A stretch of 47,595 bases of DNA from Lachnospiraceae bacterium. GTDB lineage: Bacteria > Bacillota > Clostridia > Lachnospirales > Lachnospiraceae. Both the position numbers and the translations under genes were made by a program. A model generated the notes under the pieces. The model was not told the DNA's origin. It made no database searches and saw nothing but the letters and a program-made list of their open reading frames with translations. The stretch covers positions 1 to 47,595 of the forward strand of contig JAUNIR010000010.1 of NCBI GenBank assembly GCA_030523345.1, read 5' to 3'. Shown here one piece after another: positions 1 to 47,595 of this stretch (positions are counted from its first letter, which is position 1; each line of letters opens with the position of its first letter).

Positions 1-308
1 GACATCATACATACAGAAATGGTATTCCTACAACATCAATCCTTACAATTACATCTAATGTAACATATGGTAAGGCTACAGGTAACACACCTGATGGACG
101 TAGAAAGGGACAGCCATTCGCTCCAGGTGCTAACCCAATGCACGGTCGTGATACACACGGTGCTGTAGCATCACTTTCATCAGTTGCTAAGCTTCCATTC
201 AAGGATGCACAGGATGGTATTTCAAATACATTCACAATTATCCCAGGTGCTCTTGGTAAGGAAGATCAGGTATTCGCTGGTGATATCGAAATCGATTTAA
301 ATAAATAA
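1..308 (+). CDS. pflB: Pyruvate formate-lyase core polypeptide, C-terminal end (5' part outside window), lacking the glycyl-radical domain
   Basis: Read in frame 3 from position 3 to a TAA at 306-308. PFL converts pyruvate and CoA to acetyl-CoA and formate in the cytoplasm. The visible 101 residues match the conserved PFL block before the radical domain: NTPDGRR, then [13 protein letters not shown], then SVAKLPF and [12 protein letters not shown]. In ordinary PFL the chain continues after the LGKEDxV segment for about 80 more residues containing the RVSGYAV radical loop. Here it instead ends in a short unrelated tail ([11 protein letters not shown]) and stops. The missing part is encoded at 598-840. 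The Cys-Cys active site lies outside the window, so PFL identity rests on this block. The C-rich codon choice suggests high expression. The identity is secure; the split is read directly from the sequence. Confidence 0.93.
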
Positions 309-313
309 TAAAT

Positions 314-360
314 GTCTTGCTCTTAATGAGTAAGACAACCCCGGAAGGGGGCTAACCCTT
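314..360 (+). promoter_or_regulatory. Tandem intercistronic hairpins after the PFL core
   Basis: Two hairpins lie in the 70-nt gap between the PFL core stop and the next gene. The first has a 9-bp stem with one G-U pair (314-322 with 328-336, loop TTAAT). The second has a CCCC/GGGG stem closed by a GGAA loop (339-350), and AAGGG/CCCTT (345-349 with 356-360) is an alternative to it. No U-tract follows, so this is not a classical terminator. Inference: an RNA-stability or processing element that sets the ratio of PFL core to the small downstream proteins. Confidence 0.5.
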
Positions 361-378
361 GTTGAAGGAGGTAATAAC

Positions 379-582
379 ATGGCAGATAATACAAATATTG
401 ATGATTTAATTGCATTCCTTGATGGCTCAGCTGAAAAGGGTGTTGGTCATATCAATGTTGATACAGATGACATGTCAGAAGAGAATGTGAATGTACAGAC
501 AATGGGATGTACAGACTGTAGTCGTACTCCACTTGCATGTTCCGTTCCAACACTCCACCAGGGATTAGATGACTACAAATAA
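379..582 (+). CDS. Small Cys-rich paralogue of the PFL radical-domain docking region (function unknown)
   Basis: A 67-residue protein with a strong Shine-Dalgarno (GAAGGAGG, about 9 nt before ATG). Residues 1-27 align with residues 1-28 of the next gene (shared M-A-x-N, ID-L, LDG, KG, H-x-NV; about half identical), which is the docking segment in front of the radical loop of PFL. From residue 28 the resemblance ends. There is no RVSGYAV and so no radical glycine. The tail instead holds C44-x2-C47-x6-C54 and H60, a possible metal or disulfide site. It sits 70 nt after the PFL core and 15 nt before the radical-domain gene, so all three are probably co-translated. Inference only: it may occupy the same site on PFL as the radical domain, as a cap, assembly factor or redox sensor. 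I do not recognise a described family. Confidence 0.85.
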   Translation: MADNTNIDDLIAFLDGSAEKGVGHINVDTDDMSEENVNVQTMGCTDCSRTPLACSVPTLHQGLDDYK

Positions 583-597
583 TAGGAGGATTTTACA

Positions 598-840
598 ATG
601 GCAGCAAACTCACAGCAGATTGATAACCTTGTGAACTTACTTGATGGATATTCAGTAAAGGGTGGACATCATCTTAATGTTAACGTTCTTAATAGAGATA
701 CTCTTCTTGACGCTCAGAAGAACCCAGAGAAGTATCCTCAGCTTACAATCCGTGTATCTGGATACGCTGTTAACTTCATTAAGTTAACACCAGAACAGCA
801 GGCTGATGTTATCTCAAGAACATTCCATGAGGCTATCTAA
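598..840 (+). CDS. grcA: Stand-alone PFL glycyl-radical domain (GrcA/YfiD-like)
   Basis: An 80-residue protein equal to the C-terminal domain of ordinary PFL. It has [10 protein letters not shown] (8-18), GGHHLNVNV (22-30), [16 protein letters not shown] (43-58) with predicted radical Gly55, and the usual end EQQ-DVI-RTFHE. The Shine-Dalgarno is AGGAGG, about 8 nt before ATG. The radical on this glycine is made by PflA and starts catalysis through the PFL active-site cysteines. E. coli YfiD/GrcA is a spare copy that repairs oxygen-cut PFL. Here the PFL core upstream has no such domain, so this protein is probably an obligatory subunit and not a spare. The symbol grcA is by similarity. A strong terminator follows at 855. 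Confidence 0.93.
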
Positions 841-854
841 TTATTAGATATCTT

Positions 855-884
855 AACCCCTCGCATTAATGCGAGGGGTTTTTT
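855..884 (+). terminator. Rho-independent terminator of the PFL operon
   Basis: A perfect 26-nt palindrome (855-880, GC-rich CCCCTCGC arm) runs into six T residues. It lies 14 nt after the radical-domain stop and separates this operon from pflA. Confidence 0.93.
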
Positions 885-954
885 ATTTGCAGATGGAATA
901 TATAATGAGTCGCTTATTGCAAAACATATAAAAAGTGTATTATGGAACCAAAGG

Positions 955-963
955 TGATATAAT
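955..963 (+). promoter_or_regulatory. Extended -10 promoter of pflA
   Basis: TGATATAAT is a perfect extended -10 (TGn plus TATAAT), 36 nt before the pflA start. No good -35 is visible 17 bp upstream, as expected for extended -10 promoters. The pflA Shine-Dalgarno (AGGAGA) is at about 989-994. Confidence 0.55.
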
Positions 964-999
964 AGGATTACATTTATATGTTATTGATAGGAGACAGAA

Positions 1000-1752
1000 A
1001 TGATAGGTCGAATACATTCATTAGAGAGTTTTGGAACAGTAGATGGACCAGGAACAAGATTTGTAGTCTTTTTCCAGGGATGTCCTATGCGCTGTTTATA
1101 TTGTCATAATCCAGATACATGGGATCCACGTGGTGGAGAAGAAATGACAGCAGAATACATTCTTGAACAGTATGAGAGAAATATTGCATTTTATCATGGT
1201 GGTGGAATTACTACTACAGGTGGAGAGCCTTTACTTCAGATAGACTTTTTAATAGAACTTTATGAGAAAGCAAAAGAGAAGGGTATTCATACATGTCTTG
1301 ATACATCAGGAATAGTATTTAATCCTAAAAATGAAGAACTTATGGCTAAGTTTGACCGACTTATGAAGGTTACAGATCTTATTATGCTTGATATAAAGCA
1401 TATTGATCCGGTACTTCATCAGAAGCTTGCTTCACAGCCTAATGAAGGAATACTTGCTTTTGCACAATATACAGCTGAAAAAGGTGTAGATTTGTGGATT
1501 AGGCATGTAGTAGTTCCTGGACTAACAGATGATGATGAGTACTTGTATAAGTTAGGTTATTTTATTGGTGGACTCAGTAATCTTAAAGCCTTGGATGCAC
1601 TCCCATATCATACTATGGGAGAAGTTAAATATGAGAAGCTTGGAAAAGAATATCCACTTAAGGGTGTACCTGCTATGGATAAGGATGAGCTTATTAAGAA
1701 AAAGCAAGTAATTATTAACGGAATTAAGGCTAGAAGAGCAGAAAATAAATAA
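1000..1752 (+). CDS. pflA: Pyruvate formate-lyase-activating enzyme (radical SAM)
   Basis: A 250-residue radical SAM enzyme, the usual PflA length. It binds a 4Fe-4S cluster through the CxxxCxxC motif in GCPMRCLYCHNP (about residues 28-39). It uses S-adenosylmethionine to abstract hydrogen from the radical glycine of PFL, here Gly55 of the separate domain protein. The N-terminal IHSLESFGTVDGPG and the SAM-binding TTGGEPL motif are typical. It has its own promoter and is bounded by terminators on both sides, so PFL and its activase are separate transcription units. Because the target is a small free subunit, this activase may work on the isolated domain; that is inference. Confidence 0.96.
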   Translation: MIGRIHSLESFGTVDGPGTRFVVFFQGCPMRCLYCHNPDTWDPRGGEEMTAEYILEQYERNIAFYHGGGITTTGGEPLLQIDFLIELYEKAKEKGIHTCLDTSGIVFNPKNEELMAKFDRLMKVTDLIMLDIKHIDPVLHQKLASQPNEGILAFAQYTAEKGVDLWIRHVVVPGLTDDDEYLYKLGYFIGGLSNLKALDALPYHTMGEVKYEKLGKEYPLKGVPAMDKDELIKKKQVIINGIKARRAENK

Positions 1753-1774
1753 TATAGGCTAAAGAAAAGCATAA

Positions 1775-1805
1775 AAAATCCCTAGAAACAATTTCTAGGG
1801 ATTTT
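1775..1805. terminator. Bidirectional terminator between pflA and the DUF1858 gene
   Basis: A 14-bp stem (1775-1788 with 1792-1805, core ATCCCTAGAAA) with A-run and T-run flanks serves both the plus-strand pflA and the minus-strand gene ending at 1825. Confidence 0.88.
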
Positions 1806-1824
1806 GATTTCTTATAATAGAAAA

Positions 1825-2016
1825 TTATTCAACTTCAGCGATCTGCTTCATGAGTTCGTCGATATCCATGCCATGAACCATAGCAGCTTCCTCTAATGAT
1901 TCTCCCTGTGATGCTGGGCAGCCAAGGCAGTGCATTCCCATTCCTAATAATACAGGTGCAACAGCTGGCTTAATCTGTAAAATCTGTCCGATTGTCATTT
2001 CTTTTGTAATTTCCAT
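1825..2016 (-). CDS. DUF1858 small redox-associated protein
   Basis: A 63-residue protein with the pattern of DUF1858: an N-terminal T-K-x-MTIGQIL start, a [18 protein letters not shown] core, and an LEEAA-HGMDID-L end. In anaerobes this domain occurs alone or joined to hybrid-cluster or other redox proteins; its biochemical role is not settled. The two cysteines in CLGC could form a disulfide or bind metal. The Shine-Dalgarno is GGAGGA, about 8 nt before the start. It lies 31 nt after mecA on the same strand and could be read from the mecA promoter. Family assignment is good; the function is open. Confidence 0.85.
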
Positions 2017-2047
2017 TTTGAATCCTCCAATGTAATATTATATCCAG

Positions 2048-2794
2048 TTAAATAGCAGAAAGTGTTAGTAACGCATTTTCTTTAATAATAACATCTCCAT
2101 GTTCTTCAAGATACGCGGCATATGAATCTGTGAATTTCTCACTTGTACCGTATTCTGAAATGATGTTACATACCTTATTAAAGTCTTCAGGTGTATGCTG
2201 AGACTTGTGTATTACAAGAATAAGCTTACCTGTTTTAGTACTTCTGTATAATGAATTCTCTCCACTGTAGAATTTTGAGAGAAGCTTTGCAACTTTTGTT
2301 ACTTCATCAAGCTTGTCGAACGAAAATGCTTTTGATAACTCAAAGCCAGATGGTACTTCCGGTATTTCATCCTGAGGCGCTTCTTTAACTTCGGCTTCCG
2401 CTGGCTGAGGTCTGAACTTCTTAAATAAATCAAGAACATTTTCTGCATCAGAACTAATCGACTGAATAAGATCTTCGAGATTTCCTGAACTCTCAGAGTC
2501 ATGAACTGATGGCGCAAAGTTAGCAAATCTTGTATCTAATTCCTCAGGATCCTCGACCTTAGTAATTATAAGAATAATGCTGTCAGAGGAAACAGGAACT
2601 GCTTCAATCATAAGTGGAGTGTCTTCTGCTTCAAAACCTAATTCATATGTAGCTTTCTGCATCATATCGCGGAAAAGCATTTTAGCCTTTTCACTTCCAT
2701 AGGCAAGCTCAGATAACTTAAGCTGTCTGGCTGCTAAATCGGCTCTTGTAAGTGTGCATCTAATCTGATGATCATTTACTCTTTCAAGCTTCAT
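2048..2794 (-). CDS. mecA: MecA-family ClpC adaptor protein
   Basis: A 248-residue protein with the MecA layout. The N-terminal substrate-binding domain starts MKLERVNDHQIRCTLTRADL and contains the LFRDMM-KA segment. An acidic, low-complexity linker follows (about residues 95-150). The C-terminal domain (about 150-248) would bind the ClpC ATPase, with the FSFD-LDEV and YKSTKT-like YRSTKTGKLIL segments. In Bacilli MecA delivers proteins such as ComK to ClpCP; in Lachnospiraceae the substrates are unknown. The start follows AAAGGAG at normal spacing. It is divergent from the structured RNA region upstream. Confidence 0.9.
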   Translation of the reverse strand: MKLERVNDHQIRCTLTRADLAARQLKLSELAYGSEKAKMLFRDMMQKATYELGFEAEDTPLMIEAVPVSSDSIILIITKVEDPEELDTRFANFAPSVHDSESSGNLEDLIQSISSDAENVLDLFKKFRPQPAEAEVKEAPQDEIPEVPSGFELSKAFSFDKLDEVTKVAKLLSKFYSGENSLYRSTKTGKLILVIHKSQHTPEDFNKVCNIISEYGTSEKFTDSYAAYLEEHGDVIIKENALLTLSAI

Positions 2795-2818
2795 ATAGTC
2801 ACTCCTTTCTTCAATGCT

Positions 2819-2847
2819 ATCATACCATATAATAGCAGTATTTTAAA
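2819..2847 (-). promoter_or_regulatory. Candidate sigma-A promoter of mecA
   Basis: On the minus strand TTTAAA and TATGAT are separated by 17 bp, with the -10 box ending 25 nt before the mecA start. The -35 box is weak. Confidence 0.4.
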
Positions 2848-2895
2848 AGAAAAGTAGAAAAATGTAAAATATTTCACAAAAATTTCATAGAGTTA

Positions 2896-2924
2896 TTGAA
2901 CCTACAATGTTTTTTGTGTAAAAT
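2896..2924 (+). promoter_or_regulatory. Sigma-A promoter for the structured RNA
   Basis: TTGAAC (2896-2901) and TAAAAT (2919-2924) have exactly 17 bp between them, each five of six matches to consensus. The predicted transcription start is at about 2931, which is the first base of the closing stem of the RNA described next. Confidence 0.6.
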
Positions 2925-2930
2925 AAAAAA

Positions 2931-3169
2931 GAGGCTTCTTTCGTAGTCTTAATACGGAAGGAGGGTAGTAGTTTTATCGCATTTATGTTTTTATTCACAT
3001 TAAAACATATCTATTGCGTAGAGGTCACATTTTACGCAACATTTTTATAGGTTTCATACCTATCATATCGTAACTAATAATCATCAATTTACGATATCCT
3101 TATTTTATAACTAATAATTCAATTAATCATTACAGGAAAAATCAGCTTTTTTATAATGAAAGAAGCCTC
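2931..3169 (+). ncRNA. Candidate structured RNA or long structured leader (unrecognised)
   Basis: The predicted transcript begins with a 12-nt sequence (2931-2942) that is perfectly complementary to 3158-3169, closing a domain of about 240 nt. Inside are four hairpins: 2985-3008 (7 bp), 3014-3039 (7 bp), 3047-3063 (6 bp) and 3065-3097 (9 bp). The first two loops share TCACATT. TAACTAATAAT occurs at 3071-3081 and again at 3108-3118. The 5' strand can alternatively form an 11-bp local hairpin (2935-2945 with 2953-2963) that hides a GGAAGGAG sequence. No clear terminator follows the closing stem, so it may be the leader of the small gene at 3269. It accounts for most of the 474-bp gap between mecA and that gene. 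I recognise no known RNA family. Confidence 0.45.
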
Positions 3170-3268
3170 GAAAAATAGCACTGGGATAAACTATTACATC
3201 ACAGTAGGTTAACAAGTGCGAAATATCTTCAATTTGTTTGTTCCGGTGCAATTAACGGAGAAGATAAA

Positions 3269-3514
3269 ATGAGTATTGGAAACAAAAAGTACCTCAAGGA
3301 GGAACAAAAGAGAAAGTACGAGAGTCTCCTTAATATCTTAAAGGGTTACGAAGGAAGGGGGATTCGAGTAACAGTAGAGGGTATATTGTACCCTGTGCAA
3401 AAATGTGCTGAGATTATGTCGTATAACGAAGGTGACTGTTTTATGCCGGATATAAATTTTGATAATTTAGGCAGAATAGTCGAAGTAAATTACGACAGAA
3501 TACTTAGATGTTAA
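3269..3514 (+). CDS. Unrecognised small protein (81 aa)
   Basis: An 81-residue, charged, soluble protein with no signal peptide or membrane segment. Residues 1-28 form a Lys/Glu-rich probable helix. Then come a short strand region around RVTVEGILYPVQKCAE, an acidic segment ending DCFMPDINFD, and a final strand-like part (GRIVEVNYDRI). Cysteines are at about 46, 57 and 81. The Shine-Dalgarno is modest (GGAG about 10 nt before ATG). It follows the structured RNA on the same strand and is followed by a large hairpin at 3531. The coding reading is supported by its composition and placement, not by a recognised domain. Confidence 0.6.
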   Translation: MSIGNKKYLKEEQKRKYESLLNILKGYEGRGIRVTVEGILYPVQKCAEIMSYNEGDCFMPDINFDNLGRIVEVNYDRILRC

Positions 3515-3530
3515 GCCAGATATAATAGGA

Positions 3531-3590
3531 GAGACGCCAGTAAAGTGATAAGAAAAGGAACCCAATGTGCAGCGCTTTACTTGGCGTCTC
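3531..3590 (+). other. Large hairpin downstream of the small protein gene
   Basis: Arms 3531-3545 and 3575-3590 pair as nine plus six base pairs (GAGACGCCA and GTAAAG with their complements), broken by one unpaired T, and enclose a 29-nt loop. No T-run follows directly, so it is a poor terminator. It could be an RNA stability element, a processing site or a small regulatory RNA. Confidence 0.5.
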
Positions 3591-3682
3591 ATTATGGTTG
3601 CTATTTTGACCAAATAATCACTAGGTGATATAATATTGAAGATTGTGGGTAATGAAAAATAAAGCCGAAAGGAGAATTTTCA

Positions 3683-5524
3683 GTGGCTGGAGGATACCCT
3701 GTTAGCAGGAAACAAATGATGAGAAGAAAAAGACAGCGTAGACGTATGCTCTTAAGATTAATCCCAGTAATTGTAATAATGCTTGGATTACTTATTGGTG
3801 CTATAGTTTTTGCGTCTTCAGGCGTTCTTGAGGACTTATCATATTCAGATAAAAAAGAAAATGTTGCGGATTATATAGGAGAGTTTTCAGAATATGAGGC
3901 TATTGTAGTTAAGGATGGAGCATATTCAGATGAAAGAGTGACGCTTATTAATGGTAATCCATATATTGATTACGATATTGTTAAGTCAGAATATGTAAGC
4001 AGATTTTACAGAGATAAGAAGTTAGATCAGATTTTATATACTAATGCTACAGAGACACTTAGAACATCCATAGGAACTAACACTTATGGCGTGACGGGAA
4101 CAGAATATACACTTACTATGCCTGCTACATCACTTAAGGGCGAAACGTTGTATATGTCCTTAGAATATTTGAAATTATTTACCACTATTGATTATAAAAT
4201 TAAGGGTGGAAATGATGGAACACCATACAGAATAGAAGTATATACTCAGGCAATGCCAATACAGAATGCTTCCCTTACAGCGGATAAGGCTATACGAACA
4301 GAGGCATCGAAGAAAGCAAAAATATTGGTGAAACCAGGAAAAGGTACTGCTGTTAGACTCATTTCACCTAAAGAAGGTGAACAGATAGAGGAAGGATGGC
4401 AGAAAGTATTAACTGACGATCTTATAATTGGATATATTGAGACAAAGCATTTATCTTCTCCAGTTCAGGGACAGATAGAAGTTACAGAGGTTAGTGATTT
4501 ATCAATTCAGTCGGTGAAGATGGACGAGCCAGTCGTTCTTGGTTGGTCAATGATTGCTGGACAGGCAGGAAACGATACAATATATGGTCAGTTAAATTCT
4601 GCACCTGGAATGAATGTCATTTCACCTACATGGTTCTACCTAGCTGACAATGAAGGAAACATTGGCTCGCTAGCTAGCCAGGATGCAGTAAATGCAGCCC
4701 ATAATAAAGGTATTAAAGTATGGGGAATGGTTGATAATTTTACTAAATCAGAAATAACAACGGCTTATATTCTGGGTGATGAAGAGATAAGGACAAAGGT
4801 AATTAATTCGCTTATTTCATTAGCACTACAGTATAACCTGGATGGAATAAACATCGACTTTGAATCTTTACAGGAAGAAGCAGGAGAGCCATTCATTCAG
4901 TTTATTAGAGAGTTATCTATTCAGACAAGAGCGAATAATTTGGTTCTTTCTGTAGACAACTATGTGCCAAAGGCATATACAAACTTGTATAACAGAAAGG
5001 AGCAGGGTGTATTTGCGGATTATGTAATAATAATGGGATATGATGAACACTATAATGGTTCGGAAGTTGCAGGCTCAGTAGCTTCAATAGGATATGTTAC
5101 GGATGGTATAGAAAAGACTATAGCAGAAGTTCCTAGGGAAAAAGTTATTAATGCGTTGCCATTCTATACAAGGATGTGGACAGTATCTAACAGAAATGAT
5201 GATGAGCTGGCTGTGGCACCAACAAATTCAGATGGTGAATTAATCACATATAAAATAGATGAAGTTCAAACACTTCCTATGCAGCAGGCTATAGATACAG
5301 CGAAGTCACATTCCAATGCAACTATTACATGGGATGAAACTACTAAGCAGAATTATGCAGAGTGGCCAAGTGGAAGTGGAAAAACAATGATGTGGCTTGA
5401 GGATAGTGCATCTCTTGATGCAAAACTTCAGGTAATGAGTGCAAATAACATTGCTGGAGTTGCTGTATGGCAGCTTGGATACAGCGAAGGATTTGCCTGG
5501 GATACAATAAATAAGTATTATTAA
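3683..5524 (+). CDS. Membrane-anchored GH18-family wall enzyme with SH3 domain
   Basis: A 613-residue protein with a GTG start, 6 nt after GAAAGGAGAA. A basic N-terminus (Arg/Lys-rich, 9-25) precedes one membrane segment (about 27-46), so the rest should lie outside the membrane. Residues 60-190 resemble a copper-amine-oxidase-like N-terminal substrate-handling domain. Residues about 195-260 are a bacterial SH3-like domain (ASLTADKAIRTEASKKAKIL). Residues 280-613 are a GH18 barrel with the catalytic motif DGINIDFE (387-394, acid Glu394) and the MGYDEHY motif (451-457). The layout resembles YaaH/SleL-type N-acetylglucosaminidases that act on peptidoglycan or cortex. It is the first gene of a run with sua5, rpiB and upp. 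Confidence 0.85.
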   Translation: MAGGYPVSRKQMMRRKRQRRRMLLRLIPVIVIMLGLLIGAIVFASSGVLEDLSYSDKKENVADYIGEFSEYEAIVVKDGAYSDERVTLINGNPYIDYDIVKSEYVSRFYRDKKLDQILYTNATETLRTSIGTNTYGVTGTEYTLTMPATSLKGETLYMSLEYLKLFTTIDYKIKGGNDGTPYRIEVYTQAMPIQNASLTADKAIRTEASKKAKILVKPGKGTAVRLISPKEGEQIEEGWQKVLTDDLIIGYIETKHLSSPVQGQIEVTEVSDLSIQSVKMDEPVVLGWSMIAGQAGNDTIYGQLNSAPGMNVISPTWFYLADNEGNIGSLASQDAVNAAHNKGIKVWGMVDNFTKSEITTAYILGDEEIRTKVINSLISLALQYNLDGINIDFESLQEEAGEPFIQFIRELSIQTRANNLVLSVDNYVPKAYTNLYNRKEQGVFADYVIIMGYDEHYNGSEVAGSVASIGYVTDGIEKTIAEVPREKVINALPFYTRMWTVSNRNDDELAVAPTNSDGELITYKIDEVQTLPMQQAIDTAKSHSNATITWDETTKQNYAEWPSGSGKTMMWLEDSASLDAKLQVMSANNIAGVAVWQLGYSEGFAWDTINKYY

Positions 5525-5526
5525 TC

Positions 5527-6582
5527 ATGGAAACAAAGTTTTTAAAAATAGATATAAATTCATTTAATACGGAAGACTTAAAAGAAGCTGGAGAGATTAT
5601 TAGAGCTGGTGGACTTGTTGCGTTTCCTACAGAGACGGTATACGGACTTGGCGGAGATGGGCTTAATAAGGAATCATCAAAAAAGATCTATGAGGCAAAA
5701 GGAAGACCATCGGATAATCCTCTTATTATACATATTGCAGATTTAAAAGATATATTTCGAATAACAACTGGTATGTCAGACAAAGCTTTAATGCTTGCAG
5801 AGAGTTTTTGGCCAGGGCCACTTACTATGATTTTAAAGAAAGCAGCAATAGTACCCTTTGAGACGACAGGTGGGCTTGACACTGTAGCGGTCAGAATGCC
5901 TGACAACAAGATAGCATTAGAATTTATAAAAAGTGCAGGTGGCTATGTAGCAGCTCCGTCTGCGAATTTATCTGGACGTCCATCCCCAACTACAGCTGAG
6001 CATGTATGTGAGGATATGAATGGGCGGATTGATATGATTATTGATGGAGGTAGCTCCACAATAGGACTTGAATCAACTATTGTAGATATGACAGAAGATG
6101 TTCCGATTATTTTAAGACCTGGATATATCACAATGAATAGTCTATCTCGTGTAGTAGGTGATGTTGTATACGATCCTGCAATACTTGATTTATCAAGTGA
6201 TGAACCACCGAGAGCACCAGGCATGAAGTACAGACATTATGCCCCAAAGGGTGATTTGGCAATAGTCAAAGGTGAAAAAGATAAGGTCATTGATTATATC
6301 AGAAGACAGACTGAAGCGGCTCTATCTGAAGGAGAAAGAGTGGGCATAATTGCTACAGAAGAAACTTATCTTAATTATTCAGCCACGGAAGTCCAAAATA
6401 TTGGACCAAGGGATGACGAAGCGACAATAGCAAGACGTTTATATGCTGTTCTTAGAGAGTTTGATGAGGATGGTATAACAAGAATTTACTCGGAAGATTT
6501 CGACACTCCAAATATGGGGCAGGCAATAATGAATAGATTAATTAAGGCGGCAGGCCATCATATAATAAACCTATCAAATTAA
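5527..6582 (+). CDS. ywlC: L-threonylcarbamoyladenylate synthase (Sua5/YwlC type)
   Basis: A 351-residue enzyme making threonylcarbamoyl-AMP from threonine, bicarbonate and ATP for the t6A37 modification of ANN-decoding tRNAs. The YrdC domain (about 10-205) has the KAxxRPxxxPL-like EAKGRPSDNPLIIHI segment, the SFWPGPLT motif and the APSANLSGRPSPT motif. The C-terminal Sua5 domain (about 225-351) makes this the long form. APGMKYRHYAP is the conserved linker that gates the active site. ATG begins 2 nt after the stop of the previous gene with no clear Shine-Dalgarno, which suggests translational coupling. The order ywlC, rpiB, upp, atp is conserved in Firmicutes. Confidence 0.95.
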   Translation: METKFLKIDINSFNTEDLKEAGEIIRAGGLVAFPTETVYGLGGDGLNKESSKKIYEAKGRPSDNPLIIHIADLKDIFRITTGMSDKALMLAESFWPGPLTMILKKAAIVPFETTGGLDTVAVRMPDNKIALEFIKSAGGYVAAPSANLSGRPSPTTAEHVCEDMNGRIDMIIDGGSSTIGLESTIVDMTEDVPIILRPGYITMNSLSRVVGDVVYDPAILDLSSDEPPRAPGMKYRHYAPKGDLAIVKGEKDKVIDYIRRQTEAALSEGERVGIIATEETYLNYSATEVQNIGPRDDEATIARRLYAVLREFDEDGITRIYSEDFDTPNMGQAIMNRLIKAAGHHIINLSN

Positions 6583-6601
6583 TTTTAAAAAGGAGACTGA
6601 G

Positions 6602-7048
6602 ATGAAAGTATCAATTGGATGTGATCATGGCGGATATGATCTGAAAGAGGAAGTAAAGGCTCATCTTTTGGAAAAGGGTATCGAGGTAGAAGATTTTGGA
6701 ACAAATGATTTAAGTTCTTGTGATTATCCTGACTTCGGTATCGCTGCGGCAAAGGCAGTAGCAGAAGGAAAAGTAGACAAGGGAATTGTTATCTGTACAA
6801 CAGGTATTGGTATTTCGATTGCTGCTAATAAGGTTAAAGGCGTAAGATGCGCACTTTGTTCTGATTTAACTAGTGCAAGACTTACAAGAGAACACAATGA
6901 TGCAAATGTTCTTGCCCTTGGTGCTGCAATTATTGGACATCTTGTTGCAGTAGATATTGTTGATGTCTTCTTATCAACAGAGTTTTCAGGACTTGAAAAG
7001 CATTCAAGAAGAATTGAGAAAATTAAGGCTCAGGAAGAGTTATTTTAA
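6602..7048 (+). CDS. rpiB: Ribose-5-phosphate isomerase B
   Basis: A 148-residue RpiB/LacAB-family enzyme interconverting ribulose 5-phosphate and ribose 5-phosphate. The N-terminal IGCDHGGYDLKE holds the active-site Asp-His, and the catalytic cysteine is in GIVICTTGIGISIAANK. The length is typical. The Shine-Dalgarno AAAGGAGA stands just before ATG, 19 nt after ywlC. It could supply ribose phosphate, and through PRPP the substrate of the upp product encoded next. Confidence 0.95.
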   Translation: MKVSIGCDHGGYDLKEEVKAHLLEKGIEVEDFGTNDLSSCDYPDFGIAAAKAVAEGKVDKGIVICTTGIGISIAANKVKGVRCALCSDLTSARLTREHNDANVLALGAAIIGHLVAVDIVDVFLSTEFSGLEKHSRRIEKIKAQEELF

Positions 7049-7078
7049 GTTATAAATAGGGTTTAAGGAGGAAATACA

Positions 7079-7708
7079 ATGGCTAAAATAGTAGTTATGG
7101 ATCATCCATTGATTCAGCACAAAATTGGTTACATTAGAAGAACAACAACAGGTACAAAAGACTTCAGGCAGACTATTTCAGAGATAGCTATGCTCATCTG
7201 CTATGAGGCTACAAGACAGTTAGAACTTGCAGATGTTGAAATCGAAACACCTATTTGTAAAACAACTGTTAAGGAACTTAAAGGTAAGAAAATGGCAATT
7301 ATTCCTATCTTAAGAGCAGGCCTCGGTATGGTAGATGGAATGCTTACTATGATTCCAGCAGCGAAGGTTGGACATATCGGTCTTTACAGAGATCCTGAAA
7401 CAAAGAAACCAGTAGAGTATTACTGTAAGCTTCCTGAGGATTGTGCAGATAGAGAGGTATTTGTAGTTGATCCAATGCTTGCAACAGGTGGTTCGAGTAT
7501 TGCGGCTATTCAGATGCTTAAAGATAAGGGATGTAGAAAGATCCACTTTATGTGTATTATTGCAGCTCCAGAAGGTGTTGAGGCTATGAAAGCAGCTCAT
7601 CCAGATGTTGACATGTATATTGGAGCTCTTGATGAGAAGCTTAATGATCATGCATATATTGTTCCTGGACTTGGAGATGCAGGCGATAGAATATTTGGTA
7701 CAAAGTAA
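7079..7708 (+). CDS. upp: Uracil phosphoribosyltransferase
   Basis: A 209-residue enzyme salvaging uracil with PRPP to UMP. The family signature is present: HPLIQHKIG near the start, [14 protein letters not shown] in the middle, the PRPP loop [11 protein letters not shown], and the uracil-binding end [12 protein letters not shown]. The length is the usual 208-209. AAGGAGG lies at normal distance before ATG. It sits between rpiB and a dCMP deaminase gene, forming a pyrimidine salvage pair. The placement just upstream of the atp operon matches other Firmicutes. Confidence 0.97.
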
Positions 7709-7762
7709 TTGAGCCATTATAGATAATTGGGTTGTTATTATAAGTCTGTAGGAGAAGGTTAC

Positions 7763-8248
7763 ATGAGTGATAAAAGAGAAGATTATATCTCATGGGATGA
7801 ATATTTTATGGGTGTTGCTAAGTTGTCTGCCGAACGATCAAAGGATCCGAACACACAGGTAGGCGCTTGTATAGTAAGTCAGGATAATAAAATTTTGTCT
7901 ATGGGTTACAATGGATTCCCGAAGGGATGTTCTGATGATGCATTTCCATGGTGTAGAGAAGGGGATGCATACGATAATAAGTATTTTTACACAACGCACA
8001 GTGAGCTCAATGCAATTCTTAATTACAGAGGTGGAAGCCTTGAAGGATCAAAGCTTTATGTGACTTTATTTCCATGTAATGAATGTGCCAAGGCTATTAT
8101 TCAGACTGGAATAAAAGCTGTTGTATATGATTCGGATAAATACGCACAGACTGCCAGTGTTAAAGCATCTAAGAGAATGCTTGATGCGGCTGGAGTTAAA
8201 TACTATAAGTATGAGTCGAGTGGTAGAGTAATTGAAATAGAGGTTTAG
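7763..8248 (+). CDS. comEB: dCMP deaminase
   Basis: A 161-residue zinc-dependent cytidine/deoxycytidylate deaminase-family protein. Zinc ligands and catalytic Glu are visible as H79-x-E81 (THSELNAIL) and C105-x2-C108 (PCNEC). The NGFPKG segment is typical of dCMP deaminases, which supply dUMP for thymidylate synthesis. I place the start at 7763 because TAGGAGAAGG lies at proper distance before it; an in-frame upstream ATG at 7727 has no Shine-Dalgarno. The stop codon overlaps the next start by one base (TAGTG), so the two are translationally coupled. Confidence 0.93.
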   Translation: MSDKREDYISWDEYFMGVAKLSAERSKDPNTQVGACIVSQDNKILSMGYNGFPKGCSDDAFPWCREGDAYDNKYFYTTHSELNAILNYRGGSLEGSKLYVTLFPCNECAKAIIQTGIKAVVYDSDKYAQTASVKASKRMLDAAGVKYYKYESSGRVIEIEV

Positions 8249-9414
8249 TGTTGAAAAAAACTCTATTGATAGTTAGTAGAATATTGGCGTTTGTTTTAGT
8301 TCTGTCGTTAATGTCAGGACTTTTTCCTGTTAATGTTTTTTCAGAAACAACTTCTGAAAAAATTAAAAAAGCAGAGGAATTAAAAAAACAAACAGAAGCT
8401 CAAAAAAATGCAGTGGCTGATAAAAAGGAGGCTCTTGAAGGTGAAAGACAGATACTCAAGGGCCAGCTTGATCAGCTTAATGCGGATCTTACTGAAATTA
8501 GTGAAAACCTTGAGGAAATAGAAGGTAAGATAGATGTAAAATTCACAGAAATCGATGGGGCTAAGCAGGAAGTCGAGGAGGCTAAAGCTGAAGAAAGAGC
8601 TCAATATGATTTCATGAAAAAAAGAATCAAACACATCTACGAAAGACGAGATGTATCAATTATTGAAAGCTTTATGACTGCAACGAGTTATGCGGACTTC
8701 CTTAATAAGGCTGAATACGTAAATAAAACAGAAGAATACGATCAGAAAATGTTTGCAAAGTGTATTGAGCTTAGGGAGAACATTGAAGAAAAGGAAGCAA
8801 AGCTTGAAAATGAAATGGCAGAACTTAATGTTCTTAAGGAACAGGCGGCAGCAGAGCAAAGCAAGGTTTCGTCAATTGTTTCATCCACATCTGGAGCTTT
8901 AGCAAATAAGAATGGTGCAATATCAGCAGCAGAGCTTGAAGAGGCTGCATACAAGGCAGAGCTTGAGGCTCAGGAGGCTAACCTTGTAGCACTCAAAAAA
9001 CAGCTTGCGGAAGAACAAGCAATGTCGAGAAGGGCTGCCCAAATGGCATGGAGAGATGTATCTGAACTTGTATATGAGGAAACTGACGAAGAACTTTTAG
9101 CTTGTCTTATATATTGCGAGGCGGGAAACCAGCCATATGAAGGGCAAGTGGCTGTCGGTGCTGTAGTAGTGAACAGAATGCGAAGCGCGGCATATCCTAA
9201 CTCGATGGTAGGAGTTATATATCAGAATAAGCAGTTTTCGCCTGTAGCCAGCGGCAGACTTGCGGCAAGACTTGCGACAGGAGCAAATGAAAGGTGCCAT
9301 CAGGCGGCAAGAGATGCCATGAATGGATCGACTCCTGTTGGTAATTGCTTATATTTTAGAACAGTGATACCTGAAATAAATGGTCAAATTATTGGTGGAC
9401 ACGTTTTCTATTAA
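8248..9414 (+). CDS. Secreted coiled-coil cell wall hydrolase with SleB domain
   Basis: A 388-residue protein with a signal peptide (hydrophobic 5-28, likely cleavage near residue 32). A long Glu/Lys-rich coiled coil (about 35-265) resembles the PcsB/CwlO N-terminal region that is controlled by FtsEX in other Firmicutes. The C-terminal domain (about 280-388) is a SleB/Hydrolase_2 lytic transglycosylase, with YCEAGNQ (likely catalytic Glu291), VAVGAVVVNRM and the end YFRT. The coiled coil plus SleB architecture suggests regulated cutting of growing wall more than spore germination. The start is GTG 8248, or possibly the adjacent TTG 8251. Its stop overlaps the end of the convergent minus-strand gene. 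Confidence 0.87.
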   Translation: MLKKTLLIVSRILAFVLVLSLMSGLFPVNVFSETTSEKIKKAEELKKQTEAQKNAVADKKEALEGERQILKGQLDQLNADLTEISENLEEIEGKIDVKFTEIDGAKQEVEEAKAEERAQYDFMKKRIKHIYERRDVSIIESFMTATSYADFLNKAEYVNKTEEYDQKMFAKCIELRENIEEKEAKLENEMAELNVLKEQAAAEQSKVSSIVSSTSGALANKNGAISAAELEEAAYKAELEAQEANLVALKKQLAEEQAMSRRAAQMAWRDVSELVYEETDEELLACLIYCEAGNQPYEGQVAVGAVVVNRMRSAAYPNSMVGVIYQNKQFSPVASGRLAARLATGANERCHQAARDAMNGSTPVGNCLYFRTVIPEINGQIIGGHVFY

Positions 9415-9890
9415 TTAATAAACTGTTCAATTTTCGATTTTAGAAAATCGAAATCACCTTTATATATCATATTAAGTAATGAATCTAAGGCTCTTAGAGA
9501 GATTGATAATTCTCTTTCTGAGAGCATTTTTCTTTCTAACGCAACTGCGATCTCGTCAAGATCGACTACTCTGACAGTTCCGTCAGGGTATACAATTACA
9601 TCAGCTAGTAAATCAGTAAATGTGTAGCTGTTATCTCTCTCATTATAGCTCTGCTCGATAATATCACAGTACCAATAATGAAGATCTCCGTTTTCTTCGA
9701 TGAATTTACTAACTTTTATGTTTTTATTAAGAAAATAGCAAGAATATCCATGATGAAAATCAGGGCGAGGTTTTAACACGTTCCATTTTGTAACAATTAT
9801 TTCATCGTCGATATATAGAATTTCATCATCCTTTAGTGGAATGCATTCCTCCGGGATAATTCGTTTTCTAAAAAGAAGCGGTAAATTCAT
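9411..9890 (-). CDS. DUF402 family protein (NtdP/FomD-like)
   Basis: A 159-residue protein of the DUF402 fold. It starts MNLPLLFRKRIIPEE followed by LKDD, has a central HGYSCYFL segment, and has an acidic metal-binding stretch around DLLADVIVYPDGTVRVVDLDEI. Relatives include Bacillus NtdP, a nucleoside tri/diphosphate phosphatase, and FomD. I chose the start at 9890 because GAGGG precedes it at good spacing and the family usually begins there; an ATG 24 nt further upstream has no Shine-Dalgarno. The terminal codons overlap those of the wall hydrolase (convergent). It is divergent from the atp operon. Confidence 0.83.
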   Translation of the reverse strand: MNLPLLFRKRIIPEECIPLKDDEILYIDDEIIVTKWNVLKPRPDFHHGYSCYFLNKNIKVSKFIEENGDLHYWYCDIIEQSYNERDNSYTFTDLLADVIVYPDGTVRVVDLDEIAVALERKMLSERELSISLRALDSLLNMIYKGDFDFLKSKIEQFIN

Positions 9891-10003
9891 AGTGCTACCC
9901 TCATTTAATGCCATGATTCAACGTGATTTTTTATAAAATATGTTAGGTTCAGTATAACAAAGTGCAAAGGCAAAAGTCCATCAGTTTATCTTTGTGTTTT
10001 ATG

Positions 10004-10032
10004 TAGACTTTCTTGTAAAAAATGTATATAAT
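10004..10032 (+). promoter_or_regulatory. Promoter of the ATP synthase operon
   Basis: TAGACT (10004-10009) and a perfect TATAAT (10027-10032) are 17 bp apart, giving a start near 10039 and a leader of about 37 nt before the first gene. Confidence 0.55.
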
Positions 10033-10075
10033 AAAGGGGTATCTGTGCCTATTTTTAAAGGACTTTTACTAAATT

Positions 10076-10318
10076 ATGAAAAAGAACAAGTATGACAAAG
10101 AAGTTTATAGGTCACTAACACTTATTACGCAGTTTGGAATCAATATGCTTGTGCCTATATTTTTATGTACTTTTGTAGGTATTTTTTTAGATAAAAAGTT
10201 AGGAACAAGTTACCTTGTTGTTATACTGTTTTTTGTTGGAGCTCTAGCTGGGGCAAGGAATATTTATATGTTTGCTAAAAATATTTATGACAAGCCTAAG
10301 AAGAGTAAAGATGATTAA
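10076..10318 (+). CDS. atpZ: AtpZ/AtpI-like small membrane protein of the ATP synthase operon
   Basis: An 80-residue protein with two membrane helices (about 20-40 and 45-66) joined by a short turn with the FLDKKLGTS pattern, followed by a Lys-rich cytoplasmic tail. This matches the AtpZ/putative F0F1-ATPase subunit family. AtpZ and AtpI together are proposed to help c-ring assembly or to supply Mg or Ca. It is first in the operon and 10 nt before the atpI-like gene. Spacing to its AAAGGAC-like site is acceptable. Confidence 0.8.
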   Translation: MKKNKYDKEVYRSLTLITQFGINMLVPIFLCTFVGIFLDKKLGTSYLVVILFFVGALAGARNIYMFAKNIYDKPKKSKDD

Positions 10319-10328
10319 GGTCTGACAT

Positions 10329-10742
10329 ATGATTTTTGATCTTATTAAGAAAAATAAAACGCTTAAGGAACTTTTGATAGGCATAGGCGTATTTATGATT
10401 CTTGTAGAAATATTATTACTTATATTCACTAAGGACAGAGTTTACAACTCGATTGGACTAATAGTTGGAGGCGTTACATCTTTCATATGTGCGATACATA
10501 TGGCATGGGGAATCGACATAGCAGTTATGCTTGATGAAAAGTCATCCATTGCTATTACGAGGAAATATACAGTAATAAGGTATCTGATAATGTGTATGGT
10601 ATTAGTCGCTATAGGTGTTACAGATATTGGAAGTCCGGTAACTCTTATTATCGGTTTTATGGCGCTTAAAATGGGGGCATACTTAAACCCTATCATTCAT
10701 AGAATAATTATAAAAATCTTCGGAGGTGACAATATTCAATGA
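10329..10742 (+). CDS. atpI: AtpI-like ATP synthase assembly protein
   Basis: A 137-residue protein with four predicted membrane helices (about 14-33, 37-58, 78-95 and 98-118). Its place directly before atpB and its topology fit ATP synthase subunit I, which in other bacteria assists c-ring assembly. The sequence itself is weakly conserved, so the call leans on context. Its last codons overlap the atpB start by 4 nt (ATGA), so it is tightly coupled to subunit a. Confidence 0.75.
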   Translation: MIFDLIKKNKTLKELLIGIGVFMILVEILLLIFTKDRVYNSIGLIVGGVTSFICAIHMAWGIDIAVMLDEKSSIAITRKYTVIRYLIMCMVLVAIGVTDIGSPVTLIIGFMALKMGAYLNPIIHRIIIKIFGGDNIQ

Positions 10743-11461
10743 ATCCTATTTTATTAGCAGGTGAAGATTTGGATTTTATGATCCATGGAATTTTCTCTTA
10801 TAATCTTTTCGGACAGGAACTTTGGATTACAACAACACACGTCTGCACGCTTTTGGTAATGCTTGCAATACTTATATTTTGTATTTTTGCAAACAGAGCA
10901 ATTAAAAATGCAGATCCTGACAAAGAGCCAGGAACATTCCAGAACATAGTAGAGCTTATTGTTGAGATGTTAGACAATATGATTACTGGAGTTATGGGAA
11001 AGAGTGCTCCTAAATTCCTTAATTACATCAGCACTATTTTTATATTTATTCTTATCAGTAATATTTCAGGAATATTTGGACTTCGTGCTCCAACAGCTGA
11101 CTATGGTGTTACACTTCCACTTGGTCTTATAAGTTTCGGGCTTATTTTCTTTAATAAGATCAAGTATCAGAAAGTTAGTGGATTTATAAAAGGACTTTGT
11201 GATCCATGGCCATTCTGGGCACCAATCAATATCATCGGTGATATTGCAGTTCCTATTTCATTATCACTTCGTCTTTTTGCGAATGTATTATCAGGAACAG
11301 TAATGTTGGCACTTGTTTATGGACTTCTTCCAATTTTCGTTAAGATTGGTATTCCAGCAGTGCTTCATGCATATCTTGATTTATTCTCAGGTGCTATTCA
11401 GACATATGTATTCTGTATGCTCACAATGACATATGTAACAGATGCTATCGGAGACAATTAA
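10739..11461 (+). CDS. atpB: ATP synthase F0 subunit a
   Basis: A 240-residue membrane protein forming the stator half-channels for the coupling ion. The essential arginine is Arg178 in VPISLSLRLFANVLSG. Other conserved parts are the NISG segment (about 108-111), the INIIGDIA stretch and the C-terminal IQTYVFCMLTMTYV helix. Length and helix pattern are normal. ATG overlaps the stop of the atpI-like gene. The contacts to subunit c would carry sodium if the c-subunit ligand reading is correct. Confidence 0.96.
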   Translation: MNPILLAGEDLDFMIHGIFSYNLFGQELWITTTHVCTLLVMLAILIFCIFANRAIKNADPDKEPGTFQNIVELIVEMLDNMITGVMGKSAPKFLNYISTIFIFILISNISGIFGLRAPTADYGVTLPLGLISFGLIFFNKIKYQKVSGFIKGLCDPWPFWAPINIIGDIAVPISLSLRLFANVLSGTVMLALVYGLLPIFVKIGIPAVLHAYLDLFSGAIQTYVFCMLTMTYVTDAIGDN

Positions 11462-11469
11462 TAAGTTAA

Positions 11470-11784
<315 letters not shown>

Positions 11785-11824
11785 GCCGACTTTCGGTAAA
11801 AGACATTAGGAAAGGAGGCTATAG

Positions 11825-12340
11825 ATGGAAAGACTTTTTGATCTGGATTTACAGCTTCTTGCAGATGCAACACTTACCGCAATATCTGTATTCGTTCTTT
11901 TCCTTTTAGCATCTTACCTTTTATTCAATCCTGCCAGAGAACTTCTTAAGAAGCGTCAGGAAAAGATTAAAGGTGATATTGATTCTGCTAATAAGGACAA
12001 AGAAGACGCAGCGGCTCTCAAGGCAGAGTATGATGCTAAGATGAAAGATATTCAGAGAGAATCAGAAGAAATCTTAAGCGAAGCTCGTAAAAAAGCTAAA
12101 GCAAATGAGGCACAGATCGTTGCTGAAGCTAGAGAAGAAGCTTCTCGTATTATTAAGAATGCTGAGAATGAGGCACTTCTTGAGAAGCAAAGAGCTTATG
12201 ATGAAATGAAGCAGGAGATGATCAGTATTGCATCTCTTATGGCTGGTAAGGTCGTTGCTAAGTCTATCGACACTACAATTCAGGAATCTCTCGTAGAAGA
12301 GACACTTAAAGAAGTAGGTGAAAAGACATGGCAAAGCTAG
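11825..12340 (+). CDS. atpF: ATP synthase F0 subunit b
   Basis: A 171-residue peripheral stalk subunit with one N-terminal membrane helix (about 14-33) and a long Lys/Glu/Ala-rich cytoplasmic coiled coil (about 38-140) containing the SEARKKAKANEAQIVAEARE pattern. It dimerises and holds F1 to subunit a. AAAGGAGG precedes the start. Its end overlaps the start of atpH by 13 nt. Confidence 0.95.
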   Translation: MERLFDLDLQLLADATLTAISVFVLFLLASYLLFNPARELLKKRQEKIKGDIDSANKDKEDAAALKAEYDAKMKDIQRESEEILSEARKKAKANEAQIVAEAREEASRIIKNAENEALLEKQRAYDEMKQEMISIASLMAGKVVAKSIDTTIQESLVEETLKEVGEKTWQS

Positions 12341-12879
12341 TATCAAAAACATACGGCGATGCATTATTTGAACTGGCAACAGAAGAAAGTAAGCAGGATG
12401 TTCTTTTCGAAGAGGCGCTTGGTATTAAAGAGCTTCTTAATGAGAATGATGATTTTGTAAAAATGATGAATCATCCTCAGATTACAAGAGAAGAAAAAGA
12501 AGTTATTATCGAGAATGTGTTTAAGGGAAGAGTATCTGATGATATGACAGGTTTCCTATCACTTCTCGTTACAAACGGAAGATTTGCTGAACTTGAGTCA
12601 GTTTTAGATTATTTCATCGCAAAGATTAAAGAATTCAAAAAAATTGGTATTGCTTATGTGGCTACTCCACTTCCACTTTCTGATAAGCAGAAGAGTGATG
12701 TAGAGAACAAGCTTTTAGCTACTACTGGATATGAAAAGATGGAAATGAACTACGATATAGATGAATCTCTTATCGGAGGTATGACTATAAGAGTAGGAGA
12801 CAGAGTAATCGATTCATCAGTTAAAAGTAAGCTTGAAAAGCTTACAAAAGAACTTAAGCAGGTTAAGCTTAATATGTAG
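12328..12879 (+). CDS. atpH: ATP synthase F1 subunit delta
   Basis: A 183-residue stalk protein. The N-terminal helical domain (KTYGDALFELA, HPQI-REEK) would bind the top of subunit alpha. The C-terminal end (about 165) with SLIGGMTIRVGDRVIDSSVKSKL is the conserved subunit b-binding region. Length is normal. It starts inside the last codons of atpF, so translation is coupled. Confidence 0.95.
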   Translation: MAKLVSKTYGDALFELATEESKQDVLFEEALGIKELLNENDDFVKMMNHPQITREEKEVIIENVFKGRVSDDMTGFLSLLVTNGRFAELESVLDYFIAKIKEFKKIGIAYVATPLPLSDKQKSDVENKLLATTGYEKMEMNYDIDESLIGGMTIRVGDRVIDSSVKSKLEKLTKELKQVKLNM

Positions 12880-14454
<1,575 letters not shown>

Positions 14455-14501
14455 TGCAAGCGGTTTACAGTATCTGACTGAAAGGATAAAAGGAAAAAGC
14501 T

Positions 14502-15383
14502 ATGGCTTCAATGAGAGATATAAAGCGGCGTAAAACCTCTATTCAGAGTACGCAGCAGATTACAAAGGCCATGAAGCTTGTCTCAACAGTTAAGTTACAG
14601 AGAGCAAAGAGCGCAGCAGAGCGTTCAAAGATATATTTCAATGAAATGTTTGCTACAGTTTCTTCAATTCTTGAAAGATCTGCAAACATTAATCATCCAT
14701 ATCTGAATAATTCAGGTGATGGTAAAAAATCAGTCGTTGTAGTTACTTCTAACAGAGGTCTTGCAGGTGGATATAACTCAAATGTTACAAAGCTTGTGAC
14801 TAACGATGACAGGTTTTCAAAGGATGATACAGTCATCTATGCAGTTGGAAAAAAGGGTAAAGATACGCTTCAGCGTAAGGGCTTTGAAATAGCAGCCGAT
14901 TATACAGAAGTAATCAATGCCCCACTGTATTCAGATGCAATTGATATATGTAATACATTGCTGGAAGCTTATAAAAAAGGCGAGATAAGCGAAATATATT
15001 TGGCATATACGGTATTTAAAAATACAGTAAGTCAGGTTCCTACAATGCTTAAGCTTTTGCCAGTTGATTTAGATGCAGCAAAAGATGTTAAGGAGTTAAA
15101 AGATGATGAGACTTATTCTGTAAAGGCTATAATGAACTTTGAGCCTGAAGAGGAAGAAGCTCTTGATCTTATTATTCCAAAGTATGTTACATCATTATTA
15201 TATGGTGCAATGATAGAGGCAGTAGCTAGTGAAAATGGTGCAAGAATGCAGGCCATGGACAATGCTACAAGTAATGCAGAAGAGATGATTCAGGACTTAG
15301 AGCTCGGATACAACAGAGCAAGACAGGCCCATATCACTCAGGAACTGACAGAAATTATTGGTGGTGCAGAGGCACTTTCCTAG
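14502..15383 (+). CDS. atpG: ATP synthase F1 subunit gamma
   Basis: A 293-residue central shaft subunit. The N-terminal helix starts MASMRDIKRRKTSIQSTQQI, with the ITKAMKLVSTVKL segment. The middle contains SNRGLAGGYNSN, and the C-terminal helix ends NRARQAHITQELTEIIGGAEAL. These are the two strands of the rotating coiled coil. It is 47 nt after atpA and is followed by a 91-nt gap with a small GCAAC/GTTGC hairpin (15411-15423) before atpD. Confidence 0.97.
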   Translation: MASMRDIKRRKTSIQSTQQITKAMKLVSTVKLQRAKSAAERSKIYFNEMFATVSSILERSANINHPYLNNSGDGKKSVVVVTSNRGLAGGYNSNVTKLVTNDDRFSKDDTVIYAVGKKGKDTLQRKGFEIAADYTEVINAPLYSDAIDICNTLLEAYKKGEISEIYLAYTVFKNTVSQVPTMLKLLPVDLDAAKDVKELKDDETYSVKAIMNFEPEEEEALDLIIPKYVTSLLYGAMIEAVASENGARMQAMDNATSNAEEMIQDLELGYNRARQAHITQELTEIIGGAEALS

Positions 15384-15471
15384 TGGGAAGGACCTGTTAG
15401 GACTAGCAAAGCAACGAAGTTGCGTAACGCCCCAATATTGTTATTAGGTATAACACGAAATTTAGGAGTAA

Positions 15472-16866
<1,395 letters not shown>

Positions 16867-16903
16867 TTAGTGAATTACAGATTGCAAATTCGGAGAATAA
16901 TAA

Positions 16904-17317
16904 ATGGCATCAGATAATTGTTTTAAGGTAAAAATAATTGCACCAGATAGACTATTCTATGAAGGCGAAGCAGAAATGATAGAGCTTACTACTACAGAAG
17001 GTCAGCTTGGTGTATATAAAGGTCATATTCCGTTGACCGCTGTAATCGCTCCAGGTGTTGTCAGAGTTTATGAAGCAGGTGGAGAAGTCAAGTCGGCTGC
17101 CCTTATATCGGGATTCGTAGAGATTCTTCAGGATAAAGTAGAAGTTCTCGCTGAAATCGTCGAGTGGCCAGATGAAATCGATTTACACCGTGCAGAAGAA
17201 GCTAAGATTAGAGCAGAGAGACGAATTGCAGAAAAAGCCACAGATGTTAATATGGCAAGAGCAGAACTCGCGCTTAAGAGAGCTGTTGCTAGAATAGATA
17301 CTGTGGAAAATAAATAG
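16904..17317 (+). CDS. atpC: ATP synthase F1 subunit epsilon
   Basis: A 137-residue subunit with the N-terminal beta-sandwich (FKVKIIAPDRLFYEGEAEMI, TEGQLGVYKGHIPLTA) and a C-terminal helical pair (about 90-137) that can inhibit ATP hydrolysis. It is the last gene of the operon, and a terminator follows five bases later. Confidence 0.96.
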   Translation: MASDNCFKVKIIAPDRLFYEGEAEMIELTTTEGQLGVYKGHIPLTAVIAPGVVRVYEAGGEVKSAALISGFVEILQDKVEVLAEIVEWPDEIDLHRAEEAKIRAERRIAEKATDVNMARAELALKRAVARIDTVENK

Positions 17318-17321
17318 ACAA

Positions 17322-17353
17322 AAAGCCCTGAGTATTCACTTAGGGCTTTCTGT
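17322..17353 (+). terminator. Terminator of the atp operon
   Basis: AAAGCCCTgAGT (17322-17333) pairs with 17338-17349 around an ATTC loop, with one G-T pair, and ends in TTTC. The T-run is short, but it lies right after the last gene. Confidence 0.75.
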
Positions 17354-17433
17354 GATATATTAAACGTCCAAATATTGGACAAAATAGGGGATTATAAATG
17401 CGTTTACAGTTTTAAACTGACGGAGGAAAAAGT

Positions 17434-19176
17434 ATGTCAAAAGAAAAAACCGTTAAGCAAAAGGGTAAAATGGGAATGCAAACATGTTTCATGTTATGCT
17501 GCCTAGTTCCACTCATTTGTGGAATGATTGTATTAAGTATCATTTCATATAACAAGATGAAATCAGAAATGCTTACACTTATGGAAGAGAAACTTTCAGC
17601 AACATGTTCATTACTTGATCAGTATTATGGATGCGATTATACAGAATGGTGTGATGGCATGGGCCTTTCACTAAATGGTACTGATGAAGAATGGGCATCA
17701 GCACCAGAGTATGCAAAGTCAGACACTGAAATGATTGATTCTGTAAAAAAAGAAGGAATTGAAATGACCGTATTCAAAGGAAATAAGCGTTTTCTTTCTT
17801 CTATTAGAACACAGAGTGGTGACAGGGTATATGGAACAGAGGCAGATGCAGCAATTTATGCCGATGTTATGAAGGGATATACACATATTGCAAATAATGT
17901 AGTAATTAACGGCCAGGAATACATGGTATGCTACAAGCCACTTAGAAATATGGATGGTAAGGGTGAAGTAGTTGGTATGGTATTCGCAGGCATGCTTGAA
18001 GAAAACTTCAACAAAGCATGTAGTACACTTTTATTAGTTATTCTTGCAGTACTAATCGTATGTGTAGTAATTTTTGCTGTAATAGGTGTTGTTGTAGCTA
18101 GAGCGGTATCTGCACCACTTAATAAAGTAGTAAATGTTACTAAGAACTTATCAGAAGGTGACCTTAACTCAGATACAAATATCGATTCGATTTTAAAGGA
18201 AACTAACACACTTATTGAGGCTGTAAAGATTCTTCAGAGTAATCTTTATGATATCGTATCAAATATTAGATTAACATCTGGAAATCTTTCAACAAACGTT
18301 AATGAGACAAATGGTCTTTGCTCTTCATCTGATGATGGCGCTAAGCAGATTTCTGGCGCTGTTGATGAACTTGCAAGAGCAACTGTTTCAATGGCTGAAA
18401 ACGTTCAGAATTTAGCAATGAATATGGGTGAAATTGCAACATCAGTTGATGAAATCAATCAGGCAGCAGTTGAACTTAAAACGACAACTGCAGTTATTGA
18501 GGAAGTTTCGGATGAAGCAAAGAAAGATATTGTATCTGTTGCAGAATCAGCTCGTACTTCAGTAGTTGCTGTAAATAATATAAACGAGCACATGGAAGAA
18601 CTCTCAAAGGCTCTTGATGAAATCAATCAGGCAACAGAACTTATTGCTAATATTTCTAGTCAGACTGCACTTCTTTCTCTTAATGCTTCAATTGAAGCTG
18701 CAAGAGCAGGTGAGGCAGGTAGAGGTTTCGCAGTAGTCGCTTCAGAAATTTCAAAGCTTGCTGAGCAGTCAGATGCAGGAACGAAGCAGATTGATGAAGT
18801 GACAAGACGAGTTCTTGAATTATCAGAGCAGTCTATGAAGCTTACAAAAGAAATTACAGAAGTAATTAAGGATGAGCAGAACAAGGTTCAGGCTACTGAG
18901 AACAGTTTCTTGAAGTTAAAGGAGCAGATTGATATTTCTCTTGCTCAGATTGATACAATTTCAGAAGATATAGTTATTCTTAATGATGCTAAGGAACAGG
19001 CTAATGCAGCTGTTTCAGACTTGTCAGCTATTTCAGAAGAAAATGCAGCTTCAAATGAAGAAGTTACTGCATCAGTATCAGGACTTGCAGCTAATATTGG
19101 TGATATTGCTGGTAGAAGTAATGACATGGCAGAAATGTCAGAAAAGCTTATTGATGTAATTAAGGTATTTAAGTAA
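17434..19176 (+). CDS. Methyl-accepting chemotaxis protein
   Basis: A 580-residue chemoreceptor with a membrane helix at about 16-38, an extracellular single-Cache-like sensor at about 42-195 (with a [10 protein letters not shown] strand typical of such domains), a second membrane helix at about 197-223, HAMP at about 224-276, and then a long signalling coiled coil. The hairpin tip that binds CheA and CheW is at about 411-437 ([20 protein letters not shown]). It would report an unknown small molecule to the flagellar motor, fitting the flagellin gene further along. AGGAGG precedes the ATG. It has its own terminator. Confidence 0.95.
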
Positions 19177-19195
19177 AATATCCTATAATAAATGT

Positions 19196-19226
19196 TAGGC
19201 CTCGGAATTTCCGGGGCCTATTTTTA
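19196..19226 (+). terminator. Terminator after the chemoreceptor gene
   Basis: A 10-bp GC-rich stem with one wobble pair (19196-19205 with 19211-19220) is followed by TTTTT. Confidence 0.88.
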
Positions 19227-19346
19227 TACATGATAAAGATAAAACTTGCGAAGCATGTTTTCTTTTATATACAAAAACTACCGACTGATTTATAATAATA
19301 TATCGGAATTTAAAGTGTTTGAATCATTTATATAGAGAATTATTAA

Positions 19347-20108
19347 ATGTATAATTTATTTTTGAAAATAGTTATAGCATTAGTTTCATCTATATACTAT
19401 ATAGTTCGTTTCAAAAGATATATAGATAATAGAAAGAACAATAATGTAACGGGTGACGTTTTGCTTAGATGGGAAAGCGTATCACTGATTGATAAATATC
19501 ATATAAGGGAGCGTTTTTTAGGTGGCTCGAAATTAAGAATAAAGAGAGACGCTAAAAGACATGAAATAAAATATTACTGGATTACATTTATCCCAGCAGT
19601 ATTGTTTATATACATGTCAACTAAAGCAAATGATATATATACATATGCAATATCAAATGTAGTTTTACTATTTGCAATTAAGGTATTGTTTGACAGAATA
19701 GAAAAGGCTAGTGTGGTAAATCTTATTGCCGGATTTGCAGGTATGATATTATCAATGATAGGGTTTTGTATAGTATCGGCCAAATTTTTCTCACTAATAA
19801 AAATAAGTGATATATATAGGAAGTTTATGATAAGTGGAAAAGATTTATGTATTAAGCCGGGTATCTATATTCCTACTATCGTTATAATTGGTGTGATTAT
19901 AATATCATTAATAAAAAAGAGAATTACAAGCTTACTAATATGTTTAGGAACTATACTTGTAACTGTAATTTCGGTTGGTGTTGACGGATTCCCTTCGGAT
20001 GATAATTATTTATTAATTTACTATATAGGATACTTGTATGTATCACTTGTAGTTATGCAGTATATATATAATATAAGAGCACTTAAGAAAATAACATTTA
20101 TTAATTAA
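19347..20108 (+). CDS. Unrecognised multi-pass membrane protein
   Basis: A 253-residue protein with about seven predicted membrane helices (near 3-20, 76-92, 100-115, 122-145, 173-190, 195-212 and 222-243) and a basic cytoplasmic-looking loop at about 22-75. I recognise no family motif. Codons are strongly AT-biased (many ATA), unlike the highly expressed genes around it, so it is probably weakly expressed or recently gained. No good Shine-Dalgarno is visible before the ATG, so the start is uncertain. A histidine phosphatase gene follows 52 nt later on the same strand. Confidence 0.65.
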   Translation: MYNLFLKIVIALVSSIYYIVRFKRYIDNRKNNNVTGDVLLRWESVSLIDKYHIRERFLGGSKLRIKRDAKRHEIKYYWITFIPAVLFIYMSTKANDIYTYAISNVVLLFAIKVLFDRIEKASVVNLIAGFAGMILSMIGFCIVSAKFFSLIKISDIYRKFMISGKDLCIKPGIYIPTIVIIGVIIISLIKKRITSLLICLGTILVTVISVGVDGFPSDDNYLLIYYIGYLYVSLVVMQYIYNIRALKKITFIN

Positions 20109-20160
20109 TAATATACTATTAGGAAGTTATAAACTTGAATAAACAATAAAGGAAAAGCAT

Positions 20161-20946
20161 ATGCGTATAATATTTGTCCGTCACGGTGAACCAGATTATA
20201 CAGATGATTCGCTAACAGAAAAGGGAAAAAGGGAAGCTGAGCTTTTATCAAGAAGAGCAAAAGATTGGAATATAAAGGATATTTATGTATCTCCGTTTGG
20301 CCGAGCAAGAGAAACGGCTGAACCAACTGCAAAAATACTTGGAATAGAGCCAATAGTATTTCCTTGGCTTAGAGAATATTCTTATCAGGTTTTAGATCCG
20401 GTACATGGAAGAAATAGTTGTCCATGGGATTTTATTCCATCGCAGCTTTACGAAGATGATAGAATGACTTCGATAGATGAATGGGTAAATGTGGCACCAA
20501 ATACATCAAATAATGAAGTGGCAGACAATTATCCAGTAGTAATAAAAGAATTAGATGCTCTTATTGAAAAATATGGATATGAAAGAAACGGTAAGTATTA
20601 CATTAGAAAGGATGGCAGAGAGCGATTTATAAAGAATACTGTTAAGGAAATGAAGTACTGCTCAATTGATGACTATCCTGAAGATGATTCTGAACCTACA
20701 ATATTAGTGGTGTGCCATTTTGGCGTAATTTGTCTAATGCTATCGCATTTATTAAATATTCCATTCGAACTTCTTACGCATGGATTTATTTTACCAACAA
20801 GTTCTGTTACAATAGTAAATACAGAAGAACGCTGGGGAAAAGAAGTGTCTTTTAGGACTCAGGTTATGGGAGATTGTACACATTTGCTTAATGCAGGAGA
20901 GCCAATATCGAATGCTGGATCTTTTGCAAGACTTTTCCAAAGCTAA
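20161..20946 (+). CDS. Histidine phosphatase superfamily protein
   Basis: A 261-residue protein with the RHGEP motif (VRHGEPDYT, phospho-histidine at about residue 8), the LTEKGKREAELLSRR helix, a catalytic Arg/Glu region around YVSPFGRARETAEPTA, and the second His in LVVCHFGVICLML. The fold is that of phosphoglycerate-mutase-like phosphatases; the substrate cannot be told. It is longer than minimal members, with an insert at about 80-165. AAAGGAAA precedes the start. Confidence 0.88.
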   Translation: MRIIFVRHGEPDYTDDSLTEKGKREAELLSRRAKDWNIKDIYVSPFGRARETAEPTAKILGIEPIVFPWLREYSYQVLDPVHGRNSCPWDFIPSQLYEDDRMTSIDEWVNVAPNTSNNEVADNYPVVIKELDALIEKYGYERNGKYYIRKDGRERFIKNTVKEMKYCSIDDYPEDDSEPTILVVCHFGVICLMLSHLLNIPFELLTHGFILPTSSVTIVNTEERWGKEVSFRTQVMGDCTHLLNAGEPISNAGSFARLFQS

Positions 20947-21018
20947 TAAAGAATCGCATTAAATACTAAGGTGTATTTATAGAATAGAGATAGAAAATAT
21001 TCTATAGGAGAAAATAAA

Positions 21019-21891
21019 GTGAAAAAAATAATTATTACAGGTGCTAATGGTCAGCTTGGTAGAGCCGTTAACGAGCTATACAAGGACAATAATGAATATG
21101 AATTAGTAAATACAGATTTTAACGTTGAAGGAATACGTAATCTTGATATTACAAATCTTGAGGATGTTATTGCTTTATTTGAGGAAGTGAAACCATATGC
21201 CGTGATTAATTGTGCAGCCCATACAGCAGTTGATTTGTGTGAAGTTCAGAAGGATGCAGCATATAAGATAAATGCAATTGGACCAAGAAATTTAAGTATT
21301 GCTGCTACAAAGGTAGGAGCAAAGATAGTCCATATTTCTACTGACTATGTATTCAGAGGAGATGAGCCTGAACCAAGAACAGAATTTGATGCTGTAGGAC
21401 CGAAGGCAATGTATGGAATAACAAAGCTTCAGGGCGAGAATTTTGTTAAGCAATTTGCAAATGAGTGGTTCATAATAAGAACAGCTTGGCTGTATGGTGA
21501 TGGTAAGAATTTCGTAAAAACAATGCTTAGACTTTCTGAAAGCCATGATCAGATTACAGTAGTAGATGATCAGATTGGATCTCCTACATCTGCAAAGGAA
21601 TTGGCTAAGGCCATTGCATATTTAATACCTACAGAAAAGTATGGATTATACCATGGTACATGTGAAGGTCAGTGCAGCTGGGCAGACTTTACAAAAGAAA
21701 TATTTAGACTTGCGGGCAAAGACACAAAGGTCATTCCGGTGACTAGTGCTCAGTATAAAGAAATGAATCCTAATTCAGCAGACAGACCTGCATTTTCAGT
21801 TTTGGAAAATTATATGTTTAAGTTAACAACTGATTTTATGTTCGCAGATTGGAAAGATGCAATCGCGGATTACATGAGTAATCTTAAGTAA
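21019..21891 (+). CDS. rfbD: dTDP-4-dehydrorhamnose reductase
   Basis: A 290-residue short-chain dehydrogenase/reductase. It has the NAD(P)-binding ITGANGQLGRAV near the N-terminus, the INCAAHTAVDLCE segment, the catalytic ST-DYVF and YGITK (Tyr-x3-Lys) motifs, and the RTAWLYG substrate motif. It makes dTDP-L-rhamnose, a cell-surface sugar donor, in the last step of the RmlABCD route. The other rml genes are not in this window. The start is GTG after TAGGAGAA. A terminator follows. Confidence 0.93.
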   Translation: MKKIIITGANGQLGRAVNELYKDNNEYELVNTDFNVEGIRNLDITNLEDVIALFEEVKPYAVINCAAHTAVDLCEVQKDAAYKINAIGPRNLSIAATKVGAKIVHISTDYVFRGDEPEPRTEFDAVGPKAMYGITKLQGENFVKQFANEWFIIRTAWLYGDGKNFVKTMLRLSESHDQITVVDDQIGSPTSAKELAKAIAYLIPTEKYGLYHGTCEGQCSWADFTKEIFRLAGKDTKVIPVTSAQYKEMNPNSADRPAFSVLENYMFKLTTDFMFADWKDAIADYMSNLK

Positions 21892-21947
21892 AAGAAAACC
21901 TTTAAATACGTTACTTTGTGATGGATACGTCACCTAGTGATTATGTG

Positions 21948-21979
21948 AATACCACCTCAAAATCGAGGTGGTATTTTAG
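21948..21979 (+). terminator. Terminator after rfbD
   Basis: An 11-bp stem (21948-21958 with 21965-21975, core ACCACCTC) is followed by a T-rich tail. Confidence 0.85.
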
Positions 21980-22101
21980 TTTTAAGTAAACGATTAAGGA
22001 AAAAGACACTTTTTTGGGTGTAAATTACCATTTACAGACCTCCCTTTTAGTGCAATTTTGATAAAAAATACAAATATATATAAAAAATATAATAAAAAGT
22101 G

Positions 22102-22130
22102 TTGCAAAATTGTAAAAATGTTGTTAATAT
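22102..22130 (+). promoter_or_regulatory. Promoter of the sugar ABC transporter genes
   Basis: TTGCAA (22102-22107) and TAATAT (22125-22130) are 17 bp apart. The predicted start is near 22137, about 70 nt before the lipoprotein gene. The rest of the 314-bp gap before it holds the rfbD terminator and AT-rich sequence in which I see nothing else. Confidence 0.6.
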
Positions 22131-22150
22131 TCTCTTACGATAACGTTTAA

Positions 22151-22182
22151 GTAATTTTTACGAAAGTTTCGTAACAAATTAC
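22151..22182 (+). promoter_or_regulatory. Long inverted repeat in the transporter leader, operator-like
   Basis: The inner arms form a perfect TTACGAAA-G-TTTCGTAA repeat (22158-22174). Outer arms GTAATTT (22151-22157) and AAATTAC (22176-22182) extend it to 32 bp. It starts about 14 nt after the predicted transcription start, so it could block transcription when bound by a LacI-type repressor, or fold as an mRNA hairpin. No regulator gene is adjacent. Confidence 0.6.
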
Positions 22183-22205
22183 TGAAAATTTTAAGGAGGA
22201 TAAAA

Positions 22206-23636
22206 ATGAAAAAGAAAGTTATTAGCGCACTTCTTAGTGTAGCAATGGTAGCAACTCTTTTAGTTGGTTGTGGCGGACAGGCAGCAGCTCCTGCAGCAGA
22301 AGCTCCAGCAGCTGAAGAGAAGGTTGAAGAAGCAGCTCCAGCAGAAGAAGAAGCTCCAGCAGCTGAAGAAGTTGCAGAGGAAGCTCCAGCAGCTGAAGAA
22401 GGAAAGGTTCTTAACATTAGATGTTGGAACGAAGAATTTAAGTCACGTATCACAGATCACTATCCAGGATACGAAGAAGTTGATGCAACACACGGTAAGA
22501 TCGGTGATGTAGATGTTGTTTGGAACATCACACCTTCAGATGACAATGCTTACCAGAACGCTCTTGATGCAGCTCTTCTTGAGCAGGAAGCAGCAGCAGC
22601 TGATGACAAGATCGACTTATTCCTTGTTGAAGCTGACTACGCACTTAAGTATGTAGACACAGATTACACAATGCCAGTTGCAGATCTTGGTATTACAGCT
22701 GACGAGCTTTCAAAGCAGTATCAGTACACAAAGGACATCGTTACAGATTCTAACGGAGTTCTTAAGGGTGTTTCATGGCAGGGATGTCCAGCTATCCTTT
22801 TCTACAACAGAGAAGCAGCTAAGGAAATTCTTGGTTCAGACGACGCTGAAACAGTTCAGGCAGCTGTAAAGGATTGGGATACATTCACAGCTACAGCAGC
22901 AGACGTTAAGGCAGCTGGTTACACAATGACAGCTACAGCTAACGATACATACAGAGTATACTCAAACAACGTTTCAACTCCATGGGTTGTTGACGGTAAG
23001 ATCGTTGTAGATGACAACCTTAAGGCTTGGGTTGATAACTCAAAGGCTATGGTTGACGCTAAGGAAACAACAACAGAAGAACTTTGGTCAGATGCTTGGT
23101 CAGCAGGTTTCTATCCAGAAGGAAAGGTATTCTGCTACTTTGGACCAGCTTGGCTCATCAACTTCTGTATGGCAGCTGATGTAGACGGATCAATCGCTAA
23201 CCTTGGTGGTTGGGGCGCTACAGTAGGTCCTCAGGGATTCTTCTGGGGTGGTACATGGATCTGTGGTGCTGCAGGAACAGATAACCCAGCACTTGTTGCA
23301 GATATCATGAGACAGATGACATGTAACGAAGATCTTATGATCGACATCGTTAAGGCTGATGATGACTTCGTTAACAACCAGCCAGCAATGGAGAAGATGG
23401 CTTCAGATGCTTCATACCAGTCATCAGTACTCGGCGGAATCAACCCACTTGGTCTTTACGCAGAAGGTGCTACAAAGATTGATCTTTCAAACCTTTCAGC
23501 TTACGATCAGGGATGTAACGAAGAGTTCCAGAACGCTATGAAGAACTACTTCGATGGCAACGCTAAGACATATGAAGAAGCACTTGATATGTTCTACAAG
23601 GCAGTTGAAGAGAAGTACCCAGAGCTTTCACACTAA
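22206..23636 (+). CDS. ABC transporter sugar-binding lipoprotein
   Basis: A 476-residue extracellular solute-binding protein. The lipoprotein signal (hydrophobic 5-19) ends in a lipobox LLVGC with lipidated Cys22. A 45-residue Ala/Glu/Pro-rich linker (about 25-68) tethers the domain. The binding domain starts GKVLNIRCWN and has the CUT1-like arrangement (FYNREAAKEILG, then the Trp-rich GWGATVGPQGFFWGG). C-ending codons (AAC, GAC, TAC) dominate, a mark of very high expression. The gene has its own terminator before the permeases, so the binding protein would be made in excess. Substrate unknown, probably an oligosaccharide. Confidence 0.92.
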   Translation: MKKKVISALLSVAMVATLLVGCGGQAAAPAAEAPAAEEKVEEAAPAEEEAPAAEEVAEEAPAAEEGKVLNIRCWNEEFKSRITDHYPGYEEVDATHGKIGDVDVVWNITPSDDNAYQNALDAALLEQEAAAADDKIDLFLVEADYALKYVDTDYTMPVADLGITADELSKQYQYTKDIVTDSNGVLKGVSWQGCPAILFYNREAAKEILGSDDAETVQAAVKDWDTFTATAADVKAAGYTMTATANDTYRVYSNNVSTPWVVDGKIVVDDNLKAWVDNSKAMVDAKETTTEELWSDAWSAGFYPEGKVFCYFGPAWLINFCMAADVDGSIANLGGWGATVGPQGFFWGGTWICGAAGTDNPALVADIMRQMTCNEDLMIDIVKADDDFVNNQPAMEKMASDASYQSSVLGGINPLGLYAEGATKIDLSNLSAYDQGCNEEFQNAMKNYFDGNAKTYEEALDMFYKAVEEKYPELSH

Positions 23637-23672
23637 TTCTAATATTTAGATAATTAGTTATTGAAACTTATA

Positions 23673-23709
23673 GGCCTGTCTGTCCTTTAGACAGACAGGC
23701 CATTTTTTT
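23673..23709 (+). terminator. Internal terminator between binding protein and permeases
   Basis: A perfect 12-bp GC-rich stem (23673-23684 with 23690-23701) is followed by seven T residues. It should cut most transcripts, leaving fewer for the permeases. Confidence 0.92.
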
Positions 23710-23768
23710 ACAAAAAACGCTCAAAAAATTCTAAAATTCTTTAGGTAACGTAACGGGGGCATTTAATT

Positions 23769-24686
23769 ATGACAGAAAAAAAATCTAAAAAAAGTGCTGT
23801 CAGCTACAATAAATGGGGATATATTTTCCTTTTACCGTTTATTATAGTATTTACAGTTTTTCAGCTTATTCCATTAGTAACAACAATTTATAATTCATTA
23901 TTTGAAAATTACATGTCAGGTCTTAAGCAGGTAGGACCTAACTTTGTTGGACTTGAAAATTTCAAAACCATTATTCAGAATGGTGATTTGATTACATATG
24001 CATCAAATACAGCAATTATGTGGGTACTTGGTTTCGTTCCACAGATTCTTGTATCACTTGTTTTAGCTGCTTGGTTCTCTGACCATACACTTAGACTTAA
24101 ATGTCAGAGATTTTTCAAGACAGTTATTTACTTACCAAACCTTATCATGGCTTCAGCGTTCTCAATGTTATTCTTCACATTGTTCTCAACAATAGGTCCT
24201 GTTAATGGTATCCTTGTTCAGACAGGCGTTTTATCAGAGCCATTCCAGTTCCTTGGTAATGTAACAGCCGCAAGATTATTGATTGCATTCATGAACTTTG
24301 TAATGTGGTTTGGTAATACAACAATTCTTCTTATGGCAGGTATGATGGGTATTGATACTTCTCTCTATGAAGCAGCAGAAGTTGACGGTGCTACATCTAC
24401 ACAGAGATTCTTTAAGATTACACTTCCACTTTTAAGACCTATTCTTGTATACGTTATGATTACATCTCTTATCGGTGGATTACAGATGTTCGATGTACCT
24501 CAGATCCTCACCAATGCAACTGGTGATCCTATGAGAAAGACAATGACACTTATTATGTACCTTAACAAGCACCTCTTCTCTAAGAACTATGGTCTTGGTG
24601 GTGCGTTATCAGTAGTACTCCTCATTATCACAGCTATTCTTTCAGTAGTTGTATTTAAGGTAATGGGATATGATAAGGAAGATTAG
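23769..24686 (+). CDS. Sugar ABC transporter permease (MalF/UgpA type)
   Basis: A 305-residue protein with six membrane helices and the EAA loop EAAEVDGATSTQRFFKITLP (about 198-217) that docks the ATPase. It pairs with the permease encoded 13 nt later to form the channel for the lipoprotein encoded upstream. No ATPase gene is nearby; CUT1 systems commonly share an MsmK/MalK-type ATPase encoded elsewhere. No strong Shine-Dalgarno is visible directly before this ATG. Confidence 0.93.
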   Translation: MTEKKSKKSAVSYNKWGYIFLLPFIIVFTVFQLIPLVTTIYNSLFENYMSGLKQVGPNFVGLENFKTIIQNGDLITYASNTAIMWVLGFVPQILVSLVLAAWFSDHTLRLKCQRFFKTVIYLPNLIMASAFSMLFFTLFSTIGPVNGILVQTGVLSEPFQFLGNVTAARLLIAFMNFVMWFGNTTILLMAGMMGIDTSLYEAAEVDGATSTQRFFKITLPLLRPILVYVMITSLIGGLQMFDVPQILTNATGDPMRKTMTLIMYLNKHLFSKNYGLGGALSVVLLIITAILSVVVFKVMGYDKED

Positions 24687-24699
24687 GAGGTGAATATTC

Positions 24700-25563
24700 A
24701 TGCAGACAGATAACTATAAAACATCAGATGGTATGGGTATTCATGCACGTAGAACACTTGCCTACGTAGTACTCGTACTTATAAGCTTTTTATGTTTAAT
24801 TTGGTTCTATATTTTATTTATTAACTCAACAAGAGCACACTCAGAACTTACAACAGGATTTACAGCTATTCCAAGCACACACCTTATTGAGAACTGGGTT
24901 AACCTTTTACACGGAACACTTCCAATTTGGAAGGGTCTTACAAACAGCTTGATTGTTGCCGGCCTTACAGCTGCACTTTCAACATATTTTTCAACAGTTA
25001 CAGCCTATGCAATCCACGTATATAGATTCCCAGGCCGTAAGTTTATTCAGAGCTTCATCCTTGCTATCATGATGATTCCTACACAGGTTACAGCTCTTGG
25101 TTTTGTAAACTTAATGAGAAAAATGAAACTCATTGATACATTTACACCACTTATTGTTCCAGCAATTGCTGCTCCAGCTGTATTCTTTTATATGAAGCAG
25201 TACTTACAGGGAGCACTTCCACTTTCAATTGTTGAAGCTTCACGTATTGATGGTGCATCAGAGTTTAGAACTTTCAATGAGATAGTATTACCTATCGTTA
25301 AGCCAGCTATCGCTGTACAGGCAATCTTCTCATTCGTAACTAGCTGGAATAACTACTTCCAGCCAGCACTTATTCTTCAGACAGACACTAAGAAGACATT
25401 ACCTATTCTTATTGCTCAGCTCCGTGCTGCAGACTGGCTGAAGTTTGATATGGGTCAGGTTTATGTAATGATCTTATTCTCAATTTTGCCCGTTATAGTT
25501 GTTTACTTATTCCTTTCTAAGTACATTGTTGAGGGTATCGCCCTTGGTTCTGTAAAAGGTTAA
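24700..25563 (+). CDS. Sugar ABC transporter permease (MalG/UgpE type)
   Basis: A 287-residue protein with six membrane helices and the EAA loop VEASRIDGASEFRTFNEIVL. The NSLIVAGLTAALSTYFSTVTAYA stretch (helix 2 region, about 85) is typical of the MalG half. It starts 13 nt after the MalF-type gene behind AGGAGGTGA, so it is co-translated in similar amount. A strong terminator follows, which supports the absence of further transporter genes in the operon. Confidence 0.93.
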   Translation: MQTDNYKTSDGMGIHARRTLAYVVLVLISFLCLIWFYILFINSTRAHSELTTGFTAIPSTHLIENWVNLLHGTLPIWKGLTNSLIVAGLTAALSTYFSTVTAYAIHVYRFPGRKFIQSFILAIMMIPTQVTALGFVNLMRKMKLIDTFTPLIVPAIAAPAVFFYMKQYLQGALPLSIVEASRIDGASEFRTFNEIVLPIVKPAIAVQAIFSFVTSWNNYFQPALILQTDTKKTLPILIAQLRAADWLKFDMGQVYVMILFSILPVIVVYLFLSKYIVEGIALGSVKG

Positions 25564-25587
25564 GAAAAAGCATACTATAAAGAATTT

Positions 25588-25618
25588 ACCCCGTCGAGAC
25601 AATCTCGGCGGGGTTTTT
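25588..25618 (+). terminator. Terminator of the sugar transporter operon
   Basis: A 12-bp GC-rich stem with one wobble (25588-25599 with 25603-25614) leads into TTTTT. Confidence 0.92.
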
Positions 25619-25650
25619 ATGTATGTGAATTAAAATTCACAATTATTTAG

Positions 25651-25679
25651 TTGACAATATAATGCTTATGGAGTATATT
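25651..25679 (+). promoter_or_regulatory. Sigma-A promoter of the heat-shock operon
   Basis: Perfect TTGACA (25651-25656), a 17-bp spacer and TATATT (25674-25679). The predicted start near 25686 is directly before the CIRCE operator. Confidence 0.85.
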
Positions 25680-25690
25680 TAGTACAGGTG

Positions 25691-25717
25691 TTAGCACTCC
25701 ATCTAACCGAGTGCTAA
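25691..25717 (+). promoter_or_regulatory. CIRCE operator (HrcA binding site)
   Basis: TTAGCACTC, 9 bp, GAGTGCTAA: the exact CIRCE consensus. HrcA, encoded by the next gene, binds here and represses the operon until heat or unfolded protein draws GroEL away from it. Confidence 0.97.
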
Positions 25718-25755
25718 CAAACAAAAAAACAGAACACATTAGAAAGGAGTATTAA

Positions 25756-26793
25756 ATGGAACTTGACCAGCGTAAGAAAAAAATATTATATGCCGTTATT
25801 AAAACTTATTTAGAAACTGGCGAGCCGGTTGGTTCTAGAACACTTTCTAAATGTGATGACTTAAAGGTTTCACCAGCTACGATCAGAAATGAGATGGCTG
25901 ACCTTGAGGAACTAGGATACCTTATGCAGCCACATACTTCGGCAGGACGTATTCCGTCAGATAAGGGATACAGATTTTACGTAGATCAGATGCTTGCTGA
26001 AGAGAAAAAAGAAGTCGAAGATATGAAGGAGCTTCTTATTGAAAAAGCAGATAAGGTTGAGAAGATCCTTAAGCAGGTAGCAAGCTCATTAGCTATAAAT
26101 ACAAATTATGCAACGATGGTTTCTGCTCCAAAGCCACAGGGAACTAAGATTAAGTTCATACAGCTCTCTAAGATGGAAAATAGAAGAATCCTTGCAGTAA
26201 TTGTTGCGGATGGCAATATTATCAAGAATCAAATTATTGAGACTAAGGAAGACCTTGATGATGAAACAGTATTTAAGCTGAATATGCTACTTAATACTTC
26301 ATTAAACGGGTTATCAGTTGATGAGATCAATTTGGCGATGATAGCTAAGATGAAGGAACAGGCTGGAGATTACAGTGATATCGTAGGAGATATTATTGAT
26401 GCGGTTGGTGAGGTAATTAAGCCAGACGACGATCTTGAGATCTATACAAGTGGTGCAAAAAATATTTTCAAATATCCAGAGTTGTCTGATAAAGAAAGTG
26501 TTGTAGACATCATTACAGCTTTTGAAGAGAAGAAGCAGCTTACAGAAATTGTAAACGAGACGATGATGAATGATGAATCATCTTCAAGAGGTATTCAAGT
26601 ATACATTGGTGAAGAATCGCCTATGGACACTATGAAGGATTGTAGCGTTGTTACAGCTACTTATGAGATCGGTGAGGGAATGAAAGGTACAATAGGTATT
26701 ATTGGACCTAAGAGAATGGATTATGACAAGGTTGTTAAGACACTTAAGTCTATAACAGGACAGCTTGATTCGTTATACAAGAAGAAAAAGTAG
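25756..26793 (+). CDS. hrcA: Heat-inducible transcription repressor HrcA
   Basis: A 345-residue repressor. The N-terminal winged helix (LDQRKKKILYAVIKTYLETGEPVGS, then SPATIRNEMADLEELGYL, about 3-55) binds CIRCE, and the HTSAGRIPSDKGYRFYVD segment is diagnostic. The GAF-like effector domain follows, with the C-terminal GTIGIIGPKRMDYDKVV stretch. It is autoregulated through the CIRCE site 38 nt upstream of its start. It is first in the order hrcA, grpE, dnaK, dnaJ. Confidence 0.98.
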   Translation: MELDQRKKKILYAVIKTYLETGEPVGSRTLSKCDDLKVSPATIRNEMADLEELGYLMQPHTSAGRIPSDKGYRFYVDQMLAEEKKEVEDMKELLIEKADKVEKILKQVASSLAINTNYATMVSAPKPQGTKIKFIQLSKMENRRILAVIVADGNIIKNQIIETKEDLDDETVFKLNMLLNTSLNGLSVDEINLAMIAKMKEQAGDYSDIVGDIIDAVGEVIKPDDDLEIYTSGAKNIFKYPELSDKESVVDIITAFEEKKQLTEIVNETMMNDESSSRGIQVYIGEESPMDTMKDCSVVTATYEIGEGMKGTIGIIGPKRMDYDKVVKTLKSITGQLDSLYKKKK

Positions 26794-26811
26794 TTTTAGG
26801 AGGAATAGATT

Positions 26812-27435
26812 TTGTCAGATAGTATTAATGATGAAGAAATTTTAGAAGAAATTCTTGAGGATCTTGAAAAGGCCGATGCAGAAAATGCTGATGATTTAAC
26901 AAATGAAAGTAAGGAAGTCGACAAAGAGACGGCTAATGCATCAGATAATAGTGCAGAAGATAAAAAGGCTAAGAAAAAAGAGAAGAAAGAAAAGAAAGAT
27001 AAAAAGGATGAAAAAATCGAAGAGCTAGAAGACAGAGTAAAACGTCAGATGGCAGAGTTCGAAAATTTCAGAAGAAGATCAGAAACAGAGAAAGCAGCAA
27101 TGTATGGAATGGGTGCCAAAGCTGTAATTGAGAAGGTACTTCCAGTCATCGACAATTTTGAAAGAGGACTTCAGGCTATTCCTGTGGAAGAAAAAGAATC
27201 TCCAGTAGCACAAGGAATGAGCATGATATATAAGCAACTTCTTACAGAACTCGAAGGTTTAGGTGTAAAGCCAATCGAAGCGGTTGGGGTGGAATTTGAT
27301 GCAAACCTTCACAATGCAGTAATGCAGGTTGAGTCAGACGAATATGAAAGCGGATTTGTAGCGCAGGAACTTCAAAAAGGTTATATGTATCGCGACTCGG
27401 TAGTAAGACACAGTATGGTTGCGGTTGTACAGTAA
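26812..27435 (+). CDS. grpE: Nucleotide exchange factor GrpE
   Basis: A 207-residue protein with a TTG start after TAGGAGGAA. An acidic then Lys-rich N-terminus (about 1-70) leads into the long dimer helix (RQMAEFENFRRRSETEK) and the C-terminal beta domain (GVEFDANLHNAVMQVES, YRDSVVRHSMV) that opens the DnaK nucleotide cleft. It sits between hrcA and dnaK in the CIRCE operon. The rare start codon may lower its amount relative to DnaK. Confidence 0.96.
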   Translation: MSDSINDEEILEEILEDLEKADAENADDLTNESKEVDKETANASDNSAEDKKAKKKEKKEKKDKKDEKIEELEDRVKRQMAEFENFRRRSETEKAAMYGMGAKAVIEKVLPVIDNFERGLQAIPVEEKESPVAQGMSMIYKQLLTELEGLGVKPIEAVGVEFDANLHNAVMQVESDEYESGFVAQELQKGYMYRDSVVRHSMVAVVQ

Positions 27436-29349
<1,914 letters not shown>

Positions 29350-29374
29350 TTTATAAAAGTAATATTGAAGAGTG

Positions 29375-29400
29375 GGCGGTCTTCTATGTTGTAGACCGCC
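29375..29400 (+). promoter_or_regulatory. Hairpin between dnaK and dnaJ
   Basis: GGCGGTCT (29375-29382) pairs with 29393-29400. The tail lacks a T-run, so it is more likely a 3'-end protector or weak attenuator that lets DnaK exceed DnaJ. Confidence 0.55.
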
Positions 29401-29425
29401 TGCTTTGAAAGTTTAAGGTAACAAA

Positions 29426-30616
29426 ATGGCAGAAACAAAAAGAGATTATTACGAGGTTCTCGGTGTAGATAAGAATGCAGATGAGAACGCGATAAAAAAA
29501 GCATACAGAGTTCTCGCAAAAAAGTATCATCCAGATGCTAATCCGGGGGATGCAGAAGCAGAGAAGAAATTCAAGGAAGCCTCAGAAGCATATGCAGTTT
29601 TATCGGACCCACAGAAAAAAGCACAGTATGACCAGTTTGGACATGCTGCATTTGAACAGGGTGGACCTGGCTGGGGTGGAGCCGGCGGATTTGATTTCAA
29701 CTCTATGGATTTTGGCGATATATTTGGGGACTTATTTAGTGATTTCTTTGGTGGCGGAAGCCGTTCGAGAGGAAGAAATAATGGCCCTATGAAGGGTGCT
29801 AATATTCGTGCGGCTGTTCATGTCAATTTCGAGGAAGCGATATTTGGTTGTGAAAAAGAACTAGAAATTACACTTAAGGACGAATGTCAGACTTGCCATG
29901 GTACTGGTGCTAAGCCGGGTACGAGTAAGGAGAAGTGTAAAAAATGTGACGGAAAAGGTCAGGTTATATATACACAGCAGTCACTTTTTGGAATGGTTCG
30001 AAACGTTCAGACATGTCCAGAATGTCAGGGGGCTGGTGAAACAATTAAGGAAAAATGTAGTGATTGTCATGGTACAGGATATATTGCAAATCGTAAGAAG
30101 ATTGTAGTATCAGTTCCAGCGGGTATCGATAATGGCCAGAGTGTTCGCCTTCGTGACAAAGGTGAGCCTGGTATAAATGGTGGCCCAAGAGGAGATTTGC
30201 TTGTTCAGGTTATGGTAAAGGATCACGACATTTTCCAGCGACAAGACATGCATATATTCTCAACAGCGCCAATAAGCTATGCAACAGCAGCTCTCGGTGG
30301 TGATATCTTAATAGATACTGTTGATGGTAAGGTTATTTATGAGGTGAAGCCTGGAACACAGACTGATACTAGAATAAGATTAAAAGGAAAAGGCGTTCCA
30401 TCACTCAGAAATAAGGACATAAGAGGTGACCATTACGTGACGCTTATTGTTCAGACTCCAGAGAAACTTTCAAGTGAAGCAAAAGAACTTCTTAAGAAAT
30501 TTGATGAGCTTACAGGAGATTCATTAAATGCAGCTAAGAAGTATCAAGAAAGCAAGGGAGAAACTGATAAAGCAGATAAGACTGAAAAAAAGAAGAAAAA
30601 AGGTTTATTCAGTTAA
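29426..30616 (+). CDS. dnaJ: Chaperone DnaJ (Hsp40)
   Basis: A 396-residue co-chaperone that stimulates DnaK ATP hydrolysis. The J domain (about 5-70) has the HPD motif in YHPDANPG. A Gly/Phe-rich stretch (about 75-115) follows. The zinc domain has all four repeats ([32 protein letters not shown]). The C-terminal client domains are complete. A Lys-rich tail ends the chain. A terminator closes the operon. Confidence 0.98.
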
Positions 30617-30627
30617 ATAATAAAATG

Positions 30628-30665
30628 AAAAATCACTTCCATAATGATTTGGAAGTGATTTTTTG
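30628..30665 (+). terminator. Terminator of the heat-shock operon
   Basis: A 13-bp stem (30628-30640 with 30651-30663) is followed by T residues. Confidence 0.9.
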
Positions 30666-30706
30666 TTAATATAAATATATTGATATATTTTATGGAGGTA
30701 TCGAAT

Positions 30707-31732
30707 ATGGTGAAAGTTACGTTAGGAAGCACAGGGATTACAGTAAATAAAAATGGATTTGGTGCGCTTCCAATACAAAGAATCTCAGAAGAAGCTGCAG
30801 TAAAGCTTGCGAGAAAAGCATATGAAGCTGGTATAACCTTCTTTGATACAGCCAGATGGTATTCAGATAGTGAAGTAAAGCTTGGGGAAGCATTTGATGG
30901 AATTAGGGATAAAATATTTATCGCAACTAAGACGGGAGCTACTACCGCAGAGGGATTTTGGAAGGATTTAGAGACATCGCTTAGTAATTTAAGAACAGAC
31001 TATATTGACTTATATCAGTTTCACAACCCTGCCTTTGTACCTAAGCCAGGTGATGAGAGCGGATTATATGATGCTGCCTTAGAAGCAAAAAGACAGGGGA
31101 AAATCAGACATATTGGTATTACCAATCATAGATTGTCAGTTGCAAATGAAGCAATTGATTCAGGATTATATGAGACCTTACAGTTTCCTTTCTGCTATCT
31201 TGCAACGGATAAGGATTTAGAACTAGTTAAGAAATGTAAGGAACGTAATATGGGATTTATTGCCATGAAGGCCTTGTCTGGCGGGTTAATTACAAATTCG
31301 GCGGCAGCATATGCATATCTTAGTCAGTTTGATAATGTATTGCCTATATGGGGCGTACAAAGAGAAAAAGAACTTGATGAATTTATCTCATATATTGATA
31401 ATCCGCCTGTAATGACAGATGAAATAAAAGCTCTTATAGAAAAAGATAGAAGTGAACTTTTAGGAGAATTTTGTAGAGGATGTGGCTATTGTATGCCATG
31501 TCCTGTGGGAATTGAAATAAATAATGCAGCTAGAATGTCTCTTATGATAAGACGTGCTCCGGCTGCAGGATGGTTAACTGATGAGTGGCAGGCAAAGATG
31601 AAACTTATCGAAAAATGTTTGCATTGTGGAAAGTGTAAAGGTAAATGTCCATATGGACTTGATACGCCGACACTTCTTGAGAAAAATTATGAGGATTACA
31701 AGAGAGTTATAGCTGGCAAAATCACAGTGTAA
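30707..31732 (+). CDS. Aldo/keto reductase with C-terminal iron-sulfur domain
   Basis: A 341-residue two-domain protein. The aldo/keto reductase barrel (1 to about 260) has the usual catalytic residues: Asp in FFDTARWYSDSE with its Tyr, Lys in ATKTGA, and His in YQFHNP. The C-terminal domain carries two Cys clusters, CRGCGYCMPCP and CLHCGKCKGKCP, of ferredoxin type. Such enzymes are thought to link NAD(P)H or ferredoxin to carbonyl reduction in anaerobes; the substrate is unknown. I chose ATG 30707 after TGGAGG, because the in-frame ATG 27 nt upstream lacks a Shine-Dalgarno and lies just after the previous terminator. Confidence 0.88.
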   Translation: MVKVTLGSTGITVNKNGFGALPIQRISEEAAVKLARKAYEAGITFFDTARWYSDSEVKLGEAFDGIRDKIFIATKTGATTAEGFWKDLETSLSNLRTDYIDLYQFHNPAFVPKPGDESGLYDAALEAKRQGKIRHIGITNHRLSVANEAIDSGLYETLQFPFCYLATDKDLELVKKCKERNMGFIAMKALSGGLITNSAAAYAYLSQFDNVLPIWGVQREKELDEFISYIDNPPVMTDEIKALIEKDRSELLGEFCRGCGYCMPCPVGIEINNAARMSLMIRRAPAAGWLTDEWQAKMKLIEKCLHCGKCKGKCPYGLDTPTLLEKNYEDYKRVIAGKITV

Positions 31733-31747
31733 TCTGTTTGTATAATA

Positions 31748-31786
31748 AAAAAGCCGATATTACAACAACAGTAATATCGGCTTTTT
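31748..31786. terminator. Bidirectional terminator between the reductase and flagellin genes
   Basis: A perfect 16-bp stem (31748-31763 with 31771-31786) with A-run and T-run flanks serves the convergent genes on both strands. Confidence 0.93.
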
Positions 31787-31808
31787 ATTTATTATTTATT
31801 AAGCGTAT

Positions 31809-33728
31809 TTACTGAAGTAATGAAAGAACGCCCTGAGTTGACTGGTTGGCCTGAGCCATCATAGACTCGCCAGCTTGCATAAGAATATTATTCTTAGAGA
31901 ATTCGACCATTTCTTTAGCCATATCTGTATCGCGGATTCGTGATTCAGCAGCCTGAGTGTTTTCAACAACGTTATCAAGATTTTTAATAGTATGCTCAAG
32001 TCTGTTCTGCATTGCACCATAGTAACTACGTACATTTGATACTCGTGATACAGCATCGTTAACAATATCTATTGACGCCTTGGCACTATCCTGATTACTA
32101 CAATCAACTGTTTTGTAAGCAAATATTGAATCAGATGACATATTGAATCTCTTTAAAGCAATCTGCTGCTCAGCTCTATTTTCAGCACCGACCTGTAAAA
32201 TCAAATCTCCACCGGCGTTTTCAATGTCTCCCTTTGAAGAAGGCACATTAAATCCTGCACCGTATGAATTAGTAAATTGTGTGTTTGATGGGTCGATTAC
32301 ATAGTTTGTAGATCCTGAATTAACTGGGCTGCCAAACAATGATGTTTCAGAATCGCTTAGACTTGATCCTAAAAGAGAACCTGCTCCAGAACCTGTTTCT
32401 GCCAGTATATCTTTAACATCGTTAAGTAAATCAGCACTACCAGATGCAAAGCTTGAAGCAAAATTAGAAAAAGATGTATATTTCCCGTTTGTTGCAGCTT
32501 GAATAGCTGCATTACCATCTAGAGAAGCTCCTTGATTAGTCATCTCTTTAAATAATTCATTTAGACCTGAACTAATATTCTGGCTGCTAGGAGCAGTAAT
32601 AGTACTATCCTTAGCCTTTGCTATTTCGTATCCAAGAGCCATTGTTGCCAAATATCCTGCGCCATAAGGCATTGAATTAATCTGGCTCATGTATGACTTT
32701 GTTCTGGCATCATTTGTGCCATCTATTGTTACCCAACCATTGTCACCACTTGATGTCTGTGCCATACCCTCGACAAACCATTTAGGAAAGGAATTTGAAT
32801 TATTACTAAGCATTCCGTTTGTAAGAGTATCGTACATGATATGATGTGTCATCTCATGTGCAATTGTAGCACCTAAATTAGCCTTTTTAGCTGCTGTTGC
32901 AGAATCAAATTTAGCAGGGTCATAATCAGAACTATCAATGTTGAGAGTATAAGACATCTGTGTCCAGCTAGAAGTGTATGACATTGATAGCTTGGCACTA
33001 GCTAAAGTATTACTAGATCCATCTATATTTGCAACATTAAGACCTATCTTAATATTGTCTGATGCAGCTCCTGACATTAAGTCTGGATATTTTGAAGCAA
33101 TCAAGCTAACAGCGTTAGAGGCTGAATCAACAACAAATTTTTTATAGTCTTCATTTATTGCCTTATTATCATAGCCTGAAGCGCTAGAATCTGCTACAGC
33201 AGGTTGCTTTAAGCCATCTGCACCGATATATTCAAATTCATATGTGGTTCTTCCGATTTCAAGTGTTCGTGATGCAGATACATCTGATAAACCTTCTGCT
33301 GGCGAATGTCCAGCATCTGAAAAAGTCTTTATAGTATTAAATTCTGATGATTCGTGAACTCTGTCAATTTCGTGGGTTAGTTCTGCAATTTCCTTCTGAA
33401 TGGCAGATCTGTCTTCTTCTGTATTAGTACCATTTGCTGCCTTAACTGTGAGCTCAGTCATTCTATGGAGCATATCCTGGACTTCTGCGAGAGCACCATC
33501 TGCAATTTGTACAAAAGAGACACCATCTTGGGCGTTGTCGGATGCTTGTGTAAGGCCTCTAATTTGTGAACGCATTTTTTCGGATATAGTTAATCCTGCT
33601 GCATCATCTGCGGCACGGTTAATCTTATATCCTGAACTAAGTTTTTCAGTATTTTTACTTCTGTCAGTAGAAACAACTCCATACTGACGTTTAGAATTCA
33701 TTGCTGATAAGTTATGCGCGATTACCAT
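31809..33728 (-). CDS. Flagellin with internal HExxH metalloprotease (flagellinolysin)
   Basis: A 639-residue flagellin. The N-terminal D0/D1 part (1 to about 140) has MVIAHNLSAMNSKRQ, EKLSSGYKINRAADDAAGL and MLHRMTELTVKAANGT. The C-terminal D1/D0 part (about 500-639) has GAMQNRLEHTIKNLDNVVEN and ends in ANQSTQGVLSLLQ. Between them sits a 300-residue insert with a zinc gluzincin site: His291-Glu292-Met-Thr-His295 and the third ligand Glu320 (WFVEGMAQ). This is the layout of flagellinolysins, flagellins whose surface-exposed domain digests protein, which make the filament an array of protease. All catalytic residues are intact. The start follows AAGGAT, 22 nt after a zinc-ribbon gene, so the two share a transcript. 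Confidence 0.93.
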   Translation of the reverse strand: MVIAHNLSAMNSKRQYGVVSTDRSKNTEKLSSGYKINRAADDAAGLTISEKMRSQIRGLTQASDNAQDGVSFVQIADGALAEVQDMLHRMTELTVKAANGTNTEEDRSAIQKEIAELTHEIDRVHESSEFNTIKTFSDAGHSPAEGLSDVSASRTLEIGRTTYEFEYIGADGLKQPAVADSSASGYDNKAINEDYKKFVVDSASNAVSLIASKYPDLMSGAASDNIKIGLNVANIDGSSNTLASAKLSMSYTSSWTQMSYTLNIDSSDYDPAKFDSATAAKKANLGATIAHEMTHHIMYDTLTNGMLSNNSNSFPKWFVEGMAQTSSGDNGWVTIDGTNDARTKSYMSQINSMPYGAGYLATMALGYEIAKAKDSTITAPSSQNISSGLNELFKEMTNQGASLDGNAAIQAATNGKYTSFSNFASSFASGSADLLNDVKDILAETGSGAGSLLGSSLSDSETSLFGSPVNSGSTNYVIDPSNTQFTNSYGAGFNVPSSKGDIENAGGDLILQVGAENRAEQQIALKRFNMSSDSIFAYKTVDCSNQDSAKASIDIVNDAVSRVSNVRSYYGAMQNRLEHTIKNLDNVVENTQAAESRIRDTDMAKEMVEFSKNNILMQAGESMMAQANQSTQGVLSLLQ

Positions 33729-33750
33729 TCTAATTTATCCTTGTTATAGT

Positions 33751-34140
33751 TTAATCAAAATAATCTAATATCTGTATTTCAAGTTTATCTGAACATCTCG
33801 GACAGTCGATTTTTAATTGAGCATTGTCCGCATCCTTCGCTTCAAATACTATTTTCGGTGTATTTCCACACTCACAAGTATCTAAAATAATTAGTTGCTC
33901 ATCATCTAGGAAATAAGTGAGCTTTGAGAAAGAGCCAAATGTGTTGCAGTCCTGACAATAGCCTACAACCTTTTCAAAGTTGTATATAGAAGCTTGTTCT
34001 AAAGCTTTTGAAACTTCGGATTGCTTAGATGAAAACTGATTTATAATAATTTCCTTATCAAAATCACGAAGTCCCTGACCGATTTTATAGTCGCTATTTT
34101 CTTTACAACCGCTACAGCTAAGCCTTATATTAAGTCCCAT
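33751..34140 (-). CDS. Zinc-ribbon protein co-transcribed with the flagellin protease
   Basis: A 129-residue protein, soluble, no signal. Cys pairs are CSGC (9-12), CQDC (about 62-65), CECG (about 89-91) and CPRC (about 113-116), giving two likely zinc ribbons separated by a helix rich in Glu/Ser/Ala (about 35-55). I recognise no named family. It is the first gene behind a sigma-28-like promoter and ends 22 nt before the flagellinolysin start. This suggests a role in making, folding or exporting that flagellin, or in providing zinc to it; these are inferences. The start follows a GAGGTAAAA site. Confidence 0.75.
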   Translation of the reverse strand: MGLNIRLSCSGCKENSDYKIGQGLRDFDKEIIINQFSSKQSEVSKALEQASIYNFEKVVGYCQDCNTFGSFSKLTYFLDDEQLIILDTCECGNTPKIVFEAKDADNAQLKIDCPRCSDKLEIQILDYFD

Positions 34141-34183
34141 TTTTACCTCTTGAATGCATATGAAAACCTCACATACAAATAAT

Positions 34184-34210
34184 TTATCGGAAGATTTACA
34201 TAATTTATTA
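34184..34210 (-). promoter_or_regulatory. Sigma-28 (FliA/SigD)-like promoter
   Basis: On the minus strand TAAT, 15 nt, TCCGATAA resembles the flagellar consensus TAAA-N15-GCCGATAA. The predicted start near 34177 leaves a leader of about 37 nt before the zinc-ribbon gene. The rest of the 281-bp gap, up to cysE, is AT-rich, and I see no other clear element in it. Confidence 0.6.
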
Positions 34211-34421
34211 GTATTTTTGTATAAAAAAATGAAATTTCTAAATTAATGCACTAAATGTTGTGTATATATAAATAGAATAAATAGAAAGATATAAAAACAC
34301 TGTATAACTATACTGTTGGTACATTGGTGTATTTGTGGTAAAATACAAAATAGCGTATTTATGAGAAAAAACGGATTATTAATAGTAAATAAGTCGTAAG
34401 CTATAGAAAATAGAGGCATCT

Positions 34422-35357
34422 ATGGATATTAAAAAAGTCATTAGTAAAACAGCATCAGAGCTTGATAAGAATTATCAGAACCAAGGGATTTTTGAAATTG
34501 GTGTAGGTGAGAAACTACCTAAGAGGTCAGAAATTATAAGTATACTTGAGGAAATAAGAAGACTTATTTTCCCAGGCTATTTTGGCACAGAGAATACATC
34601 AATAGTTCCTCTTGATATTTTTGCAGGCAACGAGCTTTCTATTATTTATGAGAAGCTATACAAGCAGATTAAGATTGCGATTCTTTTTAGCTTGAGAGAT
34701 AAGAAGGGTGAAAAGGGAAGTCAGGAGCCAAAATATAATGGCAAGGGAATTGATGAGGCTACAGAAGAACTTACTCTTGAATTTATAAAGGAACTTCCTA
34801 AGGTACAAAATTTAATTCTTAAGGATGTAGAAGCAGAACTTCAAGGGGATCCGGCAGCAAGTTCGCTTGAGGAAATCATTTTTTCATATCCTGGAATATA
34901 TGCAATTTCAATATATAGAGTTGCCCATGTGTTATATGAGTTAAAGATACCATTTATTCCTCGTATTATGACAGAGCATGCTCACTCAAAGACAGGAATA
35001 GATATTAACCCTGGCGCAACAATTGGTGAATATTTCTTCATAGATCATGGTACAGGTATTGTTATTGGTGAGACAACAACGATCGGCAATCATGTAAAGA
35101 TTTATCAGGGTGTTACTCTTGGAGCACTTTCTACTATGAAGGGTCAGGAACTTTCTGGAGTGAAGAGACATCCTACTATTGAAGATGATGTTGTAGTTTA
35201 TGCTAATACTACAATTCTTGGAGGAGAGACAGTCGTAGGAAAAGGTTCGGTTGTAGCTGGTAACACATTCCTTACACAGTCGGTACCAGAGAATACAACA
35301 GTATCTGCTTATATGCCAGAGCTTAAGCTTAAAGCGAGAAAAGCACCAAAGAAATAA
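34422..35357 (+). CDS. cysE: Serine O-acetyltransferase
   Basis: A 311-residue enzyme making O-acetylserine for cysteine synthesis. The N-terminal helical domain is long (about 1-175, with the LLxDVEAxLxxDPAA-like DVEAELQGDPAASSLEEI segment). The catalytic left-handed beta helix has EHAHSKTGIDINPGATIG, DHGTGIVIGE and GVTLGALS. Length is above the common 270, as in the plant-like or EpsC long forms. It is followed 30 nt later by mnmA and begins a sulfur-linked gene group. Confidence 0.93.
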   Translation: MDIKKVISKTASELDKNYQNQGIFEIGVGEKLPKRSEIISILEEIRRLIFPGYFGTENTSIVPLDIFAGNELSIIYEKLYKQIKIAILFSLRDKKGEKGSQEPKYNGKGIDEATEELTLEFIKELPKVQNLILKDVEAELQGDPAASSLEEIIFSYPGIYAISIYRVAHVLYELKIPFIPRIMTEHAHSKTGIDINPGATIGEYFFIDHGTGIVIGETTTIGNHVKIYQGVTLGALSTMKGQELSGVKRHPTIEDDVVVYANTTILGGETVVGKGSVVAGNTFLTQSVPENTTVSAYMPELKLKARKAPKK

Positions 35358-35387
35358 TTGCTTAGTACATTAACAGGATTAGGGTAA

Positions 35388-36473
35388 ATGTCTGATAATT
35401 CAAATAACAAAAAAAGAGCGTTGATTGCTATGAGTGGTGGGGTGGATTCATCGCTTGCTGCAAAGCTTATGATAGATGCTGGGTATGATTGCATCGGATG
35501 TACAATGAAATTATATGATAACGAAGACGTCGGCATTAGTAGTGCCCATACATGTTGCACTTTGGATGATGTAGAAGATGCTAGACGAGTTGCTCACGAT
35601 CTTTCGATGGATCATCATGTATTTAATTTTAAAGATGGGTTTCGTGAGAATGTTATTCAGAGATTTATTGATGCATATGAAGCTGGTATGACCCCAAATC
35701 CATGTATCGACTGTAATAGATATATGAAATTTAATAAGCTCTTTGAGAGGGCAGAAATTCTTGGTTGTGATTATATTGTAACCGGTCATTATGCACGAAT
35801 TGAGAGTGATGGTGAAAGATATTACCTTAAAAGGGCATTAGATGATACAAAGGATCAGAGCTATGTGTTATATTCGCTAACTCAGGAGCAATTAAAACAT
35901 GTTCAGTTCCCTTTAGGTAGCCTTAAAAAGACAGAAGTTAGGGAATTGGCTAAAGAATGCAATTTCATAAACGCATCAAAGCCAGATAGCCAGGATATTT
36001 GCTTTGTTCCAGATGGTAAATATGCGGAGTTTATCGAAAGGGAGACAAGTAAATCATATAAAGAAGGTAACTTTATAGACATAGAAGGAAATGTTCTTGG
36101 ACGTCATAAAGGTGTAATAAGATATACAATAGGTCAGAGAAAGGGCTTAGGAATTGCCTTAAATGAGCCGATGTATGTCAAAGAGATAAATGTTAAGGAT
36201 AATACTGTAGTGCTAGCAAGAGATAAAGAACTTTACTCTAGTGAGCTTACAGCTAATAATATTAATCTGATTTCTGTAGATAAAATAAATGAACCAATGG
36301 TAGTTATGGCAAAGGTCAGATATCGTCATGAGCCAGCGGAAGCAATAGTAACGCAGATTTCAGATGATGAAATAAAAGTAGTATTTAAAGAGCCTCAAAG
36401 AGCAATTACAAAAGGTCAGGCAGTTGTACTGTATGACAAGGATGTAGTTGTTGGAGGGGGTACAATTTGTTAA
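35388..36473 (+). CDS. mnmA: tRNA-specific 2-thiouridylase MnmA
   Basis: A 361-residue enzyme that adds sulfur to U34 of Lys, Glu and Gln tRNAs. The ATP pyrophosphatase loop is SGGVDSS (16-22). The two catalytic cysteines are Cys106 (NPCIDCNR) and Cys205 (DSQDICFVPDG). The VTGHYARI and KDQSYVLY motifs and the C-terminal beta-barrel domain are present. It shares the cysteine/methionine theme with cysE upstream and metG, metNI downstream. Confidence 0.97.
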   Translation: MSDNSNNKKRALIAMSGGVDSSLAAKLMIDAGYDCIGCTMKLYDNEDVGISSAHTCCTLDDVEDARRVAHDLSMDHHVFNFKDGFRENVIQRFIDAYEAGMTPNPCIDCNRYMKFNKLFERAEILGCDYIVTGHYARIESDGERYYLKRALDDTKDQSYVLYSLTQEQLKHVQFPLGSLKKTEVRELAKECNFINASKPDSQDICFVPDGKYAEFIERETSKSYKEGNFIDIEGNVLGRHKGVIRYTIGQRKGLGIALNEPMYVKEINVKDNTVVLARDKELYSSELTANNINLISVDKINEPMVVMAKVRYRHEPAEAIVTQISDDEIKVVFKEPQRAITKGQAVVLYDKDVVVGGGTIC

Positions 36474-36509
36474 TTCTATGTTTGCTCATATATTCAGGAG
36501 GAAAAGAAA

Positions 36510-38096
36510 ATGTGTAATTGCAACAAAGGAAAATTTTACATCACAACGCCTATTTATTATCCATCAGGAAATCCGCATATTGGGCATTGCTACACAACAG
36601 TAGCATGTGACTCAATAGCAAGATATAAAAGAATGCAAGGCTATGACGTAATGTTTCTTACAGGAACGGATGAGCATGGTCTTAAGATTGAGACAAAGGC
36701 AGCTGAAAAGGGAGTAACTCCACAGGAATATGTTGATGAAATCGTAGCTATATTCAAAAATCTTTGGGAGTATATGGGAATCAGCTATGACAGATATATT
36801 CGTACTACTGATGATTATCATGTAGAGTCTGTTCAGAAGATTTTTAAGGAACTATATGATAGAGGATATATTTATAAGGGTGAATATACAGGAAAGTACT
36901 GTACACCATGTGAGTCATTCTGGACAGAATCTCAGCTTGTAGATGGAAAGTGTCCAGATTGTGGAAGAGATGTTATTGAGGCAAAGGAAGAAGCATATTT
37001 CTTCAAGATGAGTCCTTTTGCAGATAGACTTGAAAAGCTTCTTACAGAGACAGATTATCTTCGTCCAAAGACAAGAGCTGTTGAGCTTGTTAATAACTTC
37101 ATTAAGCCAGGACTTGAGGATTTATGTGTATCACGTACAAGTTTTACATGGGGTATTCCTGTAACATTTGATGAGAAGCATGTAATTTATGTTTGGGTAG
37201 ATGCATTATCTAATTATATTACAGCTCTTGGATATCTTAATGGAAAGTACGACGACTATGATAAATTCTGGCCAGCAGATGTGCATATGGTTGCTAAAGA
37301 TATCATGAGATTCCATGCTCTTATTTGGCCAGCAATGCTTATGGCACTTGATTTACCACTACCTAAGCACTTAGCTGTGCATGGATGGATTACATTTAAC
37401 GGACAGAAGATGTCTAAGTCACTTGGAAACGTTGTAGATCCAATGATTCTTGGACAGAGATATGGAGCAGATGCAATCAGATATCACATTATGAGAGAAA
37501 TGGCTCTTGGTGCAGATTCATCATTCTCTAATGAGATTATGATTAACCGTATCAATTCGGATCTTGCAAATGGATTTGGCAACCTTGTATCAAGAACTGT
37601 TGCCATGGTTATTAAGTATTTTGGCGGTTCTCTTATTACAGACAGAGAAGAGGGTGAATTTGATTCTGACCTTATTTCAATGATAGAAGGCCTTCGTGAG
37701 AAAGTTGATGGTTATGTTGAGGAGACACAGCTTCAGAATGCATTAACAGAAATATTTACACTCGTTGCAAGAGCTAACAAATATATCGACGAGACAGAGC
37801 CATGGGTTCTTGCCAAGGATGAGACCAAAAAGACAAGACTTGCTACTGTTCTCTATAATCTTCTTGAGGCTATAAGAGTATCAGCAACATTGCTTTCAGC
37901 ATTTATGCCAGCCACAATGCCTAAAGCATTAGAGCAGATTGGTTGCACAGAAGAGATGGCTACATATGAAAATGCTGGAAAATATGGAGTACTTCCAGCT
38001 GATGTTACTGTTACAAAGGGTGAAGTATTGTTCCCTCGTATTGATGTAGATAAAGAAATTGAAGCGTTAAACGAGTTTATTAAGAATAACGCATAA
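36510..38096 (+). CDS. metG: Methionyl-tRNA synthetase (short form)
   Basis: A 528-residue class I synthetase. The signatures are HIGH at 23-26 and KMSKS at 300-304. A four-cysteine zinc knuckle is formed by Cys131, Cys134, Cys148 and Cys151. The anticodon-binding helical domain ends the chain. The C-terminal tRNA-binding (EMAP-like) domain of longer MetG forms is absent. AGGAGGAA precedes ATG. The metN gene follows after 22 nt, so methionine import and charging are probably transcribed together. Confidence 0.97.
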   Translation: MCNCNKGKFYITTPIYYPSGNPHIGHCYTTVACDSIARYKRMQGYDVMFLTGTDEHGLKIETKAAEKGVTPQEYVDEIVAIFKNLWEYMGISYDRYIRTTDDYHVESVQKIFKELYDRGYIYKGEYTGKYCTPCESFWTESQLVDGKCPDCGRDVIEAKEEAYFFKMSPFADRLEKLLTETDYLRPKTRAVELVNNFIKPGLEDLCVSRTSFTWGIPVTFDEKHVIYVWVDALSNYITALGYLNGKYDDYDKFWPADVHMVAKDIMRFHALIWPAMLMALDLPLPKHLAVHGWITFNGQKMSKSLGNVVDPMILGQRYGADAIRYHIMREMALGADSSFSNEIMINRINSDLANGFGNLVSRTVAMVIKYFGGSLITDREEGEFDSDLISMIEGLREKVDGYVEETQLQNALTEIFTLVARANKYIDETEPWVLAKDETKKTRLATVLYNLLEAIRVSATLLSAFMPATMPKALEQIGCTEEMATYENAGKYGVLPADVTVTKGEVLFPRIDVDKEIEALNEFIKNNA

Positions 38097-38118
38097 TAAG
38101 TTATAGAAAGGTCAGCAA

Positions 38119-39141
38119 ATGGCACTTATAGAATTACAAAATGTGTGCAAAGAGTTTACACAGGATGATTTAAAAATCCAGGCTCTTAATGACATAAATC
38201 TTTCAATCGAAGAAAATGACATTTATGGAATTATTGGTATGTCTGGTGCAGGAAAGTCTACACTTGTAAGATGTCTCAATTACCTTGAGAAGCCTACCAG
38301 TGGTACCGTTATTGTAGATGGAGAAAAGCTCGGAGCCCTTTCCGAAAAGGAACTTAGAGACAAGCGTGGATCTATAGCCATGATTTTCCAGCACTTCAAT
38401 CTTCTTATGCAGAAAACAGTTATAGATAATGTAATGTTTCCTCTTAAGATTAAGGGAGTAAAGAAAGCTGAAGCTAAGGCAAAGGCTATGGAATATCTTA
38501 AAACTGTAGGTCTTGAAGATAAGGCGAAAGCATACCCATCACAGTTGTCAGGTGGACAGAAACAGAGAGTTGCTATTGCTAGAGCACTTGCATGTAATCC
38601 AAAAATTCTTCTTTGCGATGAAGCAACTAGTGCACTTGATCCGCAGACAACAGAGTCGATTCTTTCTCTTTTGAAAGAAATTAATGAAAATACAGGTATT
38701 ACAATAGTTATCATTACCCATCAAATGAGTGTTGTTGAGACAATATGTAATAAAGTTGCAATTATAGATAATGGTAATCTCGTAGAGACAGGACTTGTGG
38801 CAGATGTTTTTGCAAATCCTAAATCTATTGCGGCTAAAAAGCTTATTTTTGGAAATAGTGAAGAGGAAATGCAGAGTTACAAGCATATTGAGGACATTCC
38901 TGAAAAAGGAAAAACAGTGCGTATTGTATTCTCAGAGAATTCTAGCTTCGAACCAGTAGTTGCAGATTTAATACTCCAGTTTAATATGCCAGTTAATATT
39001 TTATATGCAAATACTAAGAATGTGGGTGGTATTGCTAAGGGTGATATGGTTATTACACTTCCAGAGGATGAGCATACACAGGTAGATATGATCCAGTTCC
39101 TTAGAAATAAGGGATTAGAAGTTCAGGAGGTGTCTAAGTAA
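38119..39141 (+). CDS. metN: Methionine ABC transporter ATPase MetN
   Basis: A 340-residue ATPase. The Walker A is GMSGAGKST, the signature LSGGQKQRVAIARAL, the Walker B ILLCDEATSALDP, and the switch His is in VIITHQM. The C-terminal NIL domain (about 262-340) is where methionine binds and inhibits MetNI transport. It shares one base with metI (TAATG). No metQ gene is adjacent. Confidence 0.95.
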   Translation: MALIELQNVCKEFTQDDLKIQALNDINLSIEENDIYGIIGMSGAGKSTLVRCLNYLEKPTSGTVIVDGEKLGALSEKELRDKRGSIAMIFQHFNLLMQKTVIDNVMFPLKIKGVKKAEAKAKAMEYLKTVGLEDKAKAYPSQLSGGQKQRVAIARALACNPKILLCDEATSALDPQTTESILSLLKEINENTGITIVIITHQMSVVETICNKVAIIDNGNLVETGLVADVFANPKSIAAKKLIFGNSEEEMQSYKHIEDIPEKGKTVRIVFSENSSFEPVVADLILQFNMPVNILYANTKNVGGIAKGDMVITLPEDEHTQVDMIQFLRNKGLEVQEVSK

Positions 39142-39797
39142 TGTTTAGCAGTGAAATTATAACAATGCTTCTAGAAGGTATCAGAGATACTGTATATATG
39201 ACTGTGGCTTCCACATTTTTTGGATATGTCATTGGTCTTCCAATGGGAATTTGTCTTACTGTAACAGGTAAGGACGGACTAAAGCCAAATGCAGCAGTAT
39301 ATCGAGTACTTGATGTTATTTCGAATATAGTGAGATCAATTCCATTTTTGATTTTGCTTATTCTTCTTATTCCGTTTACAAGGTTCGTAGTAGGAAAGAG
39401 TTACGGTTCTACAGCTACAATAGTACCTCTTATTATCTGCGCAGCACCTTATATTGCAAGACTTGTAGAGTCATCGCTTAATGAAGTAGATAAGGGGGTT
39501 GTTGAGGCAGCTAAATCAATGGGTGCTAACAATTTCCAGATAGTAATGCATGTACTTCTTGTTGAAGGAAGAACATCTATTATTACTGGTGCTACAATTG
39601 CTATGGGTACGATTCTTGGTTATTCTGCAATGGCAGGAACAGTCGGCGGCGGCGGTCTTGGTGATATTGCCGTACGATACGGATATTACAGATGGCAGAC
39701 AGATATAATGATAATTACCGTAATACTTATTATCCTTTTGTTCCAGCTTTTCCAAAATGTTGGAATGAAGATTGCATCAAAGTTAGATAAGAGATAA
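39141..39797 (+). CDS. metI: Methionine ABC transporter permease MetI
   Basis: A 218-residue permease with five membrane helices. The EAA-like loop is EAAKSMGANNFQIVMHVLLVE (about residues 118-138), and the family-typical GTVGGGGLGDIAVRYGY segment is present. It starts at the last base of the metN stop. The methionine-binding lipoprotein MetQ should complete the importer but is not encoded within this window. Confidence 0.94.
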   Translation: MFSSEIITMLLEGIRDTVYMTVASTFFGYVIGLPMGICLTVTGKDGLKPNAAVYRVLDVISNIVRSIPFLILLILLIPFTRFVVGKSYGSTATIVPLIICAAPYIARLVESSLNEVDKGVVEAAKSMGANNFQIVMHVLLVEGRTSIITGATIAMGTILGYSAMAGTVGGGGLGDIAVRYGYYRWQTDIMIITVILIILLFQLFQNVGMKIASKLDKR

Positions 39798-39842
39798 AAT
39801 AGAAATATATAATAGTGCCGAAAATAAGAAAGGAGGTTCATA

Positions 39843-40214
39843 ATGCGAATTGGTTCATTATCTATGACACCATATATATATAACACGAATGGTGTTAGCT
39901 CTAAGAGTATGAATAAAATCGCAGCAATTGGAGATGATGTCACATCTTCAAAGCTTGATGTATCAGCTCTTGTAAGTGATGATGCTAAGAAGCAGCAGAA
40001 CATGAATCCTCTTAAGCCAGGTCAGAGCCTTGATTTTGCAGGAATACTTCAGATGCAGATGCAGATGAGTAGGATGAATGAGGCTCGTGTTATGCAGCCA
40101 GTTAAGGAGACTGAATCACAGCCACAGGAAATGCTTAAGGCTATGCCTGCAGATAATAATGCGCAGACAGCCCCAATAGCTGGTGATGTTATGGCGGCAT
40201 TAGGAGTTCAGTAA
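39843..40214 (+). CDS. Unrecognised small Met/Gln-rich protein
   Basis: A 123-residue protein behind a very strong Shine-Dalgarno (AAAGGAGG), so it is surely translated. It has no signal peptide or membrane helix. The N-terminal third is Ser/Asn-rich (MRIGSLSMTPYIYN), the middle is polar, and a short Met/Gln-rich helix (ILQMQMQMSRMNEARVMQ, about residues 64-81) is followed by a Pro/Gln/Ala-rich tail. Low complexity suggests a flexible binding partner. It lies 45 nt after metI and 24 nt before the rubrerythrin gene. I recognise no family. Confidence 0.7.
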   Translation: MRIGSLSMTPYIYNTNGVSSKSMNKIAAIGDDVTSSKLDVSALVSDDAKKQQNMNPLKPGQSLDFAGILQMQMQMSRMNEARVMQPVKETESQPQEMLKAMPADNNAQTAPIAGDVMAALGVQ

Positions 40215-40238
40215 GAATTATTATAGGAGGTGATTTGA

Positions 40239-40823
40239 GTGAAATATGTATGTCCAGTATGTGGATACATTCACGAAGGTGATAACCCACCAGCAGAGTG
40301 TCCAGTTTGTCATGTTTCAGGTGATAAGTTTAAGCCAGTAGAGGGTGAACTAAAGCTTGCAGCAGAACATGAATATGGTGTATATGCTAAAACAGTTAAA
40401 AATAACCCAGAAATTTCTGACGCTGATAAAGAATATATTAAAGAGCAGCTTATGGCCAACTTTAAAGGAGAGTGTTCAGAAGTAGGTATGTATCTTTGTA
40501 TGGCTAGAATCGCTCATCGTGAAGGATATCCAGAAATCGGTTTGTATTGGGAAAAGGCTGCTTACGAAGAGGCAGAGCATGCAGCTAAGTTTGCAGAGCT
40601 CCTTGGCGAGGAACTTGAGCCTAACATGAAGGCTACTACAAAGGACAATCTTGCTTGGAGAGTAGATTGTGAGTTTGGTGCAACTCAGGGTAAATTTGAT
40701 CTTGCTCTCTGTGCTAAGAAGAATAATCTTGATGCAATTCATGATACAGTACATGAAATGGCTCGTGACGAGGCAAGACATGGAAAGGCTTTGCAGGGTC
40801 TTTTAAACAGATACTTTAAGTAA
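40239..40823 (+). CDS. Reverse rubrerythrin (NADH peroxidase type)
   Basis: A 194-residue protein with the domains in reversed order. The N-terminal rubredoxin Cys4 site (Cys5, Cys8, Cys21, Cys24) comes before the diiron four-helix domain (Glu residues in [19 protein letters not shown] and MARDEARHG). Reverse rubrerythrins reduce peroxide in anaerobes using NADH and partner proteins. The start is GTG after AGGAGGTGA. A terminator follows. Confidence 0.93.
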
Positions 40824-40863
40824 GTCAAATGTAAATAGTATTCGATTATTATGAATATGGTTT

Positions 40864-40896
40864 AAGAGGATGGTTCTAAATGAGTCATCCTCTTTT
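40864..40896 (+). terminator. Terminator after the rubrerythrin gene
   Basis: AAGAGGATG (40864-40872) pairs with 40886-40894 and continues into TTTTT. Confidence 0.85.
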
Positions 40897-40907
40897 TGTT
40901 GTTTTCA

Positions 40908-40936
40908 TTGCAAAAAATCCGTTAATGCTTTATCAT
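40908..40936 (+). promoter_or_regulatory. Promoter of the nitrate/sulfonate-class ABC operon
   Basis: TTGCAA (40908-40913), a 17-bp spacer and TATCAT (40931-40936), about 35 nt before the permease start. Confidence 0.6.
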
Positions 40937-40971
40937 AGTGCAGAGATAAAGAATAGGTAGTACAAAATCTT

Positions 40972-41778
40972 ATGAATAAAGAAAATAACAAATCTAATAC
41001 AGTATTGAAAAAGCTAGGAGTGGAGCAGACGCTTTCGCTTTCATGCTTTCTAATTATAATCGCTGGATGGTGTATTGCTACATATGGTGGATTCGTATCA
41101 GAGATATTTCTTCCTTCGCCAACGCAGGTAATAATGAAGCTTGTAGAACTTGGAAAAAGTGGTGAACTTTGGATAAGTTGCTGGGATTCAACAAGACGAG
41201 TAATGGTAGGATGGTTGTGGTCAGCTGTGATAGCTCTTCCTTGCGGAATGCTTATGGCGAGTTCTAGAAAATTCTCAGCATTTATTCAGCCTATAATTGA
41301 GTTTGCGAGATATTTGCCAGTTGTAGCTTTAGTTCCACTTACACTTCTTTATATGGGAATTGATGAGTCACAGAAATATATGATTATATTCCTCGGTACA
41401 TTTTTCCAGCTTGTGTTAATGGTATGCGATACAGTCTCCGGTGTTGATAAAAATATGATTAATGCCGCTAAGACTCTTGGCGCTGGTAAAGTGCAGGTAT
41501 ATACGGAAGTTATTTTTCCGGCATCGCTTCCTGGTCTAATGGATGATTTCAGAATGACAATAGGATGGGCATGGACTTATCTTGTAGTTGCTGAAATGGT
41601 AGCAGCAAGCAACGGTCTTGGATATATGATTCTCCGTTCTCAGAGATATCTAGCAACAGATACTATTTTTGCCGGACTTATCATGATTGGACTTATAGGA
41701 CTTGTGACAGACTGGTTATTCAGAGGGTTATCAAGACTTGTTGCACCATGGCAGGAGAGATTAACGGAGAAAAAGTAA
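40972..41778 (+). CDS. ABC transporter permease (SsuC/TauC/NrtB class)
   Basis: A 268-residue permease with six membrane helices, starting LGVEQTLSLSCFLIIIAGW. The EAA loop is NAAKTLGAGKVQVYTEVIFP, and the family-typical VAEMVAASNGLGYMI segment follows it. This class imports sulfonates, taurine, nitrate or thiamine-precursor compounds; the substrate here is not evident from the sequence. It is followed by its ATPase and lipoprotein genes, a complete importer. Confidence 0.9.
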   Translation: MNKENNKSNTVLKKLGVEQTLSLSCFLIIIAGWCIATYGGFVSEIFLPSPTQVIMKLVELGKSGELWISCWDSTRRVMVGWLWSAVIALPCGMLMASSRKFSAFIQPIIEFARYLPVVALVPLTLLYMGIDESQKYMIIFLGTFFQLVLMVCDTVSGVDKNMINAAKTLGAGKVQVYTEVIFPASLPGLMDDFRMTIGWAWTYLVVAEMVAASNGLGYMILRSQRYLATDTIFAGLIMIGLIGLVTDWLFRGLSRLVAPWQERLTEKK

Positions 41779-41814
41779 CTGTAAGTAGCTAACAAAGCTA
41801 ACAGAGAAAATAAT

Positions 41815-42591
41815 ATGAAATTAGAAGTAAAAGATTTAACAAAAATATATAAAGGTACAAATGGCGAAGTAACTGCTATTGATTCGGTAAACTTAAGTGT
41901 TGAGGAATCAGAGTTTGTCATGATAGTTGGACCTTCTGGATGTGGAAAGACAACACTTATAAATATGATAGGTGGTCTTGATAAGGCAACATCTGGAAAA
42001 GTCATTCTTGATGGTAAAGAGGTTGAGGGACCTGGCCCGGATAGAGGAATGGTTTTCCAAGGATATTCTCTTTTCCCATGGCTTACAGTTAAGAAAAATG
42101 TAGAATTTGGCCTCAAGATGAGAAAGGTTCCAAAAGAGGAAAGATCTAAAAAAGCTGATGAATATATTAAGCTAGTTGGCCTTGAAGGCTTTGAAAATGC
42201 TCTTCCAAAGCAGCTTTCGGGTGGTATGAAGCAGAGAGTTGCAATTGCAAGGACACTTGCTAATGAACCACAGATGCTTCTTATGGACGAGCCATTTGGT
42301 GCTCTCGATGCACAGACAAGAGTTGTTATGCAGGAACTCTTATCTAAGATTAGTCGTGAAACAAAGACAACGATCCTTTTTATTACACATGACATAGACG
42401 AGGCGGTATTACTTGGAGACAGAATATATGTTATGAGCCGCCGTCCGGGAACGATAAGAGATGTACTTTCGGTAGATTTGCCAAAGGAAAGAAGTCACGA
42501 GTGTTTTGTACTTCCACAGTTTGTGGAAACGAAAAAGAAAATCATGGACATGCTATGGCAGGAAAGTCAGGATGCAGCCCTTGATAGATAG
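41815..42591 (+). CDS. ABC transporter ATPase (SsuB/TauB/NrtD class)
   Basis: A 258-residue ATPase. The Walker A is GPSGCGKTT, the Q-loop GMVFQGYSLFPW, the signature LSGGMKQRVAIARTLA, the Walker B MLLMDEPFGALDA, and the switch His is in LFITHDIDEAV. The FPW motif is typical of the class that energises SsuC/TauC permeases. It stands 36 nt after the permease gene and before the lipoprotein gene. Confidence 0.95.
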   Translation: MKLEVKDLTKIYKGTNGEVTAIDSVNLSVEESEFVMIVGPSGCGKTTLINMIGGLDKATSGKVILDGKEVEGPGPDRGMVFQGYSLFPWLTVKKNVEFGLKMRKVPKEERSKKADEYIKLVGLEGFENALPKQLSGGMKQRVAIARTLANEPQMLLMDEPFGALDAQTRVVMQELLSKISRETKTTILFITHDIDEAVLLGDRIYVMSRRPGTIRDVLSVDLPKERSHECFVLPQFVETKKKIMDMLWQESQDAALDR

Positions 42592-42646
42592 ATAATTGAC
42601 GGTCGCATATAAAGCGGTTGGCAGTGTAAATTAATGGAGGATAATT

Positions 42647-43612
42647 ATGAAAAAAAGATTAGTAAGCCTTGCACTTATATGTGTTATGGTGGCAGCTTTA
42701 TTTACAGGCTGTGGAAAAAAGAGTTCATCAAATGATGTAACAATGGGATTCTGTACATGGACAGGATATGCACCAATGTTTATTGCTCAGGAGAATGGAT
42801 ATTTTAAGGATGCCGGAATTAATATGACAATCCAGGTAATCGAAGATGAGTCAACATACACAAGTCTTATTACAAAGGGAAGTGTACAGTTTATTGCAAC
42901 AGCTCAGGACCCTAACATTAAAATGTTTGCAAATGGTGCTGACAGCAGATACTTATTCACAATGGACACATCAAATGGTGCAGATGCCCTTGTATGTACA
43001 TCTGATATTCAGTCACTTGACGACCTTGCAGGAAAGACATTAGCTCTTGATAAATCAGCTTCATCATATTATTTCTTCTTAACAGCTCTTGAGAAGGATA
43101 GCTCACTTACAGAAGATGATATCGATGTTCTTGATATGGGTGACACAACAGAAGCAGGTCTTGCATTTATGGCAGGAAACGTTGATGCAGCTATTATGTG
43201 GGAACCAGAACTTTCAGAAGCTATTGATTCAGTTGATGGAGCACATGCATTAATTACAAGTGCTGATTACCCTAACACAATCATGGACTCACTTGTTGTT
43301 AATACAAAGTATGCAAAGGAAAATCCAGAAGTTGTAGATGCTGTAACAGAGGCATGGTATAAGGCAATCGACTTTATGAAAGAAAATCCAGATAAGGCAT
43401 ACGAGCTTATGGCATCAGGATTTGAAGAAGTAACTGCAGAGGATATTGCTGCAGATAGCGAAAAGCTTGAGTTCTATGGAAGAGAAGAAAATGCAGAACT
43501 TCTTTCATCAGGTTCAATCAAGAAAATTAGCCAGGATATGGCAGATTTCTGGATGAATAAAGGTGAATGTGATACAAATGATCTTACAGCGTTCTTTGAA
43601 CTTGCAAAGTAA
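42647..43612 (+). CDS. Substrate-binding lipoprotein (SsuA/NMT1-like)
   Basis: A 321-residue lipoprotein with lipobox FTGC (Cys22). The mature part begins VTMGFCTWTGYAPMFIAQEN, the usual start of SsuA/ThiY/NMT1-like binding proteins, with a GYFKDAGI segment. The hinge and the second lobe (AGLAFMAGNVDAAIMWEP) are present. The aromatic residues in the first motif likely contact the ligand, but its nature is not clear. It completes the ABC importer, and a terminator follows. Confidence 0.88.
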   Translation: MKKRLVSLALICVMVAALFTGCGKKSSSNDVTMGFCTWTGYAPMFIAQENGYFKDAGINMTIQVIEDESTYTSLITKGSVQFIATAQDPNIKMFANGADSRYLFTMDTSNGADALVCTSDIQSLDDLAGKTLALDKSASSYYFFLTALEKDSSLTEDDIDVLDMGDTTEAGLAFMAGNVDAAIMWEPELSEAIDSVDGAHALITSADYPNTIMDSLVVNTKYAKENPEVVDAVTEAWYKAIDFMKENPDKAYELMASGFEEVTAEDIAADSEKLEFYGREENAELLSSGSIKKISQDMADFWMNKGECDTNDLTAFFELAK

Positions 43613-43651
43613 GGCATTTACTTGAAAAAATAACATTCATAATATACAATT

Positions 43652-43684
43652 ATATCCGTGCGTTTTATACGTACGGATATTTTA
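43652..43684 (+). terminator. Terminator of the SsuABC-class operon
   Basis: A 12-bp stem with one wobble (43652-43663 with 43669-43680) is followed by TTTT. Confidence 0.8.
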
Positions 43685-43721
43685 TTATATTGAGAATTTA
43701 CTAGGTATCGGAGGAATTAAA

Positions 43722-44252
43722 ATGGCAAATCCAATAGTAACAATTACAATGGAAAATGGCGATGTGATGAAGGCAGAACTTTATCCTGAAATTGCACCAA
43801 ATACAGTTAAGAATTTCATTTCACTTATTAACAAGGGATTTTATAATGGACTTATTTTTCACAGAGTTATAAATGGATTCATGATTCAGGGTGGATGTCC
43901 AGATGGAACAGGTATGGGAGGCCCTGGATATAGCATTAAAGGCGAATTTTCTGGAAATGGATTCGCAAATGATTTAAAGCATGAGCCAGGTGTATTATCA
44001 ATGGCACGTGCAATGCATCCAGATTCAGCAGGATCACAGTTCTTTATTATGCATAAGACTAGCCCACATCTTGATGGACAGTATGCGGCGTTTGGTAAAG
44101 TTACTGAAGGACTTGATATTGTAAATAAAATTGCAGAAGTAAGAACTGATTATTCTGACAGACCAGTAGAGGAACAGAAGATTCAGTCTGTTACAGTTGA
44201 TACACTTGGCGAAGAGTATGAAGAGCCAGAAAAGCTTCAGGGATTCAGATAA
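43722..44252 (+). CDS. Peptidyl-prolyl cis-trans isomerase (cyclophilin)
   Basis: A 176-residue cyclophilin. The motifs FHRVINGFMIQGGCPDGTGMG, PGVLSMARAMHPDSAGSQFFIM (partial active-site set with Arg, Phe and Gln) and LDGQYAAFGKV are all present. It catalyses proline isomerisation; with no signal peptide it should be cytoplasmic. ATG follows GGAGGAA. DAHP synthase follows 63 nt later. Confidence 0.95.
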   Translation: MANPIVTITMENGDVMKAELYPEIAPNTVKNFISLINKGFYNGLIFHRVINGFMIQGGCPDGTGMGGPGYSIKGEFSGNGFANDLKHEPGVLSMARAMHPDSAGSQFFIMHKTSPHLDGQYAAFGKVTEGLDIVNKIAEVRTDYSDRPVEEQKIQSVTVDTLGEEYEEPEKLQGFR

Positions 44253-44315
44253 TCTGATTTCTTGTAGAAAAAGCGGTAATACACATGTAATGTGAGGCTG
44301 CAAAGGAGGAAAAAG

Positions 44316-45344
44316 ATGGGAATGGAATTTGTTCAGCAGCTTCCAAAGCCTGATGAATTCAAAAAAGAGTATGCTCTTTCAGATAAACTCATAGAGTTAA
44401 AAAAAGAGCGCGATAAAGAAATAGAAAATGTACTTACAGGAAAAAGTGATAAGTTTCTTGTAATAATAGGACCTTGTTCTGCAGACAGAGAGGATGCAGT
44501 TCTTGATTATGTACAGAGATTATCAAGAGTCAACGATAAGGTTAAGGATAAGCTTGTTTTAATTCCAAGAATTTATACAAATAAGCCACGTACAACAGGT
44601 GAAGGATATAAAGGAATAGCATCGCAGCCTAATCCAGAGAAAGAGCCTGATCTTATGCAGGGGCTTATCGCGGTTCGTTCAATGCATATGAAAGCAATGG
44701 AAATTTCAGGGCTTACACCAGCAGATGAGATGCTGTATCCTGAAAACTATCCATATCTTGATGATATTCTTTCATATGTTGCTATTGGTGCAAGATCAGT
44801 TGAAGACCAGCAGCATAGACTTACGACATCAGGTTTTGATGTGGCAGCGGGTATGAAAAACCCTACATCAGGAGACCTTACAGTAATGCTCAATTCTGTA
44901 TATGCAGCTCAGCATGCTCATACATTTACGTACAGAGGATGGGAGGTTAAGACTTCTGGAAATCCACTTGCACATACAGTACTTCGAGGAAGTATTAACG
45001 CCTATGGTAGAAGCTTTTCTAACTATCATTATGAAGATTTACAGAGATTGTACGAATTATATGAAGAGAGAGAACTTTTAAATCCGGCAGCAGTAATTGA
45101 TGCCAATCATAATAACTCTGGTAAAAAGTACAAAGAGCAGATTCGAATAGTAGGTGAAGTTCTTCACTCAAGAAGACATAGTGATAATATTAGAGGTCTT
45201 GTGAAAGGCGTTATGATAGAAAGTTATCTTGAAGAAGGTTGTCAGAAGATTGGAGAAGGAATATACGGAAAGTCCATTACTGATCCTTGTCTTGGATGGG
45301 AAGATTCAGAGAACCTTATTTACTATATTGCAGAGAATTGCTAA
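44316..45344 (+). CDS. 3-deoxy-7-phosphoheptulonate synthase (class I DAHP synthase)
   Basis: A 342-residue enzyme joining phosphoenolpyruvate and erythrose 4-phosphate, the first step of aromatic amino acid synthesis. It has IGPCSADR, RIYTNKPRTTGEGYKG, IGARSVEDQQHR and the metal and substrate-binding end IDANHNNSGK. Length and motifs match the AroF/AroG/AroH type. I take ATG 44316 after AAAGGAGG; an in-frame ATG 24 nt upstream has no site. The terminator after it is shared with the convergent riboflavin transporter gene. Confidence 0.95.
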   Translation: MGMEFVQQLPKPDEFKKEYALSDKLIELKKERDKEIENVLTGKSDKFLVIIGPCSADREDAVLDYVQRLSRVNDKVKDKLVLIPRIYTNKPRTTGEGYKGIASQPNPEKEPDLMQGLIAVRSMHMKAMEISGLTPADEMLYPENYPYLDDILSYVAIGARSVEDQQHRLTTSGFDVAAGMKNPTSGDLTVMLNSVYAAQHAHTFTYRGWEVKTSGNPLAHTVLRGSINAYGRSFSNYHYEDLQRLYELYEERELLNPAAVIDANHNNSGKKYKEQIRIVGEVLHSRRHSDNIRGLVKGVMIESYLEEGCQKIGEGIYGKSITDPCLGWEDSENLIYYIAENC

Positions 45345-45350
45345 AAAATA

Positions 45351-45390
45351 GCCTTAGGTCAATATTATCAGTGACCTAAGGCTTTATTTT
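45351..45390. terminator. Bidirectional terminator between DAHP synthase and ribU genes
   Basis: AGCCTTAGGTCA (45351-45362) pairs with 45373-45384 as a perfect 12-bp stem, with an A-run on one side and T-rich sequence on the other. Confidence 0.9.
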
Positions 45391-45983
45391 TAAAATTTTT
45401 GGCTGCCCTTAAGAATAGGTGAAAGCCTCTTATAAATTAAGAATGTGATAACAACACTAATCATGCCCTTTATAAATGTAAAAGGCATATTGAAAATAAT
45501 AAGACATTTAAGCAATGAATCTGCTGATGGAAGGATTGCCTGGTATGCACCAATGATTGCTTCCATAGGCATGAAATTAGTGTAAATTGGGTATACAATG
45601 AAGTAGTTTGTAAATACACTGATTATTGCCATTACTAAAGCACCTACAAGAGAGCCGATAAGGGCTCCTTTTTTTGTATTTATCTTTTTGTAAAAAACAC
45701 CAGCAGTGTAAACAAATGCAGCACCTAGAATAAAGTTAGATAATTCACCGACGCCGCCTGTTGAAGTCTTCATAAGATGTAAAAGATTTTTAATTAAGCA
45801 AATGATTACGCCAGATACTGGACCAAGTGCAAATGATCCGACAAGAGCTGGAAGTTCTGAGATGTCCATCTTAATAAATGATGGCATTAGTGGTACGCTG
45901 AAGTCTAAATACATAAGTATGAATGCAATGGCTGAAAGCATACCTGTTACTGTGATTTTTCTTGTGTTTGACTGAATGTTCAT
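45390..45983 (-). CDS. ribU: Riboflavin ECF transporter S-component
   Basis: A 197-residue membrane protein with about six helices. The N-terminal KITVTGMLSAIAFILMYLDFSVP segment, the KMDISELPALVGSFALGP segment that is typical of RibU, and the VICLIKNLLHLM stretch identify it. It binds riboflavin and works with the shared EcfAAT module encoded elsewhere. AAGGAGGAA precedes ATG. Its leader contains an FMN riboswitch (46151-46267) and a terminator, so uptake stops when FMN is plentiful. Confidence 0.93.
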   Translation of the reverse strand: MNIQSNTRKITVTGMLSAIAFILMYLDFSVPLMPSFIKMDISELPALVGSFALGPVSGVIICLIKNLLHLMKTSTGGVGELSNFILGAAFVYTAGVFYKKINTKKGALIGSLVGALVMAIISVFTNYFIVYPIYTNFMPMEAIIGAYQAILPSADSLLKCLIIFNMPFTFIKGMISVVITFLIYKRLSPILKGSQKF

Positions 45984-46038
45984 TTTTCCTCCTTAAATGC
46001 GAATTGGCTAAACCCTTTCCGCTAGTAGTCGGGGAGGA

Positions 46039-46150
46039 TTACGGTATTTAGTATTATTTATATGTGTTATTGCCAAAAACGGAAAAATGCAATAAAAAAG
46101 CCCACTGCGAACAGCGGGGTACAAAAATAAATAGTAATATAATACCGTAA
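46039..46150 (-). repeat. Inverted repeat enclosing the riboswitch terminator
   Basis: TTACGGTATT and AATACCGTAA (46039-46048 and 46141-46150) are perfectly complementary. AT-rich sequences just inside can extend the pairing imperfectly. The upstream arm directly abuts the 3' end of the aptamer. The pairing would enclose the terminator and may be part of the switch. Confidence 0.55.
46093..46119 (-). terminator. Expression-platform terminator of the FMN riboswitch
   Basis: On the minus strand a CCCGCTG / CAGTGGG stem with a TTCG loop ends in CTTTTTT. It lies between the aptamer and ribU. Confidence 0.85.
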
Positions 46151-46267
46151 ATTCTTCTCTCATCCGGACTATAACCGTCGGTTCTGGAATTTCACCAGAT
46201 CATGGATAAACCTCGTGGACTTTTACCACCGGTAGGGAATTGACTCTCGTCTCACCCGACCCCGAAG
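46151..46267 (-). promoter_or_regulatory. FMN riboswitch (RFN element)
   Basis: Read on the minus strand, the element has the conserved RFN pieces in order: CTTCGGGG at its 5' end, GGGTGAGACGAGAGTC, ACCGGTGGT, the CCGACGGTTATAGTCCGGATG stretch and the closing GAGAGAAG. FMN binding would favour the terminator at 46093-46119 and shut off ribU. Most of the 391-bp gap between ribU and the next gene is this control region. Identification is by sequence alone but is strong. Confidence 0.97.
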
Positions 46268-46374
46268 TTATTAAATTACAATGCAATAATAGACGTATGT
46301 GAAAAATATGTCAAGGGGCATTTTCTTTACATTTACGCTTCTTTGAAATATAATTATATAGTTTGGAGGACTAT

Positions 46375-47235
46375 ATGAAAAATAAAGATATATCCGGTAA
46401 AACTTTAGAAGATGTAGGTATTAGCGTCCTACTTATTGCTTTATTTGCAGCTACAATGGTAGGTGCACTAAGTGATAGAGCGCTTTTTAATGAGAATCTT
46501 GTAATGACTATTGTATCGTTTGTGGCAGTACTTCTTGCTGCAATCGGTGTTACAAGTATACCAGTTATTATAGCTTCATTAGCTACTATTTGCTATATAG
46601 CCTATAAAATATATCAGGTATTTATGATGGATGCACAAATACCTGGAATTTCCTATTTGTGGATTGCAATACCTGGGTTGTCAGTTCTTGGAATATCGTT
46701 ATTTATTAAGGGTGTTCAGAGACTTCAAAGAGATAATAATATTCTTAGTAAACAGGTTGAAGATCTGATTATGATAGATCCACTTACTGGGTTTTATAAC
46801 TTGAGAAGTATGTATATGGATATTCAGACACAAATCTCATATGCAGAAAGAAATAATAAGCAGATTTCTCTTATGATTATTAGACCAAGATATAGGAAAG
46901 AATTAAAGGATGTTCTTAAGAAATCTCAGTATGAAAGTGTAATAGTAAATTTATCTAAGATTGTTTATGATACTGTTCGACTTGAAGATAAAGTTTATTC
47001 TCTTGATGGAGATGGAACAGTAGGAGTACTTCTTACATGTGACAGACAGGGAGCCAAGCTTGTAGAAAAGAGAATTAGAGGCAAGATAGATTCGACAGAT
47101 GCATTTAATTCAATTGCTGAGAAGCCTATTAGGATGGAAATACAGCTTGGATTTCTCGAATACAAAAAGGAATATAACCGAGATGCAATTCAGTTTAAGT
47201 CACTTGTTGAAGAAGAAGTTGCATACGATTTATAA
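46375..47235 (+). CDS. Membrane protein with degenerate GGDEF domain
   Basis: A 286-residue protein. Residues 1-110 hold about four membrane helices. A short linker helix (residues 111-130) leads to a GGDEF-like domain that begins DPLTGFYNLRSMYMDI, the usual start. At the place of the GGDEF loop the sequence is RLEDKVYSLDGDGTVGVLL, so the catalytic G-G-D/E-E-F is lost. It probably cannot make cyclic di-GMP and may be a binding or scaffolding relic. The start at 46375 follows TTTGGAGGA. Confidence 0.8.
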   Translation: MKNKDISGKTLEDVGISVLLIALFAATMVGALSDRALFNENLVMTIVSFVAVLLAAIGVTSIPVIIASLATICYIAYKIYQVFMMDAQIPGISYLWIAIPGLSVLGISLFIKGVQRLQRDNNILSKQVEDLIMIDPLTGFYNLRSMYMDIQTQISYAERNNKQISLMIIRPRYRKELKDVLKKSQYESVIVNLSKIVYDTVRLEDKVYSLDGDGTVGVLLTCDRQGAKLVEKRIRGKIDSTDAFNSIAEKPIRMEIQLGFLEYKKEYNRDAIQFKSLVEEEVAYDL

Positions 47236-47241
47236 AATAAG

Positions 47242-47274
47242 ACATGATCTGATATCTATCAGGTCATGTTTTTT
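47242..47274 (+). terminator. Terminator after the degenerate GGDEF gene
   Basis: A 13-bp arm (47242-47254) pairs with 47257-47269 with one wobble, continuing into T residues. Confidence 0.85.
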
Positions 47275-47391
47275 AATGTCAATATAAGAAGAACTCATTG
47301 AAGAATGCATGTTTTTGTGTGTGAGTTTTGCACAAAACATAATGTAAATACATGATAAAACAATACATAACAACGAAAAATGACGAAAAGT

Positions 47392-47420
47392 TTGACAATG
47401 TGACAAAATCGAATTAAACT
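47392..47420 (+). promoter_or_regulatory. Promoter of the gene at the window end
   Basis: TTGACA (47392-47397), a 17-bp spacer and TAAACT (47415-47420), with a long leader of about 75 nt before the ATG. Confidence 0.6.
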
Positions 47421-47503
47421 ACGAATGATTAAAAACAAACATTTTTAAGTTAATTCATATTTAATTTATTTACTCATAATTTATCGAGTGAAAGGAGATT
47501 ACA

Positions 47504-47595
47504 ATGGCAGAATTAAAGAAGTCAGTTGTAGCTAAAGCTGCAACAGAGGTTAAGAAAGAAGAAGTTAAGGCAGCAGCTCCTGTAGCAGCTCCTGT
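47504..47595 (+). CDS. Ala/Lys-rich protein, N-terminal fragment (cut by window end)
   Basis: Thirty codons are visible after AAAGGAGA and an ATG. They begin MAELKKSVVAKAATEVKKEE and continue with Ala/Pro repeats. The composition resembles the low-complexity basic N-terminus of Lachnospiraceae proteins with a later folded domain, but the rest is outside the window. The function cannot be told. Confidence 0.6.
   Translation, partial: MAELKKSVVAKAATEVKKEEVKAAAPVAAP

Follow-up and report, generated by a model that had tools for sequence, protein, structure and literature searches.

Is the pyruvate formate-lyase (PFL) encoded at the start of this Lachnospiraceae contig a naturally split enzyme whose glycyl-radical domain is a separate subunit, or is the free domain a spare part for a complete PFL encoded elsewhere? 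PFL is a central fermentation enzyme, which oxygen destroys by cleaving the chain at the radical glycine. In E. coli (GrcA/YfiD) and in phage T4 (Y06I), a stand-alone glycyl-radical domain acts as a spare-part protein for damaged full-length PFL. We analyzed a stretch of 47,595 nucleotides (assembly GCA_030523345.1, contig JAUNIR010000010.1), hereafter called the window, together with loci and genomes of relatives.

A PFL core gene without its glycyl-radical domain

The contig begins within the core gene, of which the last 101 codons are present on the forward strand (positions 3 to 308); the resulting frame of 101 amino acids is open at the contig start and closed by a TAA stop codon at 306 to 308. 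A profile search placed this fragment at positions 576 to 665 of the 744 positions of TIGR01255 (138 bits), and it is 94% identical to residues 579 to 679 of the 679-residue core of a relative (L006), complete cores in relatives being about 679 residues long. Core residues 1 to 32 matched the end of another contig (C121) of the window's assembly, and residues 33 to 578 were not found in a full-core search of this assembly, a draft of 258 contigs that is 91.6% complete. In an alignment with E. coli PFL (PDB 1h16), the core ends at about residue 681 and is thus without the final strand of the barrel and without the glycyl loop, the break between core and domain corresponding to residues 681/683. 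The active-site Cys-Cys pair (C406 C407), which lies outside the window's own fragment, was invariant in the cores of all 30 aligned relatives. The structure predicted for the core (30 rows) was poor, with a mean pLDDT of 57, and the fold matches of this model, with rmsd values above 18, are no more than consistent with PFL.

The missing domain is encoded on the same strand, 289 nt behind the core stop codon, by a gene for an 80-residue, GrcA3-like protein (598 to 840) that is preceded by the ribosome binding site AGGAGG (584 to 589). This protein matched PF01228 (83 bits, positions 50 to 106), scored just under the cut-off of the NCBIfam family GrcA3 (NF038360; 157.7 versus 158 bits), and resumes the TIGR01255 profile at positions 664 to 743, where the core match has ended. 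Its RVSGYA motif lies at 751 to 768, and the predicted radical residue, Gly55, is encoded by codon 760 to 762. The initial annotation had claimed that the core stops before its glycyl-radical domain and that the domain (RVSGYAV) is a gene of its own with a strong ribosome site; both claims hold at these coordinates, and the spacing it gave agrees with the 289 nt measured. The gap between the two genes houses a conserved 67-residue gene with its own ribosome binding site.

A hairpin followed by a run of T, resembling an intrinsic terminator, was identified on the forward strand at 855 to 885 from sequence and folding (–22.5 kcal/mol over 841 to 900) and would end the transcription unit of core, small gene and domain ahead of the gene for PflA, the radical-SAM activating enzyme (1000 to 1752, forward strand; TIGR02493, 284 bits against a cut-off of 231.75). 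A second hairpin (313 to 337, forward strand; –27.0 kcal/mol for the fold of 301 to 380) lies between the core and the 67-residue gene and is possibly an mRNA processing or attenuation element. It is no general feature: in several relatives, for example L003 and L006, the gap measures only about 20 nt. Convergent to pflA, the reverse strand encodes a 63-residue DUF1858 protein with a CLGCPAS motif (1825 to 2016; PF08984, 82.9 bits). A MecA-type adaptor protein is also encoded on the reverse strand (2048 to 2794; PF05389, 237 bits).

No full-length PFL was found in the window's assembly or in four congeners

Searches with PF01228, PF02901 and the full core revealed no complete PFL in the window's assembly (91.6% complete), and no other Gly_radical or PFL match except core residues 1 to 32 on C121. 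Likewise, four congeners with 99% complete genomes (G121, G127, G146 and G147) contained only the split pair and no other Gly_radical match. In the genus search, seven other frames of 774 to 1046 residues matched the domain family, five of them being 847 to 868 residues long. Two of the seven (L084 and L086) were rejected as other glycyl radical enzymes, their identity with the core in the aligned part being 28% and 22%. An 808-residue frame in G143, considered as a core-domain fusion, was likewise discarded, the sequence there consisting of separate genes in the order core, domain, dithiol gene.

The PFL model was also run against 200 Lachnospiraceae genomes drawn evenly from the family, a sample that may overlap with the named relatives. 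Among the matches listed, there were 150 rows from 142 genomes, with weaker-matching genomes uncounted, and the match ends of these rows fall cleanly into two groups, at 742 to 744 or at 663 to 704. Full-length PFL only was found in 72 of these 142 genomes, split PFL only in 67, and both in 3, so that about half of the family genomes with a PFL among the matches listed (70/142) carry the split form.

With no second PFL detected in this genome, an obligatory subunit is the strongly suggested role of the domain, and we put the probability of a natural split PFL of this kind at roughly nine in ten. The initial annotation's proposal of an obligatory subunit is thus supported, both in the draft assembly and in the four more complete congeners, where a second, full-length PFL was looked for and not found. 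That the domain merely serves, in the manner of GrcA/YfiD, as a spare for a complete PFL encoded at another locus is very improbable. Its score at the edge of GrcA3 and the incompleteness of the window's assembly would fit such a role, as would the existence of domain copies away from any core, which make up 26 of 80 loci kept from 583 relatives; the upstream sequence exceeds 700 nt in 22 of these 26, and among those 22 there are 12 that lie directly behind a gene for a Crp/Fnr-type regulator. A spare role may therefore exist in addition. However, the domain gene of the window sits after a core gene that lacks the domain, neither its assembly nor the four congeners yielded a full-length PFL, and 67 of the 70 split genomes have none among the matches listed.

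Truncated cores beside a stand-alone domain, which the initial annotation had suggested looking for, are widespread in relatives. In the stretches examined, the split core ends at the same place in 143 of 170 loci, with a stop codon in all 143 and a separate domain gene in 142. The 80 kept loci are a set in which close relatives of the window's domain are over-represented; a core end is present in 53 of them, and all 53 stop at this place. Such a truncation is far beyond chance. In split loci, the core, the small gene between, the domain and usually PflA cluster together. Split cores of relatives exceeded the TIGR01255 cut-off of 994 bits in 70 of 70 cases among the matches listed, a score for which the window's fragment is too short. 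A broken core gene, whether by frameshift, sequencing error or pseudogene formation, can be virtually dismissed: the gene is indeed cut by the contig start, and the draft assembly is fragmented, yet the same core end recurs in the 143 loci, including the isolates Eisenbergiella tayi DSM 26961 (L039) and Lachnospiraceae bacterium 28-4 (L030), the split rows score as PFL, and dN/dS is low for both small genes, so that the stop codon at 306 to 308 is not a sequencing error.

A third gene encodes a small dithiol protein

The gene in the gap (379 to 582, forward strand), with the ribosome binding site AAGGAGGT at 365 to 372, encodes a 67-residue protein, here called the dithiol protein, with the Cys-rich C-terminal tail GCTDCSRTPLACSVPTLHQGLDD. 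Its cysteines are Cys44, Cys47 and Cys54 (codons 508 to 510, 517 to 519 and 538 to 540). The initial annotation had described a two-part PFL; the natural split with a stand-alone domain is borne out, and a third part, this protein or a corresponding tail of the core, had been overlooked.

Profile comparison (hhalign) showed that residues 3 to 31 of the dithiol protein resemble residues 4 to 32 of the radical domain (probability 87%, E 3.7e-6), and the protein carries its Cys-rich tail in place of the radical loop of the domain. In 43 of 43 rows from close relatives, 18 columns were invariant (D9, D15, G23, H24, N26, T41, G43, C44, C47, A53, C54, S55, V56, P57, T58, L59, G62 and D64), whereas remoter dithiol proteins retain only two of the cysteines. 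The dN/dS of the gene was 0.04 to 0.09 in the three of seven pairs that allowed its computation; four of the seven were saturated, and one more had a dS of 3.1. Judged by these low ratios, the 67-residue frame looks like a working gene. Profile searches found no Pfam family over the cut-off and no PHROG, and in NCBIfam nothing except a weak match of residues 4 to 28 to the start of GrcA3. A sequence search of PDB chains with the dithiol profile gave no match up to E = 1. When modeled in isolation, the protein shows one N-terminal helix and is otherwise mostly unordered (pLDDT 56).

Altogether, 113 small dithiol proteins with two to five cysteines were collected, 19 of which have only two. The spacing of the cysteines in dithiol elements is variable and ranges from CC, CxC and CxxC to CxxxxxxC. 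Two of the proteins (L124, 4147 to 4314; L125, 4263 to 4478) stop just past the first CxxC (CTDCAK and CTTCSQ), without the ACxxPTL end. The gene order core, domain, dithiol gene was seen in two genomes (L083 and L099), so that the small gene is no mere remnant of the spacer between core and domain.

The dithiol accompanies the split state as a small gene or as a core tail

Across the 143 split-core loci, 112 have a small dithiol gene beside a core without tail cysteines, and 29 have no small gene and a core tail with at least two cysteines. Neither form was found nearby in two loci (L151 and L154), and no locus has both. In the 53 core-end loci among the close relatives, the small gene is present in 52, and the remaining core (L082) has a tail with two cysteines. 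The 29 tails carry a close Cys pair near the C-terminus, as in CGNQACNIPNI, CASGACISPTL and DCACCEPN. Tail-bearing cores drop the segment that resembles the start of the domain and keep the cysteines, which makes the dithiol the shared feature of the two forms.

The same alternation was observed among the 70 split genomes of the family sample (among the matches listed): 44 have a small gene beside a core without tail cysteines, two of these genes (in G009 and G019) ending early, and in 24 the core itself has a tail bearing two or more cysteines. One or the other form is present in 69 of the 70, and both forms in none. The dithiol profile (E below 1e-9) matched 51 of the 200 family genomes, namely 45 of the 70 split genomes, none of the 72 with full-length PFL only, and 6 outside the listed PFL matches. 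Among full-length PFLs, only 1 of the 23 examined has cysteines at this place. The dithiol thus accompanies the split state.

Two genomes deserve separate mention. In G001, a dithiol gene (L129, 4129 to 4401) lies on a contig other than that of the split core and domain (L154), and no core was found beside it. In G110 (L151), the order is core, activase, domain, and the split core has neither a dithiol protein nor a Cys tail, the sole such case among the 70 split genomes.

Phylogeny and distribution

When 46 split cores were placed in a tree with 23 full-length PFLs, they formed one group that encloses three full-length PFLs, L178, L175 and L180 (SH-aLRT 95). A tree in which the split cores were held as one clade was not rejected (p-AU 0.054). 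The best tree suggests one split followed by two re-fusions, one in L178 and one in L175 with L180. The full-length PFL of L178 (124 to 2424) keeps cysteines in its linker (VTCGCEEVTC) and is apparently a re-fused split PFL; the linkers of L175 and L180 have no Cys. On the best tree, tail and small gene swap seven times, with three to four changes forced by well-supported branches. Well-supported branches provide only four independent contrasts, in none of which tail and small gene go together, a number too small for a test (sign test, median p 0.25).

The dithiol profile matched 17 of 393 genomes in a sample of the class, and this search revealed split loci in other families (G448, G358, G271, G295, G399, G442 and G470); the PFL matches listed for the class sample are all full-length, split loci being seen there only through the dithiol search. 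Within the genus, 18 of 29 genomes have a core end together with the domain and 3 have the domain alone, while G131 (99% complete) has neither.

Relation to known enzymes

The split enzyme closely follows PflB (TIGR01255; E. coli 1h16): core and domain span E. coli residues 10 to 681 and 683 to 758, respectively, the Cys-Cys pair is kept, and PflA is encoded nearby. It differs from PflB in consisting of two chains instead of one and in having the dithiol element, which among the 23 full-length PFLs examined has a counterpart only in the single case mentioned above. As with GrcA/YfiD, one would expect the stand-alone domain of the window to bind to a PFL core and to be activated by PflA; in contrast to GrcA/YfiD, the searches found no full-length PFL that it could repair, and gene order ties it to the core. 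Moreover, the best YfiD-type match in the PDB (6owr) aligns to the window's domain only from residue 18 onward, leaving its N-terminal segment unaligned. The family GrcA3, at whose edge the domain lies, is by name a cofactor, and the truncated core and the dithiol place it in a new context.

The best solved matches to the core are two PDB entries entitled 'Formate acetyltransferase', 38la and 38lb (1098 and 1135 bits). The first ends at LGKE, like a bare core, and the second continues past the core into ECDMCEM, like the core tails described here. By sequence, both resemble the cores of split PFLs. Neither is matched by the radical domain at E 0.01, and neither was among the matches of the fold search, whose library extends to 8 April 2026. 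These entries and the naming of GrcA3 indicate that split PFLs are probably known to others, including a group with structures of split cores. A search of open-licence PMC papers found none on a natural split PFL, and the relevant passages of PMC13252398, PMC9403272, PMC7478625, PMC11528403 and PMC12338860 do not mention one. The initial annotation, which was not aware of a described two-part PFL of this kind, agrees with this literature and has to be qualified in view of the two structures and the named family. As far as searches of open-licence PMC papers reach, the dithiol protein and its exchange with the core tail are undescribed.

An engineered split of E. coli PFL is instructive. According to PMC8683613, a core cut at residue 695 bound YfiD below the detection level and was activated 32-fold less, and once activated it was as active as the wild type. 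Going by this account, splitting a PFL does not by itself guarantee function. In the natural enzyme the break comes about 14 residues before 695, so that the N-terminal segment sits on the domain. The reported poor performance of the engineered split with YfiD may have to do with the segment that the natural domain shares with the dithiol protein, to which the best YfiD-type match does not align.

Possible role of the dithiol

According to the alignments, the core provides the barrel, the substrate sites and the Cys-Cys pair of the active site, and the 80-residue domain the last strand and the glycyl loop. In the model that we consider, by analogy to the chemistry of PFL and GrcA, the radical on Gly55 would be generated by PflA and handed by the docked domain to the Cys pair of the core; a domain cleaved by oxygen could be replaced by a fresh copy, as for YfiD/GrcA, in which case oxygen damage would cost only an 80-residue protein, as the initial annotation proposed. 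From its sequence, the segment common to the domain and the dithiol protein may be a docking handle. When the domain is out, the active site would lie open, and oxidation could reach its two neighboring cysteines. The dithiol protein might then fill the empty slot and keep the exposed Cys-Cys pair reduced until a fresh domain displaces the dithiol arm.

A precedent is class I ribonucleotide reductase, whose NrdA subunit has a flexible C-terminal tail with two cysteines (CESGACKI in E. coli). The short Cys-pair tails found here, such as CASGACISPTL and CGNQACNIPNI, are similar in appearance, with no homology shown. Unlike NrdA, PFL is not known to have a net redox step for which a reductant is required at each turnover. 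Tentatively, and aware that it may well prove wrong, we regard as the best fit to the observed pattern that the dithiol closes the open active site and reduces it again, much as the reductase uses its swinging C-terminal dithiol. The wider picture of a modular, self-maintaining glycyl radical enzyme, with a throw-away radical subunit and a dithiol arm (placeholder protein or core tail) for redox maintenance, is likewise conceivable and has the odds somewhat against it.

Alternatively, the dithiol protein could be a placeholder only, which competes for the docking slot, closes the barrel and shields the idle core from proteolysis, its cysteines being structural. Its resemblance to the N-terminal segment of the domain speaks for this, as does the proneness to proteolysis of E. 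coli PFL shorn of its C-terminal part, described in PMC8683613. We consider this explanation rather unlikely, since tail-bearing cores lose the docking-like segment yet keep the cysteines. A further explanation is that the dithiol, by giving up a hydrogen atom to quench the glycyl radical, switches the enzyme off before oxygen cuts it. Reactions between thiols and carbon radicals do occur, and the dithiol is tied to the split state; however, 22 of the 23 full-length PFLs examined manage without it and the role is a predicted one, which leaves this explanation doubtful.

Benzylsuccinate synthase and 4-hydroxyphenylacetate decarboxylase are glycyl radical enzymes with small Cys-bearing subunits. 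The dithiol protein, too, is a small Cys-bearing partner encoded beside a glycyl radical enzyme, and the 113 collected proteins have two to five cysteines, which could point to a metal or Fe-S subunit. It differs from those subunits in that it resembles part of the radical domain and has no sequence match to them (PDB, up to E = 1). As its profile matches no PDB chain to that threshold, 19 of the 113 have only two cysteines and the spacing varies, a metal or Fe-S subunit is improbable.

If reduction of the open active site by the dithiol is true, a glycyl radical enzyme would here have a subunit dedicated to its redox maintenance, working like the tail of ribonucleotide reductase. Many bacteria of the gut and rumen seem to carry the radical on a renewable part of 80 residues, which is annotated as a cofactor. 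Split and dithiol together may explain how strict anaerobes could survive brief exposure to air, the enzyme being repairable. The locus also offers a natural two-part enzyme in which to study how a radical is installed in trans, and it draws attention to a small, unannotated protein whose role can be tested.

The core-less domain copies behind Crp/Fnr-type genes (L012, L019, L033, L046, L051, L059, L060, L063, L072, L073, L077 and L004) look like a regulated spare supply. In L064, two copies of the domain lie in one stretch behind a gene for a Crp/Fnr-type regulator.
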